Source: Flavobacteriaceae bacterium MAR_2010_188 (lineage in GTDB: Bacteria > Bacteroidota > Bacteroidia > Flavobacteriales > Flavobacteriaceae). From it: DNA of 64,000 bases. The position numbers and the translations under genes were made by a program. Shown here one piece after another: positions 1 through 64,000 of the stretch. The DNA is taken from contig LT629302.1 of the NCBI GenBank assembly GCA_900104375.1, positions 3,392,480 through 3,456,479 on the forward strand. Direction: 5' to 3'. Each line of letters begins with the position of its first letter. Position 1 is the first letter of the stretch. The notes beneath the pieces were generated by a model. The model ran no database searches and had not been told where the DNA came from. It was given only the letters and a program-made list of their open reading frames with translations.

Positions 1-43
1 GCTCATTAGAATGCTTACTTATTCTATCTTATATCCAAGATTA

Positions 44-67
44 AAAATACCCAGCATTGGGTATTTT
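44..67. terminator. Rho-independent terminator hairpin
   Basis: A perfect 10-bp stem (AAAATACCCA, loop GCAT, TGGGTATTTT) is followed by a T-rich stretch on the plus strand. The A-rich 5' flank means it could also act on the minus strand. It probably ends a gene lying mostly to the left of the window; the 43 bases before it are too short to identify that gene. Confidence 0.7.
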
Positions 68-122
68 GTTTCTTTTCCCTGCTTTGTAGTTTGCATGTGT
101 TATTAATCAATTCTTTATAAAT

Positions 123-914
123 ATGAAGTTCTTCTGTTTTGTTTTAGTTTTTAGTTATAGTATAATATCAGGTTTTGCTCAAGTTGAAGAAAATTCTATC
201 GATTCTAACCTTGAAGCAAGGGACAGCATTACCCAATCTTATTCAGAGCGCAGAAACATCGTAAAGCTCAGTCTTACCAGTTTGGCACTCAGAAATTTTC
301 AGTTTCAATATGAAAGATCGATTAATAGAACATTTTCCTTAGCCTTAGGCTACTCATTTATACCTGAAGGTGCTTTTCCGCTGGAAAAACAAATCCTTAA
401 AATTATCGATGATCCTGAAGGATCAGATATTATACAAAATGCCGAATTCAAATACTCGGCGATTACACCCGAGGTTCGGATTTATTTGGGGAAGGGATAT
501 GGTAAGGGGTTTTACTTAGCACCCTTTTATAGGCATAGCAAATTTTCGGTTAAGAATGTAGAATTTAGTTATGACACGGATGAAGGAGGAGAAAAACAAG
601 TGGCAGCTAGCGGAAGTCTAAAGGCAAATACCTTTGGCCTGGTATTGGGCGCCCAATTTAATCTTGGCCAAAGACTTGTGCTAGATTGGTATATCCTAGG
701 GCCACATTATGGAACAAGCAATGGAAATTTTGCAGGCGTATCAAACGAAACACTATCCGATATAGAGCAGCAGAGCTTGAGGGATGAGTTAGAGGATATT
801 GATTTGCCAATTAGTGATTTAAGTTATGATGTCAATGAAAATGGCGCAAAGATTAAAATCGACGGTCCTTGGGGAGGTATAAGGGCAGGGCTATCTATTG
901 GATATAGGTTTTAG
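123..914 (+). CDS. Outer-membrane beta-barrel protein (DUF3575-like)
   Basis: The 263-residue protein starts with a signal peptide (hydrophobic residues 3-19, likely cut after GFAQ). The rest alternates polar and hydrophobic residues in strand-length stretches and ends in an aromatic residue (GYRF), as outer-membrane barrels do. The segment FQFQYERSINRTFSLALGYS resembles the opening strands of DUF3575-type proteins, which are small outer-membrane barrels of unknown function. It is a single-gene unit, with terminator hairpins before and after it. The family call is by eye; the barrel prediction is the firmer part. Confidence 0.6.
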   Translation: MKFFCFVLVFSYSIISGFAQVEENSIDSNLEARDSITQSYSERRNIVKLSLTSLALRNFQFQYERSINRTFSLALGYSFIPEGAFPLEKQILKIIDDPEGSDIIQNAEFKYSAITPEVRIYLGKGYGKGFYLAPFYRHSKFSVKNVEFSYDTDEGGEKQVAASGSLKANTFGLVLGAQFNLGQRLVLDWYILGPHYGTSNGNFAGVSNETLSDIEQQSLRDELEDIDLPISDLSYDVNENGAKIKIDGPWGGIRAGLSIGYRF

Positions 915-962
915 TTATCTGTGTGTATGGCTAATTAAATACAATCTATTAAAGATTGATTT

Positions 963-994
963 AAACCTGTAACCTTAAAGTTGCGGGTTTTTTT
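963..994 (+). terminator. Rho-independent terminator
   Basis: An 11-bp stem including G-T pairs (AAACCTGTAAC with GTTGCGGGTTT, loop CTTAAA) is followed by a run of T. It lies about 50 bases after the outer-membrane protein gene, which it should terminate. Confidence 0.8.
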
Positions 995-1106
995 AATGTT
1001 CAAAACTCATCAAAACTTTCCCTTTCATAAAGACTTATAAAGCTTTAATTTTATCCATCTTTTTTCAGGGATTTTTCGTGAAAATAAACTTCGGCTAAAC
1101 CTTTTT

Positions 1107-4100
1107 ATGTACCTAATCTTCGATACAGAAACTACTGGACTTCCCAAACGTTGGGACGCTCCTTACACTGACACGGACAACTGGCCACGATGTGTTCAAA
1201 TCGCGTGGCAATTGCACGATTCAATGGGCAATTGTATTGAGCATCAAGATTATCTTATTAAACCAGATGGGTACAATATTCCTTATGACGCCGAAAAAAT
1301 CCATGGGATTTCTACCGAACTGGCCGAAGAAAAAGGAATTCCACTCCAAGAAGCTTTAGCGAAATTTAATGAAGCTTTAGAAAAGACCAAATTCGTAGTG
1401 GGCCAAAATGTTGGTTTCGACCTAAATATTATGGGTGCCGAATTTGTCCGGGAGAAAATGGATAATCAGCTTCAAGAGTTACCGGTTTTAGATACTTGTA
1501 CCGAATCTACGGCTCAACTTTGTGAGATTCCTGGTGGTCGGGGAGGAAAATTTAAACTCCCAACCCTTACCGAACTTCACGAGTTTTTATTTAATGAGCC
1601 TTTTGCTGAAGCACACAATGCTACAGCAGATGTTGAGGCGACCACTCGATGCTTTTTAGAACTCGTTAGGCGTGAAGAATATACCAAAGAGCAATTAGAC
1701 GTTCAGCCTGATTACTTTGAACGCTTTTCTGAAGAGAATCCTCAAGAAATTCAGCTTCTTGGACTAAAGCACATCAACTTAAAAAAGGAAAGTGCCAAAA
1801 TCAATCAACGTATTGCAAAACTTCAATCTGAAGAAATATCTGCTGCCGAAATCAATGAAAACATCTCTGAACTTGCGGATGTAGATTTTGTTCATCTTCA
1901 TAATCATTCACAGTTTTCAATTTTACAGTCTACTATTAGCATAAAGGATTTGGTGGCGGCCGCTTCAAAAAATGGCATGCCGGCGGTGGGTTTGACCGAC
2001 CACGCAAACATGATGGGCGCTTTCCACTTTGTAAAAGAAGTTTCAATCCATAATAAAAATGTTGAGGTAGAAATTGCGAAGTCCGAAGAAACCGGTACTC
2101 CTTCAACTTTAAAAAAAATTATACCAATTCTTGGTTGTGAGTTTTTTGTCTGCGACGATTACAAGGACAAGACCAGAAAGGATTACGGTTACCAAATGGT
2201 GCTTATAGCCAAGAACAAACGCGGTTATCACAATCTTGCCAAATTATCTTCCATCGCTTATACCGAGGGGTTTTATTACGTTCCACGGATCGATAAAAAT
2301 CTAATTAAGCAGTATAAAGAAGACCTGATTGTTTTAACCGGAAATCTATTCGGTGAAGTCCCGAGTTTGATTTTGAACGTTGGTGAAAATCAGGCTGAAG
2401 AAGCCCTGCTTTGGTGGAAAAATGAATTTGGCGATGATTTGTATCTAGAACTTATGCGCCATAATCAGGAAGATGAGAATCGAGTAAACCCCACCTTGAT
2501 CGAGTTTTCTAAAAAACATAATGTAAAGCTTATTGCTTCTAACAATACCTATTACGTCGACCAAAAAGATGCCAACGCCCACGATATTTTACTGTGCGTA
2601 AAGGACGGCGAAAAACAAAGTACCCCGATTGGTCGCGGTCGTGGTTACCGCTACGGTTTGCCAAATCAGGAGTATTATTTTAAGAATGGTGATGAAATGA
2701 AGGAATTGTTCAAGGATATTCCTGAAGCAATTTCTAACATTCAAGAAGTTGTAGATAAAGTTGAAGCTTATGAGCTCGCTCGAGAAGTCTTGCTTCCAAA
2801 ATTTGATATCCCTGAAGAATTTAAAACCGATAAAGATATCGCCGATTCTGGCAAACGCGGTGAAAATGCTTATCTAAAGCATTTAACTTACGTTGGCGCC
2901 AAGAAGCGCTATGGTGAACTTACTGATGCCTTAAAAGAACGTCTGGACTTCGAGCTGGATGTAATCGAAAAGACTGGTTATCCCGGTTACTTTTTAATTG
3001 TTGAGGATTTTATACGTGAAGCTCGGAAGATGGATGTTTCGGTCGGTCCTGGTCGGGGATCTGCCGCAGGTTCTGTAGTAGCCTATTGTCTTTGGATTAC
3101 CAATATAGACCCAATTAAATATGATTTGCTTTTTGAGAGATTCTTAAATCCAGATCGTGTAAGTATGCCCGATATCGATATTGACTTTGATGACGAGGGT
3201 CGTGGTCGGGTGATGGATTACGTCATCAACAAATACGGTAGCAACCAAGTTGCGCAGATTATTACATACGGTACTATGGCCGCTAAGTCATCTATTCGTG
3301 ATACTGCTAGGGTACTGGATCTGCCATTATTCGACGCAGATAGAATAGCGAAGTTGATACCAACCATGTCCAAGTTGAAGAAAATCTTCGGGATGGACGA
3401 CAAACAATTGAGCAAAGCTTTTAGGTCAGAAGATTTGGAAAAGGTGAATCAGCTTTTAAACATTTCTGACGGAGATGATCTTGAAGCAGACACGGTTAAC
3501 CAAGCTAGGATTTTAGAAGGTTCCGTTAGGAATACTGGTATTCACGCTTGCGGGGTTATTATTACTCCTAGCGATATTACGGATTTTGTGCCGGTGGCCA
3601 CTGCAAAGGATTCTGACCTTTATGTGACCCAATTCGATAACTCTGTTGTTGAAGAAGCGGGTCTTCTAAAAATGGATTTCTTGGGCCTCAAAACCTTGAC
3701 CTTGATTAAGGATACCGTAAAAATTGTAAAGGCCAAACACGATATTCTTCTTGACCCAGATTCGTTTCCGCTGGATGACGAGGCAACCTATGAGCTCTTT
3801 CAAAAAGGTGAAACGGTCGGGATTTTTCAATATGAATCTGCTGGAATGCAGAAACATATGAAGGATTTAAAACCTACGGTTTTTGATGACCTTATCGCGA
3901 TGAACGCTCTCTATCGTCCAGGACCGATGGAATATATTCCCTCATTTATTCGTAGAAAGCACGGTGATGAAGAAATTGTTTACGATTTACCCGCGATGGA
4001 GGAATATCTTAAGGAAACTTATGGAATTACGGTCTATCAAGAGCAGGTGATGTTACTCTCGCAAAAGTTGGCTTCCTTTACTAGAGGTGAAGCTGATATT

Positions 4101-5492
4101 TTGAGAAAAGCGATGGGTAAAAAGATTCATGCTTTACTTCAAAAATTAAAACCGAAGTTTTTAGATGGTGGTGAGGGAAATGGTCATCCACGTGATGTTT
4201 TAGAGAAAATCTGGAAAGATTGGGAAGCATTTGCTAGTTATGCCTTCAACAAATCGCACTCTACTTGTTACGCTTGGATTGCTTATCAAACGGCCTATCT
4301 AAAAGCCCATTATCCGGCAGAATATATGGCTGCGGTTTTGTCGAATAATATGAACGATATCAAATCCGTCACTTTCTTTATGGAAGAATGTAAACGGATG
4401 CGCCTCAATGTTCTTGGACCAGATGTAAATGAATCTTACTATAAATTTTCAGTAAATAAAGATTATGCGGTTCGTTTTGGGATGGGGGCAATTAAAGGCG
4501 TTGGTCACGGTGCTGTGCAAACCATTGTAGATAATCGTAAGGAAGACGGCAACTATAAATCAATTTTCGATTTTGCTAAACGTATCGATTTAAGAGCAGC
4601 CAACAAAAAGGCGTTTGAAAATTTGGCGCTTGCCGGTGGGTTTGATTGTTTCAACAAAAATCATAGAGCCCAATATTTTAAGGACGAAGGCGATGGCATC
4701 AACTTCTTGGAGAAAGCCATTAAATATGGCGCCAGACATCAAGAAAATGAAAATTCTGCCCAAGTAAGCTTATTCGGGGCGGCTAGTGATGTACAAATTG
4801 CAGAACCAGTTGTTCCGCCTTGTGAAGAATGGGGAACCATGGAAAAGTTAGCTAGAGAAAAAGAAGTGGTTGGTATTTATATTTCTGGCCATCCATTAGA
4901 TGATTTTAAAGTTGAAATGAAAACTTTTTGTAGTGGTTCTCTCAGTGATTTTACAAATCTTGAAAATTGTATTAATCGAGAAATAACTTTTGGCGCTGTA
5001 GTATCTGATGTGGTTCATCGTGTAAGTAGGCAAGGAAAAGGCTGGGCAACATTTACGGTAGAAGATTATGATGAAAGTCATGAGTTTAGGATTTATGGTG
5101 AAGAATATCTAAAATTCAGGCATTTTCTAATCAAAAACTCTTTTGTATTTGTCAGAACCTATATTAAGGAAGGTTGGGCAAACAGAGAAACTGGCCAAAA
5201 AGGAGAGCCACGAATTCAATTTAATAATTTTCAATTGTTGCACGATGTCATGGATACCTACGCTAAAAAGCTGTCGGTTCAATTAGACATCGATAATCTT
5301 CAGGAGATTCGTATACAAGAATTACAGGATTTGTTCGATATGCACAAAGGAGAAAGCGCACTTAATTTTGTGGTATACGACAATAAGGAATCCATTAAAC
5401 TACAAATGCCTGCTAGAAAGCAGAAAGTAAAAATTTCCCAGGAACTATTGGAAGAATTAGAAGGACTTGAGATTTTTTATAAGCTCAATTAA
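1107..5492 (+). CDS. dnaE: DNA polymerase III alpha subunit with N-terminal proofreading exonuclease
   Basis: This is the replicative polymerase catalytic chain, 1461 residues, about 300 longer than E. coli DnaE. The extra length is an N-terminal DnaQ-like 3'-5' exonuclease domain (about 1-190) with a full DEDDh set: D6 and E8 in DTETTGLP, D105 in GFDLN, H170 and D175 in HNATAD. A PHP domain follows from about residue 260 (HLHNH at 263-267), then the C-family polymerase with GPGRGSAAGS and the catalytic PDIDIDF (D689, D691), the helix-hairpin-helix region and a C-terminal OB-type domain. Proofreading and synthesis thus appear to sit on one polypeptide. No clear promoter was seen upstream. Function is firm; activity of the exonuclease is inferred from intact residues. 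Confidence 0.97.
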   Translation: MYLIFDTETTGLPKRWDAPYTDTDNWPRCVQIAWQLHDSMGNCIEHQDYLIKPDGYNIPYDAEKIHGISTELAEEKGIPLQEALAKFNEALEKTKFVVGQNVGFDLNIMGAEFVREKMDNQLQELPVLDTCTESTAQLCEIPGGRGGKFKLPTLTELHEFLFNEPFAEAHNATADVEATTRCFLELVRREEYTKEQLDVQPDYFERFSEENPQEIQLLGLKHINLKKESAKINQRIAKLQSEEISAAEINENISELADVDFVHLHNHSQFSILQSTISIKDLVAAASKNGMPAVGLTDHANMMGAFHFVKEVSIHNKNVEVEIAKSEETGTPSTLKKIIPILGCEFFVCDDYKDKTRKDYGYQMVLIAKNKRGYHNLAKLSSIAYTEGFYYVPRIDKNLIKQYKEDLIVLTGNLFGEVPSLILNVGENQAEEALLWWKNEFGDDLYLELMRHNQEDENRVNPTLIEFSKKHNVKLIASNNTYYVDQKDANAHDILLCVKDGEKQSTPIGRGRGYRYGLPNQEYYFKNGDEMKELFKDIPEAISNIQEVVDKVEAYELAREVLLPKFDIPEEFKTDKDIADSGKRGENAYLKHLTYVGAKKRYGELTDALKERLDFELDVIEKTGYPGYFLIVEDFIREARKMDVSVGPGRGSAAGSVVAYCLWITNIDPIKYDLLFERFLNPDRVSMPDIDIDFDDEGRGRVMDYVINKYGSNQVAQIITYGTMAAKSSIRDTARVLDLPLFDADRIAKLIPTMSKLKKIFGMDDKQLSKAFRSEDLEKVNQLLNISDGDDLEADTVNQARILEGSVRNTGIHACGVIITPSDITDFVPVATAKDSDLYVTQFDNSVVEEAGLLKMDFLGLKTLTLIKDTVKIVKAKHDILLDPDSFPLDDEATYELFQKGETVGIFQYESAGMQKHMKDLKPTVFDDLIAMNALYRPGPMEYIPSFIRRKHGDEEIVYDLPAMEEYLKETYGITVYQEQVMLLSQKLASFTRGEADILRKAMGKKIHALLQKLKPKFLDGGEGNGHPRDVLEKIWKDWEAFASYAFNKSHSTCYAWIAYQTAYLKAHYPAEYMAAVLSNNMNDIKSVTFFMEECKRMRLNVLGPDVNESYYKFSVNKDYAVRFGMGAIKGVGHGAVQTIVDNRKEDGNYKSIFDFAKRIDLRAANKKAFENLALAGGFDCFNKNHRAQYFKDEGDGINFLEKAIKYGARHQENENSAQVSLFGAASDVQIAEPVVPPCEEWGTMEKLAREKEVVGIYISGHPLDDFKVEMKTFCSGSLSDFTNLENCINREITFGAVVSDVVHRVSRQGKGWATFTVEDYDESHEFRIYGEEYLKFRHFLIKNSFVFVRTYIKEGWANRETGQKGEPRIQFNNFQLLHDVMDTYAKKLSVQLDIDNLQEIRIQELQDLFDMHKGESALNFVVYDNKESIKLQMPARKQKVKISQELLEELEGLEIFYKLN

Positions 5493-5511
5493 CTTAAGGT
5501 GAAATCGCCCG

Positions 5512-6201
5512 TTAGAACGTATGGTGCATGCTAAATTGAAGTTGCCCTTTGGCGACAGATGTTGTAGTTTGTTTCATCCAACCAGTTTGAAATCTTATTT
5601 TGTCACTTAACGCATAGCCTAAGCCTAAATAAGTTCGATTTCGGTCAAAATACTCAACGGAACGTCCTTCACCGATATCACGTTGTGCGTTAATAAATAG
5701 CTCGTTATAAAAAGCGAAATACCAGGTTTTCGCTACAAGATTATCATTGTTAAAAGGAATGTTTACGAAAAGGTTGTAGCGGTAGCGCGTTCTAAAATCT
5801 TGATTTTCTACCCAGCGTTGCTCAAAGCGTAATCTATGAGTAATCAAAAGTTTTTTGAATAATCTTTGTCCAAAAAGTCCTTCTTGATAGATACGGCTTT
5901 CTACACTGCTTTCTTCACTGTCTCCAAATGCACCACTGGACACATATCCATATCCCAAAGTAAATTTAATACCAGAATCAGAAGGGGTGTAGGTAATACC
6001 TGAACGTAAAAGCAATTGCTCCTTATCCCCGAAAATTTGCCAATCTCGATATTGAAAGTCACCTTGAACTCCCCAATTGGATTCTTTAAAGCTGGTATTA
6101 TAAAAATACATATACCAAGCGCCAAGTTGGTCTTCGTCGACGGTTTGGGCAGAGACAGTTAAGGTTGAGAGAATTGTAAAAAGGGTCAGTAAGTATTTCA
6201 T
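5512..6201 (-). CDS. DUF2490 outer-membrane protein
   Basis: A 229-residue protein with a cleavable signal peptide (about 1-18, ending VSAQ) and strand-rich sequence ending in Phe, typical of outer-membrane barrels. The segment QLGAWYMYFYNTSF near the N-terminus and later RFEQRW are characteristic of DUF2490, a Bacteroidota family of unknown function. It converges on dnaE with only 19 bases between stop codons. A TATCTTTG -7 element for this strand lies at 6227-6234, but no good -33 partner was seen. Confidence 0.8.
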   Translation of the reverse strand: MKYLLTLFTILSTLTVSAQTVDEDQLGAWYMYFYNTSFKESNWGVQGDFQYRDWQIFGDKEQLLLRSGITYTPSDSGIKFTLGYGYVSSGAFGDSEESSVESRIYQEGLFGQRLFKKLLITHRLRFEQRWVENQDFRTRYRYNLFVNIPFNNDNLVAKTWYFAFYNELFINAQRDIGEGRSVEYFDRNRTYLGLGYALSDKIRFQTGWMKQTTTSVAKGQLQFSMHHTF

Positions 6202-6530
6202 GCTGGTAATTTAAAAAATATAGATCCAAAGATATTATTCTAAATTGAATATTAAAAAGTCTCAAAATTAAAGGTTTAATAAATCAAGATTAACCATTTA
6301 CTCTTTCATTGTAAAAGTATTAAACGTTTCGCTTATACTTTCAACTGTAATTGAGTTAACAATACGAAATGAGGAATCCTCTCTCCCTTGAAATTCGAAA
6401 AATAACGTATTTGTCAATAAATTCCGCCAATTAGCTCATAACCAAATCAAATAGGGTGGTTGTAAGCTTTCGAGCTTTTTTTGACTAATTTTGTATAATT
6501 AATGTTGAACCATAATAAAAAACATATAGA
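6202..6530. other. Divergent intergenic region upstream of the DUF2490 gene and trxA
   Basis: No coding sequence was found in these 329 bases. The left end holds a minus-strand -7 element (6227-6234) for the DUF2490 gene. The right end holds the trxA promoter (6460-6493). Between them is AT-rich sequence with one small GAGG-AAT-CCTC hairpin and nothing else recognisable. Confidence 0.6.
6460..6493 (+). promoter_or_regulatory. Promoter of trxA
   Basis: TTG at 6460-6462, 23 bases, then TAATTTTG at 6486-6493. This fits the Bacteroidota primary-sigma pattern (TTTG, 17-23 bases, TAnnTTTG). Transcription should start near 6500, about 30 bases before the thioredoxin ATG. Confidence 0.65.
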
Positions 6531-6848
6531 ATGGCACTAGAAATAACAGATGCAACTTTTGAAGAGCAAGTATTAAAAAGCGACAAACCCGTGATGGTAG
6601 ACTTCTGGGCTGCATGGTGTGGACCGTGTAGAATGGTGGGGCCAATCATTGACGAAATAAGCAAGGAGTACGACGGAAAGGCAATTGTAGGTAAAGTAGA
6701 TGTTGATGCTAACCAACAGTTTGCGGCTAAATATGGTGTGAGAAATATACCAACGGTATTGGTTTTTCATAACGGAGAAGTTGTTGGCAGACAAGTAGGT
6801 GTTGCACCTAAGAATGCTTATACAGAAGCTATAGATTCTCTATTGTAA
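6531..6848 (+). CDS. trxA: Thioredoxin
   Basis: A 105-residue cytoplasmic thioredoxin, the usual length. The redox site is intact: WCGPC with Cys30 and Cys33, the buried Asp in MVDFWA, and the cis-proline Pro74 in RNIPT. It reduces protein disulfides and would be recharged by thioredoxin reductase, which is not in this window. It has its own promoter and is followed by a hairpin terminator, so it is probably a one-gene unit. Confidence 0.95.
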   Translation: MALEITDATFEEQVLKSDKPVMVDFWAAWCGPCRMVGPIIDEISKEYDGKAIVGKVDVDANQQFAAKYGVRNIPTVLVFHNGEVVGRQVGVAPKNAYTEAIDSLL

Positions 6849-6880
6849 ACCTATAACATAAAGTATTAATAAATTTGAAG

Positions 6881-6910
6881 AAGGTTTGCCTAATTTGGTT
6901 AACCTTTTTT
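6881..6910 (+). terminator. Terminator between trxA and the ClpP-family gene
   Basis: AAGGTTTGCC pairs with GGTTAACCTT (one T-T mismatch, one G-T pair, loop TAATTT) and runs into TTTT. It covers the in-frame upstream ATG at 6886, which argues that translation of clpP starts at 6934 instead. Confidence 0.65.
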
Positions 6911-6933
6911 ATTTTAGAAGAAAATTATTAGAT

Positions 6934-7476
6934 ATGAGTAACAAATCGAAAGTACAAGATGCCATTGACGGAAAATTGCTAGAAGAGCGCAAGATCTTTC
7001 TTTGGGGCCAAGTAGATGACAGGTCGGCTAAGCATGTTGTAGACCGTTTAATGTACTTAGACGCATTGAGCGATGAAATGATTCACTTTTACATAAATAG
7101 CCCAGGAGGTTACGTTACCGCAGGATTCTCGATACATGATTGTATGAAGTCCTTAGACAGTAAGGTTTCTACAATTTGTACAGGCTTGGCTGCTTCCATG
7201 GGTTCAATATTATTATCAGCTGGAGAAAAGGGACATAGATTCATTCAGCCTTTAGCAAGGGTAATGATTCATCAGCCAAGTGGAGGCGCTAGGGGACCAG
7301 CCAGTGACATCGAAATTACCGCTTATGAGATATTGAAGACAAAAGAATTAAGTGCACAGATCTTAGCTGATAACTGTGGACAGACCTTAGAAAGAGTAAT
7401 GAAGGATTTTAACCGCGATCATTGGATGGGGGCAAATGAATCTGTTGAGTACGGTCTTGTAGATAAAGTGATTTGA
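6934..7476 (+). CDS. clpP: ClpP-family ATP-dependent protease subunit
   Basis: A 180-residue S14 peptidase. With the start at 6934 the catalytic triad is Ser88 (GLAASMGS), His113 (MIHQPSGG) and Asp162 (RDHWM). The spacing (25 and 49) equals that of E. coli ClpP. It should form the barrel that degrades proteins unfolded by ClpX-type ATPases. The reading frame extends upstream to 6886, but that stretch overlaps a terminator hairpin and adds sequence unlike the family. The short N-terminus and absence of a linked clpX suggest it may be an accessory ClpP paralogue rather than the main one. Confidence 0.9.
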   Translation: MSNKSKVQDAIDGKLLEERKIFLWGQVDDRSAKHVVDRLMYLDALSDEMIHFYINSPGGYVTAGFSIHDCMKSLDSKVSTICTGLAASMGSILLSAGEKGHRFIQPLARVMIHQPSGGARGPASDIEITAYEILKTKELSAQILADNCGQTLERVMKDFNRDHWMGANESVEYGLVDKVI

Positions 7477-7525
7477 TTATAAAGAACTAAGAACCAAGAT
7501 AAAAGACCAAAGAAAATAGAGAATA

Positions 7526-7545
7526 CCTGTTTGCCGGAAGACAGG
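7526..7545. repeat. Imperfect hairpin with Bacteroidota-type GCCGG core
   Basis: CCTGT and ACAGG flank TTGCCGGAAG. It resembles a degraded version of the perfect palindrome about 100 bases downstream, in the same non-coding gap. Confidence 0.4.
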
Positions 7546-7646
7546 AAGAATTTAAAATCAATAGTTAAAAGTTGAAGTTAAAAGAGTAGCAATTGTTCCA
7601 AAAAATACAAATTGAATTTTAAGATGTATTATTTTAAGGTTACTCA

Positions 7647-7668
7647 ACCTGCCTGCCGGCAGGCAGGT
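7647..7668. repeat. Perfect 22-bp GC-rich palindrome
   Basis: ACCTGCCTGCC is followed directly by its exact reverse complement. It is far richer in GC than the flanking DNA and sits alone in the gap between the ClpP-family gene and the DUF58 gene. There is no T-run, so it is a poor terminator candidate. GC-rich palindromes of this sort are typical of dispersed intergenic repeat families, but copy number cannot be judged from one window. Confidence 0.6.
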
Positions 7669-7748
7669 AACTGAAGAACTCAATAATTGAATAACTCAAA
7701 GACTTAGAAACTCATAAAACGTTGAACCTCTCATCCCAGACCTAAAAA

Positions 7749-8678
7749 ATGGATTTCCAGGAAGAACTACATAATGTTTCGGGTTTTAAAAATCTTGAAC
7801 TGCTTGCAAGACAAGTGGTAGAAGGGTTTATTGCAGGTATGCATAAAAGTCCGTTTCATGGATTTTCTGCGGAATTTGCGGAACATAAAATCTATAATCA
7901 AGGAGAAAGCACCAAGCACATCGATTGGAAGCTTTTTGCCAAGACAGATCGTTTGTATACCAAACGCTACGACGAAGAGACCAATCTTCGTTGCCATCTC
8001 ATTATAGATAATAGTAGTTCTATGCACTATCCACAGATGGATAGTTTTTCTATCGGGAAACTCAATAAGATTGCCTTTTCTGCTTTGGCTTCTGCATCCT
8101 TAATGCATATTCTTAAGAAACAACGCGATGCGGTTGGCTTGAGTGTTTATAGCGATTCTTACGATTACTATTCACCAGAAAAAGGAAGCGATCGGCATCA
8201 TCATATGCTATTGAATCAGTTAAGTGAATTGGTGGTCTCTAAACCGATAAATCGGCAGACAGAAACATATACTTATATTCACCAGATTGCCGAAAAAATT
8301 CATCGCCGTTCCTTGATTTTCTTTTTTACTGATATGTTTCAAACTTCTGCCGACGATGTGCAATTGTTTGAGGCGTTAAGACATTTAAAACATAATAAGC
8401 ACGAAGTGGTTTTATTTCATGTTTTTGACGGAGAGAAAGAACTAAAATTTGATTTCGACAATTCGCCAAAAAGATTTGTAGATGTAGAAACTGGTGAGCA
8501 TATCAATTTATATCCAGATACCATCAAAGATTCTTATGAAGCTTCGGTGAAGGATTTCTTTGAAGAACTGCGTTTAAAATGTGGGCAATATCAGATTAAA
8601 TATGTTGAGGCTGACATCACTAAGGATTTCAATAAAATTCTGACAACCTATATGATAGAGCGGCATCGGTTCGCTTAA
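7749..8678 (+). CDS. DUF58 domain protein
   Basis: A 309-residue soluble protein of the DUF58 family. The signature GESTKHIDWKLFAKTDRLYT lies at about residues 55-75, followed by a von Willebrand A-like fold starting at LIIDNSSSM with a DxSxS metal-site pattern. Members usually pair with MoxR-type AAA ATPases and Batl/aerotolerance proteins in membrane-associated complexes. Here no MoxR gene is adjacent; the neighbours are a ClpP-family gene and tRNA-Asp. Function is unknown. Confidence 0.85.
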   Translation: MDFQEELHNVSGFKNLELLARQVVEGFIAGMHKSPFHGFSAEFAEHKIYNQGESTKHIDWKLFAKTDRLYTKRYDEETNLRCHLIIDNSSSMHYPQMDSFSIGKLNKIAFSALASASLMHILKKQRDAVGLSVYSDSYDYYSPEKGSDRHHHMLLNQLSELVVSKPINRQTETYTYIHQIAEKIHRRSLIFFFTDMFQTSADDVQLFEALRHLKHNKHEVVLFHVFDGEKELKFDFDNSPKRFVDVETGEHINLYPDTIKDSYEASVKDFFEELRLKCGQYQIKYVEADITKDFNKILTTYMIERHRFA

Positions 8679-8710
8679 AATTTATTTTTAAAAAATTCCA
8701 TAAAATTTTG

Positions 8711-8742
8711 TTTGCGATATACAAAATGACAATGTATATTTG
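8711..8742 (+). promoter_or_regulatory. Promoter of tRNA-Asp
   Basis: TTTG at 8711-8714, exactly 20 bases, then TATATTTG at 8735-8742: a perfect match to the Bacteroidota consensus. The predicted start near 8749 leaves a leader of about 48 bases before the mature tRNA. Confidence 0.85.
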
Positions 8743-8748
8743 CACCCG

Positions 8749-8780
8749 CCTACGCACAGAAGTTCGCTTCGGTGGGCAGG
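8749..8780 (+). repeat. Leader hairpin with TTCG tetraloop before tRNA-Asp
   Basis: CAC-A-GAAG, loop TTCG, CTTC-G-GTG forms at 8755-8774, with an outer CCT/AGG pairing at 8749-8751 and 8778-8780. It begins almost exactly at the predicted transcription start, so it would cap the 5' end of the precursor tRNA. Confidence 0.5.
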
Positions 8781-8796
8781 ACCGCTATAAAGCAAC

Positions 8797-8870
8797 GGTT
8801 TGGTAGTTCAGCTGGTTAGAATACCTGCCTGTCACGCAGGGGGTCGCGGGTTCGAGTCCCGTCCAGACCG
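8797..8870 (+). tRNA. tRNA-Asp (anticodon GTC)
   Basis: A 74-base cloverleaf. The acceptor stem GGTTTGG pairs with CCAGACC, with G as discriminator. The anticodon arm is CCTGC-CTGTCAC-GCAGG with GTC at 8831-8833, and the T arm is GCGGG-TTCGAGT-CCCGT. CCA is not encoded. A consensus promoter lies upstream and a terminator downstream. Its 3' end is copied twice more in the tandem array that follows. Confidence 0.97.
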
Positions 8871-8887
8871 CAAACTTTAAATAGTGT

Positions 8888-8926
8888 AAAAGCCTAGAAG
8901 TCACAAAGATTTCTGGGCTTTTTTAT
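8888..8926 (+). terminator. Terminator of tRNA-Asp (copy 1)
   Basis: AAAAGCC-T-AGAA pairs with TTCT-G-GGCTTTT around a short loop and runs into a T-rich tail. It is the first of three near-identical copies. Confidence 0.8.
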
Positions 8927-9025
8927 TTTTTACACACCGCTTTCTGGGTGACGCTGTATTATTAAAATGGTCGCGGATTCCCCCGAGACTTCGGGGCCGT
9001 CCAGACCGCAAACTTTAAATAGAGT

Positions 9026-9062
9026 AAAAGCCTAGAAGTCACAAAGATTTCTGGGCTTTTTT
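9026..9062 (+). terminator. Terminator repeat (copy 2)
   Basis: Same hairpin as the copy at 8888-8926, intact, within the second tandem unit. Confidence 0.75.
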
Positions 9063-9164
9063 ATTCTTTCACCCACCGCTTTCTGGGTGACGCTGTATTA
9101 TTAAAATGGTCGCGGATTCCCCCGAGACTTCGTGGCCGTCCAGACCGCAAACTTTAAATAGTGT

Positions 9165-9201
9165 AAAAGCCTAGAAGTCTTAAAGATTTCTGGGTTTTTT
9201 T
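9165..9201 (+). terminator. Terminator repeat (copy 3)
   Basis: Third copy of the hairpin. The 3' arm reads GGGTTTT rather than GGCTTTT, so the stem keeps pairing through a G-T pair. Confidence 0.7.
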
Positions 9202-9239
9202 GGTTTATGATATCAATATTATGTGAAAAAGACATCTCA

Positions 9240-9271
9240 TTTGAAGAGTTCCACATATTTTTTTATATTTA
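9240..9271 (+). promoter_or_regulatory. Promoter of the YegP-like gene
   Basis: TTTG at 9240-9243, 20 bases, then TATATTTA at 9264-9271, one base from consensus. Start expected about 20 bases before the ATG at 9298. Confidence 0.6.
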
Positions 9272-9297
9272 AACCTAACCTCATTATTTAAGTAAGC

Positions 9298-9627
9298 ATG
9301 GGAAAATTTGAAATTTACAAAGACAAAAAAGGAGAATTCAGATTTAGATTAAAAGCCAGCAATGGACAGACCATATTAACCGGTGAAGGGTATTCTTCAA
9401 AAGCAGGCTGCACAAATGGAATAGAATCCGTTAAGAAAAATTCAACGGACGATTCTCGCTATGAGAGGCTAACTTCTACTAACGGTAGTCCTTATTTCAA
9501 TTTAAAAGCAGGTAATAATCAAACAATTGGAAGTAGCGAAACTTATTCCTCGATCTCTGCAATGGAGAATGGAATAGCCTCGGTAAAATCTAACGCTGCC
9601 TCAGCTTCTATTGAAGATATGACCTAG
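9298..9627 (+). CDS. YegP-family protein with two DUF1508 repeats
   Basis: A 109-residue protein made of two copies of the DUF1508 unit (about 3-47 and 54-98). The repeats match each other: FRFRLKASNGQTILTGEGYSS against PYFNLKAGNNQTIGSSETYSS, each followed by a G-I-SVK helix. The family is small, cytoplasmic and of unknown function, with two units as the usual form. It has its own promoter and is a single-gene unit convergent with the minus-strand outer-membrane operon. Confidence 0.9.
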   Translation: MGKFEIYKDKKGEFRFRLKASNGQTILTGEGYSSKAGCTNGIESVKKNSTDDSRYERLTSTNGSPYFNLKAGNNQTIGSSETYSSISAMENGIASVKSNAASASIEDMT

Positions 9628-9659
9628 TATATTTTCCAAATAACCGGATTGATTAAAAG

Positions 9660-11435
9660 TTATTCCACCTCAAAATATTGAACACTAGAAACCGGTTTTC
9701 CATAATCGGTAAATCCTTCAAGCCTAATTCTATAGGTTCCTTTTACATCAGAAGTATAAAAAAGAATCTGTTTTTCTGGAGATTTCAACCTAAAGTGAGG
9801 TAGCCAATGCAATTGATAGCGATAATCTGGTATGTGCGCATCTAAGCTGCTGCCTTGAGAATAATATTGCTTTTCCATCGTTGATGGGCGATAGCTGATT
9901 TTCTTACCTGCAGCTGACCTCCATTCATCAATATAATTTCCGTCGATAGTTTCTAAAGCTACCATACCTTGGTAATTCTTGTTGTCTAGCACCAACGGAT
10001 GCCGCAATACTTTTATGGACTTTAATCTTCGGGCATTAAATGATAGTAAGTTATTGTGGTTGGGCATCAAAATACCATCGATAGTCACTAGCGGCGGGTC
10101 GGTAGTATACTCTCCTTTTCTTACATCGTCTAATGGGGTACGTACCCAAAAGGTGTAATCGCCATTATTAAATTTTTTAACCCAAACATGTTCGATAAAT
10201 TCTACCAAGGTTTCTTGCAATGTATTAAATCTAGTGTATTCATCTAGATTATATACCGTTGGTGGCTCACCGTAAAAGGGATCAATATTATAGGGGTTTA
10301 CGCCTTGCCATTGTAAAACGGTATCTGGCTTTACTTCGTAGTAACTGTTTTCTATCTGGTTGTAGATGCTTCGGTTGCGAATAGATTCTTTCATGGTAGA
10401 ATCGATTTCAAACTCAAAGAAGCCTGAAAGTTTCGAAGACCAGCTAGAAGGGTCATAGCTATTTATTGTGTAATTGCTACTATCGGGCTCAACCATCTCT
10501 ATTACGGCTGTTTCTCCGTTATAAGGAGCATTGGCATAAGCAAAGAATTTACCATCAGGATACGTAGTTGCTGCTTTAAGCTGAAAGTATTCACCGGGCA
10601 AAGAAATTGCCACTTCTGTTTTGGCAACTGGCAAGTCGGTTTCTCCGTAAGTGATTTTTCCACTTATTAGTTCGCCTCTCTGCTCTGGGAAAGAAATAGT
10701 GTCGCCGACCGTTTGCGGAATTTGCCTCATTAAGTCTGGGTATACCTTTACAAAATTTTCTGCAGAGGTAAAGTTTGGAGATGGCAGCTTATCAATATGA
10801 GTTACCGAAAGCGAATAATTACCATGGCCAAAAACTTTTTGATCATTGATTACAGAAAGTTCGACTGCCTCTCGATTGGCGTAAGTAACTTTATTCAGTT
10901 TTAGCTTAAGAACAGAAGAGTTATCATTCTTCGGTAAAGAGTTAGCTGAAGAATTGTTTAAACTGTCCTTAGATGAACTTATCAGAGCTTCTTGATTATT
11001 TTTGTATGGATTAATTATCGCAATGTCAACATTGAATGCTTGAGATGCCGGAGCATTCTTCATCCAATGGGTAAAAGCCACCAGTTTATAAGAACCCGAA
11101 GGGATAGAGGTTTCAACAAATATATCACCTTGACCGAGTCCGTTTTTCAATCTTATTTTTTGGGTTGAAATCTCTTCGCCATTTTCAGCAATAAGTTTTA
11201 CATATGCTACCTTACTGATCTCGCTAAGCTTATAAGTCTTCATATTGATGCAGAACAAGCTGAAATAAAGGTACTCTCCGGGGAAAAAGTTGTTACGATT
11301 GGTATTTATGTAAATTGTTTCTAAAGGTGTGGTCTTCAATATCTGTTCTTCCGATTTTGACGAAATTACAAGTTGTGCATATCCTATTTGAAAAAGGAAG
11401 AGAGCGAGAATTACTAATGATACCTTTTGTTTCAT
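9660..11435 (-). CDS. Secreted MG2-like domain protein, last gene of the TonB receptor/DUF4249 operon
   Basis: A 591-residue protein with a signal peptide (about 1-20, ending GYAQ). Residues about 38-130 resemble the macroglobulin MG2-type fold common in large Bacteroidota envelope proteins (ETIYINTNRNNFFPGEYLYF, then SIPSGSYKLVAFTHWM). Later parts look like beta-sandwich and carboxypeptidase-regulatory-like segments, with no catalytic motif seen. It starts one base after the second DUF4249 gene, so all four genes should be one transcript. It could be a surface or periplasmic partner of the receptor; that is inference from context. Confidence 0.6.
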   Translation of the reverse strand: MKQKVSLVILALFLFQIGYAQLVISSKSEEQILKTTPLETIYINTNRNNFFPGEYLYFSLFCINMKTYKLSEISKVAYVKLIAENGEEISTQKIRLKNGLGQGDIFVETSIPSGSYKLVAFTHWMKNAPASQAFNVDIAIINPYKNNQEALISSSKDSLNNSSANSLPKNDNSSVLKLKLNKVTYANREAVELSVINDQKVFGHGNYSLSVTHIDKLPSPNFTSAENFVKVYPDLMRQIPQTVGDTISFPEQRGELISGKITYGETDLPVAKTEVAISLPGEYFQLKAATTYPDGKFFAYANAPYNGETAVIEMVEPDSSNYTINSYDPSSWSSKLSGFFEFEIDSTMKESIRNRSIYNQIENSYYEVKPDTVLQWQGVNPYNIDPFYGEPPTVYNLDEYTRFNTLQETLVEFIEHVWVKKFNNGDYTFWVRTPLDDVRKGEYTTDPPLVTIDGILMPNHNNLLSFNARRLKSIKVLRHPLVLDNKNYQGMVALETIDGNYIDEWRSAAGKKISYRPSTMEKQYYSQGSSLDAHIPDYRYQLHWLPHFRLKSPEKQILFYTSDVKGTYRIRLEGFTDYGKPVSSVQYFEVE

Positions 11436-11436
11436 A

Positions 11437-12708
11437 TTAATCGATCCAAAAATCGGGTTTTACATTAGAACCAAGAACAGTGCAATCTCCACATATCTTC
11501 GGTACATAAATGTATGGTCCTGGGCACATGGCATTAGGGACAAATGATTCGTTATAGACTGAATAATAGGAGATGACACCGTCTGCTACGTATTCGCTTA
11601 CCGATGGAGGACAACCACGAGTAGGAGAATGAGGTGAGGTTATAAATCGGCAATTAACTAAGAACAAAGTCTCAGGCTCGCCGGTATAAAAGTCTAAATA
11701 ATCAATAAATATCCGCTTCTTACTTACAGAAACTACCGAGAAATAACCTACTACAAGGTTCTCTGTATTGTTTTCAATTTGAAAATTTCCTTTTAAAAAT
11801 CCAGGCTGGACCTGATAAAAAACAGAGGAAGATTTTGAAAAACTTTCTAATCTGTCGTAATACAGATAGGCGTCAACATCTTGTAAATATTGGGTTACTT
11901 CAATACTATATCTAAAAGCTATCGCATAACTAGACTTCGGTAAGAAATTAACGGAGAATGCATTTACGTTTGCACCGCTAATATTTTCGGTACTAAGTTG
12001 AATGATTTCCTTAGAGTTTTCGGTCCTGAAACAGGTTTTAGATTCGGTTACTCTGGGAACTATAGAAAGATTAGGAGAAAAGTCGAGTGGCGACCAAAGT
12101 GGCGCTACAATCCTAAAGGTTTCTTCGTAATCGTAGCGGTAATAGGAAGTGCTATTAGTTTGACTACTTTCTCCATCGACGTAAAAAAACAAACCCTCGT
12201 CACCAGCTTGATTAGTGCCTTTTTGGGCTCTTAAAGAAGTTATCGTAGACTTTCCAATCAAGGTTTCAAACTCTGAGCTAATCTGGTCACCGTTACTTCT
12301 GTTTATCAAAAGACGGTAGGCGATACCTTCTTCGGCTTTAAATTTACCAACGGATATATATCGTCCTTCTTGTGCTTCAAAAAAATCGAAAATCTTACCC
12401 TCGTCGCTCTCCACCTGAACCCTTGCATTTCTCTCGTAAGCTATTGGTCTTTCCCGAGTTTGTGGAATGCTAAGTGAAGAATTGGGGTCTTCCTCATCAT
12501 ATTCTACGATACTATCGTTTTCAAAACTTATAGCCCTAGTAAGTGTTATTTTTTGGGTTTGTAGAGAATCGGTTAAGGTAGCTTCTACGACTAAAGCGTT
12601 TTCTGCCAACAATGAACTCCCACTATCGGTACTTATATCAAACTCTTCCACACAGCCATAAATGCTGAACAGTAGAAAAAGAATTAGGTATAGGTACGGA
12701 TTTTTCAT
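11437..12708 (-). CDS. DUF4249 lipoprotein (copy 2)
   Basis: A 423-residue predicted lipoprotein: hydrophobic leader then IYGC with Cys19. The body is beta-rich and matches DUF4249 in layout, including VVEATLTDSLQTQKITLTRA near residue 42. DUF4249 proteins usually sit next to TonB-dependent receptors in Bacteroidota; their role is not established. It is a paralogue of the 450-residue gene 12 bases upstream, and both end in the same unusual CGDCTxLGSNVKPDFWID tail. Confidence 0.85.
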   Translation of the reverse strand: MKNPYLYLILFLLFSIYGCVEEFDISTDSGSSLLAENALVVEATLTDSLQTQKITLTRAISFENDSIVEYDEEDPNSSLSIPQTRERPIAYERNARVQVESDEGKIFDFFEAQEGRYISVGKFKAEEGIAYRLLINRSNGDQISSEFETLIGKSTITSLRAQKGTNQAGDEGLFFYVDGESSQTNSTSYYRYDYEETFRIVAPLWSPLDFSPNLSIVPRVTESKTCFRTENSKEIIQLSTENISGANVNAFSVNFLPKSSYAIAFRYSIEVTQYLQDVDAYLYYDRLESFSKSSSVFYQVQPGFLKGNFQIENNTENLVVGYFSVVSVSKKRIFIDYLDFYTGEPETLFLVNCRFITSPHSPTRGCPPSVSEYVADGVISYYSVYNESFVPNAMCPGPYIYVPKICGDCTVLGSNVKPDFWID

Positions 12709-12720
12709 GTTCTTAATAAT

Positions 12721-14073
12721 TTAATCAATCCAAAAATCTGGTTTTACATTTGAGCCAAGCATGGTGCAGTCTCCGCATATTTTAGGTACGTACATATGAG
12801 GATAAGGTCCTGGACAAGAAATTAGGGGCGGCACTTGAGCCTCGTCATATTCATCATAATAAGAAATCAGGTCTGCTGCCACTAATTCTATCACAGAAGG
12901 TGGACATATGTCCGGATCTGGATCTGGATTGGGCGGTTCACAATAGGATTCGTGAGATTCCCTTGAGGTTAAAATCCGGCATTCTACCAAATAAGTCTGG
13001 TCTGGTTGCCCCGTAAAATAATCATTATAATCAATAAATATACGACGCTGAGCGATGGATGCCACCGAGAAATATCCGATTACAAGTTTACGATTATCAT
13101 TTTCGTCAGACAGATTCCCTTTTAAGAATCCAGGCTGAACTTGATAGAATACATTGGTGGATTGAGAAAAATTCTTCAGTTTATCATAATAAAGATATGA
13201 ATCTATGTTCTCTACAAATTGGGTCAGTAGTAGGCTATAGCGATGAGCCAACTCATAGCGGTTTTTCCCAAGAAAGTAAACTGGAAATTTTTCGATGTTA
13301 TTGGCAGAAAACTTCTCGGTACTTGTTTGTACAATTTCTTCCGAATACTCTGTCCGGTAACAGGTTTTGGATTCGCCCTCTCTCCTAACAATTTCTAAAT
13401 TGTAGGTTGGTTCTGGTAACGCGCAGGGATTGTAATCAGTTAACTTAAATTCGAAGGGATACCAATTAGGTGCTACAATTTTTAATGTTTCTTCATAGCT
13501 ATATCTATAATAAGTTGTTGTGGCATTAATATTTTTTGGTGTGTCTACAAAAAAGAAAAGTCCTTCTTCACCATCATTATTGATTCCCGTTTCTACGTAT
13601 AACTTTTCCAATTTAGATATTCCGGAGAGTGTTTCAAAATCTGACTTAATCTGTTCTCCTTTAGCAGTACTAATTTGGAGCTGATATCCAATGCCGTTTT
13701 CAATTTTAAAAGGTGAAACTGAGAAATAGCGGCCAGTCTCTACTTCTCTAAACTCAAAAATCTTACCATCGCTGCTTTCAACAATTACTCGTGCATTCGT
13801 TTCATAGGCTATAGGCCTTTCCCTAAATTGACGTTCATTCAATATTGTAGAAAAGTAATCATCATAACCTACTATGGTGTCATTATCAAAACTTACAGCT
13901 CTAGATAAAATAACCTTTTGAATCTGCAAAGAATCGGTTAAAGTGGCTTCTACTACCAGCGTATTTGCCGCTAAACTTGCACTCTCATCGTCCGTACCTA
14001 TATCTATTTCCTCAACGCAAGAGTACGCAGATAGAATTAGAACAAAGTTTATATATAAGGCTAAGGTTTTCAT
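12721..14073 (-). CDS. DUF4249 lipoprotein (copy 1)
   Basis: A 450-residue predicted lipoprotein (AYSC, Cys19) of the DUF4249 family. Shared blocks with its downstream paralogue include VEATLTDSLQ-QK, RERPIAYE-NARV-VES, FYQVQPGFLKGN and the whole C-terminal tail. It differs by a Pro/Asp-rich insertion near residue 395 (NPDPDPDICPP). It starts 23 bases after the TonB-dependent receptor gene. By position it is a candidate surface or periplasmic lipoprotein working with that receptor. Confidence 0.87.
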   Translation of the reverse strand: MKTLALYINFVLILSAYSCVEEIDIGTDDESASLAANTLVVEATLTDSLQIQKVILSRAVSFDNDTIVGYDDYFSTILNERQFRERPIAYETNARVIVESSDGKIFEFREVETGRYFSVSPFKIENGIGYQLQISTAKGEQIKSDFETLSGISKLEKLYVETGINNDGEEGLFFFVDTPKNINATTTYYRYSYEETLKIVAPNWYPFEFKLTDYNPCALPEPTYNLEIVRREGESKTCYRTEYSEEIVQTSTEKFSANNIEKFPVYFLGKNRYELAHRYSLLLTQFVENIDSYLYYDKLKNFSQSTNVFYQVQPGFLKGNLSDENDNRKLVIGYFSVASIAQRRIFIDYNDYFTGQPDQTYLVECRILTSRESHESYCEPPNPDPDPDICPPSVIELVAADLISYYDEYDEAQVPPLISCPGPYPHMYVPKICGDCTMLGSNVKPDFWID

Positions 14074-14096
14074 TTTTAGAGGTTAATCAACAGTAA

Positions 14097-16868
14097 TTAA
14101 AATTTAAAATTATATGTAATCGTTGGTATCGGCACTGCAAAAATAGAACTCTGTAATGCTTTTAGTTCCCCATTATCAGTGACAAAATAGACTGAGTATG
14201 GATTGTTTCTGCCCAATACATTATATACTGAAACCGTCCAAAAACTATGGGCCAACTTCTTTATCTTATGATTACCCTCTACATTAAATCCGATATCGAG
14301 TCTTATGTTTTCCGGAATTCTATATTTGTTTCTATCGCTATAGAAAACATATTCGGCATTGTTGTAATAGTACTGACCAATCGGGTAGGTTATTGGTCGG
14401 CCGGTCTGGTAAGCAAAATTTAACGAAAGGCTATAACGACGGGTAAATTTATAATTGGCAACTAAACTTATGTCGTGTGGTCTGTCGTAGTTTGAAGGAA
14501 AAAATTCTCCATTATTAATTTGTTCTTCAGGGAATTGGCTATCGAATCTCACCTTAGACCTAGAATAGGTATAGGAAAACCATCCATTTAAATTACCACG
14601 TTTTTTTTGAAGCATAAATTCTACACCATAGGCAAGACCATCTCCTTGTATTACTTCGGTCTCAACATGGTCATTTAATAGTATCCTCGCTCCAGTTTTA
14701 AAGTCTAGCACATCCTTGGACCATTTATAAAAACCTTCTAGGCTAACTTCATATTCAGCGTCATCAAAATTCTTAAAAAGCCCTAGGCTTACTTGATTCT
14801 GTTTTTGAGGACGAATGTTGTTGTCGCTCAGTTTCCAAGTATCTATAGGAGAAATAGTGGTGGTATTGGATAAGGTGTGGATGTATTGGTACATATTGCT
14901 ATAACCCCCTCGCAAAGATAAATTTGGGGTTATTAAATAGCGTGCTGAAAAGCGAACCTCGGGCCCTCCATACCTATTCATCAACTCACCACCTCCGTAA
15001 GAAGTACTATCTGAAATGGTCCCAACATTTCTGGGTTGATCTTCTTCATAATTATATTGGTCAGAAGGTCCCAGCGCCGCAAAAACCGAGTAGCGCAGGC
15101 CAGCATCGATAGTGAAATTATCTGTTAATTTAATTTCATCTGAAATAAAAATACCGCCTTCTAATGCTTGCTCTTCATTAATCTTTCTTGATTCTATCCG
15201 TGATTCAGAATTGTTAGGCTCAATGCTTCCCGGATTCATATTGTAATATTTCGCAGAAAGGCCATACTTAATTCTATGCTTATCGTTTAATCGATATTCG
15301 TTCCAAGCCCTTAGTTCTGATTCTTTTACCCAATAACCATAGTCAAAATCTTGATTATTAAAGTCGCTATCGTAATTTATGTTGAAGGCATATCTGCTAT
15401 TGGCGAGCGTCACGGTTGCACGGTTGTTGTCATTAAAATTATGAAACCACTCTATTGAAAATGCACGATTGCTGTAGTTGATGAGCGAATCTGGAGTGAT
15501 GGTAAATCTGTCCTTGCTGTAATATCCGGTTGCTTTTATTGAATTGTTCTCATTAATCTGGTCGCGGTAGGTCCCGATAAAATCATAGAAATTCGCTTCA
15601 CTATTTTTAAGGCTTTCTTCATCTAAAGCTTTCAAAATCCAATCGGAATAGGTTGCGCGACCACCAACCACGAAGGATGATCGTTTTTCTTTTACCGGAA
15701 TCTCGAATGCCAAATTTGCGGTCACTGGACCAATTGATCCTTGTCCTTTCAATTTTTCAGTATCTCCAGCAACCGTTTTAATATCAAAAACAGAAGAAAG
15801 GCGACCCCCAAATTCTACCGGGATTGATCCTTTGTAAATATCGACATGGTCGGTCACAAAAGGATTTAGTGCCTGAAAAATTCCAAAAAAGTGGGTAGGG
15901 TTATAAACGATGGCACTATTTAGCAAGAATTGATTTTGGTCTGCCTTACCACCACGTACATTAAGACCGATGGCGCCTTCACCAGAGCGCGAAATCCCAG
16001 GGAGTGTTGCAGCAACCTGAAGAATATCCCTTTCACCTAAAACTACAGGAATATCTTTGCTTTCTTCCGAATCTATTCGATTTGTTCCGGTAATGACCTC
16101 CTCAACGTTCTCATAACGGTCCGCTTCAACAACAACCTCTACCAATTGTTCTACGCCTTCTTTTACATTTAGGTTTAATTCACCATCATTATAAAGAATG
16201 ATACGTTTTCTTACTGGTTTCATCCCAATAAACTGAGTTTTAAATTCCTGGATTCCTTGGGGTAGATTTAATTCATAATAACCTTTTTCGTCGGTAACGG
16301 TTCCTCTATTTCTATTGGTAATTAGAATTGCGATATCTTGAACTGGACGGCCACTTTCTTCATCAATTATATAACCTGAAAGTTTATAAGTTTGCTTTTT
16401 GCTATTAGGATTTTCGACCCCGATTCTAATGGTTTCAATTTCACGGTCTTCTAAGTCATTGGCCTGTGCTACAAAGACTGGCGAAGAGACTATTACCTTA
16501 TCATTCTGAGAAGTGTTTTCTGAATTTGATTTTTGAAAAAAATTAGGTGGGAGACTTTCATAGATACGGTTGTTCTGAGTAAGAACGTAAGTACTATCAT
16601 TGAAACGAAAATAATTTATCGATGATTTATCCAATAAATCCTCAAGCAAAGAATCTAGGCTAACGTTGTTGTATTCTCCACTATGTTTATTTTGGTCGAA
16701 CCAACTTTCTAAGTAAAATATCTTTAGGTCATTGGTTTTTGAAATAGAATCTAAAATCTGTGGAGTTCGTAAATCGGAAAAACTAAAACTGATGAGGTTC
16801 TTACCGCTTTGGGCAAACCCTAAACTTGAAACAAAAAGTAAGAAGTAGTAGGGTAACTTAAGTTTCAA
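14097..16868 (-). CDS. TonB-dependent outer-membrane receptor with STN and carboxypeptidase-like domains
   Basis: A 923-residue receptor. In order: signal peptide (about 1-19), an STN domain (about 25-115), a carboxypeptidase-regulatory-like domain (about 163-245, starting YKLSGYIIDEESGRPVQDI), a plug (about 265-375, with GAIGLNVRGGKADQNQ), and a 22-strand-type barrel ending TYNFKF. STN domains usually signal to an anti-sigma factor, but no sigma/anti-sigma pair is adjacent. There is no SusD; two DUF4249 lipoproteins take that position. The substrate is unknown. A minus-strand promoter lies at 16974-17003. Confidence 0.93.
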   Translation of the reverse strand: MKLKLPYYFLLFVSSLGFAQSGKNLISFSFSDLRTPQILDSISKTNDLKIFYLESWFDQNKHSGEYNNVSLDSLLEDLLDKSSINYFRFNDSTYVLTQNNRIYESLPPNFFQKSNSENTSQNDKVIVSSPVFVAQANDLEDREIETIRIGVENPNSKKQTYKLSGYIIDEESGRPVQDIAILITNRNRGTVTDEKGYYELNLPQGIQEFKTQFIGMKPVRKRIILYNDGELNLNVKEGVEQLVEVVVEADRYENVEEVITGTNRIDSEESKDIPVVLGERDILQVAATLPGISRSGEGAIGLNVRGGKADQNQFLLNSAIVYNPTHFFGIFQALNPFVTDHVDIYKGSIPVEFGGRLSSVFDIKTVAGDTEKLKGQGSIGPVTANLAFEIPVKEKRSSFVVGGRATYSDWILKALDEESLKNSEANFYDFIGTYRDQINENNSIKATGYYSKDRFTITPDSLINYSNRAFSIEWFHNFNDNNRATVTLANSRYAFNINYDSDFNNQDFDYGYWVKESELRAWNEYRLNDKHRIKYGLSAKYYNMNPGSIEPNNSESRIESRKINEEQALEGGIFISDEIKLTDNFTIDAGLRYSVFAALGPSDQYNYEEDQPRNVGTISDSTSYGGGELMNRYGGPEVRFSARYLITPNLSLRGGYSNMYQYIHTLSNTTTISPIDTWKLSDNNIRPQKQNQVSLGLFKNFDDAEYEVSLEGFYKWSKDVLDFKTGARILLNDHVETEVIQGDGLAYGVEFMLQKKRGNLNGWFSYTYSRSKVRFDSQFPEEQINNGEFFPSNYDRPHDISLVANYKFTRRYSLSLNFAYQTGRPITYPIGQYYYNNAEYVFYSDRNKYRIPENIRLDIGFNVEGNHKIKKLAHSFWTVSVYNVLGRNNPYSVYFVTDNGELKALQSSIFAVPIPTITYNFKF

Positions 16869-16973
16869 ACCTTTAGATTTAATGATTAATGATTCTTCTG
16901 GATATATTTTGCGGGGTAAATTTATAATGATTTTAACATATTAAATATAGTATTTTTCTGTAACAAATTCTCG

Positions 16974-17003
16974 CAAAACTATTCATAAACAGCTTTTTAT
17001 AAA
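16974..17003 (-). promoter_or_regulatory. Promoter of the TonB receptor/DUF4249 operon
   Basis: On the minus strand TAGTTTTG (16974-16981) is a good -7 element, with TTTA 18 bases upstream (17000-17003) as a weak -33 element. The predicted leader is about 100 bases. Confidence 0.45.
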
Positions 17004-17142
17004 TATTTAGTCAGTAAGCCCCGAATAATATGACTATATCTTTAACATTTTAAAAAATAATGTGTTGAAAAATGTATGCAGAAATCTTAGTAATCATCTC
17101 AATAAAGGAAACAATGATACTCTTAAGATAAATAGGAAAGAA

Positions 17143-17174
17143 TTTGTTAATAATTTTCAATGTAGTTACCTTTG
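17143..17174 (+). promoter_or_regulatory. Consensus promoter of a candidate small RNA
   Basis: TTTG at 17143-17146, exactly 20 bases, then TACCTTTG at 17167-17174: a perfect match to the Bacteroidota primary promoter. The nearest plus-strand start codon in a real gene is 257 bases away. Confidence 0.75.
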
Positions 17175-17180
17175 CCTTAA

Positions 17181-17339
17181 CTTGAAAAAGTTCGTGCCAA
17201 CAAATGGCGATGCAAGATATTTGAACGGCAATTTGTAGTCGTTTTTAGAAGAAGTTGTGTTGTTCCGATGGAAGTCGGAACTGTTGTAAGGACCATTTTA
17301 TGGATACTTACCGATGAAAGGCTTTCCTTTTTTCTTTTT
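17181..17339 (+). ncRNA. Candidate structured small RNA or long leader
   Basis: The segment starts a few bases after a perfect promoter and ends at a short AAAGG-CTTT-CCTTT hairpin with a T-rich tail (17317-17339). It contains a perfect 7-bp hairpin GTTCCGA-TGGAAG-TCGGAAC (17262-17281), a small CCAT-TTT-ATGG hairpin (17293-17303) and a GCCA/TGGC hairpin near the 5' end. There is no credible open frame. Promoter, length (about 155) and terminator suggest a free-standing RNA. A 6S-type RNA (the flavobacterial 6S-Flavo family) or a 5' leader of the amidase gene are both possible; I cannot decide by eye. Confidence 0.5.
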
Positions 17340-17430
17340 AAGAAAATCGGGATGCTTTTTTGTTTTTAGGCAATAGACTATTTCATATTAATGTTTTGTA
17401 ATTTTAAAATTGAATTATAAATTCTGAAAT

Positions 17431-18102
17431 GTGTCTTCTAAAATTTTAAAATTTCAATTTATTCTCGTTATGGCATTTTTTGTGTCCTGCGGACCTTCAA
17501 AATCTATAATTCAGAAACCGATAATTTTCGACCAAAACCGTAAAGACTTGTCTCTTGAGTATCTTTCAAGCAGATATGGAATAACTCAACAGGCTCCGAC
17601 AATTGTTCCTAAAATGATAGTATTGCATTGGACGGAGATTGAAACTTTTCAAGATTCGTACAATGCTTTTTATAATCCGCTGCTTCCAAATGCTAGACCG
17701 GAATTAAAGGATGCCGGAAGTTTAAATGTTTCGGCACATTTTTTAGTAGATAGGGACGGATTAATTTATCAACTTCTGCCAGAAACGACGATGGCCCGTC
17801 ATACCATTGGACTTAATCATTGCGCCATCGGGATTGAAAATGTTGGTGGAACCAAAATAACTCCTTTAACCGAAAGTCAGCTCAAGGCTAACATTTGGTT
17901 GGTTAAATATCTTTCAAACAAATACGATATAGATTATCTCATTGGTCATTCGGAATATACCTTGTTTGAAGATTCACCGCTCTGGCTAGAAAAAGATAAG
18001 AGCTATCGTACGGTTAAAACAGATCCTGGAGATGACTTTATGTCTAAGGTTAGAGCGAAAACCAAGAAATTTAATTTTAAAGATTTACCTAAAAAGAATT
18101 AA
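17431..18102 (+). CDS. N-acetylmuramoyl-L-alanine amidase (Amidase_2), lipoprotein
   Basis: A 223-residue predicted lipoprotein (FFVSC, Cys20) with an Amidase_2 zinc hydrolase domain from about residue 58. It shows the zinc-site pattern IVLHWTE (His66), RHTIGLNHCAIGIEN, GHSEY (His173) and KTDPG (Asp198). It should cut the bond between muramic acid and L-Ala in peptidoglycan or recycled muropeptides, from the periplasmic face of a membrane. It is two bases upstream of an M14 carboxypeptidase, so the two are almost certainly co-transcribed. The start codon is GTG or ATG-like in context and fits the signal sequence. Confidence 0.88.
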   Translation: MSSKILKFQFILVMAFFVSCGPSKSIIQKPIIFDQNRKDLSLEYLSSRYGITQQAPTIVPKMIVLHWTEIETFQDSYNAFYNPLLPNARPELKDAGSLNVSAHFLVDRDGLIYQLLPETTMARHTIGLNHCAIGIENVGGTKITPLTESQLKANIWLVKYLSNKYDIDYLIGHSEYTLFEDSPLWLEKDKSYRTVKTDPGDDFMSKVRAKTKKFNFKDLPKKN

Positions 18103-18104
18103 GG

Positions 18105-19562
18105 ATGAAAAAATTATCGATTTTAATTTTCTGTTTTCCTGTGATGCTGAGTTTCGGTCAAAAGGATTCTGAATTAGTAAACATCTTTAAAGAATATGAA
18201 AACTATCACGAGAATAGCTTGAATGAAAGACGTATCAAGCATTCCGATATTTTACCATTGATTAAGACGTTAGAGTCTGACCCTAATTTTTCGGTCAGCA
18301 TGGTTGGTAAATCCATGGAAGACAGAAGCCTTAATTTAATCTCATTTGGAGAAGGGGCAACTGATGTTCTATTATGGTCGCAGATGCACGGGGATGAGCC
18401 AACTGCTACACAAGCGATTTTTGATCTGATAAATTTCTTCAGAAGTGAATCACATTCAGATTTTAAAAAATCCATTTTAAAAAGTCTAAAAATTCATTTT
18501 CTGCCAATGCTCAATCCGGATGGCGCAGAACGCTTCACGCGTCGCAACGTTTTGGGCATAGACATCAATAGGGATGCCGTTATACTGCAGACTCCTGAAG
18601 GACAAACCTTAAAACGAATGCGAGATAGTTTAGACGCGGACTTTGGGTTTAATCTTCATGACCAGAGCACTTACTATAATGCTATGAACACCGAAAAGCC
18701 AGCGACCTTATCGTTTTTGGCGCCAGCTTTCAACCTCAAAAAAGACATGAATCCTGTTCGCGAAAATGCTATGAAAGTGATTGTAGAGATGAACAATACC
18801 TTACAGCAGTATATACCAGGGCAGATAGCAAGATATAATGACGATTTTGAAACGCGCGCCTTCGGGGATAATATTCAGAAGTGGGGAACCAGTACTATTT
18901 TGATTGAATCTGGTGGATTTAAGGATGATCCCGAGAAGCAAGAAATACGCAAGTACAATTTTATTGCGCTTTTAACCGCGCTTAATTCTATTTCAAATAA
19001 TTCTTATAAAACCAATAAGTCATCGGACTATAGTAAGATTCCTGTTAACGATAAAATGCTCTTTGACCTTAAGATTGAAGGTGTGACCTATAATTTTAAA
19101 GGAAATGACTATACCATCGACCTGGGGATAAATCAACATGAAATCAATGCTGACTCGAGTTTTTATAATAATGGAAGGGTGATAGATTTAGGAGATCTTT
19201 CTACCTATTATGGCTATACTACCTTAAATGCCAAAAACATGAAAATTGTTGAAGGCAAAGTTTTACCGGAAACATTTCAAAATATATCTCAACTAGATTT
19301 GGATAAGGCTTATAAATTGCTAGAAGAAGGTTACTTATATATACGTTTAGAGGATTTGCCTAAGGATAAGTTGATGGCTAAATTCCCTATTAATATTATT
19401 TCTGCCGATAAAAAACTTAACAAATTCTGGGTAGGACTTGGTCGAACTCCAAATTTTTTCCTCCAAGAAAACGGAACCATAAAATATGCCGTGGTCAATG
19501 GTTTTCTGGTAGATATTTCTTCTAGAGAAACCAATTTGATGAATGCTGAAATATTGGATTAA
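18105..19562 (+). CDS. M14-family zinc carboxypeptidase, secreted
   Basis: A 485-residue protein with a signal peptide (about 1-19). The zinc motif HxxE is intact (His95 and Glu98 in QMHGDEPT), the third ligand is His185 (FNLHDQS), and NPDGAERFTRRN matches the substrate-binding Asn/Arg region. The catalytic Glu is probably in TILIESGGF near residue 268. Family members remove C-terminal residues from peptides; some act on peptidoglycan peptides. Coupling to the amidase suggests the latter, but general peptide digestion is equally possible. The C-terminal 170 residues are a separate, unrecognised beta-rich region. Confidence 0.85.
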   Translation: MKKLSILIFCFPVMLSFGQKDSELVNIFKEYENYHENSLNERRIKHSDILPLIKTLESDPNFSVSMVGKSMEDRSLNLISFGEGATDVLLWSQMHGDEPTATQAIFDLINFFRSESHSDFKKSILKSLKIHFLPMLNPDGAERFTRRNVLGIDINRDAVILQTPEGQTLKRMRDSLDADFGFNLHDQSTYYNAMNTEKPATLSFLAPAFNLKKDMNPVRENAMKVIVEMNNTLQQYIPGQIARYNDDFETRAFGDNIQKWGTSTILIESGGFKDDPEKQEIRKYNFIALLTALNSISNNSYKTNKSSDYSKIPVNDKMLFDLKIEGVTYNFKGNDYTIDLGINQHEINADSSFYNNGRVIDLGDLSTYYGYTTLNAKNMKIVEGKVLPETFQNISQLDLDKAYKLLEEGYLYIRLEDLPKDKLMAKFPINIISADKKLNKFWVGLGRTPNFFLQENGTIKYAVVNGFLVDISSRETNLMNAEILD

Positions 19563-19572
19563 GATTTCAAAC

Positions 19573-20877
19573 TTAATAGTTGTTTCTCAACATTTCCAAA
19601 ATTGTTTGTATACCCTCTTTAACCTGAGCTGTTGGCCGCGTGAAATGATTATTCATAAAACTAAAAATAAGCGTTCTGTTAGATTTAGTAATAAGGTAGC
19701 CGCTCAGACAGTAATTGTTGCCGACCGAACCAGATTTGGCAAACACGTAAGCTTCATCATCTACATACCAATTTTTTAAGGTTCCAGAACTTCCGCCAGA
19801 AGGAAATATACTGAACAGGCGCTTTTTTTCATTTGCCTTGAACAATCGGCTTAGAATATCAACAAAGGAAGATGGGGTAAAGAGATTATACCTACTTAAA
19901 CCAGAGCCATCAACCCATCTAGGTTTCTGTTTCAGACCTTTTAGATTTTCAGATAGAATATTCTCTCTAACTTTTTTGGTATCGAGTTGATTATTTTCAA
20001 CTGAAGAACACAAAATGAGGAGCTGTTCTGCCAAAAAATTATCGCTTACCAACATCATCCTCTTATATAAACTATCGGAAGGAATACTGTATTTTATGGA
20101 TAGAGCGCCATTCGGAATGCCCGTATAAAGTTGATGAGGAATATTTAAGAGCGAATCCCATAACATTGTTCTGGTTTTAAGGTCCATGACAATTGGCACT
20201 TCAAGTGTGTCATTTGTTTTAAGATTAAAGTAAAATTTGTTATCATAATAATCTCTCCGAAAATTAAATTCCTTAGTTAGAACCTTATCTCTGAGACTAC
20301 CTGGGACGGTGTTTATTCCATTATTCCCGAATATTTGAAGCACATTGCCATACATAGGTAAACTGTGCCTCTCTGGACTAAAATAAGTGTCGTAATCTTC
20401 CCATGCCCAGCCCGGTCCGTATTTTTCATCTCTGAGGTTCTGCTCATATATTTTTATATAGTTGAAGGGCTCAACAAACTTCATTAAAGTACTATCCTGA
20501 AAATAGGGATGAAGAAAAGTTGGGTCGCCTGTTCCCACGATAGAAATAGTATCGTTTTCGATTTTATATTTGATAGCGGGTATCGAGTCGCCTAGATATT
20601 GAAGGGAGGAATAAAGCGTAAAAATCTTTGTATTGCTTGCCGGGGTAAAATACTTGTCAGAATTAATTGAGTAGACAGTATCACTTGTCTCCGCATCAAT
20701 AATAAGCAAACCTGTGAATTGATTCTGGTAATCTTCAAGACTTATTTGTTGATTTATCTTCTTCTCAATCCTCGATGTGCCACAGTTATAAAACAATAAC
20801 ACTGTGAGCGTATAAAGAATGAGAATTCGGTATTTCAAAATGAAAGTTGTAAAACCCTGTTGCATGTTACTATTCAA
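19573..20877 (-). CDS. D-alanyl-D-alanine carboxypeptidase, PBP4/S13 family
   Basis: A 434-residue penicillin-binding protein of the DacB type, a little shorter than E. coli DacB. The SxxK motif is Ser81-Asn-Thr-Lys84 (TPASNTKIF). The second box is DGSGLSRYN, and the KTG-like box reads AKSGSVGN, with Ser replacing Thr. A hydrophobic N-terminus (about 15-31) ending FYNC suggests an envelope anchor or a non-canonical lipoprotein signal. It would trim or hydrolyse peptidoglycan cross-links. It converges on the M14 gene with 10 bases between, so a group of wall-active enzymes lies here. Confidence 0.88.
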   Translation of the reverse strand: MNSNMQQGFTTFILKYRILILYTLTVLLFYNCGTSRIEKKINQQISLEDYQNQFTGLLIIDAETSDTVYSINSDKYFTPASNTKIFTLYSSLQYLGDSIPAIKYKIENDTISIVGTGDPTFLHPYFQDSTLMKFVEPFNYIKIYEQNLRDEKYGPGWAWEDYDTYFSPERHSLPMYGNVLQIFGNNGINTVPGSLRDKVLTKEFNFRRDYYDNKFYFNLKTNDTLEVPIVMDLKTRTMLWDSLLNIPHQLYTGIPNGALSIKYSIPSDSLYKRMMLVSDNFLAEQLLILCSSVENNQLDTKKVRENILSENLKGLKQKPRWVDGSGLSRYNLFTPSSFVDILSRLFKANEKKRLFSIFPSGGSSGTLKNWYVDDEAYVFAKSGSVGNNYCLSGYLITKSNRTLIFSFMNNHFTRPTAQVKEGIQTILEMLRNNY

Positions 20878-20959
20878 AATGGAAAGATGTTAAACAATAT
20901 TGAATCATGAATTGCATTTACATAATTATCATTTCCTTATTAGACTACAAATACAAAAA

Positions 20960-20981
20960 CCCCAAGATTTTAAACTTGGGG
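20960..20981 (-). terminator. Terminator of the T9SS-protein/sorting-signal operon
   Basis: CCCCAAG pairs with CTTGGGG around an 8-base loop. On the minus strand it is followed by TTTTTG, placing a good terminator just after the small sorting-signal gene. Confidence 0.8.
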
Positions 20982-21006
20982 CTTTCTATATAAAATAAAT
21001 AGGAAC

Positions 21007-21204
21007 TTACTCTTTCTTATTATAGTCTCGTAACTTTTTAGCTCCGTATATTCCGCCGGCAACTAGCAAAATAGATAGTCCTCCGTCTAGTGGAGTAGCG
21101 GGTGGCACACCTGGGCTGCCTCCTCGGCCTCCACCAGTACCTTGAGCCTCAACTGTGAGTAATGGAATGATTGTAAGTAATAATATAAACAAAATCTTCT
21201 TCAT
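21007..21204 (-). CDS. Tiny secreted protein with PID-CTERM-type sorting signal
   Basis: A 65-residue protein that is almost only signals. Residues 1-20 are a signal peptide. A 17-residue Gly/Pro-rich linker (GTGGGRGGSPGVPPAT) follows. Then comes a three-part C-terminal signal: Pro38-Leu-Asp40-Gly-Gly, a hydrophobic helix (43-54) and a basic tail (KKLRDYNKK). This layout is that of exosortase-type sorting signals, and the PxD-GG motif matches the flavobacterial PID-CTERM class. It begins 7 bases after the T9SS protein gene and shares its terminator. An exosortase-family gene lies 4 kb away on the other strand and is the likely processing enzyme. Confidence 0.75.
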   Translation of the reverse strand: MKKILFILLLTIIPLLTVEAQGTGGGRGGSPGVPPATPLDGGLSILLVAGGIYGAKKLRDYNKKE

Positions 21205-21211
21205 GACATTC

Positions 21212-24200
21212 TTAATTTATAATGACTTTCTTGACTGTAGTGCCTAGATTGGATTCTACAGAAATAATATAGAATTTACTGTTATCTACAAAGTTATGAT
21301 TTATTTCGTAGGTATTGAAAGATTCATCGATATTGGTTGAAAGAACTGTTCTTCCTAAAACATCTTGGACTATTAACTTCGCAGAAGGTAATGTCATATT
21401 CCCTTTCAATTTCAATTTTATCGAATTTTTTGAAGCAAAAATCACTAGGTTATTATCTAAAGCTTTAGAATTTTCTACTCCCAAAGTACTATCTGTGGAC
21501 AATACCAAATTGAATCTTAAAGAATCATAATCTACCTCGCTAGTGAAATTTACAGGTTGATTGGTATTAATTTCAGTATAGATATTTAGTAACTTATCTT
21601 GAATATACATTGTAACATTCTCTGGCATATTTTCCAAGAGCTCAATATTGAATTGGAAATTTCCATTTTCTGACATCAATAATCCTAAAGGAATGATTAT
21701 CTCATCCTGAATATGAGGTAATCCTTGAATCGCATATATATCGTTCTCAATAAAACTATAAAGTTGCAACTTTTGATTCCCCATGAACTTCGGAGCATCA
21801 TAAAGTCTATCATATCCAAGTGTAGCATCATCAACGAAACCGAACAAAACCTCATTGTAAGATCCGCTAGACGAGTTTTTCACACTCAATTTTAATTTCT
21901 GGATATCTTGTAAAAGTTCAGCTAAACGAGAGTTTACGTGAGTAGTAGAACCTTCCCTTGTTCTGAAAAAGTTTTCATCAGCGTTTAAGTCAAGAACCTT
22001 CATGGTATTATTAAACTCGAGGTTAGCACCTTCTGTACTTGCTTTAACAAAAAATCCTTGTGCTGTACCCACATAACCATTAAAGGAATTACCGTTAGGG
22101 CCCACAGTTCCAATGGCATTGTAAGTTATATAATCTTCATTACTACCTCTAGTTCCTTGAGGATTATCGTCGTCCCAAATAAAGATTACAGGGTCAATAG
22201 TAGCCGCATTAGTAAAGAACATCTCAACAACATCCAAGGCAGCCGGATAGGGATTGGAAACTAGGTTATAACCAGCATCAACATCTTCCGAAGCGGTATA
22301 AACTAGCGGTATCAGGTAAGTGCCAGTATGTGGATTTCCAACGAACTCAACAGTACCTGTGAAAGCTGAGAAGTAACCCTCTCCGACTGGCATCGGCTCA
22401 TTTACTACTCTGTAAAATCTATCATCACCAAAACTTGGCAAATACGGTACATTTTCATCGTAGCCATATACTAATTTTCCTAAAACGGCGGTATTTGCTC
22501 CAGAAACTGGTGCACCTACCACGCTGTATTTTCCTGTTCCAGTGCTAAAAGTTGTGTTTCTAATAATAACGTGATTATCACCTGAAATTGTACCATAAGT
22601 TAAAAGAGAAGCGCCAGACTCAACCTGAATATGTCCAGATGTTCCATCAACATCGCCACCAACAGACAGATTGCCAGTTTGTATAGTAAGTTTATCGTAT
22701 AAAAATAGATTATTGACCGTAAAGGTTCCATTAATGAAAGGTGGGTTAGAAGATACATTGATATATGCATCATCCGACGCAGTCGGAACTCTACCTGGGC
22801 TCCAGTTCCCTGCCTTGTTCCAGTCATTATCAACTAAGCCAACCCAGTTTATTAAAAATCCACCAATAGGCACTGGTCGGAATGCTTCAGAATTAATTGC
22901 CGCTCCAGTAAGAACGCCGGTGCCACTTATAGTCCAATTACCTGGGTTAAATGTTTGACCATCAGGACCAGTTCCTTGAATTCTCGAAGCCCATCCATCA
23001 TCATAGTCCCAAAATGTCCCAGCTCCGTTAGTCCCTACGTATCCATAAGTATCGATAACATCACCAAAAGCTAAGAGTTCAATCGCATCGTTTCCGCTTA
23101 TTGCAGCAACCGGGCTTACATAGTCTGCAGAAAAACCGAAGAATTCTTGAAAGTATGCCGCGTCGTCAGTAACTATAATAAAATCACCCGCACTTGCAGG
23201 CACAGCGGGAAAAGCAAATTCTTGTCCAAAATATCCAGTCCCATCATTCGTAGAACCTAATCCAAAAATGCTTAAATCTTCAATATCTTCTAAAACATAG
23301 ACTTCAATACCATTTGGCAACCCTGTAGAAAGTGGACCGCTCCAAATTGTTTGTAGCGTGAGTGGCGGTCTAGATCCTACTTCTCCAAATAAACCAACAA
23401 ATTTTGTGGTAGTGCCTGCGGAGGATATTGTAATAGTAGAACTATACCCGCCTTCAGTAAATCCAGCCATTAACCTAACATAGATTGTTGTAGGAGCTAC
23501 CATTCCATCTACAGGGGTTAAGATAATAGAATCACTATAATTTGATCCTGGTGTAAGTGTTATTTCAAAAAAATCTGGGACTTCGATTAGAACATTGTCA
23601 ATAAGATTCTCACCCTCTATCAAAAATGATTGTTCAACAGAGGGACCGTTATTCTCAAAATAGAAAAAATTAAACAAATTGGTTACACTTGCGTTAACGC
23701 CAGGGGAAATTGTTATTTCAAAAGAGGTTAGGTCAAATGGAGCTACACCACCATCAGAGGTCGCCCAATTGGACGTGTTGTTAATGAGATCAAAATAAGA
23801 TGAAGCAGTTTCACCGGAACGAGTTCCTATATATTTAGCATCATCAAAATTGAAACGAAGTTGCGCAGTAAAAACAGGAGGGAATGTACCTAAATAGATA
23901 TTTTCGCCGACGGCATGTAGATATGTTGTAACAAGTCCAGCGGAAGGACCTTGATATGCAGTAACATTATCATTTCCCCTATTAAATGGGCTCCCTAGCG
24001 AAAAAGTACCTGACCCTTCGGGCAGGAAATCAGGTGATGTAGTTGTTCTACGAATAACTGTGCCAGCAGAAATTCCTCCAGAAGGAACGGTATATCTTAA
24101 ATGGCCCTCTGCCCCTTCATCTAATGAAAAATCGCCATCTGCGGGTTTATCTGAAAAATAAATAATCGTTCCTTCGTCTAGGTCAACAAAGGTTACAAAT

Positions 24201-24322
24201 AGAAATTCTCGATTCTGAGTATCTATACCAATTATAGCCATATCACCAGTGGCCAAGGTTGTCTGGGAATAAAAGTTTATTCCACACAGTAAGGTGAATA
24301 AAAAAAGTAGTTTCTTAATCAT
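21212..24322 (-). CDS. Large secreted protein with type IX secretion C-terminal domain
   Basis: A 1036-residue protein with a signal peptide (about 1-19). Residues about 20-210 form a repeat-rich beta domain, about 320-480 look like a lamin-tail-type domain (IEVYVLEDIEDLSIFGLGST, then NDAIELLAFGDVIDTYGYVG), and the middle is beta-helix-like. The last about 80 residues (from LGVENSKALDNNLVIFASKN) match a T9SS type A sorting domain, including LIVQDVLGRTVLSTN and a final KKVIIN. It should be exported across the outer membrane and anchored or released. The tiny sorting-signal protein is the next gene in the operon. No enzyme motif was seen. Confidence 0.8.
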   Translation of the reverse strand: MIKKLLFLFTLLCGINFYSQTTLATGDMAIIGIDTQNREFLFVTFVDLDEGTIIYFSDKPADGDFSLDEGAEGHLRYTVPSGGISAGTVIRRTTTSPDFLPEGSGTFSLGSPFNRGNDNVTAYQGPSAGLVTTYLHAVGENIYLGTFPPVFTAQLRFNFDDAKYIGTRSGETASSYFDLINNTSNWATSDGGVAPFDLTSFEITISPGVNASVTNLFNFFYFENNGPSVEQSFLIEGENLIDNVLIEVPDFFEITLTPGSNYSDSIILTPVDGMVAPTTIYVRLMAGFTEGGYSSTITISSAGTTTKFVGLFGEVGSRPPLTLQTIWSGPLSTGLPNGIEVYVLEDIEDLSIFGLGSTNDGTGYFGQEFAFPAVPASAGDFIIVTDDAAYFQEFFGFSADYVSPVAAISGNDAIELLAFGDVIDTYGYVGTNGAGTFWDYDDGWASRIQGTGPDGQTFNPGNWTISGTGVLTGAAINSEAFRPVPIGGFLINWVGLVDNDWNKAGNWSPGRVPTASDDAYINVSSNPPFINGTFTVNNLFLYDKLTIQTGNLSVGGDVDGTSGHIQVESGASLLTYGTISGDNHVIIRNTTFSTGTGKYSVVGAPVSGANTAVLGKLVYGYDENVPYLPSFGDDRFYRVVNEPMPVGEGYFSAFTGTVEFVGNPHTGTYLIPLVYTASEDVDAGYNLVSNPYPAALDVVEMFFTNAATIDPVIFIWDDDNPQGTRGSNEDYITYNAIGTVGPNGNSFNGYVGTAQGFFVKASTEGANLEFNNTMKVLDLNADENFFRTREGSTTHVNSRLAELLQDIQKLKLSVKNSSSGSYNEVLFGFVDDATLGYDRLYDAPKFMGNQKLQLYSFIENDIYAIQGLPHIQDEIIIPLGLLMSENGNFQFNIELLENMPENVTMYIQDKLLNIYTEINTNQPVNFTSEVDYDSLRFNLVLSTDSTLGVENSKALDNNLVIFASKNSIKLKLKGNMTLPSAKLIVQDVLGRTVLSTNIDESFNTYEINHNFVDNSKFYIISVESNLGTTVKKVIIN

Positions 24323-24373
24323 ATCAATAGTTTTGAGGCCATATTTTTACAAGAATATGGAAAAATTAATTTA

Positions 24374-24381
24374 CAAATATA
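24374..24381 (-). promoter_or_regulatory. -7 element upstream of the T9SS-protein gene
   Basis: TATATTTG on the minus strand, about 50 bases before the start codon. No good -33 element at the right distance, so only half of the promoter is supported. Confidence 0.4.
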
Positions 24382-24511
24382 GCTAAACCAATATAAACAG
24401 ATTAATTTAATCGATTTTTTTGATAACTATTTACGATAACCTTATAGTGCATAAAGCACCACGATTATTATGATTGATGCTTGAAAAAAAGGTCAAAATA
24501 AAGGATATATT

Positions 24512-24543
24512 TTTCGCTTAGTAAAAAAAATAAAATACATTTG
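24512..24543 (+). promoter_or_regulatory. Promoter of the small barrel gene and probably the exosortase genes
   Basis: TTTC at 24512-24515, 20 bases, then TACATTTG at 24536-24543. The in-frame TTG at 24541 lies inside this -7 element, so the ATG at 24577 is the credible start of the gene that follows. Confidence 0.65.
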
Positions 24544-24576
24544 CCAATTAAAATTGTCTCTAAATCTTTTTTTAAT

Positions 24577-25158
24577 ATGAAATATTTTAAACTATTTCTT
24601 TTACTAATGCTATTTTCTACTGCACACAAAGGGATGGCGCAACTCTCCGGTGCTGAAAAGCCTTGGATTGTTGGTTTAAGTTACAATGTAGTTGATGATT
24701 CTTCCTTACGTTTTAAAGAGTTCTTCAACATTAGCGAACATTGGAATACCATCTTCTTGCCAACAACTTTGAACGTTGAATATATGTTTAGCGAGAAATT
24801 CTCTGCAGAATCTGCATTGAGTTACAATAGATTTATTCCACAGTACGAAAAATTTTATACCCCACCTTCTTCAAAGAAATCTTATATCGGCTTCGACTTA
24901 AATGCTAAATTCTATTTTCTTAAAAATGACATTCTGAGGGAAAAAGAATTTATGCCCTATGTGATGAGTGGTTTTGGTTACTCAACTGTTGATAGCTTAA
25001 ATTGGTTTCACTTTAATTTTGGCCTTGGTGTATCATATTGGTTTAACCCGTTATGGGGAGCTAAAATCCAATCCACCGGAAAATGGACTCTTGACCTTAG
25101 CGACAGTACCAACTATAAGCATCATATGATAGGTATTATGTATCTATTTGCAGAATAA
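24577..25158 (+). CDS. Small outer-membrane beta-barrel protein
   Basis: With the start at 24577 the protein has 193 residues: a signal peptide (about 1-21, ending GMAQ), then alternating-pattern strands ending MYLFAE. The size suits an eight-stranded OmpA/OmpW-like barrel. No family was recognised. It lies 43 bases upstream of the exosortase gene on the same strand with no terminator between, so the two may be co-transcribed and this barrel could belong to the same surface system. Confidence 0.6.
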   Translation: MKYFKLFLLLMLFSTAHKGMAQLSGAEKPWIVGLSYNVVDDSSLRFKEFFNISEHWNTIFLPTTLNVEYMFSEKFSAESALSYNRFIPQYEKFYTPPSSKKSYIGFDLNAKFYFLKNDILREKEFMPYVMSGFGYSTVDSLNWFHFNFGLGVSYWFNPLWGAKIQSTGKWTLDLSDSTNYKHHMIGIMYLFAE

Positions 25159-25201
25159 AACATTACCAAAATAATTTTTTCTAAAGGTTAATCATCTTCT
25201 A

Positions 25202-25729
25202 ATGGAGGATAATACCGGTATTAATAAGAGACAGCTAATAAAAAGATTTTTCATAAAAGCAGGTGTTTTCTACCTACTATGGCAAATCCTGTATTTAGGC
25301 ATTGTTAGGCCAAATGGTCATATTGACCAGTTTCTCACAAACTTAGTAATTTCTGGTACGGTAACTGGTTTAAACGTATTAGGATTAGAATCTACCAATA
25401 TAGTTAATATCGTATATATCGGTAATATTGCGGCTGTAAGGGTTGAAAATCAGTGTAATGGACTCGAGCTGCTTGCTCTCTTTGTAGGATTCTTGATTTG
25501 TTTTCCTGGTAAGTCGTTGCCTAAACTTATAGTTTCTATCATAGGTTCTATTCTGCTTTTTATCACAAATATTATTAGAGAAATCTTATTATCACTCAAT
25601 TATGTTTATTTCGAGTCATCGTTCAATATTAATCATAAGTACACCTATACAATCGTAGTATACTTTATTGTGTTTTTAATTTGGAAATATTGGATTAAGA
25701 ACTTCTCGATAGTGTCAAAAAATGCCTAA
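25202..25729 (+). CDS. Exosortase/archaeosortase-family membrane protease
   Basis: A 175-residue protein with several membrane segments. The conserved catalytic residues of the family are all present in order: Cys85 (ENQCNGLELL), Arg126 (NIIREILL) and His145 (NINHKYTY). Exosortases cut C-terminal sorting signals of exported proteins and probably pass them to another carrier. Flavobacterial subfamilies (XrtF and the X/Y types) cannot be separated by eye. The next gene overlaps it by 8 bases. The likely substrate is the tiny PxD-type protein at 21007-21204. The genes then run straight into a surface-glycan locus, matching the usual exosortase context. Confidence 0.87.
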   Translation: MEDNTGINKRQLIKRFFIKAGVFYLLWQILYLGIVRPNGHIDQFLTNLVISGTVTGLNVLGLESTNIVNIVYIGNIAAVRVENQCNGLELLALFVGFLICFPGKSLPKLIVSIIGSILLFITNIIREILLSLNYVYFESSFNINHKYTYTIVVYFIVFLIWKYWIKNFSIVSKNA

Positions 25730-26204
25730 CTCGAAAATATATTATAGGATTATTACCACAGTAATTATAGTGCTGATTTTATTCTTAGGCGCTTTCCGGG
25801 AAAAGATTATAATAATCTTAAATAATTTACTCCTTACTAATGTCGATGATTACGAAGTACCTTGGCTATCCAATTTTATAAATAGTTATGGTTCAACTAA
25901 AACTGTTCGCCAGTGGATATCTCATTACATAATTTTTTACTCACTTTATCTAAGCTGCCACTTTATATTGATTAATATGGTTTTCAGAAATCATACTAGA
26001 GTAAGGCTTTGGGTTAATTTTGGACTCGGCGCCTTGCTAAGTGTCCTTATATTAGGCAAAATTATATTCGGGGTTTTAAATGTTACTATTCTAGAAGAAT
26101 ATTTTAGTTTTGCATTCCATAAGTTAATTGCCTTGCCATTTCTTCTGCTGGCAATAGAAGGGGGTATGTCTTTTTATAAGATAATTGATGATAGAACAAT
26201 ATAA
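25722..26204 (+). CDS. Exosortase-associated membrane protein
   Basis: A 160-residue integral membrane protein with about four hydrophobic segments (about 9-25, 67-87, 97-120 and 130-150). It overlaps the exosortase gene by 8 bases, so translation is coupled. Small membrane partner proteins coded directly after exosortases are known in Flavobacteriia. I could not match this one to a named family with confidence. A role in presenting the substrate or stabilising the protease is inference from position. Confidence 0.6.
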   Translation: MPNSKIYYRIITTVIIVLILFLGAFREKIIIILNNLLLTNVDDYEVPWLSNFINSYGSTKTVRQWISHYIIFYSLYLSCHFILINMVFRNHTRVRLWVNFGLGALLSVLILGKIIFGVLNVTILEEYFSFAFHKLIALPFLLLAIEGGMSFYKIIDDRTI

Positions 26205-26237
26205 ATCGAATCGTGAATAGTTATAAAAAAATGCTAT

Positions 26238-27092
26238 ATGTCTTCAGGAAAAAGTTATGATCTTGTTATAGAACCAAAATCAAGTCTTTTTAAATTAAAT
26301 TTAGCGGAGGTCTGGCGCTATAGAGATCTATTGATGCTATTCGTACGCAGGGACTTTGTATCTGTCTACAAACAAACAGTCCTAGGTCCGTTATGGTTTA
26401 TTATACAACCGATATTTACTTCAGTGGTGCAGCTTTTTGTTTTTACCAATATCGCACAAATATCCACTGACGGTATTCCACCCCTTTTATTTTATCTTTC
26501 TGGCAATGTCATGTGGCAATATTTTTCGGGTTGCCTAACACTAACCTCTAATACATTTAGGGGTAATGCAGGTATTTTTGGGAAGGTATATTTTCCTCGA
26601 TTGATTACTCCATTGTCCTTAGTTATTTCACAGTTATTGAAATTTGCAGTTCAATTTGGTCTTTTCTTGGCTGTTTGGTTTTATTTTTATTATGATCAAT
26701 CTGCAGGAGCTCTGAATCCGAATTGGACAATCATATTGCTTCCTGTCCTTGTAATAATTATGGCAGGTTTAGCCTTGGGGGCGGGAATGATTATATCAGC
26801 CTTAACCACAAAATACAGAGATTTTAGTTTTTTATTATCTTTTGCAGTGCAGCTATTAATGTATGCCACAGTCGTCATATACCCCCTTTCAGCAGCACCT
26901 GTGGAATATAGAAAATATATCATTGCAAATCCTATGACGCCATTAATAGAAACGTTTAGGTATTCTTTTACCGGTACAGGAACTTTTAGTTGGTTGTATC
27001 TTGGTTATAGTTTTTTCTTCATGATTATTTTAATGCTCGCCGGTATTGTGGTATTTAATAAAGTCGAAAAAACATTTATGGATACTGTGTAA
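26238..27092 (+). CDS. Polysaccharide ABC exporter, permease (Wzm-like)
   Basis: A 284-residue ABC-2 type permease with six predicted membrane segments. The N-terminal cytoplasmic stretch WRYRDLLMLFVRRDFVSVYKQTVLGPLWFIIQP is the usual hallmark (positions about 26-58). It should form the inner-membrane channel that moves an undecaprenyl-linked glycan to the periplasm, powered by the ATPase encoded 31 bases downstream. It is the first gene of the glycan locus after the exosortase pair. Confidence 0.92.
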   Translation: MSSGKSYDLVIEPKSSLFKLNLAEVWRYRDLLMLFVRRDFVSVYKQTVLGPLWFIIQPIFTSVVQLFVFTNIAQISTDGIPPLLFYLSGNVMWQYFSGCLTLTSNTFRGNAGIFGKVYFPRLITPLSLVISQLLKFAVQFGLFLAVWFYFYYDQSAGALNPNWTIILLPVLVIIMAGLALGAGMIISALTTKYRDFSFLLSFAVQLLMYATVVIYPLSAAPVEYRKYIIANPMTPLIETFRYSFTGTGTFSWLYLGYSFFFMIILMLAGIVVFNKVEKTFMDTV

Positions 27093-27123
27093 AATTGTAT
27101 TTGCAATTTATTTCCAAAAAAAC

Positions 27124-28386
27124 ATGTCAGAACCTATTATAAAGATTGAGAATTTAAGTAAACAATACCGATTGGGAACAATTGGAACTGGAACTATCAC
27201 TCACGATGTAAACCGATGGTGGCAGACCTCTATTTTAAGTAAAGAGGATCCTTATTTGAAAGTCGGTGACACGAATGACAGAGGGAGTATAGGTGATAGC
27301 GAGTATATCTGGGCTTTAAAAAATATAAATTTAGAAATTCATGAGGGGGATGTTGTGGGTATTATTGGCAGAAATGGTGCTGGTAAAAGTACTTTACTTA
27401 AGCTTTTGTCTCGAATTACAGCACCTACAACAGGAAGTATAAAAATTAAAGGAAGATTAGCGTCTTTATTAGAAGTGGGGACCGGATTTCATCCGGAATT
27501 AACAGGTCGTGAGAACATTTTTTTAAACGGTGCTATTTTAGGTATGACGAAAGCTGAAGTATCATCCAAACTTGACGAAATTATTGACTTTTCTGGATGT
27601 GCAAGATATATTGATACTCCTGTAAAACGTTATTCTTCTGGAATGACCGTTAGAGTTGGGTTTGCCGTGGCGGCCTTTCTAGAACCTGAAATATTAGTGG
27701 TAGACGAGGTGTTGGCCGTTGGAGATGCTGAATTTCAAAAGAAAGCGGTTGGTAAAATGAAGTCTGTATCTCAAGAAGGCAGAACAGTTTTATTTGTGAG
27801 CCATAATATGGCATCTATAAAAAATTTATGTACCTCTGGAATTTTGTTAAATCAAGGAGGGGTAGAATTTATGGGAACTGCCGAAGAAACGGTAGAACGG
27901 TATTTACAGGATGATCTTCTCGCTTATGAAACAGGTGAGGTCATAGATAAGGGTGGCAACAAGCAGGTCGAAATTATCGACTATCAATCATTTCGTGGAC
28001 CAAATAAGAGCATTTCCTTTTTTACTGGGGATAAGTTCACCTTGGAAGTAACTTTGAAATTTAATGAATACATCGGCAATGTTGATTTAGGGGTTAATTT
28101 TAAGACGAGTGGTCTAGAACTTATATCCCATATAAATAATTTTGATGAACATGTATCCATCAGTGGTAATAAAGGCGATGTCAAAACAGTGCGTATTATT
28201 ATTGAAAGCATCAATTTTGCACCTGGAACCTATGTCATAGATATTGGGATGGTAGCAGTCGGCCAAATGCTGCACTCTTTAGAAAATTGTTTTGAAATTG
28301 ACATTCAAAAAGGTCCAAATATAGGGCGGCCCAGTATATTTCCTAAAAACGCAAAAGTCTTTACCCCAACGCGATGGGAATTTTGA
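27124..28386 (+). CDS. Polysaccharide ABC exporter, ATPase with glycan-binding domain (Wzt-like)
   Basis: Starting at 27124 it is a 420-residue ATPase; the longer frame back to 27046 overlaps the permease and does not fit the family. Walker A is GRNGAGKST (82-90), the signature is YSSGM, and Walker B is followed by VDEVLAVGD. From about residue 255 a beta-rich domain extends to the end, like the Wzt C-terminal carbohydrate-binding domain that selects finished, end-capped chains. This implies chains may carry a terminal mark, which would be recognised before export. Confidence 0.92.
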   Translation: MSEPIIKIENLSKQYRLGTIGTGTITHDVNRWWQTSILSKEDPYLKVGDTNDRGSIGDSEYIWALKNINLEIHEGDVVGIIGRNGAGKSTLLKLLSRITAPTTGSIKIKGRLASLLEVGTGFHPELTGRENIFLNGAILGMTKAEVSSKLDEIIDFSGCARYIDTPVKRYSSGMTVRVGFAVAAFLEPEILVVDEVLAVGDAEFQKKAVGKMKSVSQEGRTVLFVSHNMASIKNLCTSGILLNQGGVEFMGTAEETVERYLQDDLLAYETGEVIDKGGNKQVEIIDYQSFRGPNKSISFFTGDKFTLEVTLKFNEYIGNVDLGVNFKTSGLELISHINNFDEHVSISGNKGDVKTVRIIIESINFAPGTYVIDIGMVAVGQMLHSLENCFEIDIQKGPNIGRPSIFPKNAKVFTPTRWEF

Positions 28387-28469
28387 TTTTGTTTATAACC
28401 CTATTTATTTAGGGATTCTGGATTTACCATATAAGTAATATCAATAAACTTTTTATACTTTAGGAATTA

Positions 28470-29423
28470 ATGATTGTTAGAATAATTAAGGATTGGGATT
28501 ATCCTGATATTTTTAGACAAACCCCATCGGGTACTAAGATTTGGGGTGATGTTGAATTTACTACTGATAATATTTTGGAATTTGATTATCTCGTTGTCTT
28601 AAACAGATCCGAAAAGGAAGTTACTTTTAGATGTCGTAAAAAAGGAAGATTTTTATTTACTCAAGAGCCACCCATTGCAGGGTATGAATGGCATAAAAAA
28701 TTATTCGGATACTTTGATAAAGTGTATACATCGTGGGATGTGAATGCACCTAACATTGTCCATGGGCAAGGATGCTTACCGTGGCATATAGATAAGACTT
28801 ACGACGAATTGATTAATCTAGCGGCCAATGATGGTTTAATTAAGCAAGATAAAATTTCTTGGATTACCAGTAATGCACGTCAGAAGCCTGGGCAAATCTT
28901 GAGAATGGATTTTAAAGACCAAATTGAAGGTGTATTGGACTTTGATCTATATGGCAGAGGATTTCGTCAAATAGATGATAAATTTAACGTTCTCTATCCT
29001 TATAAGTATAGTTTCGCTTTAGAAAATAATAGTTGTAATGATTATTGGACCGAAAAAATTTCGGACTGTTTTTTATCGTGGACAATTCCTATCTATTCTG
29101 GCTGTACAAATATCACCGACTATTTTCCAAAGAATTCGATAATCCAAATTGATCCTACTAGACCTCAAGAAGCTATTGAAAAAATTCAAGGAGCAATTAA
29201 TGAGGGCTTTTGGGAAAAAAATCTTTCCAGTTTGTCAGAAGCCAGAAACTTAGTTTTGAACAAATATCAATTGTTTCCATTTGTAGTGGATAATTTAAAT
29301 AAGAATATAGAAAAAAAGACGTGGCATTATTTACCCTCAAATAATCTAGATGAGCCAATTGACAAAAAAAAAGTTTTAATAAACACTTTAAAAATGCGAA
29401 TTAAAACCGTTCTTAATGTCTAG
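28470..29423 (+). CDS. Glycosyltransferase family 10 (fucosyltransferase-like)
   Basis: A 317-residue protein whose central region (about 178-230) matches the GT10 alpha-1,3-fucosyltransferase signature: YSFALENN, DYWTEKISDCFLSWTIPIYSG and TDYFP. GT10 enzymes use GDP-fucose and have a GT-B fold. No GDP-fucose synthesis genes are in the window. The C-terminal about 30 residues are basic, as expected for membrane association. It overlaps the next gene by 8 bases. Confidence 0.85.
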   Translation: MIVRIIKDWDYPDIFRQTPSGTKIWGDVEFTTDNILEFDYLVVLNRSEKEVTFRCRKKGRFLFTQEPPIAGYEWHKKLFGYFDKVYTSWDVNAPNIVHGQGCLPWHIDKTYDELINLAANDGLIKQDKISWITSNARQKPGQILRMDFKDQIEGVLDFDLYGRGFRQIDDKFNVLYPYKYSFALENNSCNDYWTEKISDCFLSWTIPIYSGCTNITDYFPKNSIIQIDPTRPQEAIEKIQGAINEGFWEKNLSSLSEARNLVLNKYQLFPFVVDNLNKNIEKKTWHYLPSNNLDEPIDKKKVLINTLKMRIKTVLNV

Positions 29424-30570
29424 TATTATTTCTGTAATTGTAGGTTTTCGCAATAGAGATGTGCTACGGGTTAAAAGGCATGTGGACTCCTTCGAAAATC
29501 AGATCTTTAGAGATTTTGAAGTCATCTTTGTTGATTATGGTAGTGATGCAGAAGTAGCTAAAGAAATCGAATCTTTAGTGTCTGGGTATTCCTTTTGTAA
29601 ATATGTATATAATTATACAATAGGTTTCCCTTGGAATCGATCGCATGCGCTTAATACAGGTTTACGTATATCAATTGGAGAGCACATATTGTTCAGTGAT
29701 ATCGATTTAATATACGATCCTAATTTTCTAATGAATTTAATAAGTAGAAAGAAGGACAATGTTCAATTATTTCAACAAGTGTATTGGTTGCCAGAACAGT
29801 TTATTGATTATCAGAATATAAATGCCAAATTAAATGATTTTACGATAAGTGATAGTGGATCAAAAGGTGGTGTTCACTTCATAGAAAGAGAGAAACTTTT
29901 CGAAATTGGTGGATATGATGAATTTTACTGCTTCTGGGGTCATGAAGACAATGATTTGTTCCATAGATTGGACAAATCGGGTATCAAAACAGAATGGATG
30001 GCGCCTGATGTGGCACCCGTGTTTCATCAATGGCATCCAATAGCGACCAGTGAAACAAAAAATTTTATGCCAGATAGATGGTGGGATTTAACAACTATCT
30101 ATATGAATTTAAATAGGGGCCAATTAATACGGAATGCTTCTGGATGGGGCAGAATTTATTCTAAAAATGAACGCCCTAGCCTAACCTCAAAAGACATTGT
30201 TACCTATAGCGTTAAAATAGCTAAAAATACTTTTGAAAAAGCAGGGGAGTACAAAAGAATCATTGAAAGTTTAAATAGCTTAAAATCTGGACAATGTCTT
30301 GAAGTCATAGCGGTAAATAAAAAATATGATGTAAGGGTTACTTTTGTTCAAAAGATGGGAAGAAAAATAGCTAACTTAATTATAAAGACTTTGAATTTGC
30401 CATACAATCTTGTGGAGAGAGACTATTTTAAAGCGCTTAAATATAATAATCTCAACACCATCGATGACATTTTATTCTTAATATGGCAACTCGTAATATC
30501 TAAAGAACTAGGAGATTACGCTATTTTGGAAACGGACCATAAATTAGTGGTACGATTAACCCGTAAATAA
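29416..30570 (+). CDS. Glycosyltransferase family 2 with galactosyltransferase-type C-terminal motif
   Basis: A 384-residue GT-A enzyme. It starts ISVIVGFRNRD, has DxD in FSDIDLIYD (Asp95, Asp97), and later GGYDEFYCFWGHEDNDLFHR, typical of polymerase-like or galactosyltransferase C-terminal domains. The last about 130 residues have no recognised domain. Sugar and linkage are unknown. It overlaps the GT10 gene and ends 4 bases before the next gene. Confidence 0.82.
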   Translation: MSSIISVIVGFRNRDVLRVKRHVDSFENQIFRDFEVIFVDYGSDAEVAKEIESLVSGYSFCKYVYNYTIGFPWNRSHALNTGLRISIGEHILFSDIDLIYDPNFLMNLISRKKDNVQLFQQVYWLPEQFIDYQNINAKLNDFTISDSGSKGGVHFIEREKLFEIGGYDEFYCFWGHEDNDLFHRLDKSGIKTEWMAPDVAPVFHQWHPIATSETKNFMPDRWWDLTTIYMNLNRGQLIRNASGWGRIYSKNERPSLTSKDIVTYSVKIAKNTFEKAGEYKRIIESLNSLKSGQCLEVIAVNKKYDVRVTFVQKMGRKIANLIIKTLNLPYNLVERDYFKALKYNNLNTIDDILFLIWQLVISKELGDYAILETDHKLVVRLTRK

Positions 30571-30574
30571 AAAA

Positions 30575-31534
30575 ATGACAAATTCTGCCATTTTACTGTT
30601 AGTGTTTAATAGACCCGACACGGTCTTACAAGTCATTGATAGTGTTAGACTAGCAGAGCCAAAGAGACTGTATGTTGCTGCCGATGGACCGAGGGAGGGA
30701 AATCTAGAAGATCAAGCCCTTTGTAAAAAAACAAGAGAGAATGTATTAGACAATATTGATTGGGATTGCGAGGTCAAAACCTTATTTAGAGATAAGAATG
30801 TAGGTCTGCGAAATGGAGTTACAGGAGCATTAGATTGGTTTTTTAAGCATGAGGAAAGTGGCATTATACTAGAGGATGATTGTGTGCCCAATTCAAGTTT
30901 TTATACCTTGTGTGATGATCTCTTGCCACGTTATTTAGAGGATACCAGAATAGGTATGATAAGTGGCAATAATTATGGGTTCGATCTTTATGATCCAACG
31001 TTAAGCTATTCATTTTCAAAACATGGTTTAATTTGGGGTTGGGCAACTTGGAGGCGTGCCTGGAAACTTTATGATAAAACCAATTTTAATCTTTCAGATA
31101 AAGAATTAGAGCTTATAGGCGAAAATGTAAGCAAGAACACCAATTATCGTAATTTGTGGATGGAAGAAGCCAAATACGCCCTTTCTGGTAAAATATCTGT
31201 TTGGGCTTCTCTTTGGGGTATCGTCAGATATACAAACAATTTATTAATTGTTAGGCCACGAGTTAATTTAGTAGCTAATGTGGGTTTTGGAGATAATGCA
31301 ACTCATACTTCTGGTCAAGCCGATGAAAAATTTAAAGTAAGTCATCAGTTAAAAATACCGTTTGTTCATCCAGCGCATATTTTGCCAGATTACCAAGCGG
31401 ACGCTACTCTAGAGAATTTCAGATTGGAAGCATTTCCAAAAACACAAATTAAAGTAACAAAATCCAAATTTAAAAAAATGAAGACAAAACTTCATTATGC
31501 TTATTTATCGCTTTTTAAAGGAAAAAGTAATTAG
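30575..31534 (+). CDS. GT-A type glycosyltransferase (HlpA-like)
   Basis: A 319-residue protein beginning SAILLLVFNRPDT, with a nucleotide-sugar region and the acidic metal site ILEDDCVP (Glu100-Asp-Asp102). The later block SYSFSKHGLIWGWATWRRAW is typical of a Bacteroidota family often labelled hemolysin activation protein, but the fold is a GT-A glycosyltransferase. Specificity unknown. Confidence 0.8.
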   Translation: MTNSAILLLVFNRPDTVLQVIDSVRLAEPKRLYVAADGPREGNLEDQALCKKTRENVLDNIDWDCEVKTLFRDKNVGLRNGVTGALDWFFKHEESGIILEDDCVPNSSFYTLCDDLLPRYLEDTRIGMISGNNYGFDLYDPTLSYSFSKHGLIWGWATWRRAWKLYDKTNFNLSDKELELIGENVSKNTNYRNLWMEEAKYALSGKISVWASLWGIVRYTNNLLIVRPRVNLVANVGFGDNATHTSGQADEKFKVSHQLKIPFVHPAHILPDYQADATLENFRLEAFPKTQIKVTKSKFKKMKTKLHYAYLSLFKGKSN

Positions 31535-31582
31535 TATTTATAAGCTTTTATTAAAGACAAAACTACTTTCAAAAATACAATA

Positions 31583-32575
31583 ATGAAAAAAGTATTATTA
31601 TTTGATCCAGGTTTACGGGATAACAATGGAAACAGCTCACAGAATTTGGGAGATTTAATTATAAAAGAAGCAGTAAAGAAACAATTAACATCTGTTTTAA
31701 AAACTGAAGAAATAATTTCAATTTCCACTCATGTAGCTATTTCAGCTAAAGAAAAAGACTTGTTAAAGAAAGCTGACTTAATATTTGTGGGAGGATCCAA
31801 TCTCCTGTCATCAGATTTAAAGAAATATAATCAATGGAAAAACTCTTATAAAAAACTTTTATGGGAAGTTCCAATAGTAAATGAAGCAATTTTATTTGGT
31901 GCAGGATGGTGGCAATATCAAAATCCTCCAACGACGTTTACCTCATCTTTTTATAAAAAACTTTTAAATGCTAATATTAATCATTCGGTACGGGATGGTT
32001 ATACCAAAACTATGTTGGAAAAGGCAGGAATTACAAATGTGATAAACACCACCTGTCCAACACTATGGGAATTAAATGGAGTAAGTACGGATAGGGTTTA
32101 TAAAGATGATTCAGATCTATTATTCATGTTAACTGATTATCATCCCAATGAGAAGGTGGATAACAAATTATTGGAATTGTTTTTAAAGCATTTTAAAAAG
32201 GATATCTATTATTTTCCTCAGGGCGATGGAGATAAAGTTTATTTGGAATCTTTGGAAGTTTATAAAAAAAATAAGGATAGGTTTAAAATTATAGCACATG
32301 CTATTGACGAGTTATATGAGCTCGTAGAAACTAATAAAAACCTGGTTTATATAGGCTCAAGATTGCATGGCGGAATTAAGTGTATTCAAAATAATATTCC
32401 AGCATTGATACTTGCCAACGATAATCGGGCTGCAGAAATTAAAAAAGATGTTAATATTCCTGTGATCGAAAAAGCTGAAATTAATGAGATTGAACGATGG
32501 ATAAAGGGAGAAACCGAGTTTGGGAAGATCTCTTTATCAACTCAAGATATAATGAACTGGAAAAATCAGTTTTAG
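31583..32575 (+). CDS. Polysaccharide pyruvyl transferase family protein
   Basis: A 330-residue protein of the PS_pyruv_trans family: NLGDLIIKEAV near the N-terminus, VGGSNLLSSDL, and the late SRLHGGIKCIQNNIPALIL segment (about 269-287). Members usually add pyruvate ketals from phosphoenolpyruvate to glycans, giving them negative charge; some relatives do other GT-B chemistry. It suggests the exported glycan may be acidic. Confidence 0.82.
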   Translation: MKKVLLFDPGLRDNNGNSSQNLGDLIIKEAVKKQLTSVLKTEEIISISTHVAISAKEKDLLKKADLIFVGGSNLLSSDLKKYNQWKNSYKKLLWEVPIVNEAILFGAGWWQYQNPPTTFTSSFYKKLLNANINHSVRDGYTKTMLEKAGITNVINTTCPTLWELNGVSTDRVYKDDSDLLFMLTDYHPNEKVDNKLLELFLKHFKKDIYYFPQGDGDKVYLESLEVYKKNKDRFKIIAHAIDELYELVETNKNLVYIGSRLHGGIKCIQNNIPALILANDNRAAEIKKDVNIPVIEKAEINEIERWIKGETEFGKISLSTQDIMNWKNQF

Positions 32576-32598
32576 TTAATTTTTGATATTAAGGAAAA

Positions 32599-33858
32599 TT
32601 GAAACCTCTTTTAATAAATACGTTTGATGTTGGTGGTGCGGCAAATGCATGTATACGCTTGCATAAAGGCCTGATGAATAATAATATCGATTCAAAAGTT
32701 TTAGTAAAGGAAGCATCAAAAAATTTTGAACAGGTTCACCAAATATCCATCACTGCCTTACAAAGTAGTTTAAGAACTAAGATTTCTAAAAAATCTAAAA
32801 ATATTTTAGGAGAACTTAACCTTTATTCAGAAAAACCCGATCCATTTATCTCCCAACGTAGCTTTGGGCTAGAAATGTTTAGCTATCCAAATTCAGATTA
32901 CGATCTTACCGCATCTGTATTATATAAAGAAGCCACTTTAGTAAACCTTCATTGGGTTGCGAGATTTTTAGATTATCCTTCATTTTTTAAAAAAAACACA
33001 AAACCTGTAGTTTGGACTTTACATGATCAAAACCCTTTTTCAGGAGGCGACCATATAAACGAAGAATTTTTAGGCATTGATGAAAAAGGATTGCCTATTA
33101 AAAGGAAATTATCAAAAATTGAACGAAAAGTTTTTAAAGAAAATTTAGCTATTAAAAAAGAAGCACTACAACCTATCGACAATTTAAATCTTGTGGTGTT
33201 AAGTAGCTGGATGCAAAACGAAGTAAATAAAAGTGAATTGTTCAGCAATTATAATACGACTCTAATCCCAAATGGTCTTGATTCGACTATTTTTAAGCCA
33301 AGTGATAAGAATTTCTGTAGAGAGTTATTGGACATTCCTTTAGATAAAAAGGTAATCCTATTTGTTTCAGACCTATTTTCCCGTCAGCTAAAAGGGTTTG
33401 AATTTATGAAAAGGGCCATGTTGCAAATCAAAAACAAAGATGTTTTGTTCCTCTCAGTGGGTGGGGGCTTTGATGAGCCTCTAAACAATAATAATCATAA
33501 ACACATAGGATTTATTAATGATGAAAAATTAATGAGCGTCGTGTATTCTGCAGCCGATGCATTTGTAATTCCATCTTTAATGGATAATCTCCCCAATACG
33601 GTGATGGAATCAATTATGTGCGGCACACCAGTCATTGGTTTTCCAGTTGGTGGCATAAAAGATATGATTAAAGATAATTTAAATGGCCATTTGACTGATG
33701 AAATTAGCGTTGCATCTTTAGCAGACGGGATTAATGATTTTTTGAATAAATCAGATAGCTTTGATACAGATGCGATTAGAAAAGATGCTGTTGAAAGATA
33801 CGATTTGTCAATACAGGTAAATGCGTATATAAATCTTTATCAAAGTCTTATTACATAA
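32599..33858 (+). CDS. Glycosyltransferase family 4 (TTG start)
   Basis: A 419-residue GT-B enzyme. The only start that gives a complete Rossmann strand (KPLLINTFDVGGAANACIRLHKGL) is TTG at 32599, preceded by AAGGA. The C-terminal half has the GT4 site: PSLMDNLPNTVMESIMCGTPV (about 327-350), with the conserved Glu, and GGIKDMI. It is the last gene before a 729-base non-coding stretch with a pseudogene. Confidence 0.85.
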   Translation: MKPLLINTFDVGGAANACIRLHKGLMNNNIDSKVLVKEASKNFEQVHQISITALQSSLRTKISKKSKNILGELNLYSEKPDPFISQRSFGLEMFSYPNSDYDLTASVLYKEATLVNLHWVARFLDYPSFFKKNTKPVVWTLHDQNPFSGGDHINEEFLGIDEKGLPIKRKLSKIERKVFKENLAIKKEALQPIDNLNLVVLSSWMQNEVNKSELFSNYNTTLIPNGLDSTIFKPSDKNFCRELLDIPLDKKVILFVSDLFSRQLKGFEFMKRAMLQIKNKDVLFLSVGGGFDEPLNNNNHKHIGFINDEKLMSVVYSAADAFVIPSLMDNLPNTVMESIMCGTPVIGFPVGGIKDMIKDNLNGHLTDEISVASLADGINDFLNKSDSFDTDAIRKDAVERYDLSIQVNAYINLYQSLIT

Positions 33859-33889
33859 TATCAGTTATAAAATTAGAAGTATCTCTCAA

Positions 33890-34360
33890 CATATCAATTA
33901 TTACTGTAAATTTTCGACTTAGGGAAGACTGTTGAGGTTACTATCAACTCTGTAGGGTTCCAAACCTAAAATAATATAGAATTTCTCATTATGGTGGAGC
34001 ATCACCAAATATATCGTTGAACATTGTTAAATCATTTGGATATATAATGGATAAACTTATTTCAGAATCAGATGAGGTGTTAACTATGCCATTAACAAAG
34101 ATATAACCTTAGTTTCACGACACGAAATTATTGTTTTTGAGGGTCTGATAATAATGCTATGTACATCTCAGATTGTAGAAAAGTAAAATTTACATATTTT
34201 TTGCCAACAGAATAATGGCGTATACGACGCAATAGATAAAAATAGATGATATGCTGGCCGACTCTCCATTAGATTCTCAAATTCTTTTTGACAGAATTTT
34301 TATTACGATACGATTTACATCACTCTAAAAAAAATCTCAATAATTTATGCTAATGACAAT
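33890..34360 (+). pseudogene. Decayed family 2 glycosyltransferase
   Basis: No open frame exists, but all three plus frames together spell a GT2 protein in order. SIITVNF starts at 33894, then TVEVTINSVGFQT, NIEFLI, a frameshift to GASPNISLNIVKSFG, DKLISESDE (34050-34076), a frameshift to NYAINKDIT (34082-34108), then GSDNNAMYISD (34141). This matches the order in the intact GT2 gene at 35536 (SVITVTYN, TIHSVLSQT, LEYIIIDG, SEPDHGIYDAMNKGI, GADD). A weaker match to its NICHQAIFYHKRIF segment ends near 34360. At least four frameshifts or stops are needed, so it is dead. Confidence 0.75.
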
Positions 34361-34447
34361 TCGGCTAAATTTTGATTAACATAAAATAATCTTTACATAT
34401 ATTTTTTTTGAGCAATAATCTTACATGACATATTTTCTTATCACTAA

Positions 34448-34479
34448 CTTGTGGCGGTTAAATTAGCATAGTATTTTTG
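34448..34479 (+). promoter_or_regulatory. Internal promoter before the sulfotransferase gene
   Basis: CTTG at 34448-34451, 20 bases, then TATTTTTG at 34472-34479. It lies just after the pseudogene, so the downstream glycan genes can be transcribed separately from the upstream half. Confidence 0.65.
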
Positions 34480-34587
34480 CAACTCGATAATATCCGTTAA
34501 ATAGATGGAAAACTTTCAATCAAAACCGATTGGCGCAACGCGGATTTATTCAATCTGTTTGACATTACTTAAACCCTTTAAAGACAA

Positions 34588-35394
34588 TTGAGCAAGCACA
34601 TTTATTTTCTTCATCTTCCAAAAACCGCAGGGACTTCATTAGATGTTTTACTCAAATTACAATATTCAAAAAAGGACATACACCCATGGGATAACGTTAA
34701 TTTCCCCGAATTACAGGCCAAGTACCGAGATAAACTTCTTCAGCCTCAAGAATTCAAAATATTAAAAGGGCATTATACCTATGGAATACATCAATATTTT
34801 TCTGGTGCAGAAGATTTTAAATATATAACTTTCCTTAGAAATCCTGTAGACCGAGTTAAATCACATATTCGACAATATCTTCGAATGCCCAACTCGTATA
34901 TTTACAAAGAATTTAAGAAAGAAAATAATCTCTTTAATTTCATAAGGAATAACTCGTCGTTTGGATTATCTAACCTGCAAACTGGCTGGATATCAGGTCA
35001 TAACGATACAACGGGACTAGATTTAGACAAATTGTTTCATGAGGCTATTTTGAATATAGAGAAAGACTTTATGTATGTGGGTATTGTTGAACAATTTGAT
35101 GAAAGCCTTTTTCAGATATACAAATTGTTAAACTGGAAATATAAACCATACTATAGCGCACTCAATAAATCATCAGAAAAAGAAATAGACAACATACAGT
35201 TTGATAACGATTGTATTAAACTTATCGAAGACTTAAATTATTACGATATGCAGCTCTATAAAAAATATAAAGCCAAGGTCATTTTAAATCATTCTACAGT
35301 TAATCAAGATGAATATATGACATATATTAATCGCTTAAAATTATTCCAGAAAATTCATGTGGCTTACCTTACGATGAAAAATTATATAAGATAA
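34588..35394 (+). CDS. Sulfotransferase family protein (TTG start)
   Basis: A 268-residue protein with both PAPS-binding motifs. The 5'-phosphosulfate loop is LPKTAGTS (10-17), and the 3'-phosphate site is FLRNPVDRVKSHIRQY (Arg84, Ser92). This is the Sulfotransfer_2-like group acting on carbohydrates. It would use PAPS to sulfate a sugar of the glycan. No ATG is available at the N-terminus; TTG at 34588 directly precedes the family's first strand. It has its own promoter. Confidence 0.83.
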   Translation: MSKHIYFLHLPKTAGTSLDVLLKLQYSKKDIHPWDNVNFPELQAKYRDKLLQPQEFKILKGHYTYGIHQYFSGAEDFKYITFLRNPVDRVKSHIRQYLRMPNSYIYKEFKKENNLFNFIRNNSSFGLSNLQTGWISGHNDTTGLDLDKLFHEAILNIEKDFMYVGIVEQFDESLFQIYKLLNWKYKPYYSALNKSSEKEIDNIQFDNDCIKLIEDLNYYDMQLYKKYKAKVILNHSTVNQDEYMTYINRLKLFQKIHVAYLTMKNYIR

Positions 35395-35535
35395 TTGAGA
35401 TTTTCCTTGTGTCAAATTCATTTTTAGTTAACATACTAGTAATCATGTTGTCCCAAATTTTAGTTAATAGATAGTCAAAATAAAAATTGATATTAATATG
35501 TGACATCATTTCTTGATTTATAATAATTCAAAAAT

Positions 35536-36276
35536 TTGATACCTAAAGTTTCCGTAATTACCGTAACATATAATGCAAAAAATACGATTAATGATACCAT
35601 TCATTCTGTATTGTCACAGACTTATTGTAACCTAGAATATATTATAATCGATGGGCAATCCCATGATGGAACATTAGATATTATTAGAGGTTATGGAGAT
35701 GCTATTGATAGCTTAACCTCGGAGCCGGATCACGGCATCTATGATGCTATGAACAAGGGTATTATCAAGTCCAGTGGAGATTACATTCTATTTCTTGGTG
35801 CAGATGATGTTCTTTATGATTCGGAGACTATTAATACAGTTTCCGAAAATCTGGTAAACCAAAATGATCTTGTGTATGGGAATGTCATAAAAGTGCCTCA
35901 GAATATAGTCTATGATGGTCCGTTTAATCTTTTTAAATTAATATACAAGAATATCTGTCATCAGGCTATCTTCTACCATAAAAGAATTTTTGATACCAAT
36001 GGCCTTTATAGATTGGAATATAAGGTTAATGCAGATTGGGATTTTAATTTAAGATGTTTTCAAAATCCTAACATTAAAACAGTATATATTCAACAAAACA
36101 TTGCTTATTTTAATGCTGAAGGAGTAAGTTCTAATACCCATGATGAAGCATTTGAGTTTCAAAAGAAACGACTCATTGCGATTATGCCTATCTGGGTAAA
36201 AATTTGTTTTAAATTCCGGAAATATTATTTTATGAAATGGGTCTCGAAAAATTTCTTAAATTTTAATTATGACTAA
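35536..36276 (+). CDS. Glycosyltransferase family 2 (TTG start)
   Basis: A 246-residue GT-A enzyme: VSVITVTYNAKNTINDTIHS, IIIDGQSHDGT, EPDHGIYDAMNKGI, then the metal site FLGADD (88-91) and ADWDFNLRCF. This is the intact relative of the pseudogene upstream and of the GT2 gene at 54312. The start is TTG; ATG is absent near the N-terminus. It overlaps the next gene by 8 bases. Confidence 0.87.
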   Translation: MIPKVSVITVTYNAKNTINDTIHSVLSQTYCNLEYIIIDGQSHDGTLDIIRGYGDAIDSLTSEPDHGIYDAMNKGIIKSSGDYILFLGADDVLYDSETINTVSENLVNQNDLVYGNVIKVPQNIVYDGPFNLFKLIYKNICHQAIFYHKRIFDTNGLYRLEYKVNADWDFNLRCFQNPNIKTVYIQQNIAYFNAEGVSSNTHDEAFEFQKKRLIAIMPIWVKICFKFRKYYFMKWVSKNFLNFNYD

Positions 36277-37237
36277 AGTTTCGGTTATTGTTCCTAATTA
36301 TAATCACGAAAAATTCCTGGCTCCCCGTTTAGAATCTATAGTGAATCAGACTTATAAAGATTTTGAACTTATTATATTAGATGATGCTTCAACTGATAAT
36401 AGCCTTGAAATTATAGAAAATTATGTTAATCACTTTCCCGGACTAATCAAGTTTTATCCGTCCGATCAAAATTCTGGCTCGCCGTTCATTCAATGGGATA
36501 AAGGTATAAAATGTGCTGAAGGCGAATATATATGGATTGCGGAAAGTGATGATTTCGCCTCGATTTACTTTTTAGAATATTTGGTTCCTCTATTAGAAGA
36601 GAATAAGGAAGTGGGCATTGTATGTGCTAAATCCAATGCAATAAATGCTAATGGTATTGAGATTTCTGAGGTGCATCCTATCTTTAGAGGATTTGAACCT
36701 CAACTATTTACAACAAATGTTTCATTGACAAAATATTTTAAAGGAATACGCTTTATAGAGAATGATTTAGTTTATAGATGTCTTATTCCCAACGTAAGCG
36801 GAATTTTAATTCGTAAATCTAACTATTTAGGGGCGGGTGGTTTAAATCTTGACTATAAGAGGAATGGTGATTATGATTTGTATTTCAGATTACTTTCATT
36901 TTCCGATATTATATTTTATAATCGAACATTAAATAATACTCGGTATCACGATGAAAAATTAACCGCTTCCAATAACGCACAGTCCTTTAAAGAATTGTCG
37001 AGCATTTTAAAGCCAATTTTTAATACGTTAAAATTATCATCCTCCAAAAGACTTGAAATAATGTCTTTTTACTTTACGGTATATAAATATGATATTTTTC
37101 TAAATGACACGTTTTCTGTTATCGAGAAGATTAAAATATTTAAGAATTTATCTAGTTTGAGTGGTGAATTAAACATCAAATTTTTTAAATTTTGCCTCCA
37201 AAGATTGAAAATTTATCTAGCTAAAAAATTAAAATAA
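36269..37237 (+). CDS. Glycosyltransferase family 2
   Basis: A 322-residue GT-A enzyme: VSVIVPNYNHEKFL, ILDDASTDNS, the acidic site AESDD (91-95), and GDYDLYFRLL toward the C-terminus of the domain. It overlaps the preceding GT2 and is 2 bases from the following GT4. Sugar unknown. Confidence 0.87.
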   Translation: MTKVSVIVPNYNHEKFLAPRLESIVNQTYKDFELIILDDASTDNSLEIIENYVNHFPGLIKFYPSDQNSGSPFIQWDKGIKCAEGEYIWIAESDDFASIYFLEYLVPLLEENKEVGIVCAKSNAINANGIEISEVHPIFRGFEPQLFTTNVSLTKYFKGIRFIENDLVYRCLIPNVSGILIRKSNYLGAGGLNLDYKRNGDYDLYFRLLSFSDIIFYNRTLNNTRYHDEKLTASNNAQSFKELSSILKPIFNTLKLSSSKRLEIMSFYFTVYKYDIFLNDTFSVIEKIKIFKNLSSLSGELNIKFFKFCLQRLKIYLAKKLK

Positions 37238-37239
37238 AA

Positions 37240-38394
37240 GTGAAGCATTGCAAGACTATACTTTTCGTTGTCCATGAATCTAAAAAGTCTGGAGCGCCTT
37301 TGCTATTGCTTAATTTGTTAAGAATGTTTGAACAAAGTGCAGCTTTTAATATAGAGATACTTATTAGTAAAACGGGTGAGTTAGATGATGCTTTTGATGC
37401 CATTGCAGCCACTTATTTTTATAACCCCAAATACCTCTCAGCGTTAAATTTAAAATCTAAAATACTTCGTAAAGTTTTGCCTAAAGCGCAAACCCTTAAA
37501 AGGTATCAAAAGAACTTATATCACAATTTAGAAGCTAAGAACTACGATTGTATTTATTTTAATTCTTTAGGCTGTTATCCTATATTTCCTTTTTTAGAAA
37601 ACTACAAAGCTAAAAAAGTAGTGCATGTGCACGAGCTAAACGATGTGGTGTCTGGTATGGATCAACACACCGTTAAAAAAATGTTAAATAACGCAGATGT
37701 AATAGTATCGAGCTATAATGTGGTTACGGATTTTTTGAAAAATCAATTTCAAATTCAGCAAAACGATATTTTACAAAATGCGGTGTATTTGTTTCCAGAT
37801 CGAAAAGTAGCCATAGATGCTTTAGATGAAGTCCCAAAACCCGCTGATGCTATATTTAGAATAGGCGGTTGCGGCAGTGTAGAGTTGAGAAAAGGAACAG
37901 ATATTTTTGTTGATTTTGCCATTAAGACCATTAAGGAAATGCCAGAGGTGTCGTTAGAATTTATTTGGGTAGGAAATGCGCAGACAGAATTGGCGGAAAC
38001 CCTAAAAGCAACAATAAAAACAGAAAAATTAGAACATCATATAACCTTTGTTGGGAGCACGCCCACTCCGGAAGTTTATTTTAAAACACTAGATGTGTTC
38101 TTCTTATCCTCTCGCGAGGAAGCGTTTGGCTTAGTCGCTCTTGAAAACGCCTATTGTAAGAATCCTTTAGTTTGTTTCGATATTATCGGGGATCTTCCGT
38201 TATTTATTAATCAATACAAGTGTGGGAAGGTGATTCCAAAATATGATTTCAACGTTTTTAAAGCTTTTATTATGGAGTTAATTGAAGATTCGTCGTATGC
38301 AAGGGCATTAGGTGAAGAAGGAAAGAAAGCGGTAGTTAATTATTTTAATATAGAAGACCAAGCTAAAGTTATTAAAGAAGTACTTGTTTTATGA
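37240..38394 (+). CDS. Glycosyltransferase family 4 (GTG start)
   Basis: A 384-residue GT-B enzyme. It starts KTILFVVHESKKSGAPLLLLNLLRMF, with the acceptor-side glycine/lysine loop. The donor site SSREEAFGLVALENAYCKNPLV (about 289-310) carries the two Glu of the E-x7-E motif. The start is GTG, 2 bases after the previous stop. It overlaps the next gene by 4 bases (ATGA), so translation is coupled. Confidence 0.86.
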   Translation: MKHCKTILFVVHESKKSGAPLLLLNLLRMFEQSAAFNIEILISKTGELDDAFDAIAATYFYNPKYLSALNLKSKILRKVLPKAQTLKRYQKNLYHNLEAKNYDCIYFNSLGCYPIFPFLENYKAKKVVHVHELNDVVSGMDQHTVKKMLNNADVIVSSYNVVTDFLKNQFQIQQNDILQNAVYLFPDRKVAIDALDEVPKPADAIFRIGGCGSVELRKGTDIFVDFAIKTIKEMPEVSLEFIWVGNAQTELAETLKATIKTEKLEHHITFVGSTPTPEVYFKTLDVFFLSSREEAFGLVALENAYCKNPLVCFDIIGDLPLFINQYKCGKVIPKYDFNVFKAFIMELIEDSSYARALGEEGKKAVVNYFNIEDQAKVIKEVLVL

Positions 38395-39215
38395 TTTCCA
38401 TAATTATTCCATCAAGAAATGCGCTAGCTTTAAACAGAATTAGTGAAAACATTTCAAAAACCATTGGGGTTCCATTCGAAATTATTGATTACGATAATAC
38501 GGATGATGGTTTTGGTATCTGCAAGATATATAATGTGTGCGCCGCCAAAGCCATCTGCAGTTACTTAGTATTTTGTCACGATGATATTGAATTTTGTTCC
38601 CACGATTGGGGAAAGGTACTATTAAAAATCCTTGGAGAAACAACTATTGGGATAGTTGGGGTTACTGGTGCCACTTTTAAATCCAAATACCCTGCTCCCT
38701 GGGTCTCAATACCTCAGAAGCATTACCGCTGCCAACTGACAAATAATTTTCCTGATAATGAATCCGATTACGAAGAAGTGGCGGTACTTGATGGTTGTTT
38801 TATGGCTATGAGAAAGCAAGTTTGGGAGGAATTTAAATGGAATGACAGACAAATTCCAGATTTTCATCTTTATGATATTGATATTTCGGAAAGAGTTTTT
38901 AGAAATTACAGATTAGTAGTTGCAAAGAACTTGTCGGTAAATCATCGGTCAGAAGGGAATTTTGACGAGATTTGGTTTAAACAATCGAAAAACTACTTTG
39001 AAATTAACTCTAACAAATTTCCAATTACTGTAGAAAGGATGAGTCCGAAGTATGAAGATTATTTAAATGCTTATTCTATTAAATCCCTTCTTTTTAGAAG
39101 AGGTAGGATAAATCTTTCAATTTTTGAAGTGCTAACTTACTCTATTCAAATTTTAATAAATTACCCTAAAATCTTTTCCTTCGGTTTGCTTAAAAATATA
39201 ATTAAACCCAAATGA
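38391..39215 (+). CDS. GT2-like glycosyltransferase
   Basis: A 274-residue GT-A-type protein: ISIIIPSRN, a short insertion, then the acidic site FCHDDIEF (His63-Asp64-Asp65), and DGCFMAMRKQVWEEFKW, FHLYDIDIS. It belongs to the group of small glycosyltransferases in which the metal site reads HDD. It overlaps both neighbours by 4 bases, inside a tightly packed run. Confidence 0.78.
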   Translation: MISIIIPSRNALALNRISENISKTIGVPFEIIDYDNTDDGFGICKIYNVCAAKAICSYLVFCHDDIEFCSHDWGKVLLKILGETTIGIVGVTGATFKSKYPAPWVSIPQKHYRCQLTNNFPDNESDYEEVAVLDGCFMAMRKQVWEEFKWNDRQIPDFHLYDIDISERVFRNYRLVVAKNLSVNHRSEGNFDEIWFKQSKNYFEINSNKFPITVERMSPKYEDYLNAYSIKSLLFRRGRINLSIFEVLTYSIQILINYPKIFSFGLLKNIIKPK

Positions 39216-40381
39216 GCAGGCTCACAATCATATACTTTCTACCTGACGAAGCTCTTGGAGTCGCAACCATAGTTAAAAACTTATTGGAATATAGAAAAAT
39301 ACATTCAAATTTTTATTATAAGGTCATCCTTACGCGACAACTAGAAAGAGAAGCACAACATATCGACTATCAGTTTAACGCGGATGAGCAGCTGGTCTTT
39401 AAGTATAGTGGACTTGATAATTTAACTGGCGTATTAAAAAGATTAAAGGGATATATACCAAACGATAAATCCATATTAGTGGCAAATGATGGGCTGGAAT
39501 TGAGAATGGTGAATTATTTTAGACTCCAAAATCCGGTGATTTATATTATCCATGGGGATTTTGACTATTATTATAAAATCTCACGATTGTATCAAGGTGT
39601 GATAGATAAATTTATAGCTTATAGCTTACAGACGGAAGCAAGGTTAATTCAGTTACTCAATCCTGAGGATCTCCACCATATTGAACTTCTATATTATCCA
39701 GTACCTGAAAAACCGTTGAGACAAATTCAACCTAAATCGTTGGATTTATTATTTGTCGGATCTTTCGTAGATAGAAAAGGCGTTCAATTTCTGCCAGAAA
39801 TTTACAAATCGATAAAAGATAAATTAGGTAACATAAGTTTCAAAATAGCCGGTTTTGGTAAGTTAGAGCCAATGTTAAAATCTGGCTTCCGTAATGAGAG
39901 CACTGTTCAATTAGTAGGTAAAGTTTCTAATGATGATGTATTTAGACTTATGATGGAGGCTAAGGTTTTGGTTTTTCCTTCGTTATCGGAAGGCCTTCCA
40001 AATGTTGTTGTAGAGGCGATGAAATGTGGATGCGTTCCTGTTTGTAGTGACATTAAGAGTGGAATCCCAGATCTTATTGACCATGGGATAGAAGGATTTA
40101 TAGTGGATACTGGAAATGTTACAAGGTTTGCGGAACATATTGTAAAATTGCTTGAAAATGAAAAATTACTACATGAGATGGCATTTAATGCAGCCAACAA
40201 AGCTCATGAGATGTTTAAGCCTAACAAAAATGCCGAAAATTACGAAAATGCCGTTGTGAATACTGTGGCTCAAACGAAGAGTTATGTATCTGGAGACCTT
40301 GGCCGCTTGCTGAATCACCCCATATTTCCTAACTTTGTCGTCAAACAAATTAGAAAACTCGGACTAAGTACTAAGTTATAA
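39212..40381 (+). CDS. Glycosyltransferase family 4
   Basis: A 389-residue GT-B enzyme. The donor site is FPSLSEGLPNVVVEAMKCGCVPV (about 254-276) with the E-x7-E pair, followed by SGIPDLI. LLFVGSFVDRKGVQFLPEIY opens the second Rossmann domain. It overlaps the preceding gene by 4 bases. Sugar unknown. Confidence 0.87.
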   Translation: MSRLTIIYFLPDEALGVATIVKNLLEYRKIHSNFYYKVILTRQLEREAQHIDYQFNADEQLVFKYSGLDNLTGVLKRLKGYIPNDKSILVANDGLELRMVNYFRLQNPVIYIIHGDFDYYYKISRLYQGVIDKFIAYSLQTEARLIQLLNPEDLHHIELLYYPVPEKPLRQIQPKSLDLLFVGSFVDRKGVQFLPEIYKSIKDKLGNISFKIAGFGKLEPMLKSGFRNESTVQLVGKVSNDDVFRLMMEAKVLVFPSLSEGLPNVVVEAMKCGCVPVCSDIKSGIPDLIDHGIEGFIVDTGNVTRFAEHIVKLLENEKLLHEMAFNAANKAHEMFKPNKNAENYENAVVNTVAQTKSYVSGDLGRLLNHPIFPNFVVKQIRKLGLSTKL

Positions 40382-40396
40382 TCATTAAATTCGGAA

Positions 40397-41272
40397 ATGG
40401 CAGTAAACAAACCTTTGGTTAGCGTGTTGATGACCGCATTTAATAGAGAAAAATATTTACAGAGCGCGGTAGAGAGCCTGCTAAAGTCAACTTATTATAA
40501 TTGGGAATTGATAATCCTAGATGATTGTTCTACGGATTCAACATTCAGCTTGGCGCAGCACTTAGCGGCAAAAGATGAGCGAATACAAGTCTATAGAAAT
40601 TCAAAAAATTTAGGCCAATTTAAAAACCGTAATAAAATTGTAGACTATGCACAAGGCAAGTATATAAAATACTTGGATTCTGATGATCTTATTTATCCTT
40701 ATGGTTTGGAGCAATTGGTTTATTATATGGAGCAGTTTCCCAATGCTGGATATGGATTTTGTTCAATTAAACAGGATCCCAACAGAATATATCCATTATT
40801 ATTAGCACCCTCTGAGAGTTATGAGGAGCACTTTATAAAAAAGAATAGGATATTTGATAAGGCACCATTGTCTTCTATAATAAAAAAAGAAGTTATTCTT
40901 CGATATGGGGGGTTTCCACATGAAGCTGTGAGTGGTGATTTTGCAATGTGGTGTTTGTTGGCTCAAACCGAGAATGTGGTCCTGATGCCCCAAGGAATAG
41001 TTTGGTATAGAACGCATGAAGGTCAAGAAATGCAAAAAACTAGAGATAGTACAATTGTAGAATTTGAATATTTTAAAGTAGCAGAATATTTTCTTAGTGA
41101 TGTAAATTGTCCATTGGACAACATTGCTAATGAAATCGCATTGAAAGAAAATAGGAAAACTCAAAAGAAATATATATTCTGGAAGTTAAGACAACAAGGA
41201 TTAAAAGTAGCATGGGATCTTATAAAAATGAAGAATGATGATTTTCACCTTAATGGCATCAGTCACGATTAG
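40397..41272 (+). CDS. Glycosyltransferase family 2 (paralogue of the gene at 44367)
   Basis: A 291-residue GT-A enzyme: VSVLMTAFNREKYL, LDDCSTDS, and the metal site KYLDSDDLIYP (94-97). It is clearly paralogous to the GT2 at 44367: both share NREKYL-type starts, the STY-NWELII block, the KNLG-NRNK block and the YIK-LDSDD-IYP block. The pair probably adds the same or similar sugars at two positions, or reflects duplication within the locus. Confidence 0.87.
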   Translation: MAVNKPLVSVLMTAFNREKYLQSAVESLLKSTYYNWELIILDDCSTDSTFSLAQHLAAKDERIQVYRNSKNLGQFKNRNKIVDYAQGKYIKYLDSDDLIYPYGLEQLVYYMEQFPNAGYGFCSIKQDPNRIYPLLLAPSESYEEHFIKKNRIFDKAPLSSIIKKEVILRYGGFPHEAVSGDFAMWCLLAQTENVVLMPQGIVWYRTHEGQEMQKTRDSTIVEFEYFKVAEYFLSDVNCPLDNIANEIALKENRKTQKKYIFWKLRQQGLKVAWDLIKMKNDDFHLNGISHD

Positions 41273-41283
41273 TAAGAGAATTT

Positions 41284-41934
41284 ATGCACATTACAAAACA
41301 AAAAATATCTCATGTTCTTCGAAATCCATTCAGAATTGTGATTTGGCTAATAACAAGATTACCTTATTTCCGCTTTTTAAAAGACTTCGAGCACACCAAT
41401 TATCCAGTAACTTTTAGTTTATGGTTTAACCAGAAAGTATTAGGGTATAATAAAAACGCTTATTGGCCAGTTCACAAAAGCAGCAGGGTTGTAGGTGAAC
41501 AAAACATTTATGTGGGAGTGGGCACTTTTCCTGGTTATCAAAGAAACGTTTATATACAAGGGACAGGTAAGCTGATTTTTGGCAATTATACGGGTGTTGC
41601 ACAAAATTCCGGGGTTTTGAGTGGTAACCATAATATCTATGATCATAGAAAGTTAATACCTAAGGACACTAATATAGGGTCTTATTGCTGGATTGGGATG
41701 AATTCTGTAATAATGGGGGGTGTTACTTTAGGAGACCATACAATTGTTGGTGCCGGATCTGTAGTTACAAAATCCTTTCCTGCCGGATATTGTATTATTG
41801 CTGGATCACCAGCTGAGGTTATTAAAGAACTCAATCGAAGTGAGGTAATAGACTATGAATATGAGGTAAAATACCACGGCTATATTAGGGCCGAACAATT
41901 CGATAGCTACAGAAAGAAATATCTAACGGTATGA
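41284..41934 (+). CDS. Hexapeptide-repeat acyltransferase
   Basis: A 216-residue left-handed beta-helix acyltransferase. Hexapeptide turns run from about residue 75 to 190 (IYVGVGTF, NYTGVAQNSGVLSGNH, IGSYCWIGMNSVIMGGVTLGDH, IVGAGSVV). The catalytic His is probably in SGNHNIYDH. It resembles O-acetyltransferases that modify surface sugars using acetyl-CoA. Its stop overlaps the ATG of a short decayed frame. Confidence 0.85.
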   Translation: MHITKQKISHVLRNPFRIVIWLITRLPYFRFLKDFEHTNYPVTFSLWFNQKVLGYNKNAYWPVHKSSRVVGEQNIYVGVGTFPGYQRNVYIQGTGKLIFGNYTGVAQNSGVLSGNHNIYDHRKLIPKDTNIGSYCWIGMNSVIMGGVTLGDHTIVGAGSVVTKSFPAGYCIIAGSPAEVIKELNRSEVIDYEYEVKYHGYIRAEQFDSYRKKYLTV

Positions 41935-42092
41935 ATTTCACAACGGTAATCTTCATTCTTGTTAATCGTTCAGAATACTTTACTCAAAGAACTGTTAGAG
42001 AACCAGATTTGAACGAACGATATACCACCGTAAAATTCATCATCCAGGAAGTTAATTATCCTCAATATCCTTTTAATAGCAAAAAGATATAA
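41931..42092 (+). pseudogene. Truncated GT2-like N-terminal fragment
   Basis: A 53-residue frame coupled to the acyltransferase by an ATGA overlap. It begins FTTVIFILVNRSEYFTQRTV, which resembles the first strand and loop of small glycosyltransferases (VIxxxNRSEYLxRTLR). It then stops. The next about 300 bases hold only broken frames. It is most likely the front end of a decayed glycosyltransferase gene; a short real peptide is less likely. Confidence 0.4.
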
Positions 42093-42540
42093 ATCAGATG
42101 GATATTTTTAGAGGATAGAGGGAGGTCCGTCTCAAGAATATATTGAGCATGAGTATCACAATTATTATTTATTAGGTGAGGGAATGTATATTAATGAACG
42201 GAATTTTTTTTGTCAAATGTATAACCCGGTAACCATGGTATAGCCCTGTACTCTTAGAGTAAAATGGGGGAATACTTTATTAAAGATTCAGGGCAAAGTT
42301 AATTTGATATTGCTAAATCCAGTAAATAATTTGAAATAAATGACATATCCAATTGCAATATTAACAGAACCTTTTTATATACTATCTTTGCCGAAATGAT
42401 ATTTTAAATTGCGGTCTGCGCTTTAGATATAGTTGATAGTAAATTGGCAAGTCTCATCAACCATATTGATTGATTTATTTAATAAAATAGTTTTCTTTAG
42501 AAGAAAGAAGATAGTTTTTATAGAAAATTATAAGGAATAA
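42093..42540. other. Non-coding, probably decayed stretch
   Basis: No intact frame over 60 codons. Scattered coding-like segments follow the fragment at 41931, but I cannot assemble them into a known protein as convincingly as the pseudogene at 33890. A TATCTTTG -7 element (42383-42390) has no -33 partner at the right spacing, so a promoter for the next gene is possible but weak. Confidence 0.4.
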
Positions 42541-43299
42541 ATGGTTCTTATCAGGGTGGTTTTTTCATTTTTTTGGTATTACATCAATAGCCTTATCAGG
42601 CAAATATATTGGTTAGTACGTTTGGCTCAGTCTGAGATTGGCTCAAATGTTAATATGCAGTTTCCTATTGTAAGAGAAGGAAAAGGAACTTTCCGTTTTG
42701 GTCCTCATGGACGTTTGGAGAAAGGCTTAACCATAGGTGTTGGAGAAAACGGATTACTGGAAATCCAAGATAAATCTTTCTTGGATCAGAATGGCCGTAT
42801 AATTGTCAATAAAAATTGTTCCCTCAAAATTGGTAGCCAATTCAAATTAGGTGAAGGTGCAACGTTACACATATCTGCAAATTCAAAAATAGGAAATGGT
42901 GTTTCTATTCAAACCCGATGTGCTATTTTCGCCAGAGAGTCTAACGGTAAGGGGGAATTAAAAATAGGGAATAATACAAACATCGGCGATTATACTATAA
43001 TTGATACTGTATCCGACGTGACGCTGGGGAATAATGTTGCTCTCGGACCACATTGTACACTTTATACCCATGATCATATCTATTCTGATCTTTCACTGCC
43101 AGCATGGAAAGCAGGTATTATTACCAAGCCCATAATAATAGAAGACGGGGCTTGGGTGGGATCCAAAGTCACGATTCTTCCTGGGGTAACAATTGGTAAA
43201 AGAGCTGTAATAGCAGCGGGTTCAGTGGTAACAAAAAATGTAGAAGCAGAATCAATATGCGGCGGAGTCCCTGCAAAACTAATAAAAAAGATTGTTTAA
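42541..43299 (+). CDS. Hexapeptide-repeat acyltransferase
   Basis: A 252-residue protein with an N-terminal hydrophobic stretch (about 5-27) and a left-handed beta-helix from about residue 60 to 245. The late part shows the usual acetyltransferase pattern: NVALGPHCTLYTHDHIYSD with candidate catalytic His, GAWVGSKVTILPGVTIGKRA, and AGSVVTKNVEAESICGGVPAK. Probably an O-acetyltransferase of the glycan. Its stop (TAA) shares a base with the next ATG. Confidence 0.86.
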   Translation: MVLIRVVFSFFWYYINSLIRQIYWLVRLAQSEIGSNVNMQFPIVREGKGTFRFGPHGRLEKGLTIGVGENGLLEIQDKSFLDQNGRIIVNKNCSLKIGSQFKLGEGATLHISANSKIGNGVSIQTRCAIFARESNGKGELKIGNNTNIGDYTIIDTVSDVTLGNNVALGPHCTLYTHDHIYSDLSLPAWKAGIITKPIIIEDGAWVGSKVTILPGVTIGKRAVIAAGSVVTKNVEAESICGGVPAKLIKKIV

Positions 43300-44273
43300 T
43301 GCACTTTCCTTTAGTATCTGTGATAATGCCTTTGTTCAATGCAGCACCATTTGTAGAAGAGACCATTCAATCGGTTTTGAAGCAAACTTATCCCTCAATA
43401 GAATTAATTATTGTAAACGACCATTCCACAGATGATTCTTATGCTAGAGCCTTAAAATATCGATCGAAAAAAGTCATTGTAAACCACAATATAGGAAAAG
43501 GGGCTTGTTCAGCGCGAAACTATGGTTTTCAATTATGTAAAGGACGATATATACAGTATTTAGATGCTGATGACATTCTTAGCCCTAACAAAATAAAATA
43601 TCAGGTGGAGGCTATGACTAGTTTACCCGGTCAGTTGTCTGTGTGCAATACTTTTCATTTTAAGAATAATACAGAATTAGGGATTTGTTATGACCGGCCT
43701 TATGTTTTCTCAACATCCAAACCAGAAGACTTATTTATAAATCTTTGGGGGGGTAATCATCTGCCAATGCATATGATTACTGTAAGCGCATGGCTAAGTC
43801 CTAGAAACTTAATTGAAAGTGCTGGACCTTGGAATGAAGATTTGGCGAAAGACCAAGATGGGGAATTCTTTGCTAGAGTTGGTTTGAATAGTTCAGGAAT
43901 AATTTATGTTCCAGAAGTCAAATTCTTTTATAGAAAACATCTTACGGGTGAGAACATCGGATCTAAAAAGCAGCGTAAACATATTGAAAGTATTTTAATG
44001 GCAACCGAATTGAAGTCGAGTTATTTAATAAATAAAATTGAGTCCTTAGCTGCGAAGAGAGCGGTAGCCACACTTTATAAGCATGTTGCCATAGAGGCAT
44101 GGCCTCAAGAAAAAGATATCTACGACAAAGCAATAAGTAAATGCAAGGAATACGGAGGTAGTTATTATAATCCAAAGTTAGGAGGCCATCTTATTGAATT
44201 GATAAAAAAAGTTTTCGGTTGGCGAATTGCAAAATCAATATCCTATTACGGACACCAGATTTTCAAGAAATAA
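43299..44273 (+). CDS. Glycosyltransferase family 2
   Basis: Starting at 43299 (TAATG overlap with the previous gene) it has 324 residues; the frame is open upstream to 43257, but that part lies within the acyltransferase. GT-A features: VSVIMPLFNAAPFVEETIQSV, VNDHSTDDS, and the metal site YLDADDIL. WLSPRNLIESAGPWNEDLAKDQDGEFFAR is the usual acceptor-side block. Sugar unknown. Confidence 0.87.
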   Translation: MHFPLVSVIMPLFNAAPFVEETIQSVLKQTYPSIELIIVNDHSTDDSYARALKYRSKKVIVNHNIGKGACSARNYGFQLCKGRYIQYLDADDILSPNKIKYQVEAMTSLPGQLSVCNTFHFKNNTELGICYDRPYVFSTSKPEDLFINLWGGNHLPMHMITVSAWLSPRNLIESAGPWNEDLAKDQDGEFFARVGLNSSGIIYVPEVKFFYRKHLTGENIGSKKQRKHIESILMATELKSSYLINKIESLAAKRAVATLYKHVAIEAWPQEKDIYDKAISKCKEYGGSYYNPKLGGHLIELIKKVFGWRIAKSISYYGHQIFKK

Positions 44274-44366
44274 TGTTCCTTTTAAAAATAGGTTTGACTA
44301 TAGTTATAATAATAAAGAGTAAACAAAAATATTAAAATCTAGACTCCGTTATTAACATAAATTGAT

Positions 44367-45266
44367 ATGAAAACCCCTCCTTCAGTGAGTGTATTAATGA
44401 CTACCTATAATAGGGAGAAGTATGTGGAGGAGGCCATTGAAAGTGTTATGAGGTCTACCTATTCTAATTGGGAGTTAATAATTACCGATGATTGCTCTAC
44501 TGACAAAACAGTTGAATTGGTACAGAAATATCTATATGATAAGAGAATCATGCTTATTCAAAATGAGAAAAATCTAGGGGATTATCCCAATCGAAACAAG
44601 GTCGCCCGATCAGCAAAAGGAAAATATATAAAATTCTTAGATTCCGATGATATTATTTATCCCCATGGTTTGGAAGGCATGGTTTACGCTATGGATTCCC
44701 ATCCTAAAGCAGGTATAGGCCTCACCTTCAACAGCTATGACAACAGTGTATCCCTTCCCATCTGCTTAACTTCAGAACAAGCATATATCCATCATTTCTG
44801 TAAAAAAAGCATTTTACATATAGGTCCCAGTGGTTGCATTTATAATAGGTCCTACTTTGAAAAATTAGGCGGATTTAATCCAGATTTTAGAGTTGCTTCA
44901 GATTACGAATTTAATATGCGTGCAACTTTAAATAAGCCTATAGTATTATTCCAAAAAGACTTATTTTGGTGGCGTGAGCACGAAAATCAAGAAATCATAA
45001 TAGGCAGTAAAAATAATGAGTATGTGATTTTTAACTACCTTATAAATAAAGCTATTATTGAAAATGCTGAAATCGATTCATCCCTAATTTCAACCATTCT
45101 TAAGAACAATGACATTTTAATGGGCAGACGATTGCTGAAATTATTCCCAAGGATGCCAGTCAAGGATTTTATACGGATATTAAAGGCTACTAATTATCCG
45201 AAAAGGTACTTTTTAAGGTGCCTTTTGCCGACTCTAAAAATAAATAGTAATGTCGCTAAATTGTAA
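44367..45266 (+). CDS. Glycosyltransferase family 2 (paralogue of the gene at 40397)
   Basis: A 299-residue GT-A enzyme: VSVLMTTYNREKYVEEAIES, TDDCSTDKT, and the metal site KFLDSDDIIYP (92-95). Its first about 110 residues closely match the GT2 at 40397. It ends 2 bases before the next GT4. Confidence 0.87.
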   Translation: MKTPPSVSVLMTTYNREKYVEEAIESVMRSTYSNWELIITDDCSTDKTVELVQKYLYDKRIMLIQNEKNLGDYPNRNKVARSAKGKYIKFLDSDDIIYPHGLEGMVYAMDSHPKAGIGLTFNSYDNSVSLPICLTSEQAYIHHFCKKSILHIGPSGCIYNRSYFEKLGGFNPDFRVASDYEFNMRATLNKPIVLFQKDLFWWREHENQEIIIGSKNNEYVIFNYLINKAIIENAEIDSSLISTILKNNDILMGRRLLKLFPRMPVKDFIRILKATNYPKRYFLRCLLPTLKINSNVAKL

Positions 45267-45268
45267 AG

Positions 45269-46576
45269 ATGAAACAGCGGTCCGTCCTTTTTGTCTTAGA
45301 ATCCTTCTTACCTAATCATCGGGCCGGAACAGAAATCTATGTTCTCAACTTGTGTCGGTATTTTCAAGCTAAAAGTTGGCGTGTGGGAGTCTTAATCACC
45401 ACTACGAACCAACAAAATGATTATAGTTACCAGGGTATTCCGATATTCACATTTCCCATTCCTAAAAAGCCAATTTCAGAGGAATTAAATGGGATGATTC
45501 CGCCCAGAGGAATAAGAGGCTATATTGGTCGGTTAAAAGAAATTAATCCAGACTTAGTACATTTCCATTCTTTTGGCAGAGGAATTAACGGCATTCATTT
45601 AGAAAAAACCAAGAAATTCGGTTATAAAACTATTTTTACTCCTCATCTGGGCAATTTATTCTGTATCAAAGGTAATCTCCGGCTTTTCGAGGAAACCACT
45701 TGTGATGGACGTGTTATTGAATCGAGATGCATGAGCTGTTTGTTGCATAGCAAAGGCTATAGTTATTCGGTTTCTAAAGCTCTTGGCACCGGCATGAGTA
45801 CCTTATTAAATATTAAACCGTTACAAAGCGCCATACCGCCCTCATTACAACAAGCTAAGCATCGTAAGCAGGAATTAGAACGAATTTCTAATTACGCTGA
45901 TTTAATTTTTGCCATCGCGCCATGGGTTCAGAAGGCTTTTATTGCTAATGCTATCTATAATAGTATCCTAATTCCCCAAGGGGTTAGCCCTGTTTTTTTT
46001 GAAGATGTGAAATCTCATAACTTTTCCTTGTCTCACTCAAATATCAACTTTGTTTTTATTGGTAGAATGCATCCTGTTAAAGGATTCCACTTGTTAAAAA
46101 AGGCCTGGGATAAATTTTTACCTAAGAAGCATAAATTACATGTACTAACAAATCCGTCAAGAGATGAAGATACTTATTTTAAAACGTTCAAATCTTGGGC
46201 AAAGTCAGATAACTCCATCATATGGAATGAGGATTTTTCTCAGCAGGAGGTTGCTTACTATTTAGATTCAATGGATGTCTTGCTTTTACCGTCAATATCG
46301 GAGGTCGCTCCTCTTGTTATTTTAGAAGCAGCAACCAGAAGAATCCCAGTTGTCACATCTGATTTTATTGCCATGAAGGATATGATTGTTCACAATGTAA
46401 ATGGTATGCTATTTAAAAACGGTGATTGGGAAGATCTTCTAGTACAGTTAATTAAAATCTCAAATAATCCAAAACTAATCAGAGAAATGGGAAAAAACAT
46501 TAAAACTCCAACCGATATCACGCATGTGGCCGAACTAATAGAGCATGAATACTTGAAAATTGTTAGTAATAGATAA
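45269..46576 (+). CDS. Glycosyltransferase family 4 with cysteine-rich insertion
   Basis: A 435-residue GT-B enzyme: LFVLESFLPNHRAGTEIYVLNL at the start, and donor site LPSISEVAPLVILEAATRRIPVV (about 341-363). Between about residues 128 and 160 is a four-cysteine segment (FCIKGN, TTCDGR, SRCMSC) seen in a subgroup of exopolysaccharide GT4 enzymes, perhaps binding metal. Confidence 0.86.
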   Translation: MKQRSVLFVLESFLPNHRAGTEIYVLNLCRYFQAKSWRVGVLITTTNQQNDYSYQGIPIFTFPIPKKPISEELNGMIPPRGIRGYIGRLKEINPDLVHFHSFGRGINGIHLEKTKKFGYKTIFTPHLGNLFCIKGNLRLFEETTCDGRVIESRCMSCLLHSKGYSYSVSKALGTGMSTLLNIKPLQSAIPPSLQQAKHRKQELERISNYADLIFAIAPWVQKAFIANAIYNSILIPQGVSPVFFEDVKSHNFSLSHSNINFVFIGRMHPVKGFHLLKKAWDKFLPKKHKLHVLTNPSRDEDTYFKTFKSWAKSDNSIIWNEDFSQQEVAYYLDSMDVLLLPSISEVAPLVILEAATRRIPVVTSDFIAMKDMIVHNVNGMLFKNGDWEDLLVQLIKISNNPKLIREMGKNIKTPTDITHVAELIEHEYLKIVSNR

Positions 46577-46585
46577 ATCAAGATT

Positions 46586-47782
46586 TTGAAAAAGGCCAAA
46601 ATTCTTTTTATAACTACCTCAAGTTTAGCATCCAATCCAAGATTGGTGAAAGAGTTTGAAGCCCTTAAGTATGACTTTTCCTGCTATGTACTATGTTTTA
46701 AACACAGGGATTGGAGTTTGGAACTTTCCAAAGCGGTAAAGCAAAGAAATCCTGAAGTGCATTTTATTGAAATCGATAGGAATAAAGTTTTAAGTGAAAC
46801 CATTATCTGCAAAATCGTTCATAAAGGTGCCATAATTCTTAACAGCATTTTTAATAAGAATTTTAAAATCAGTGCTTTTGCCAATAATGATAAGGCATTG
46901 CAGTTGTGGTTTCACACAAAATCGATATCTCAAAATGTGGAGTTCTCACGTGTGATAGCACATAATTTGGGAGCTTTTTATCCTGCGGTTAAGCTTTCAG
47001 AAAAAAAGACCTTAGTTTTGCAGTTGGATATTGAAGATTATTATCCTGGTGAAGCCTTATATTTTAACAGAGGCCTTGAGAGAACAAATAGAATGAATCT
47101 TATGGCATATAGTTTTTTGAAGGCAGATGCCATCACTTATGCTTCTAAGGGGATTCAATTAGAATGTCAACATCATTTTAAAATAAAAAGTTCTACCAAA
47201 CAACTTACCATTCTCAATGTTTTTAATGCTGAAGACTTTTCAGAACCGCAGGCTGAATTTTCAGCAAAAATAAAATGCGTTTGGTTCTCGCAACATATAG
47301 GTCCTAATCGAGGACTGGAAAATGTATTTGAAGCCGCAAAAACTCTGAATCAAATAGAATTTCATCTCATTGGTAATCTCAATCAAGATTTTTTAAACAA
47401 GTTCAAATTAAGTGAGAACATAAAACTGCACAGTAGTATGCAACAGAAATACTTACATGAATTTTTGTGCACCATGGATTTAGGTCTTGCTCTCGAGAAT
47501 GTCGAGGCGGACCGTAATCGTAATATTTGTTTGACTAATAAATTTTTGGCCTATGCCCAGGCAGGTTTGTATATTCTAGCGACCGATACCTATGGGCAGG
47601 CCCAATTTTTAAAAACCTTAGATTACGAGGCAGGTGTTATTATTAGGTCATCTTTAAAAGATACGCTTCAAAATTTAGACGATAAATTGTTGCGCCATAC
47701 ATCAAAAATTTACAGATGGCAAAGTGCTAAATCCTACTCATGGGAAAATGAACAGCTAAAATTAAAGGCTTTAGTGTCATGA
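46586..47782 (+). CDS. Glycosyltransferase, GT-B type (TTG start)
   Basis: A 398-residue protein beginning KKAKILFITTSSLASNPRLVKEFEAL, a typical first strand and loop of GT4-like enzymes. The donor site is weak: ALENVEADRNRNICLTNKFLAYAQAGLYILATD. TTG at 46586 is the only start that keeps the first strand. It overlaps the next gene by 4 bases. Assignment to a glycosyltransferase is good; family less so. Confidence 0.75.
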   Translation: MKKAKILFITTSSLASNPRLVKEFEALKYDFSCYVLCFKHRDWSLELSKAVKQRNPEVHFIEIDRNKVLSETIICKIVHKGAIILNSIFNKNFKISAFANNDKALQLWFHTKSISQNVEFSRVIAHNLGAFYPAVKLSEKKTLVLQLDIEDYYPGEALYFNRGLERTNRMNLMAYSFLKADAITYASKGIQLECQHHFKIKSSTKQLTILNVFNAEDFSEPQAEFSAKIKCVWFSQHIGPNRGLENVFEAAKTLNQIEFHLIGNLNQDFLNKFKLSENIKLHSSMQQKYLHEFLCTMDLGLALENVEADRNRNICLTNKFLAYAQAGLYILATDTYGQAQFLKTLDYEAGVIIRSSLKDTLQNLDDKLLRHTSKIYRWQSAKSYSWENEQLKLKALVS

Positions 47783-49029
47783 AGACGGTTTTAATCATAT
47801 ATCCACACTGGGTCCCAGCAAATCTTGCAGGTGTACAAAGACCAAGACTTATAGGGAACTACTTAAAGTCTTTTGGATGGCATCCACTCTTACTTACCAT
47901 TGATTCAAAATATTATGAAGAGCCTTTAGATAAAGACATTTATAAAACTGTATCTGATGATATAGAAGTCATTTACACAAAGGCGTATAAAGTAACGAGG
48001 CCCAGATTGGTAGGGGATATTGGTCTAAGGGGGTTTCCTTTTTTACTGAAAAAGGCTTTAGAAATTTGCAAAAACAGACACATTGACTGCATCTGGATTC
48101 CCATTCCATCTTTTTATACATCTCTTTTAGGCAGGATCATACACTGTAAAACAGGTATTCCATACGGTATTGATTATATCGATCCTTGGATAAGGGATAT
48201 TACCAATCAATCTAATTTTCGAGCAAGAATTAGTCAGTTGGTGGCGAGAACTTTAGAGCCATACGCCGTAAGGAAGGCTGCATTTATTACAGGAGTATCC
48301 ACACCTTATTATTGGCCCGTAATCGAGCGCAATTTTAAGACTGCGCCTACACATGTTGGCATGCCTTATGGTTTTGATCCAAATGATCATAAGATTACAT
48401 TAGAGAAGTTAGAATTACCCTGGAATGATATACCTCACTGCAAACCTTGGATCTATGCCGGTGCGTTTTTACCGAATTCGCATTTGTTTATGGAAGCGTT
48501 TTTCAAAGCAATCTCAAAAATGAAGAAAGCCCAGCTATGGAATGAGGATATCAAACTTTTTTTTATAGGGACCGGACATTATCCAGCGAAGCGTATTACT
48601 GCCTATGCTGCAGAAAATGGTCTCCAAAATATGGTGTTCGAGCAACGAGAGCGCGAGCCTTTCCTGCATATTTTAAATTTTTTAAATGCTGCGGACCGTG
48701 TGCTCTTGTTTGGAAGTACAGAAAAGCATTATACGGCCTCTAAAACCTATCAATGTCTGCTTAGTGAACGGCCCTTATTTGCAATGTTGCATAAAGAAAG
48801 TTCTGCAGTTAAGGTATTAAAAGATGTAAATGCTGATGCATATTTGGTGGAATATCAAGACAACCAGACTCGGGATAGGATTATCGAGAGAATTGAAAAT
48901 GTACTTATGGAATTTAAACAAGAAAGGCCTTGGAAACCCTCATTGGGGAAATTAGATCAATACTCATCCAAACAATCTGCTAAAGCATTGGCATCGGTAA
49001 TGGATGAGGTGATAGCTATTAAAAACTAA
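47779..49029 (+). CDS. Glycosyltransferase, GT-B type
   Basis: A 416-residue protein: VLIIYPHWVPANLAGVQRPRLIGNYL, then IDYIDPWIRD and VSTPYYWP in the first domain, and LLSERPLFAMLHKESSAVKVLKD in the donor domain. This resembles GT4-like enzymes of Bacteroidota surface-glycan loci. The E-x7-E motif is not clear. It is followed by a short AAAATTC repeat tract. Confidence 0.75.
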   Translation: MKTVLIIYPHWVPANLAGVQRPRLIGNYLKSFGWHPLLLTIDSKYYEEPLDKDIYKTVSDDIEVIYTKAYKVTRPRLVGDIGLRGFPFLLKKALEICKNRHIDCIWIPIPSFYTSLLGRIIHCKTGIPYGIDYIDPWIRDITNQSNFRARISQLVARTLEPYAVRKAAFITGVSTPYYWPVIERNFKTAPTHVGMPYGFDPNDHKITLEKLELPWNDIPHCKPWIYAGAFLPNSHLFMEAFFKAISKMKKAQLWNEDIKLFFIGTGHYPAKRITAYAAENGLQNMVFEQREREPFLHILNFLNAADRVLLFGSTEKHYTASKTYQCLLSERPLFAMLHKESSAVKVLKDVNADAYLVEYQDNQTRDRIIERIENVLMEFKQERPWKPSLGKLDQYSSKQSAKALASVMDEVIAIKN

Positions 49030-49045
49030 TTTATGACCAATCGTT

Positions 49046-49087
49046 AAAATTCAAAATTCAAAATTCAAAATTCAAAAGTCAAAATTC
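49046..49087 (+). repeat. Six tandem copies of AAAATTC
   Basis: Four exact copies, one variant (AAAAGTC) and one more exact copy fill most of the 74-base gap between two glycosyltransferase genes. It is about 20 bases upstream of the next ATG. Slippage could change the length of this gap. Confidence 0.85.
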
Positions 49088-49103
49088 CAAGTTAAAAGGT
49101 AAA

Positions 49104-50285
49104 ATGAAAAAGCTGGCAATTGTAACTACTCATCCCATACAATATTATGCCCCTTGGTTTAGATTAATGTCACAGCGAAATGTCATTAATCTAAAAGTAT
49201 TTTACACTTGGTCACAAGCCAAGGAAAAAGTAAAAGATAAAACCTTTGGTCAGGATATTAGCTGGGACATTCCGTTACTTAAGGGTTATGAATTCGAGTT
49301 TATTGAAAACATATCTACCAATCCTGGTTCGCACCATTTTAGGGGTATTATATGTCCTGATTTAATACCTGCCATTAAAAAATATAACCCCGATGCTATT
49401 CTAATATTTGGTTGGAATTTTGTTAGTCACCTTAAGGTAATGCGCTATTTTAAAAACAAAATACCTATTTGGTTCAGGGGCGACTCAACCTTATTAGATG
49501 ATAGAGGTGGGTATAAAACGCTTTTAAGACGTTTGTTCCTGACCCTTGTCTATAGGTACGTGGATAAAGCTTTGTATGTTGGGACTGCAAATAGGAAGTA
49601 TTTTCGAAAGCATGGCCTAAAACCTGATCAATTAGAGTTAGTGCCACATGCAATAGATAATGAAAGGTTCGGAGATAATGATATGGCTCTAAATAACAAA
49701 GCAGCAATTTGGCGCTTGTCATTGGGCTATTCCAATGACGATATGGTGGTGTTATTTGCTGGTAAATTTGAGGATAAAAAGCAGCCTCACTTTTTAATTG
49801 AGGTAATTAAATCAGCAAATCTGAGTAGAGATAAACCACTAAAATTGTTGCTATTGGGTGCTGGCCCGTTGGAAAAGTCATTATTTAAAATGGCAGAAAG
49901 TGATTCAAATATTACATTTTTACCCTTTCAAAATCAATCGAAGATGCCTATTGTCTACCGCTTAGGTGATATTACATGCTTACCATCAAAAGGCCCTGGT
50001 GAAACTTGGGGATTAGCTGTAAACGAGTCTATGGCTTCTGGCAGACCTGCTATCGTCAGTGATAAGGTTGGATGCTCCCAAGATTTAATTAAAAATAATA
50101 TCAATGGTTTTATATTTAACCATAATAGCAAATCCGAACTAGAAGGTATATTTATAGAATTAAATAAAAAAGAATGTAGGATCCTCGGTGAACAGGCCCA
50201 AAAGGACATTCAATTTTGGTCCTATACGAAGCAAATAGATTCAATAGTTAAGGTTTTAAAATATTATGGACATAAGACCAGATAA
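49104..50285 (+). CDS. Glycosyltransferase family 4
   Basis: A 393-residue GT-B enzyme: KLAIVTTHPIQYYAPWFRLM, FGWNFVSH, WFRGDST, then the donor site LPSKGPGETWGLAVNESMASGRPAIV with the conserved Glu, and KVGCSQDLI. It shares one base with the start of the Wzy-like gene. Confidence 0.86.
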   Translation: MKKLAIVTTHPIQYYAPWFRLMSQRNVINLKVFYTWSQAKEKVKDKTFGQDISWDIPLLKGYEFEFIENISTNPGSHHFRGIICPDLIPAIKKYNPDAILIFGWNFVSHLKVMRYFKNKIPIWFRGDSTLLDDRGGYKTLLRRLFLTLVYRYVDKALYVGTANRKYFRKHGLKPDQLELVPHAIDNERFGDNDMALNNKAAIWRLSLGYSNDDMVVLFAGKFEDKKQPHFLIEVIKSANLSRDKPLKLLLLGAGPLEKSLFKMAESDSNITFLPFQNQSKMPIVYRLGDITCLPSKGPGETWGLAVNESMASGRPAIVSDKVGCSQDLIKNNINGFIFNHNSKSELEGIFIELNKKECRILGEQAQKDIQFWSYTKQIDSIVKVLKYYGHKTR

Positions 50286-51622
50286 TGGAGAATAGAGAAT
50301 TATTTTACCTCTTTGTAGGGTTACTCACTTTTTTGATCTATATAATTACTGGAGAGTTGTTGGTTTCTGCCGGTCTAGGGTTAAATATCTATTTCTTTTT
50401 AAAGTATATTATGAAATTAGGTAAGGATATTCCTTTATTCGAATTAATAATATTACTTCTACTTTCCCAATGGATCTTAGGACCATTTATTGATTACAGT
50501 ACGAATGCCACAGATGATCGCTATTTTATGTACGTTGATAGTGAGTCGTATTTCTCATTTGTCGTTCCTGGAGTGCTTATGTTTCTCTTGCCAATTATTT
50601 TGTTACGCAAAAGAATTGATTTACGGCGTTTATCAATAGAACTGAAAAAAATCACAGCTCAAAATCGCAAACTACCCTGGATACTTATTAGTATAGGATT
50701 AATCAGCAGCTTGTTGTCCGGATTTGTGCCGGGATCATTAGGATTTGTATTTTTCTTGATGTCTCAATTCAAATATATTGGGCTGATATATATGTTTTTT
50801 TCTGATACCAAATATGATAACTATGTGCTCTATATAATTTTTGGTGCGACTGTTTTATCCTCTATTCAACAAGGATTATTTCATGATTTGATATTATGGG
50901 GCGCTTTATTTTTTACCTTTTTAGTATTTCGTTACCAGTGGAGTATTCAAAAACGTTTATGGTTGACATTTATTGGGATATTTTTTGCAATAATAACCCA
51001 ATCCATAAAGGCAGACTATCGTTCAATTGTTAATGAGAATTCTGAGCTGGCGGGTTTAGAGACCTTTAGTCTTATGGCTTTTAACCAAGTTACGGGTGAA
51101 GGTATTTTCGGATCACCGGAAAAAGTTAATGAGTTGAACGTCAGATTAAATCAAGGTTGGATCATAAGCGCCATCATGGCAAATATTCCTGATTATGAAC
51201 CTTTCCTGGATGGTGCAACAATAGAAGAAGCTATTACATCAAGTTTAGTCCCAAGATTTCTAGTTCCAGATAAAAAGAAGGCAGGAGGAAGAGAAAACTT
51301 CACATTATTTACCGGCTTGGAAATTAACGAGGTTACCTCTATGGGTACTAGTATAATCGGCGAGGCTTATGGTAATTACGGAGTAAGAGGGGCTTGGATT
51401 TTTATGGGATTGTGGGGTTTATTTTTAGTGGTTTATTATAATGCTATTCGTAAGTTTGCGGATTATTATCCTTCAGTTCTGCTGTGGCTACCACTAATTT
51501 TTTTGCAAGTCTTAAAGGCAGAGACAGAATTGTCCGTTGTACTCAATCATTTAATTAAAGCATCTGTAATAGTCTTTGGGTTTTTCTATTTTGCATCAAG
51601 AACTTTAAAATGGAGACTTTGA
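50285..51622 (+). CDS. Wzy-like polymerase (oligosaccharide repeat unit polymerase candidate)
   Basis: A 445-residue membrane protein with about 10-11 hydrophobic segments and a large non-membrane loop (about 245-360). The block TSMGTSIIGEAYGNYGVRGAW (about 353-373) resembles the end of the periplasmic loop in O-antigen polymerases. It would join glycan repeat units on the periplasmic side. No Wzx flippase is visible, which is odd for a Wzy route. O-antigen ligase or an exosortase-linked Wzy-like protein are other readings. Confidence 0.7.
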   Translation: MENRELFYLFVGLLTFLIYIITGELLVSAGLGLNIYFFLKYIMKLGKDIPLFELIILLLLSQWILGPFIDYSTNATDDRYFMYVDSESYFSFVVPGVLMFLLPIILLRKRIDLRRLSIELKKITAQNRKLPWILISIGLISSLLSGFVPGSLGFVFFLMSQFKYIGLIYMFFSDTKYDNYVLYIIFGATVLSSIQQGLFHDLILWGALFFTFLVFRYQWSIQKRLWLTFIGIFFAIITQSIKADYRSIVNENSELAGLETFSLMAFNQVTGEGIFGSPEKVNELNVRLNQGWIISAIMANIPDYEPFLDGATIEEAITSSLVPRFLVPDKKKAGGRENFTLFTGLEINEVTSMGTSIIGEAYGNYGVRGAWIFMGLWGLFLVVYYNAIRKFADYYPSVLLWLPLIFLQVLKAETELSVVLNHLIKASVIVFGFFYFASRTLKWRL

Positions 51623-52611
51623 ATAAAGATACTATTGCCTTGGTTTTCAGAAAAAAACAACCCTATTATAACAGTATAGAGGAACTGTTCCATAGTATAT
51701 ATGAATTTTTGAAAGACAATGTTGACATAGTGCCAATAGAATTAAATGGATCTGGCACAGGACCGCGCGCATTATGGGGAAATATGAATCAATTACGAAA
51801 GTATCCCGGTAGTTTGATACATATAACCGGTGATGTACATTACGCTGGTTTATTAAGTATAAAGCCAGTTATTATCACCATCCATGATGTCAATTCAATT
51901 TTAAATAGGGGTTTCTTGAAAAGAGTTTTTTTAAAACTTTTTTGGTTTTGGCTACCAGCACTAAGAGCGACACAAATTACTGTTATCTCGGAATTTTCCA
52001 AAAAAGCCCTGTGTGAAATCATACCATATGCCAAAAAAAAAATTACTGTGATACCAAATCCAGTTAATCCAGTATTAGTTAAAGTCGAAAAAGAATTCAA
52101 TAATATTAAACCCATAATTTTGCATATTGGGACTAAAACAAATAAGAATCTAGAGAGAACAATTGAAGCGATTTCTACTATAAATTGTGAATTGATTATT
52201 ATTGGTGAGCTTAATACATCACAAGAAGGTCTCTTACTATCATATAAAATAGATTATCAAAATGAAGCACATATTCCCTACGAGAGTATCAAATATTATT
52301 ATGAAATTTGTGATTTGGTAAGTTTTGTATCTCTATATGAGGGATTCGGCATGCCCATTATTGAAGCTCAAAAGGTAGGAAGGCCGGTCATTACTTCTAA
52401 TTTAGCATCCATACCTGAAGTTGCAGGAAATGGCGCATTGTTAGTAAATCCATATGATATAGAAGAAATTAGAAATGGGGTATGTAAAATAATTGAAAAT
52501 AAGGAATTTAGGCGTAATTTGATAGAGAGAGGTTTTGTAAATGCAGAGCGATATAAAATAGAAAGAATATCCAATCTCTACCTGAGTTTATATAGTGAAA
52601 TTTTAGGATGA
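51610..52611 (+). CDS. Glycosyltransferase family 4
   Basis: A 333-residue GT-B enzyme of the mannosyltransferase-like type: HDVNSILNRGF and TVISEFSKKAL in the first domain, and FVSLYEGFGMPIIEAQKVGRPV with the E-x7-E pair in the second, then NLASIPEVAGNGALLVNP. It overlaps the Wzy-like gene by 13 bases and the next gene by 4. Confidence 0.88.
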   Translation: METLNKDTIALVFRKKQPYYNSIEELFHSIYEFLKDNVDIVPIELNGSGTGPRALWGNMNQLRKYPGSLIHITGDVHYAGLLSIKPVIITIHDVNSILNRGFLKRVFLKLFWFWLPALRATQITVISEFSKKALCEIIPYAKKKITVIPNPVNPVLVKVEKEFNNIKPIILHIGTKTNKNLERTIEAISTINCELIIIGELNTSQEGLLLSYKIDYQNEAHIPYESIKYYYEICDLVSFVSLYEGFGMPIIEAQKVGRPVITSNLASIPEVAGNGALLVNPYDIEEIRNGVCKIIENKEFRRNLIERGFVNAERYKIERISNLYLSLYSEILG

Positions 52612-53747
52612 GAGTCACACAGGTTATAGAATCCATTGACGTTTGTACCGGAGGTCCCGCAAGAAGTGTGACCAATTTAATCGACGCGATGGCGACATCA
52701 CATCCATCTATTCAAAATCAAATTTTTACTTTTAATTCCATAAGCCCGATAAGAACAGAGGCCAACGGAATCAACGTTCGATTTTTCGAAAGAAGTTTCG
52801 CAGGGACATCTTCCAAAATGAAAAGTACCCTAAAATCTATAAAGACAGATATATATCACGGTCATGGTTTGTGGCAATTACCTGTACATTATATGGCAAA
52901 AAGAGCCTACTTGGAAAACAAACCGTATGTGATCACTCCAAGAGGGATGTTAGAACCTTGGCCGATGACTCAGAATAAATTTAAAAAGCAAATTGCATTA
53001 TATCTATATCAACTAAAAGACTTAAGAAATTCATCTTGTATCCATGTAACGTCCGTTTCTGAAGCTGAGAATATTAGAAAAATGGGAATAAGAAATCCTA
53101 TTGCCCTTATACCAAACGGAATTAATTTGTGTGAATTTACAAAGGTCCCTAGAGTGAAAAAAGAACGTAAGAAAGTTTTGTTTTTATCCAGGATTCATAA
53201 GAAAAAGGGTATTGAGATGTTGATTGAATCATGGCAGAGTTTAGAAAGTACTTATAAAAATAATTGGTGTGTTGAAGTTATTGGAAATGGAGATAAGGAT
53301 TATATTAAATTCTTAAATACATTAATTTATCAGAAGGGTTGCCAAGATAGTATTACGATTAAACCTCCCGTATTCGGAATCGACAAAATCAATGCTTATA
53401 GCCAGGCAGACTTATTTGTACTACCAAGTTATAGCGAAAATTTCGGTATTGTAGTAGCGGAAGCCCTGGCTAGTGGTTTACCTGTGATTACAACGATGGA
53501 GACACCCTGGCAGGAATTACTTGAATATGATTGTGGGTTGTGGATAGAACCAAATTCTGATTCTTTAACTGGGGCTTTAAGAAATATGCTGTTAAAATCT
53601 GATAGGGAATTAAATGAAATGGGGAAACGGGGAAAAAATTTAGTAAGAACACACTATAGTATTGAGTCAGTTGGTAATAGTATGGCAAATCTTTATCAAT
53701 GGCTGAATCGGCAAATTAAAAGACCGAAGTTTGTTATGTTAGATTAA
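52608..53747 (+). CDS. Glycosyltransferase family 4
   Basis: A 379-residue GT-B enzyme: VTQVIESIDVCTGGPARSVTNL at the N-terminus, ITPRGMLEPW mid-protein, and the donor site LPSYSENFGIVVAEALASGLPVI. The GGPARSV and TPRGMLEPW blocks are typical of a colanic-acid/WcaI-type group. It is followed 16 bases later by a WcaF-like gene. Confidence 0.88.
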   Translation: MRVTQVIESIDVCTGGPARSVTNLIDAMATSHPSIQNQIFTFNSISPIRTEANGINVRFFERSFAGTSSKMKSTLKSIKTDIYHGHGLWQLPVHYMAKRAYLENKPYVITPRGMLEPWPMTQNKFKKQIALYLYQLKDLRNSSCIHVTSVSEAENIRKMGIRNPIALIPNGINLCEFTKVPRVKKERKKVLFLSRIHKKKGIEMLIESWQSLESTYKNNWCVEVIGNGDKDYIKFLNTLIYQKGCQDSITIKPPVFGIDKINAYSQADLFVLPSYSENFGIVVAEALASGLPVITTMETPWQELLEYDCGLWIEPNSDSLTGALRNMLLKSDRELNEMGKRGKNLVRTHYSIESVGNSMANLYQWLNRQIKRPKFVMLD

Positions 53748-53763
53748 TACCGCCGATATAAGT

Positions 53764-54315
53764 ATGCTAGAAGTAAATTTAAATTCATATAATAATAGTT
53801 GGTATAGACCAGGATCCAAACTAAAGCAGATTGTCTGGTATTACATCAATTTATTATTTTTAAAAAACTCCCTAAATCCATTTTCTTCATTAAAAGTTAT
53901 TTTACTAAAAATGTTTGGAGCCGAGATAGGAAAAAATGTAGTTATCAAGCAAAATGTTAATGTCAAATATCCTTGGCTATTAAAAATTGATGACTATTCT
54001 TGGATTGGGGAAAATGTTTGGATAGATAATTTAGCTTCGGTTGAGATAGGGAAAAATTGTTGCTTATCTCAAGGGGCGCTATTATTATGCGGAAATCATA
54101 ATTATATAAAAACAAGTTTTGATCTTATTGTAAAACCTATTTTAATTAAGGATGGTGTTTGGATTGGAGCGAGGGCCGTGGTGACTTCTGGAGTAACATG
54201 TAATGAACATTCAGTCTTATCAGTAAATTCTGTAGCGACTCAAAATCTAGAGTCTTATACAATTTATCAAGGAAATCCGGCTAAAGCTATAAGGAGAAGA
54301 ATAATCAAAGAATGA
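53764..54315 (+). CDS. WcaF-like acetyltransferase
   Basis: A 183-residue hexapeptide acyltransferase of the WcaF type: NSWYRPGSKLKQIVWYYIN at the N-terminus, KMFGAEIGKNVVIKQNVNVKYPW, then GNHNYIKTSFDLI with the probable catalytic His, and NPAKAIRRR at the end. WcaF acetylates a sugar in colanic acid. Length and order match the family well. It overlaps the next GT2 by 4 bases. Confidence 0.87.
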   Translation: MLEVNLNSYNNSWYRPGSKLKQIVWYYINLLFLKNSLNPFSSLKVILLKMFGAEIGKNVVIKQNVNVKYPWLLKIDDYSWIGENVWIDNLASVEIGKNCCLSQGALLLCGNHNYIKTSFDLIVKPILIKDGVWIGARAVVTSGVTCNEHSVLSVNSVATQNLESYTIYQGNPAKAIRRRIIKE

Positions 54316-55061
54316 AAGTATCAATAATTACTGCAACATTCAATAGTCAGGCCTCATTAAAGACTTGTATTGAATCCGTTAATTTACAAGATTATGAGAA
54401 TTTGCAGCACGTGTTTATAGATGGTAATTCTACTGACAATACCTTAAATATTATTAGGGAAAATTCTAAGAGAAATAACTTGATAATAAGTGAAGATGAT
54501 AAGGGAATTTATGATGCCTTAAATAAGGGAGTTATCGCTTCTGCAGGGGATATTATCGGTTATGTCCATTCAGACGATATCCTTGCTCATAAGAGTATAA
54601 TCTCGGATATTGTTACAATGTTCAAGAATGAAAATATAGATGGTGTATATGGCGATCTAAAATATGTAAGCAAGAATGAACCTAAAAAAGTAATTAGATA
54701 TTGGCAGAGCCGTGAATATCATCCCAAACTAATTCTTCAAGGTTGGATGCCCCCGCATCCAACCCTTTATTTACGAAGGAGTGTCTATGATAAATTTGGT
54801 CTCTTCAATTTAAGGTATAAGATTTCTGCAGATTACGATTTCGTAATTCGGATAATGAAGGATAAGAATTTAAAATTCGGTTATCTTCCAAAAGTTATTT
54901 GTGACATGAGGGTCGGGGGAGCAAGCAATCGAAGTGTTAATAATATTATAAATAAGACTCGAGAAGACTATTGTTCGTTGCTTCAAAATGACATCAAAAA
55001 TCCTGTTAAAAGCGTTATACTTAAGAATATTCATAAGATTCCACAGTTCTTCAAGAAATAA
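54312..55061 (+). CDS. Glycosyltransferase family 2 (WcaE-like layout)
   Basis: A 249-residue GT-A enzyme: VSIITATFNSQASLKTCIES, FIDGNSTDNT, DKGIYDALNKGV, the metal site YVHSDD (84-89), and MPPHPTLYLRRSVYDKFGLF. The order wcaF-GT2 recalls colanic-acid-type clusters. It is the last glycosyltransferase before the initiation and export genes. Confidence 0.88.
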   Translation: MKVSIITATFNSQASLKTCIESVNLQDYENLQHVFIDGNSTDNTLNIIRENSKRNNLIISEDDKGIYDALNKGVIASAGDIIGYVHSDDILAHKSIISDIVTMFKNENIDGVYGDLKYVSKNEPKKVIRYWQSREYHPKLILQGWMPPHPTLYLRRSVYDKFGLFNLRYKISADYDFVIRIMKDKNLKFGYLPKVICDMRVGGASNRSVNNIINKTREDYCSLLQNDIKNPVKSVILKNIHKIPQFFKK

Positions 55062-55220
55062 CTATCTTTTCCTTTAGATTGACAAAACCTGAGACTGTTG
55101 ATACAATCGAAATTTTTGTTAGTTCTATAGTATCAATGTAACGTTGTCTCTCAGCAAATTAAATAATTATCTTATTTTTGCCTGTGCAAATTGATCAGTG
55201 CATTTAAAAATAACCCCAGA

Positions 55221-56321
55221 ATGAACCTATTATTCAATCCACAAGTGCTCCTCGATTTTTTTAATGAGCATAGAATACTTTTTTCTGTATTTATATTTTC
55301 TACATCATTTATTATAACATTTTTAATTATTCCCAAGATAATTTTTGTAACCTTTAAAAGACGGCTATTAACGGAAGTTGGTTCAAGAAGTTCACATAAG
55401 GTTAGTACTCCAGTATTTGGAGGTGTAGCTTTTTTTATCACAATAATCTTGATTTTATCGGTGACCCAATCCATGTATCAAGAGTACCTTATTGGGAACC
55501 AAATAATTGCGGCTGTTACAATTCTTTTTATAGTTGGATTAAAAGATGACCTAGTTGTCTCCACAGCAAAGGCCAAATTAGTCAGTCAGATTATTGCCGT
55601 TACCTTTGTAGTATTCTTACCAGAATTAAATATTCTTAGTCTAAAAGGATTTTTAGGCATATATGAGATTGGATTTCTAAATATCTTTGCAATGTTATTC
55701 ATGCTCATGGTCATCAATGGTTATAATTTAATTGATGGAATAGATGGATTAGCCGCAATTATTGGGATTATTATTTGCGGGGCATTCGCCTATGTTTACT
55801 TCACTATCCATGATAATTTTTATTTCTTATTGAGTGTTACAGTTATTGGTTCATTGGCAGCCTTTTTACGCTATAATCTATCTAATACAAAGAAAAAACT
55901 TTTTATGGGTGATACAGGATCACTGATAATAGGTTTTATAATTGGATTACTTTCATTAAGATTTCTTACCCATCGCGATATTGTAACCTCCACAATTGGT
56001 TTATTAACGGAAAATAGTGTCCCTATAATAGTAGCAATTTTATGTGTGCTGATCTTTGATACTTCGAGGATAGTTATTTCGAGAATTCTTGAGAAAAAAC
56101 ATCCTTTTGAGGCAGATAGAAATCATGCTCATCATATCCTCTTGGATAGCGGTCTTTCTCATTTAAATTCTAGTCTCCTTCTAGGAGCTTTTAATATTGT
56201 GATGATAATCGTATTTTGGTCCTTGGGTGTTTACTTCTCTAGTTTTATCCTAGCGGCTTTACTGATATTATGTTTTATTGCTTACTTTTTTGTACTTAAT
56301 AAATTGAAAAAGAGGTATTAA
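55221..56321 (+). CDS. Undecaprenyl-phosphate GlcNAc-1-phosphate transferase (WecA/TagO-like)
   Basis: Starting at ATG 55221 it has 366 residues with about 10-11 membrane helices; a TTG at 55191 is a less likely start. The family sites are intact: GLKDD (Asp109, Asp110), NLIDGIDGLA (169-178), MGDTGS (Asp231) and the late FEADRNHAHHIL. It should move a sugar-1-phosphate to undecaprenyl phosphate and so start the glycan. A TATTTTTG -7 element lies at 55173-55180 without a clear -33 element. Confidence 0.92.
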   Translation: MNLLFNPQVLLDFFNEHRILFSVFIFSTSFIITFLIIPKIIFVTFKRRLLTEVGSRSSHKVSTPVFGGVAFFITIILILSVTQSMYQEYLIGNQIIAAVTILFIVGLKDDLVVSTAKAKLVSQIIAVTFVVFLPELNILSLKGFLGIYEIGFLNIFAMLFMLMVINGYNLIDGIDGLAAIIGIIICGAFAYVYFTIHDNFYFLLSVTVIGSLAAFLRYNLSNTKKKLFMGDTGSLIIGFIIGLLSLRFLTHRDIVTSTIGLLTENSVPIIVAILCVLIFDTSRIVISRILEKKHPFEADRNHAHHILLDSGLSHLNSSLLLGAFNIVMIIVFWSLGVYFSSFILAALLILCFIAYFFVLNKLKKRY

Positions 56322-56335
56322 AAAAGCTATATTTG
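56303..56335 (+). promoter_or_regulatory. Promoter of the export lipoprotein/co-polymerase genes
   Basis: ATTG at 56303-56306, 21 bases, then TATATTTG at 56328-56335. The -33 element lies inside the last codons of the WecA-like gene. The start is expected about 15 bases before the next ATG, so the export pair can be transcribed on its own. Confidence 0.65.
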
Positions 56336-56356
56336 CCCTCTGTTTTTAATTAGGTA

Positions 56357-57163
56357 ATGAGTGAAAAACCCTGTAATTCTATGGCTCACCGAAATAATCT
56401 GTATATACTTACGATAATTTCCTGTTTATTTATTCTTTCCTGTGGAACCAAAAAAGGGGTAATCTTTTTTGAAGATATCGATACCACTAAAGCTTTTATA
56501 AAGGAGAAATCACCGAATGTAGTTTATCAAATTAAGGATAGATTAGTAATCAGAGTTTCTTCACCTGACAATATCGGGGTGGCAAACTTTAATAAAAATG
56601 AAGAGGTAAGTTATAAATCGGGAGGGGATGGACTAACAACGAATGCGGTCTCTAGCGTACCTTATATAATAAACGATGAGGGTTTTATTGAATTTCCTAA
56701 ACTAGGTGTGATAAAAGTTGCGGGTCTCACCAAGAAAGAATTAGTTGATAACTTGAAGGAGAAATTAAGTATTTATATTAAAGTGCCATGGGTAGACGTT
56801 GAATTATTAACATTTAAAATATCCTTCCTAGGCGAAGTCGGTAGTCCTGGATCCTACGTGGTCGAGAATGAGAAGATCAATATCTTAGAGGCCATAGCCA
56901 TGGCTGGAGACGTAAATATAACGGGGAAACGAGATGAATTATTGGTCATGAGAGAGGTGGATGGTAAGACAACTTTTATCGAAGTAAACTTGCTGGATGA
57001 AAGTTTATTTAATTCAGAGGCTTATTACTTAAAGCAGAATGACATAGTTTATGTTCAGCCTATAGCACTGAGAACTCGTGAAATAGGTTGGGAAACCAGT
57101 GTTTTAAGATACACCGGTATTATAGCATTCGCTCTCTCCATTTACAGTATATTATCTCGATAA
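56357..57163 (+). CDS. Wza-like outer-membrane polysaccharide export lipoprotein
   Basis: A 268-residue OPX protein. Signal and lipobox end at FILSC (Cys29). A Poly_export domain covers about 45-135 (VYQIKDRLVIRVSSPD, FIEFPKLGVIKVAGLT), followed by an SLBB domain (ISFLGEVGSPGSYVVENEKINILEAI). The C-terminal helix (about 250-266, TGIIAFALSIYSILS) matches the Wza-type outer-membrane helix. It should form the exit channel for the glycan and partners with the co-polymerase encoded 16 bases downstream. Confidence 0.92.
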   Translation: MSEKPCNSMAHRNNLYILTIISCLFILSCGTKKGVIFFEDIDTTKAFIKEKSPNVVYQIKDRLVIRVSSPDNIGVANFNKNEEVSYKSGGDGLTTNAVSSVPYIINDEGFIEFPKLGVIKVAGLTKKELVDNLKEKLSIYIKVPWVDVELLTFKISFLGEVGSPGSYVVENEKINILEAIAMAGDVNITGKRDELLVMREVDGKTTFIEVNLLDESLFNSEAYYLKQNDIVYVQPIALRTREIGWETSVLRYTGIIAFALSIYSILSR

Positions 57164-57179
57164 TAGATTATAAAGATTA

Positions 57180-59546
57180 ATGAATATAACAGAGCAAGAT
57201 TCTTGGACGAGTAGAGATGTAAATGACGAGCGTATCAATATTCGTAACCAAGTTGAAAATTATTTAAAGAATTGGAAATGGTTCTTATTAGCTCTATTGA
57301 TTGGCCTAAGTTATGCCTATTATCAGATAAGAACTACAATTCCTCAATACAGCATAAATTCTTCTATCTTACTAAGAGGTGACCAAGAGGCTGGAATATC
57401 AGAAGCCGCAATAATTAGTGATTTAGGTATAAATACCGGTGCTAGTAATTATGTAACTGATGAAATAGAAATTCTCAAATCACGTACCTTGATGAGTCAA
57501 GTGGTTCGTGATCTTAGTTTAAATGTTGAATATATAAGCGAAGGATATCTGCGTACAAAAGAATTATATAAAAATTCTCCTATAAAATTTCATGTTCTAA
57601 AAGACTCATTATTAGATAATACTTCTGGTTATTTCGAAATAAAAGTCCTTAATCAATCCGAATTTATTTTTATTGAAAATGGAAACGAGAAGGATAAACC
57701 TCTTCAATTTAATATTTGGCATGACACTGCTAAAGGAAGCATTAAAATTGAATCATTGCTTAATATATCCCAATATAAGGGCAAAAATATAATAATTAGT
57801 ATAAGGGATATTTATTCAACAGTGGCGACATATCAGAATAGAGTTAACATCTTCTTTCCTAGTAAGTTATCGAGTATCATTCAGTTGAGTATGACATCTC
57901 CAGACAGAGAGAAAGCCATGGATATACTTAATAACCTTGTTACTCAGTACAATAATGACGCCCTCACAGATAAGAATCAAATTTCTAAGAATACATATGA
58001 GTTTATAAATGGTCGATTAGCTCTAATTGAAGACAGTTTATTTGCAACAGAGAAAGATTTCGAGCAGTTTAAAAAAAGCAATCAATTAGTGGATATAGCA
58101 AGTGAGGCGGAAATAAATTTGGCGGGGAGAGCTACTACAAAACAAGCTCGAGCGGATATGGAAACTGAACTACAGCTTGTTGACTATATGCGGGATTATA
58201 TTGGTAAGGACAATTTGGAGTTGATTCCATCCAAAATTGGTATTTCTGATATTCAAATCAATGGATTGATTTCTGAATATAATGCTTTATCTATTAAAAA
58301 ACAGGAGCTTTTAGAGAGTGTTGGTAACGAACATCCTCTAGTAATTGAGGCTGATGATAAACTTTTAGTTTTGAGATCAAACCTTATTAAAAATCTTGAC
58401 AACATGACTGCTTCCTTGTCTATTTCACTCGATGATATAAAAAGACAGGGACAAGATTACCAAGGTAATTTGGCATCCATACCTACCCAAGAGAGAGAAT
58501 TTCGGGATATTCAGAGACAGCAACAAATAAAAGAAACGCTTTATTTGTACTTATTGGAAAAAAGAGAAGAAACGGCAATTGCTATGTCTGCAAACTCCTC
58601 AAGCGCCAAGATTGTTGACAAGGCATATGCTTCTTTGGGCCCGGTGTTGCCGAACAAAAGAAGTATATATTTAAAGTGGTTCATTATTTCAATGGTATTT
58701 CCCTTTGTTATAATTTTTATCAAAAATCTTCTGGATACGAAGGTGAGGGAAACCAGGGACGTTGAAGTTAAAACCCGTAGACCAATCCTCGGAGAAATTC
58801 CGAAAAATAACTTGAAATCTCAATATATAGTCCATGAAACGGACAGATCCAACCTTGCCGAATCATTTAGATTATTAGATACAAACTTGGAGTTTTTATT
58901 AGCTGATAGCACCAAGGAGTGTAAAACAATATTAGTCACGTCAACAATTAGTAAAGAAGGGAAAACCTCGATTTCGATAAATGTTGCTCTTACACTGGCA
59001 TATTCTGGCAAGAAGGTTTTGCTAATGGAAATGGACCTTAGAGCGCCAAAAGTTCTGAGATATTTAGGAATGCCAAATTCCATAGGGATTAGTAATTATA
59101 TAAAAGATAAAGATGTTCAGGTTTCCGAAATCATTAAGACATCTGATTTATCAGAGAACTTCCACGTGATTTCTTCAGGGGATATACCCCCGAATCCTAC
59201 CGACATTTTAAAGACCAAGAGGTTAAAAATGCTAATTGAGGGCTTAACAGATAACTATGATTACATTATAATCGATACCGCACCAGTTAGTTTAGTTCCA
59301 GATACACTGTTATTAAGTCAATATGCAGACCTTTGTGCCTACGTTGTGCGAGCTAATTATTTAGATAAACGACTTCTTAAATATCCTGAAATGTTGGTGA
59401 AGGAAAAGCGATTTGATAATATCGCCTTTGTGATAAATAGTGTAGAACGTAAAAAGGGTTATGGTTACGGATATGGATATGGTTATGGCTATGGTCAGGA
59501 AATGCCTCTTCCGTGGTATAAACGCTTGCTGAAATTTAAAAAATAA
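57180..59546 (+). CDS. Wzc-like polysaccharide co-polymerase with tyrosine kinase domain
   Basis: A 788-residue inner-membrane protein. A first membrane helix lies at about 35-52, then a long periplasmic Wzz-type coiled region, a second helix at about 497-517, and a cytoplasmic BY-kinase. Kinase sites: Walker A TISKEGKTS (about 589-597), Walker A' VLLMEMDLRAP, Walker B DYIIIDTAP (about 693). The C-terminus has an exact G(YG)6 repeat (760-772), the likely autophosphorylation cluster, in an unusually regular form. It controls chain length and works with the Wza-like lipoprotein. Confidence 0.93.
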   Translation: MNITEQDSWTSRDVNDERINIRNQVENYLKNWKWFLLALLIGLSYAYYQIRTTIPQYSINSSILLRGDQEAGISEAAIISDLGINTGASNYVTDEIEILKSRTLMSQVVRDLSLNVEYISEGYLRTKELYKNSPIKFHVLKDSLLDNTSGYFEIKVLNQSEFIFIENGNEKDKPLQFNIWHDTAKGSIKIESLLNISQYKGKNIIISIRDIYSTVATYQNRVNIFFPSKLSSIIQLSMTSPDREKAMDILNNLVTQYNNDALTDKNQISKNTYEFINGRLALIEDSLFATEKDFEQFKKSNQLVDIASEAEINLAGRATTKQARADMETELQLVDYMRDYIGKDNLELIPSKIGISDIQINGLISEYNALSIKKQELLESVGNEHPLVIEADDKLLVLRSNLIKNLDNMTASLSISLDDIKRQGQDYQGNLASIPTQEREFRDIQRQQQIKETLYLYLLEKREETAIAMSANSSSAKIVDKAYASLGPVLPNKRSIYLKWFIISMVFPFVIIFIKNLLDTKVRETRDVEVKTRRPILGEIPKNNLKSQYIVHETDRSNLAESFRLLDTNLEFLLADSTKECKTILVTSTISKEGKTSISINVALTLAYSGKKVLLMEMDLRAPKVLRYLGMPNSIGISNYIKDKDVQVSEIIKTSDLSENFHVISSGDIPPNPTDILKTKRLKMLIEGLTDNYDYIIIDTAPVSLVPDTLLLSQYADLCAYVVRANYLDKRLLKYPEMLVKEKRFDNIAFVINSVERKKGYGYGYGYGYGYGQEMPLPWYKRLLKFKK

Positions 59547-59554
59547 AGCTCATT

Positions 59555-59590
59555 CTACTTTTTATCGACGAAATACTACATTTTATCGAT
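59555..59590 (+). promoter_or_regulatory. Direct repeat, candidate activator site
   Basis: CTACTTTTTATCGAC (59555-59569) and CTACATTTTATCGAT (59576-59590) differ at two of 15 positions. They are 21 bases apart, two helical turns, and end four bases before the -33 element. This is the position expected for a dimeric activator, for which the NarL-type regulator downstream is a candidate. Confidence 0.55.
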
Positions 59591-59593
59591 TAA

Positions 59594-59626
59594 ATTGTTT
59601 AATATTGTTCCGTTAACATATTTTTG
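59594..59626 (+). promoter_or_regulatory. Promoter of the secreted-peptide/two-component genes
   Basis: ATTG at 59594-59597, 21 bases, then TATTTTTG at 59619-59626. The leader to the peptide ATG is about 195 bases. It contains a GCATC-CGC-GATGC hairpin (59765-59777) and a distant AACACTT/AAGTGTT pairing. Confidence 0.7.
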
Positions 59627-59826
59627 TTGCCCTTCTTAAGTCTTAAACACTTGAGAGATTATTTAATCCAAGTTTATGTCCTAATCGCTCCCTCCTTAGA
59701 TTACGACTACAGAACATATTAAGTGTTCTAATCAAAAATTAATTATCCATTCCCTTCCCTCAACGCATCCGCGATGCATTTGTTATTACAATTAATTTAA
59801 CTGATTATAACCTTAAAATTAAACTT

Positions 59827-60003
59827 ATGAAAACTTTAAAAATTACTTTTTTATTAGTAGCAGTGGTACTTCTTGCAATGTCTGGTGTTAGCAGTGATAG
59901 TTTTAAAAAAGACAACAATGTGAAGATAGACACTAACAATGTTGAGCTTAATCTTTTAACTCACGAAAGATCAGCTAAAACCAGCGTCCCGACAAACTCG
60001 TAG
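59827..60003 (+). CDS. 58-residue secreted peptide
   Basis: ATG AAA ACT ... TAG, 58 residues. MKTLKITFLLVAVVLLAMSG is a typical signal peptide; the mature part is about 36 residues, polar, without Cys (DSFKKDNNVKIDTNNVE, then LLTHERSAKTSVPTNS). A promoter and leader precede it. It lies 58 bases upstream of a histidine kinase with a predicted periplasmic TPR domain, on the same strand. A role as ligand or accessory of that kinase is inference. No family recognised. Confidence 0.65.
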   Translation: MKTLKITFLLVAVVLLAMSGVSSDSFKKDNNVKIDTNNVELNLLTHERSAKTSVPTNS

Positions 60004-60061
60004 TACTTATATATTATTTTGTGAAATAGTTTAAATTTGGAGAGATATACTCTTTTCAAAT

Positions 60062-62116
60062 TTGAACTTTAAGCACCTAATCTTTTCGATTTTTCAATTA
60101 TTTGGATTCTTCTGTTATTCACAAACAGATGAATCCATCCTAAATGGTCAGCAAAAACTCAGGAATTCTCTTAATGTAATTCAGAGATTGAGGGTGCTTT
60201 CAAATGACAATGACAAAACTCCTGAAGAACGTATCGCTCTTGCTGACAGGGCCTATAAGCTATCGAACGAGTCTAAAATAGATACCACAATTCTACTAAG
60301 CAGTCGTAATCTAGCTTACCAGTACATGATATTTTCAGAGTTTGAGAATCATCGAAAAATCTCTTATCACAATCTAAATCTTTCCAAAAAATTAAAGGAC
60401 ACGTTAGCATTGGCGTATACAAGAGACAATCTTGGTTACAATTATTTTATAAATAGAGAGCTAGACAGCGCATATTACTACTATTCCTTTGCATTAAAGG
60501 ATTATGAGAGCTTGAAAATTGTTAAAAACCGAATTCGGGTACTAATTGACTTAGCCAGTATATTTAAAGATGAGAAAGATTATGTAGGAAGTGATGAATT
60601 TCTTATTGAGGCTCTATCCCTTGCTAATTCTTTAGAAAAGTCTCAAATCGTCTTAGATTATAAAAGACACGTATATGACTTATTTGCTCGTAATTCGTTG
60701 GCTCAAGACGATTTTGACCAAGCAATTAAGTATCATGAACTGGCCATTGAAACCGCAGACCAACTTCCCTACGGGAATTTGTACAAAATGTGGTCCTACA
60801 ACAACCTAGCTTGGGTCTACAGAAGGAAAGAGAATTTTGATAAAGCCCTAGAGCTTTACAATATCATTTTAGAAGATGATGAAATCTTCGAAGATGATCC
60901 AGCGTCATATCCACTAGTTCTTGAGAATATCGCTTACACCCGCTATCTGCGTGGGGACAAGGACAAGGATAGTATTGAAAGGACATTTCAAAAAGCAATA
61001 GCCTTAAGTAAGGAATTTGAAGACAAATCTGTTGAGCTTTCCGTTGCTGTCGATATGGCCAAATTTTATTTGAATGAGCAAAAGACAGATTCCACTCTTA
61101 AATATGGAAAATTAGGATATAAAATAGGTAGAGAAATCACAGAGAATGAAATCCTGCTTGATGTTTTGATGGTGCTGTCTAAAGTAGAAGATGAAAAAGA
61201 TAGTAAAATGTATTTGAATGAATATATTCAATTAAATGACAGCATTCTAAAAAAGGAACGTAGCGCTCGGAATAAATATGCGCGGATAAAGTTTCAAACT
61301 GATGAGATAGAAAAGGAAAATGCCATGATTGAAGAACAAAGAAAATGGCTGGTCTTGTTCTCTTTAGGATTGATACTAACTTCTATTCTAGTTTATATAA
61401 TCTATACTCAAAGATCCAAAAACAAAGAACTTCAATTTGCTCAGGATCAACAAAAATCTAATGAAGAGATTTATAATCTTCTGTTAACTCAGCAAGACAA
61501 AGTCGATGAAGCTAGGGCCAACGAAAAGAAGCGCATCAGTCAAGAAATTCATGATGGTATATTAGGTCGAATGTTTGGCGTGAGATTAAGTTTGGACAGT
61601 CTTAACTTTAATTCTGGTCCCGATGCCATAAAAAACCGCTCTCATTATATTTCAGAACTAAAAACGATTGAAGATGATATGCGTAAAGTATCACACGATT
61701 TAAATACGGATTTTGTTTCTGGCTCAGGGTTTATAGGTATTCTCGAAGAATTGATACAGAAGCAAACACTGGCTTATAATCTTAAATATAACTTTGACTT
61801 TAGGGACGATATTAGTTGGGAATACGTGCCCAATAAAGTGAAAATTAATATCTATAGAATCATCCAAGAAGTACTTCAGAATATTTATAAACATGCCGGC
61901 GCAGAGAAGGTGTGGATTAGCATTTTACTAAATAATGATGTAATTTGCTTAAACCTGAGAGACGATGGAAAAGGTTTTGATACAGCCAAGGGTAAGAAAG
62001 GTATTGGGCTTAAGAATATAACTTCGCGCACCAAAGAGATTGATGGGAAGATAAATATTCAGTCCACAATACATGAAGGTACATCAGTAGAGATAAGAGT
62101 TCCATATAAATCATAA
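60062..62116 (+). CDS. Sensor histidine kinase with periplasmic TPR domain (TTG start)
   Basis: A 684-residue kinase. Signal peptide (about 1-20), TPR-like helical repeats (about 60-400, e.g. ALAYTRDNLGYNYFINRELD and YNNLAWVYRRKENFDKALEL), a membrane helix (about 428-450), a coiled linker, then a HisKA_3 domain with EKKRISQEIHDG (His497) and a HATPase_c domain (QEVLQNIYKHAG, LRDDGKGFD, KGIGLKNI). The start is TTG inside a TTCAAATTTGAA palindrome (60055-60066); no ATG is available. It should phosphorylate the regulator encoded 2 bases downstream. TPRs bind peptides or proteins, so the secreted peptide upstream is a candidate signal. Confidence 0.9.
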   Translation: MNFKHLIFSIFQLFGFFCYSQTDESILNGQQKLRNSLNVIQRLRVLSNDNDKTPEERIALADRAYKLSNESKIDTTILLSSRNLAYQYMIFSEFENHRKISYHNLNLSKKLKDTLALAYTRDNLGYNYFINRELDSAYYYYSFALKDYESLKIVKNRIRVLIDLASIFKDEKDYVGSDEFLIEALSLANSLEKSQIVLDYKRHVYDLFARNSLAQDDFDQAIKYHELAIETADQLPYGNLYKMWSYNNLAWVYRRKENFDKALELYNIILEDDEIFEDDPASYPLVLENIAYTRYLRGDKDKDSIERTFQKAIALSKEFEDKSVELSVAVDMAKFYLNEQKTDSTLKYGKLGYKIGREITENEILLDVLMVLSKVEDEKDSKMYLNEYIQLNDSILKKERSARNKYARIKFQTDEIEKENAMIEEQRKWLVLFSLGLILTSILVYIIYTQRSKNKELQFAQDQQKSNEEIYNLLLTQQDKVDEARANEKKRISQEIHDGILGRMFGVRLSLDSLNFNSGPDAIKNRSHYISELKTIEDDMRKVSHDLNTDFVSGSGFIGILEELIQKQTLAYNLKYNFDFRDDISWEYVPNKVKINIYRIIQEVLQNIYKHAGAEKVWISILLNNDVICLNLRDDGKGFDTAKGKKGIGLKNITSRTKEIDGKINIQSTIHEGTSVEIRVPYKS

Positions 62117-62118
62117 GA

Positions 62119-62787
62119 ATGAATCAGTTGCGCATTTTAATGGTAGACGACCATCCGATAATTATAGAGGGTTATCAAAATGTGCTAATGGCAACCAAAA
62201 AAGATAATCAAACTCTTATTATAGAAACAGCAAATACCTGCGATCAAGCGGTGTTATTGATTAATAAGTCTTCAAAGGAAATACCATATGATCTTTGCTT
62301 TTTTGATATAAGTTTACCTCCATCTGCAGATGGCACCGTGACTTCAGGTGAAGATTTGGCAATATTGGCAAAGCAAAAGCTTCCGAATGCCAAAATCATT
62401 ATCCTTACGATGTTTAATGAATCATTCCGGATACATAATATCATTAAAGAGGTTAACCCCGACGGTTTTTTAATTAAAAGTGATTTAACCTCGAGCGAAC
62501 TTGCAGAGGCTTTTCAACATATATTGGTTGCGCCACCTTATTATAGTAGTACCGTGAGTAACTACCTAAAAAAATCCATAACAAACGATATTTATGTGGA
62601 TGATATAAATAGAAAAATACTTCATCTTCTGTCCCAAGGGATAAAAACGCGTAGTCTAAAGGACCATATCGATTTGAGTATGAGTGCTATTGAAAAGAGA
62701 AAGAAACAACTTAAATTATTGTTCTCGGTTTACGACGGTAGAGATGAATCTCTCTTAGAAGAGGCAAGAAGTAAGGGCTTTATTTAG
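62119..62787 (+). CDS. Response regulator, NarL/LuxR type
   Basis: A 222-residue regulator. The receiver domain has Asp10-Asp11, phospho-acceptor Asp63 (CFFDISLP), the Thr in ILTMF and the Lys in FLIKSD. A longer than usual loop (PPSADGTVTSGED) follows the phospho-site. The C-terminal part (about 155-215) looks like a helix-turn-helix (ILHLLSQGIKTRSLKDHIDLS, then IEKRKKQLK) but is divergent from canonical LuxR domains. It is coupled to the histidine kinase. Confidence 0.88.
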   Translation: MNQLRILMVDDHPIIIEGYQNVLMATKKDNQTLIIETANTCDQAVLLINKSSKEIPYDLCFFDISLPPSADGTVTSGEDLAILAKQKLPNAKIIILTMFNESFRIHNIIKEVNPDGFLIKSDLTSSELAEAFQHILVAPPYYSSTVSNYLKKSITNDIYVDDINRKILHLLSQGIKTRSLKDHIDLSMSAIEKRKKQLKLLFSVYDGRDESLLEEARSKGFI

Positions 62788-62977
62788 ATATGTTAAAGTT
62801 TTGACTTTAATAGATTTTTAAATCACCTGTATCGCTTGCTCTGACCCAATAGTACGGTTTTTCCACATCATATTTACGGTTTTTCCGCATCTAGAAGATG
62901 CAACTTATATCTACATTCGAAGTATTCAACAATAGATTAATCCTCGAAAATATTTGTTGAGTTAATAGCAAATCCCG
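62788..62977. other. Non-coding gap with direct repeats
   Basis: No frame of interest. It carries two copies of TACGGTTTTTCC-A/G-CATC (annotated separately) and a GCATCT-AGA-AGATGC hairpin (62887-62901). The rest is AT-rich and unremarkable. Confidence 0.5.
62853..62891. repeat. 17-bp direct repeat, operator-like
   Basis: TACGGTTTTTCCACATC (62853-62869) and TACGGTTTTTCCGCATC (62875-62891), 22 bases apart. Each unit is itself nearly an inverted repeat (TACGG, five T, CCGCA). The spacing and form are those of a regulator binding site, but no promoter follows. Confidence 0.5.
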
Positions 62978-63011
62978 AAAACCTGATGTCACCCCCCTGA
63001 GATCAGGTTTT
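62978..63011. terminator. Bidirectional terminator
   Basis: AAAACCTGAT pairs perfectly with ATCAGGTTTT (10 bp, 14-base loop). A runs on one side and T runs on the other let it end both the response regulator gene and the convergent DUF456 gene. Confidence 0.8.
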
Positions 63012-63017
63012 ATCGTT

Positions 63018-63515
63018 TTAGAAAATCTCTCCTGAAAATTTAATAAGCTTCACGATAAAGAGGCCGAGATATATCATACACACTAAAAACTTTATAAAAG
63101 TTGAAGCCAAAAAACCAAGGAATGAGCCTATTGCAGCTTTAAAGGCAATATTAAAGTCATTTTTATTTATCATTTCTCCAATAAGCGCTCCCACAAATGG
63201 ACCTATTATGATTCCGCCCGGTATGGGTGCGATAATTCCAACTAATAGACCAACTGTAGTACCGATCATCCCGGCTTTTGATCCGCCAAACTTTTTCGTT
63301 CCTGCGGCAGGTATCACATAATCTAAAATTGAAATTATTAAAGCGATAACGCCCGTAATAATCAAAAAAGTCCAATTAATTGGTATTGAAGGAGCAAGAT
63401 AAAAAACTAATAGACCAACCCAACTTGTAATCGGTCCCGGTATAATTGGCAAAAAACTTCCTAGCACTCCCAACACCATCAAGATTCCTGCTAAAACGAT
63501 AAGAAATTCATCCAT
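63018..63515 (-). CDS. DUF456 membrane protein
   Basis: A 165-residue, very hydrophobic protein with about five membrane segments. LGSFLPIIPGPITSWVGLLV near the N-terminus and the Gly-rich GGIIIGPFVGALIGE segment (about 97-115) are the DUF456 signature. Function is unknown. Its start is 14 bases from the first BlaI-type operator, so the repressor encoded on the other strand may control it too. Confidence 0.88.
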   Translation of the reverse strand: MDEFLIVLAGILMVLGVLGSFLPIIPGPITSWVGLLVFYLAPSIPINWTFLIITGVIALIISILDYVIPAAGTKKFGGSKAGMIGTTVGLLVGIIAPIPGGIIIGPFVGALIGEMINKNDFNIAFKAAIGSFLGFLASTFIKFLVCMIYLGLFIVKLIKFSGEIF

Positions 63516-63529
63516 ATAAATACTTTTGT

Positions 63530-63570
63530 AACTAAATAATTAGTTTAAACTAAAAAATTAGTTATATTTG
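63530..63570 (+). promoter_or_regulatory. Tandem palindromic operators over the BlaI-type promoter
   Basis: Two 16-bp palindromes, AACTAAATAATTAGTT (63530-63545) and AACTAAAAAATTAGTT (63548-63563), 18 bases apart. The second runs into the -7 element TATATTTG (63563-63570). A dimeric repressor bound here would block RNA polymerase, which fits self-repression by the BlaI-type protein. Confidence 0.75.
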
Positions 63571-63592
63571 AATAATTAATCGCAACAAGATA

Positions 63593-63961
63593 ATGAAAGA
63601 GTTAACCAAAGCAGAGGAAGAAATCATGCAAGTTTTATGGGTTTTGAAGAAAGCCAATGTAAAGCAAATCATTGTCGAGCTGCCACAGCCAAAACCTGCC
63701 TATAATACCGTTTCTACTATCGTTAGGATTTTAGAGAGCAAGGGTTTCGTAGATTATGAGAAATTAGGTAAAGGGCATATTTACTACCCATTATTAGAAA
63801 AACAGGATTATTCTAACCAATCGTTGAGCAAGTTGGTAGACGATTATTTTCAAGGGTCATTTAAAAGTATGGTGTCTTTCTTTGTAAAGAAAAATGATAT
63901 CTCACTAAAAGAACTTGAGTCGGTCTTACAAGAAATCAACAAAAACGAGGATAAATCATGA
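63593..63961 (+). CDS. BlaI/MecI/CopY-family transcriptional repressor
   Basis: A 122-residue winged-helix repressor: LTKAEEEIMQVLWVLKKANVKQI, then PAYNTVSTIVRILESKGFVDYEKLGKGHIYYPL, the family's recognition helix and wing. The C-terminal half is the dimerisation helix region. It overlaps the next gene by 4 bases (ATGA). BlaI proteins are usually cut by a membrane BlaR1-type peptidase when a signal arrives, which releases their operators. Confidence 0.92.
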   Translation: MKELTKAEEEIMQVLWVLKKANVKQIIVELPQPKPAYNTVSTIVRILESKGFVDYEKLGKGHIYYPLLEKQDYSNQSLSKLVDDYFQGSFKSMVSFFVKKNDISLKELESVLQEINKNEDKS

Positions 63962-64000
63962 TAAGCTATATTTTAAATACCTGCTTATTTCAACTAATCT
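63958..64000 (+). CDS. M56/BlaR1-like membrane peptidase (start only)
   Basis: Only the first 14 codons are in the window (ISYILNTCLFQLI). They look like the first membrane helix of M56 peptidases that follow BlaI genes in Bacteroidota. The overlap with the repressor gene supports the pairing. Identity rests mainly on context. Confidence 0.6.
   Translation, partial: MISYILNTCLFQLI

Follow-up and report, generated by a model that had tools for sequence, protein, structure and literature searches.

The window analyzed here, a stretch of 64,000 nucleotides from Flavobacteriaceae bacterium MAR_2010_188, carries two divergent groups of genes next to a glycan locus (Table 1). On the minus strand, the gene for a large cargo protein is followed by one for a protein of only 65 residues, with the cargo stop codon lying 7 bases ahead of the start of the tiny gene. 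On the plus strand, a gene for an outer-membrane beta-barrel protein, also found in the congener (G154), opens the group. It is followed by the exosortase gene and a gene for a small membrane protein, which overlap by 8 bases. In both the window and the congener, the exosortase gene runs into a Wzm/Wzt glycan locus, and since the gene order is the same in the two genomes, the arrangement in the window is not due to chance. The original prediction had placed the exosortase at the edge of a glycan locus, and this was borne out by the ten proteins checked between 26.2 and 59.5 kb, nine of which have polysaccharide-type or transport domains; the protein encoded at 30575 to 31534 gave no Pfam match.

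Table 1. Positions of the genes and protein features discussed in the text (numbered within the window)
Feature	Position	Strand	Basis
65-aa tiny protein with PID-CTERM tail, probable substrate of an exosortase	21007..21204	-	PID_CTERM NF046080
PID-CTERM sorting tail, residues 37-60	21025..21096	-	PID_CTERM match
Predicted mature peptide QGTGGGRGGSPGVPPATPLD, residues 21-40	21085..21144	-	Sequence and a simple cut rule of our own
1036-aa T9SS-type cargo homologous to RemA	21212..24322	-	T9SS tail and RemA homology
C-terminal domain like T9SS type A, under the curated cut-off	21215..21388	-	17 bits, cut-off 23
Pre-tail A4 module common to PID-paired cargos	21491..22729	-	Alignment A4, E 1.1e-88 (by construction)
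Outer-membrane beta-barrel protein, first gene of divergent group	24580..25158	+	PF13505 35.4 bits, cut-off 28.7
XrtX-like exosortase, 175 aa, Cys85/Arg126/His145	25202..25729	+	Profile matches and alignment
Small membrane protein of distant XrtX-associated type, gene coupled to exosortase gene	25722..26204	+	NF046082 24.3 bits, cut-off 75
Wzm-type ABC-2 transporter permease, opening the glycan locus	26238..27092	+	PF01061
Wzt-type ABC transporter ATPase with Wzt_C domain	27121..28386	+	PF00005, PF14524

The tiny protein and the exosortase

The tiny protein is built of a signal peptide (residues 1 to 20, judged by eye), a linker, the motif PLDGG at residues 38 to 42, a hydrophobic helix, and a basic end. 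Its earlier description as a PID-type protein was confirmed by the PID_CTERM model, which it passed at its C-terminus with 42.7 bits (cut-off, 26), and in the profile search it was the sole match above that cut-off in its own genome. The small size is the norm among PID-type proteins and not special to this locus. In the corresponding tiny protein of the congener, PIQG stands where PxD is expected. The 65-residue protein is a probable substrate of an exosortase. A signal peptidase would cut after Ala20 and a second cut would fall near Asp40, giving a predicted product of about 20 residues, as originally proposed.

The protein identified earlier as an exosortase, with Cys85, Arg126, and His145, passed the general exosortase/archaeosortase model TIGR04178 (43.3 bits; cut-off, 23), and the three residues are invariant across 13 aligned exosortases. 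Comparison with subfamily profiles placed XrtX (NF046081) on top with 152.7 bits, but this is short of the cut-off of 170, and we therefore call the protein XrtX-like only; the congener exosortase scored 155.0 bits against the same cut-off. Scores were 56.7 bits with XrtF (TIGR04128; below the cut-off of 90), 45.5 bits with XrtY, and 18.8 bits with EpsH (PF09721; below the gathering cut-off of 25.7). A sequence search of the PDB with the window exosortase gave no relative at E up to 1. The coupled small membrane protein, whose gene overlaps that of the exosortase, has a weak match to the XrtX-associated model NF046082 (24.3 bits), and its congener counterpart scored 26.6 bits, both below the cut-off of 75.

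A module shared by RemA-type cargo proteins

The 1,036-residue neighbor had been taken for a protein exported by the type IX secretion system (T9SS). Its residues 447 to 993 are indeed homologous to RemA (E 1.6e-22), but its own tail stayed below the cut-off of 23 for T9SS type A (TIGR04183), with 13.2 bits in one scan and 17 bits for the last 95 residues. The syntenic cargo of the congener scored 35 bits with the same model. We predict from these similarities that the window cargo is a T9SS-type protein, secreted as an adhesin like RemA and RemZ.

Just N-terminal to the secretion tail lies a module of about 400 residues that has no name in Pfam and NCBIfam. The module model was derived from PID-paired cargos only; its alignment, A4, holds 19 of the 20 paired cargos (L145 was omitted), and the window cargo is one of the 19 rows, so that its own match is by construction. 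Against the PDB, the module profile retrieved RemZ (E 1e-33) and RemA (E 4e-31) of Flavobacterium johnsoniae and, at E up to 1, nothing else. AlphaFold2 runs on three module rows gave a mean pLDDT of 30.4 and no usable structure. Across three genomes (G000, G154, and G260), 12 of 15 module matches directly precede a T9SS-A match; these genomes have 126 T9SS-A matches in total, and module-bearing cargos are thus a minority.

Gene pairing and co-occurrence

Of 28 loci in the phylum sample (L099 to L126; one per genome, chosen by best tail), 22 have a module-bearing T9SS cargo gene immediately ahead of the tiny gene on the same strand; L099, where the cargo upstream is at the contig end, is counted as paired, and the set includes L111, which has almost no upstream sequence. 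All ten upstream pieces of paired tiny genes that were scanned pass the T9SS type A cut-off. In one family genome, G163, the genes for all three, cargo, tiny protein, and exosortase, adjoin each other. Pairing is not universal: among 20 module cargos from 20 other family genomes, none had a PID gene just downstream, so that the link there is one of co-occurrence alone, and G272 and G260 each have several module cargos without an adjoining PID gene.

Co-occurrence of tail and exosortase had been named beforehand as a test that could refute the original prediction, and it did not do so. Of 199 family genomes, 96 have both, 23 the exosortase only, 6 the tail only, and 74 neither. The corresponding numbers for 395 phylum genomes are 71, 28, 23, and 273, and tails above the cut-off without an exosortase match occur, for example, in phylum genomes G229 and G314. 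In the tail/exosortase table, the 53 genomes termed XrtX-grade are read as those with at least 143 bits, and 57 of the 59 genomes tallied above the tail cut-off were entered. The module tracks the exosortase as well, with both in 116 family genomes, the module only in 9, the exosortase only in 3, and neither in 71 (101, 1, 3, and 49 at a completeness of at least 95%); T9SS type A tails are present in 197 of the 199. Together with the 22 paired loci, this co-occurrence makes the meeting of two sorting routes, at which the original prediction had only hinted, the strongest signal in the data.

Such an association could also arise if gliding, surface-living lineages separately keep RemA-type adhesins and exosortases. 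RemA is a gliding adhesin, and the census genomes are related and so are not independent data points. Genomes without an exosortase have fewer T9SS-A matches. In a RibE tree, itself weak, the seven rows lacking an exosortase call for four changes, of which well-supported branches force only two. Ancestry and lifestyle are thus partial confounders of the link between module and exosortase. As the whole explanation they are very unlikely, given the direct gene pairing, the adjoining genes of G163, and the persistence of the association at 10 to 19 T9SS-A matches (9 both, 1 module only, 0 exosortase only, 24 neither) and at 20 or more (106, 6, 2, and 17); below 10 matches (1, 2, 1, and 30), it is not judgeable.

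A candidate substrate for XrtF

The genome that holds the window also has a separate XrtF system at C1:2201 kb, with matches above the cut-offs to TIGR04128 (223.4 bits) and TIGR04127 (129.8 bits); the XrtF gene is flanked by groEL on one side and a gene resembling an ABC-transporter permease on the other. Between pdxA and ribE, the genome encodes a second tiny PID-like protein, of the XrtF type. The XrtF gene and the tiny genes next to ribE and pdxA sit outside glycan loci. The tail model alone was rejected as a census tool because it is not sensitive enough: 23 family genomes with an exosortase seemed to be PID-less until the ribE locus was read. A tiny gene of the same build was found there in all 22 exosortase genomes missed by the tail model, with P-[ILV]-D in 19 of the 22 products, and at the ribE locus of genomes without an exosortase it was found in none of 7.

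XrtF substrates are described, in the cited part of a study of F. johnsoniae, as still to be found (PMC10936215), and the product of the ribE-adjacent gene is probably the one sought. The same account reports that deletions of xrtF, Fjoh_1449, porU, porV, porZ, and sprA led to poor sand colonization, much reduced biofilm, and the loss of zorbs, and that a mutant in the hypothetical gene Fjoh_0651 had the phenotype of the xrtF mutant and was complemented by a 434-bp fragment including the promoter (PMC10936215). As a guess, the tiny gene of this species may correspond to Fjoh_0651.

Peptide composition and the glycan context

The original prediction saw in the processed peptide a carrier, primer, or anchor for surface glycan. 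Besides the Wzm/Wzt locus into which the exosortase gene leads, this reading can draw on the Balneolaceae, where 8 of 21 XrtX loci (those of 46 with at least 20.4 kb of sequence) have a four-gene sugar-nucleotide set just upstream, and on cargo-paired peptides, 21 of 23 of which, the window peptide included, contain Ser or Thr. As stated it is unsupported. Among XrtF-type peptides (40 rows, 39 of them parsed), 12 lack Ser and Thr, and 7 lack all of S, T, Y, K, N, and C. Across all parsed peptides, three cuts (L207, L101, and L102) were placed clearly too far upstream. Moreover, the XrtF gene and its tiny genes stand apart from glycan loci, and the most frequent partner is a T9SS cargo. We therefore regard a glycan role of this kind as improbable, although the frequency of Ser and Thr in cargo-paired peptides and the sugar set mean that a glycan may still be the attachment partner of the peptide.

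The four genes of the Balneolaceae set encode a UDP-sugar dehydrogenase, a Gfo/Idh oxidoreductase, a hexapeptide transferase, and a DegT aminotransferase, and resemble WbpA/B/D/E by enzyme type only. When the four proteins of L168 were scanned, one exceeded a cut-off, that of a general NDP-sugar dehydrogenase model, and none exceeded those of the Wbp-specific models. A blast comparison of the set with the window gave just one weak hexapeptide match (42541 to 43296). The idea of a Wbp-type linking sugar was set aside.

A released, pheromone-like signal would be compatible with a layout of signal peptide, short peptide, and membrane tail. However, Balneolaceae peptides are similar across genera, many with QPGLPxAPxQAPID, unlike strain-specific signals; no receptor was seen, and the partner is a surface cargo. 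This reading is extremely unlikely.

Proposed function

Sequence families, gene pairing, and co-occurrence together point to a three-part system of exosortase, tiny substrate, and T9SS type A cargos of the RemA/RemZ type, with the peptide acting in trans on the cargo, a reading that we hold to be somewhat more probable than not; what we infer in it are the cutting, the joining, the location of the peptide, and its contact with the cargo. The tiny protein would be exported by Sec and retained by its C-terminal helix, and an inner-membrane exosortase, here the XrtX-like one, would cleave it at or near P-[IL]-D. The exosortase would probably link the new C-terminus to an amine-bearing acceptor of the envelope, perhaps a glycolipid, and the peptide of about 15 to 20 residues, now at the outer membrane, would anchor or handle module-bearing cargos in trans.

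Alternatively, the peptide could help noncovalently, as a chaperone in the periplasm or at the surface or as a ligand of the cargo module, and the exosortase would merely free it from the membrane. The XrtF-type peptides are rich in proline (37% across the 39 parsed), a composition typical of binding motifs, and the tiny gene is tightly paired with the module cargo. A freed peptide, however, would not need the joining of a new C-terminus, and exosortase relatives are thought, in the cited text, to join it to a compound (PMC7468200). We consider a helper of this kind unlikely.

Within the three-part system, a bolder and tentative version, which we also think unlikely as it stands, is a relay of two sortases. 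The exosortase would put the peptide on a glycolipid of the envelope, with a diamino-uronic sugar of the Wbp type as a possible linker. The tagged lipid would be the acceptor or docking site that determines which T9SS type A cargos are retained at the surface, namely those with the RemA-type module, and which are let go. XrtF would work in the same way, each genome having a single tiny substrate, linked to ribE, that serves several cargos in trans.

The analysis thus puts forward a candidate XrtF substrate, so far missing, and points to a common module as the mark of the T9SS cargos involved. According to the cited section of PMC10202324, it is unresolved how a T9SS cargo is selected to be anchored or released; how type A cargo is picked for surface retention or release now becomes directly testable. 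F. johnsoniae is tractable, and xrtF, T9SS, and rem mutants exist or are easily made.

Comparison with known systems

Among the closest known systems is XrtX/PID-CTERM (NF046081, NF046080, and NF046082), which supplies the best families for the window; the tail passes, and a coupled small membrane protein is present. It differs in that the window exosortase and the associated protein both score below the cut-offs, and the model names say nothing of a T9SS cargo module as partner of the tail. The term PID-CTERM was not found in the literature searched. Our results suggest that what is new is a third partner, the module-bearing subset of T9SS cargos. XrtF of Flavobacteriia (TIGR04128 and TIGR04127; Fjoh_1448 and Fjoh_1449) is present in the same genome with a similar tiny protein, but is an exosortase separate from that of the window. 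The F. johnsoniae proteins RemA and RemZ (8gl6 and 8gl8), cargos of T9SS type A, are homologous in module and tail. According to the cited portion of the report on the solved complexes, the tail alone was well resolved (PMC10994853).

PEP-CTERM/XrtA and GlyGly-CTERM/rhombosortase are alike in having a C-terminal motif, a helix, a basic end, and a cut by a membrane protease. Their substrates are mostly full-size proteins, whereas the predicted substrate in the window is approximately the tag alone, and the large partner is encoded as a protein of its own and relies on a different export system.

The tiny protein, the exosortase, and their neighbors

The gene positions of the original prediction were correct, and the genes are listed in the table below. 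The sorting tail that it had recognized on the 65-residue protein matched PID_CTERM (NF046080) at 42.7 bits, against a cut-off of 26, and the Cys85, Arg126, and His145 residues that it had assigned to the exosortase were invariant across 13 aligned exosortases. The subfamily was settled only in part: XrtX (NF046081) was the best-scoring model, at 152.7 bits, but its cut-off of 170 was not reached, and we therefore call the protein XrtX-like. The coupled membrane protein matched the XrtX-associated family weakly (24.3 bits; cut-off, 75).

Features of the locus
Feature	Position	Strand	Description
Hydrolase run	17431-20877		Three genes adjoining the tiny gene: N-acetylmuramoyl amidase type, M14 zinc carboxypeptidase type, S13 D-Ala-D-Ala carboxypeptidase type (opposite strand)
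Tiny gene	21007-21204	-	65 aa, PID tail
Cargo	21212-24322	-	1036 aa, stops 7 bases upstream of the tiny gene
Barrel protein	24580-25158	+	Beta-barrel outer-membrane protein, first in the exosortase group
Exosortase	25202-25729	+	XrtX-like
Membrane protein	25722-26204	+	Coupled to the exosortase
Wzm, Wzt, glycosyltransferases		+	Follow in this order in the divergent group

The T9SS tail of the cargo scored 13.2 and 17 bits, under the cut-off of 23, and that of the syntenic cargo in a congener (genome G154) scored 35 bits, above it. Gene order in the congener is identical on both strands. Its tiny protein ends in ...PPPGVPIQGLFVLLAAGGLYGYKKLRDYNK, so that the Asp of the tail motif is not strictly kept. 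The barrel protein is also kept there and may be part of the exosortase system.

Co-occurrence of tail and exosortase

The expected co-occurrence was borne out in the family, where 96 of 199 genomes had both tail and exosortase, 23 the exosortase only, 6 the tail only, and 74 neither. Three of the six tail-only cases were matches within frames of 392 to 428 aa, and the other three were genomes 82 to 88% complete. Across 395 phylum genomes, the corresponding counts were 71, 28, 23, and 273. The census used the XrtX model, which also picks up XrtF (TIGR04128) and a third group: 20 of 27 proteins scanned were XrtF at an E value of 1e-30 or better, and the remaining 7, picked as the third group, had XrtX as their sole match at 1e-30, all under its cut-off. 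With a threshold of our own, at least 143 bits for an "XrtX-grade" exosortase, 53 genomes qualified; 49 of them had a tail match, at least 48 above the tail cut-off.

Third-group exosortases (family loci L016, L017, L019, L024, L025, L027, and L029) scored 109 to 130 bits with XrtX, under the cut-off, and 74 to 75 bits with XrtF (two scanned). The PID proteins directly adjoining them exceed the others in length and often have a high content of His, Cys, and Gly, as in the HTHYRGCGHSGYGGG repeats of L025; they possibly bind metal.

A candidate substrate for XrtF

The genome of the window (3.82 Mb, single contig) encodes one further exosortase above the general cut-off (TIGR04178), an XrtF of 223.4 bits (cut-off, 90), and an XrtF-associated protein of 129.8 bits (cut-off, 35). 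Of the tails in this genome, the window's alone passed the PID cut-off, and one more scored 14.6 to 14.9 bits. This second PID-like protein, of 67 aa with a proline-rich linker and PIDGA, sits between pdxA and ribE. Both genes adjoin the PID locus in 18 of 31 family loci examined, the two own loci included.

We read the DNA beside ribE in 23 family genomes with an exosortase and no tail match and in 7 without an exosortase; RibE was located in 29 of the 30, the exception being G128. In all 22 exosortase genomes left, a small gene convergent with ribE encodes a protein in which a signal peptide and a proline-rich linker precede a hydrophobic helix and a basic end (P-[ILV]-D in 19, PIT or PIN in two, neither in one); no such gene lay beside ribE in the seven exosortase-less genomes. 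The ribE-linked gene thus becomes the leading candidate for the substrate of XrtF, a point left open in the consulted portions of a Flavobacterium johnsoniae study (PMC10936215). In a 47-row RibE tree, a weak one whose bootstrap is not settled, the seven exosortase-less genomes need four changes, two of them forced by well-supported branches.

A T9SS cargo module as third partner

PID-paired cargos carry a module of about 400 residues before the T9SS tail. Taking the best tail per genome at 28 phylum loci (L099 to L126), we found a module-bearing gene immediately upstream of the tiny gene, on the same strand, in 22. As for the other six, L103 adjoins an exosortase, L111 lies at a contig end, and four had no module-bearing gene upstream. 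All 10 upstream pieces scanned passed the T9SS type A cut-off. Twenty paired cargos, including the window's, formed one blast group over the 450 residues preceding the last 90; their N-terminal parts differ. In an alignment of 19 of them (A4), no Pfam or NCBIfam match common to more than one member was found. Searched against PDB at E values up to 1, the A4 profile recovered two sequences, RemZ (1e-33) and RemA (4e-31), both from F. johnsoniae, and the window cargo itself matched RemA (1.6e-22). Cargo, tiny gene, and third-group exosortase stand side by side in family genome G163, and exosortase, tiny gene, and module-bearing frame are consecutive on a Balneola sp. SP292 contig (L193).

At L156 (G380), an identical tiny PID protein is encoded twice, at a distance of 3.3 kb, and each copy directly follows a large gene of its own, a recent duplication of the pair. 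G113:C1:2423271-2451523 holds four module-bearing genes in 28 kb, with open frames of 1677 to 2567 codons, like an adhesin array. In the Balneolaceae loci L144 and L145 (G319 and G242), the tiny PID frames run about 60 codons longer upstream, with CxxC-like motifs ahead of the signal peptide, probably reflecting a misassigned start or the fusion of a small gene.

Of 14 chosen genomes, all 9 that had both an exosortase and a tail carried the module, and none of the 5 lacking an exosortase did. The counts for the 199 family genomes follow.

Module (E value, 1e-10) and exosortase in family genomes
Genomes	Both	Module only	Exosortase only	Neither
All 199	116	9	3	71
At least 95% complete	101	1	3	49
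T9SS-A matches, 20 or more	106	6	2	17
T9SS-A matches, 10 to 19	9	1	0	24
T9SS-A matches, under 10	1	2	1	30

T9SS type A tails occurred in 197 of the 199 genomes, among the matches listed (up to 27 per genome). Among the nine module-only genomes, G123 stands as a true exception, and the other eight are 82 to 93% complete. Twenty module cargos were also taken from 20 additional genomes of the family; every one ended in a T9SS-A-like tail, and with the window's cargo all 21 matched TIGR04183 at an E value of 0.01. None of the 20 had a PID gene just downstream, so the partnership in the family would have to act in trans; in the Balneolaceae, partner genes are mostly side by side.

Predicted peptides

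Peptide ends were set by a simple cut rule of our own, at predicted cut sites. XrtF-type proteins (39 of 40 gave a peptide) yielded a predicted median of 21 residues with 37% Pro; the N terminus was Gln in 31 of 39, Lys was lacking in 34, and both Ser and Thr in 12. The 23 predicted cargo-paired peptides had a median of 16 residues and 20% Pro, with N-terminal Gln in 19 and without Ser and Thr in 2. The window's would be QGTGGGRGGSPGVPPATPLD.

Proposed function and relation to known systems

In the best-supported reading, the exosortase would process the tiny protein, and the product would serve module-bearing T9SS cargos. The genetics of F. johnsoniae agrees with this, as deletions of xrtF, Fjoh_1449, porU, porV, porZ, and sprA share defects in sand colonization, biofilm, and zorbs, according to the portions of PMC10936215 consulted. 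Excerpts of PMC12618676 indicate that the RemA tail permits anchoring as well as release, and excerpts of PMC10202324 call the choice between the two unresolved. This leaves room for our boldest reading, that a peptide-tagged acceptor decides between anchoring and release.

"PID-CTERM" was not mentioned in the open-access journal papers searched, and the consulted portions of PMC10936215 and PMC7468200 made no link between an exosortase and the cargo module. The tail and exosortase families are already in NCBIfam; the parts are known and the connection is new.

A further likeness concerns sugar genes. Of 46 XrtX loci, mostly of Balneolaceae and other Balneolia, 21 spanned 20.4 kb or more and were used. 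A UDP-sugar dehydrogenase, a Gfo/Idh/MocA oxidoreductase, a hexapeptide transferase, and a DegT aminotransferase are encoded upstream of XrtX in 8 of these, and none of the four types was seen within the range read in 10. By enzyme type alone, the four match the Wbp pathway, which, in the sections of PMC7468200 consulted, makes the sugar joined to T9SS cargo in Porphyromonas and Tannerella.
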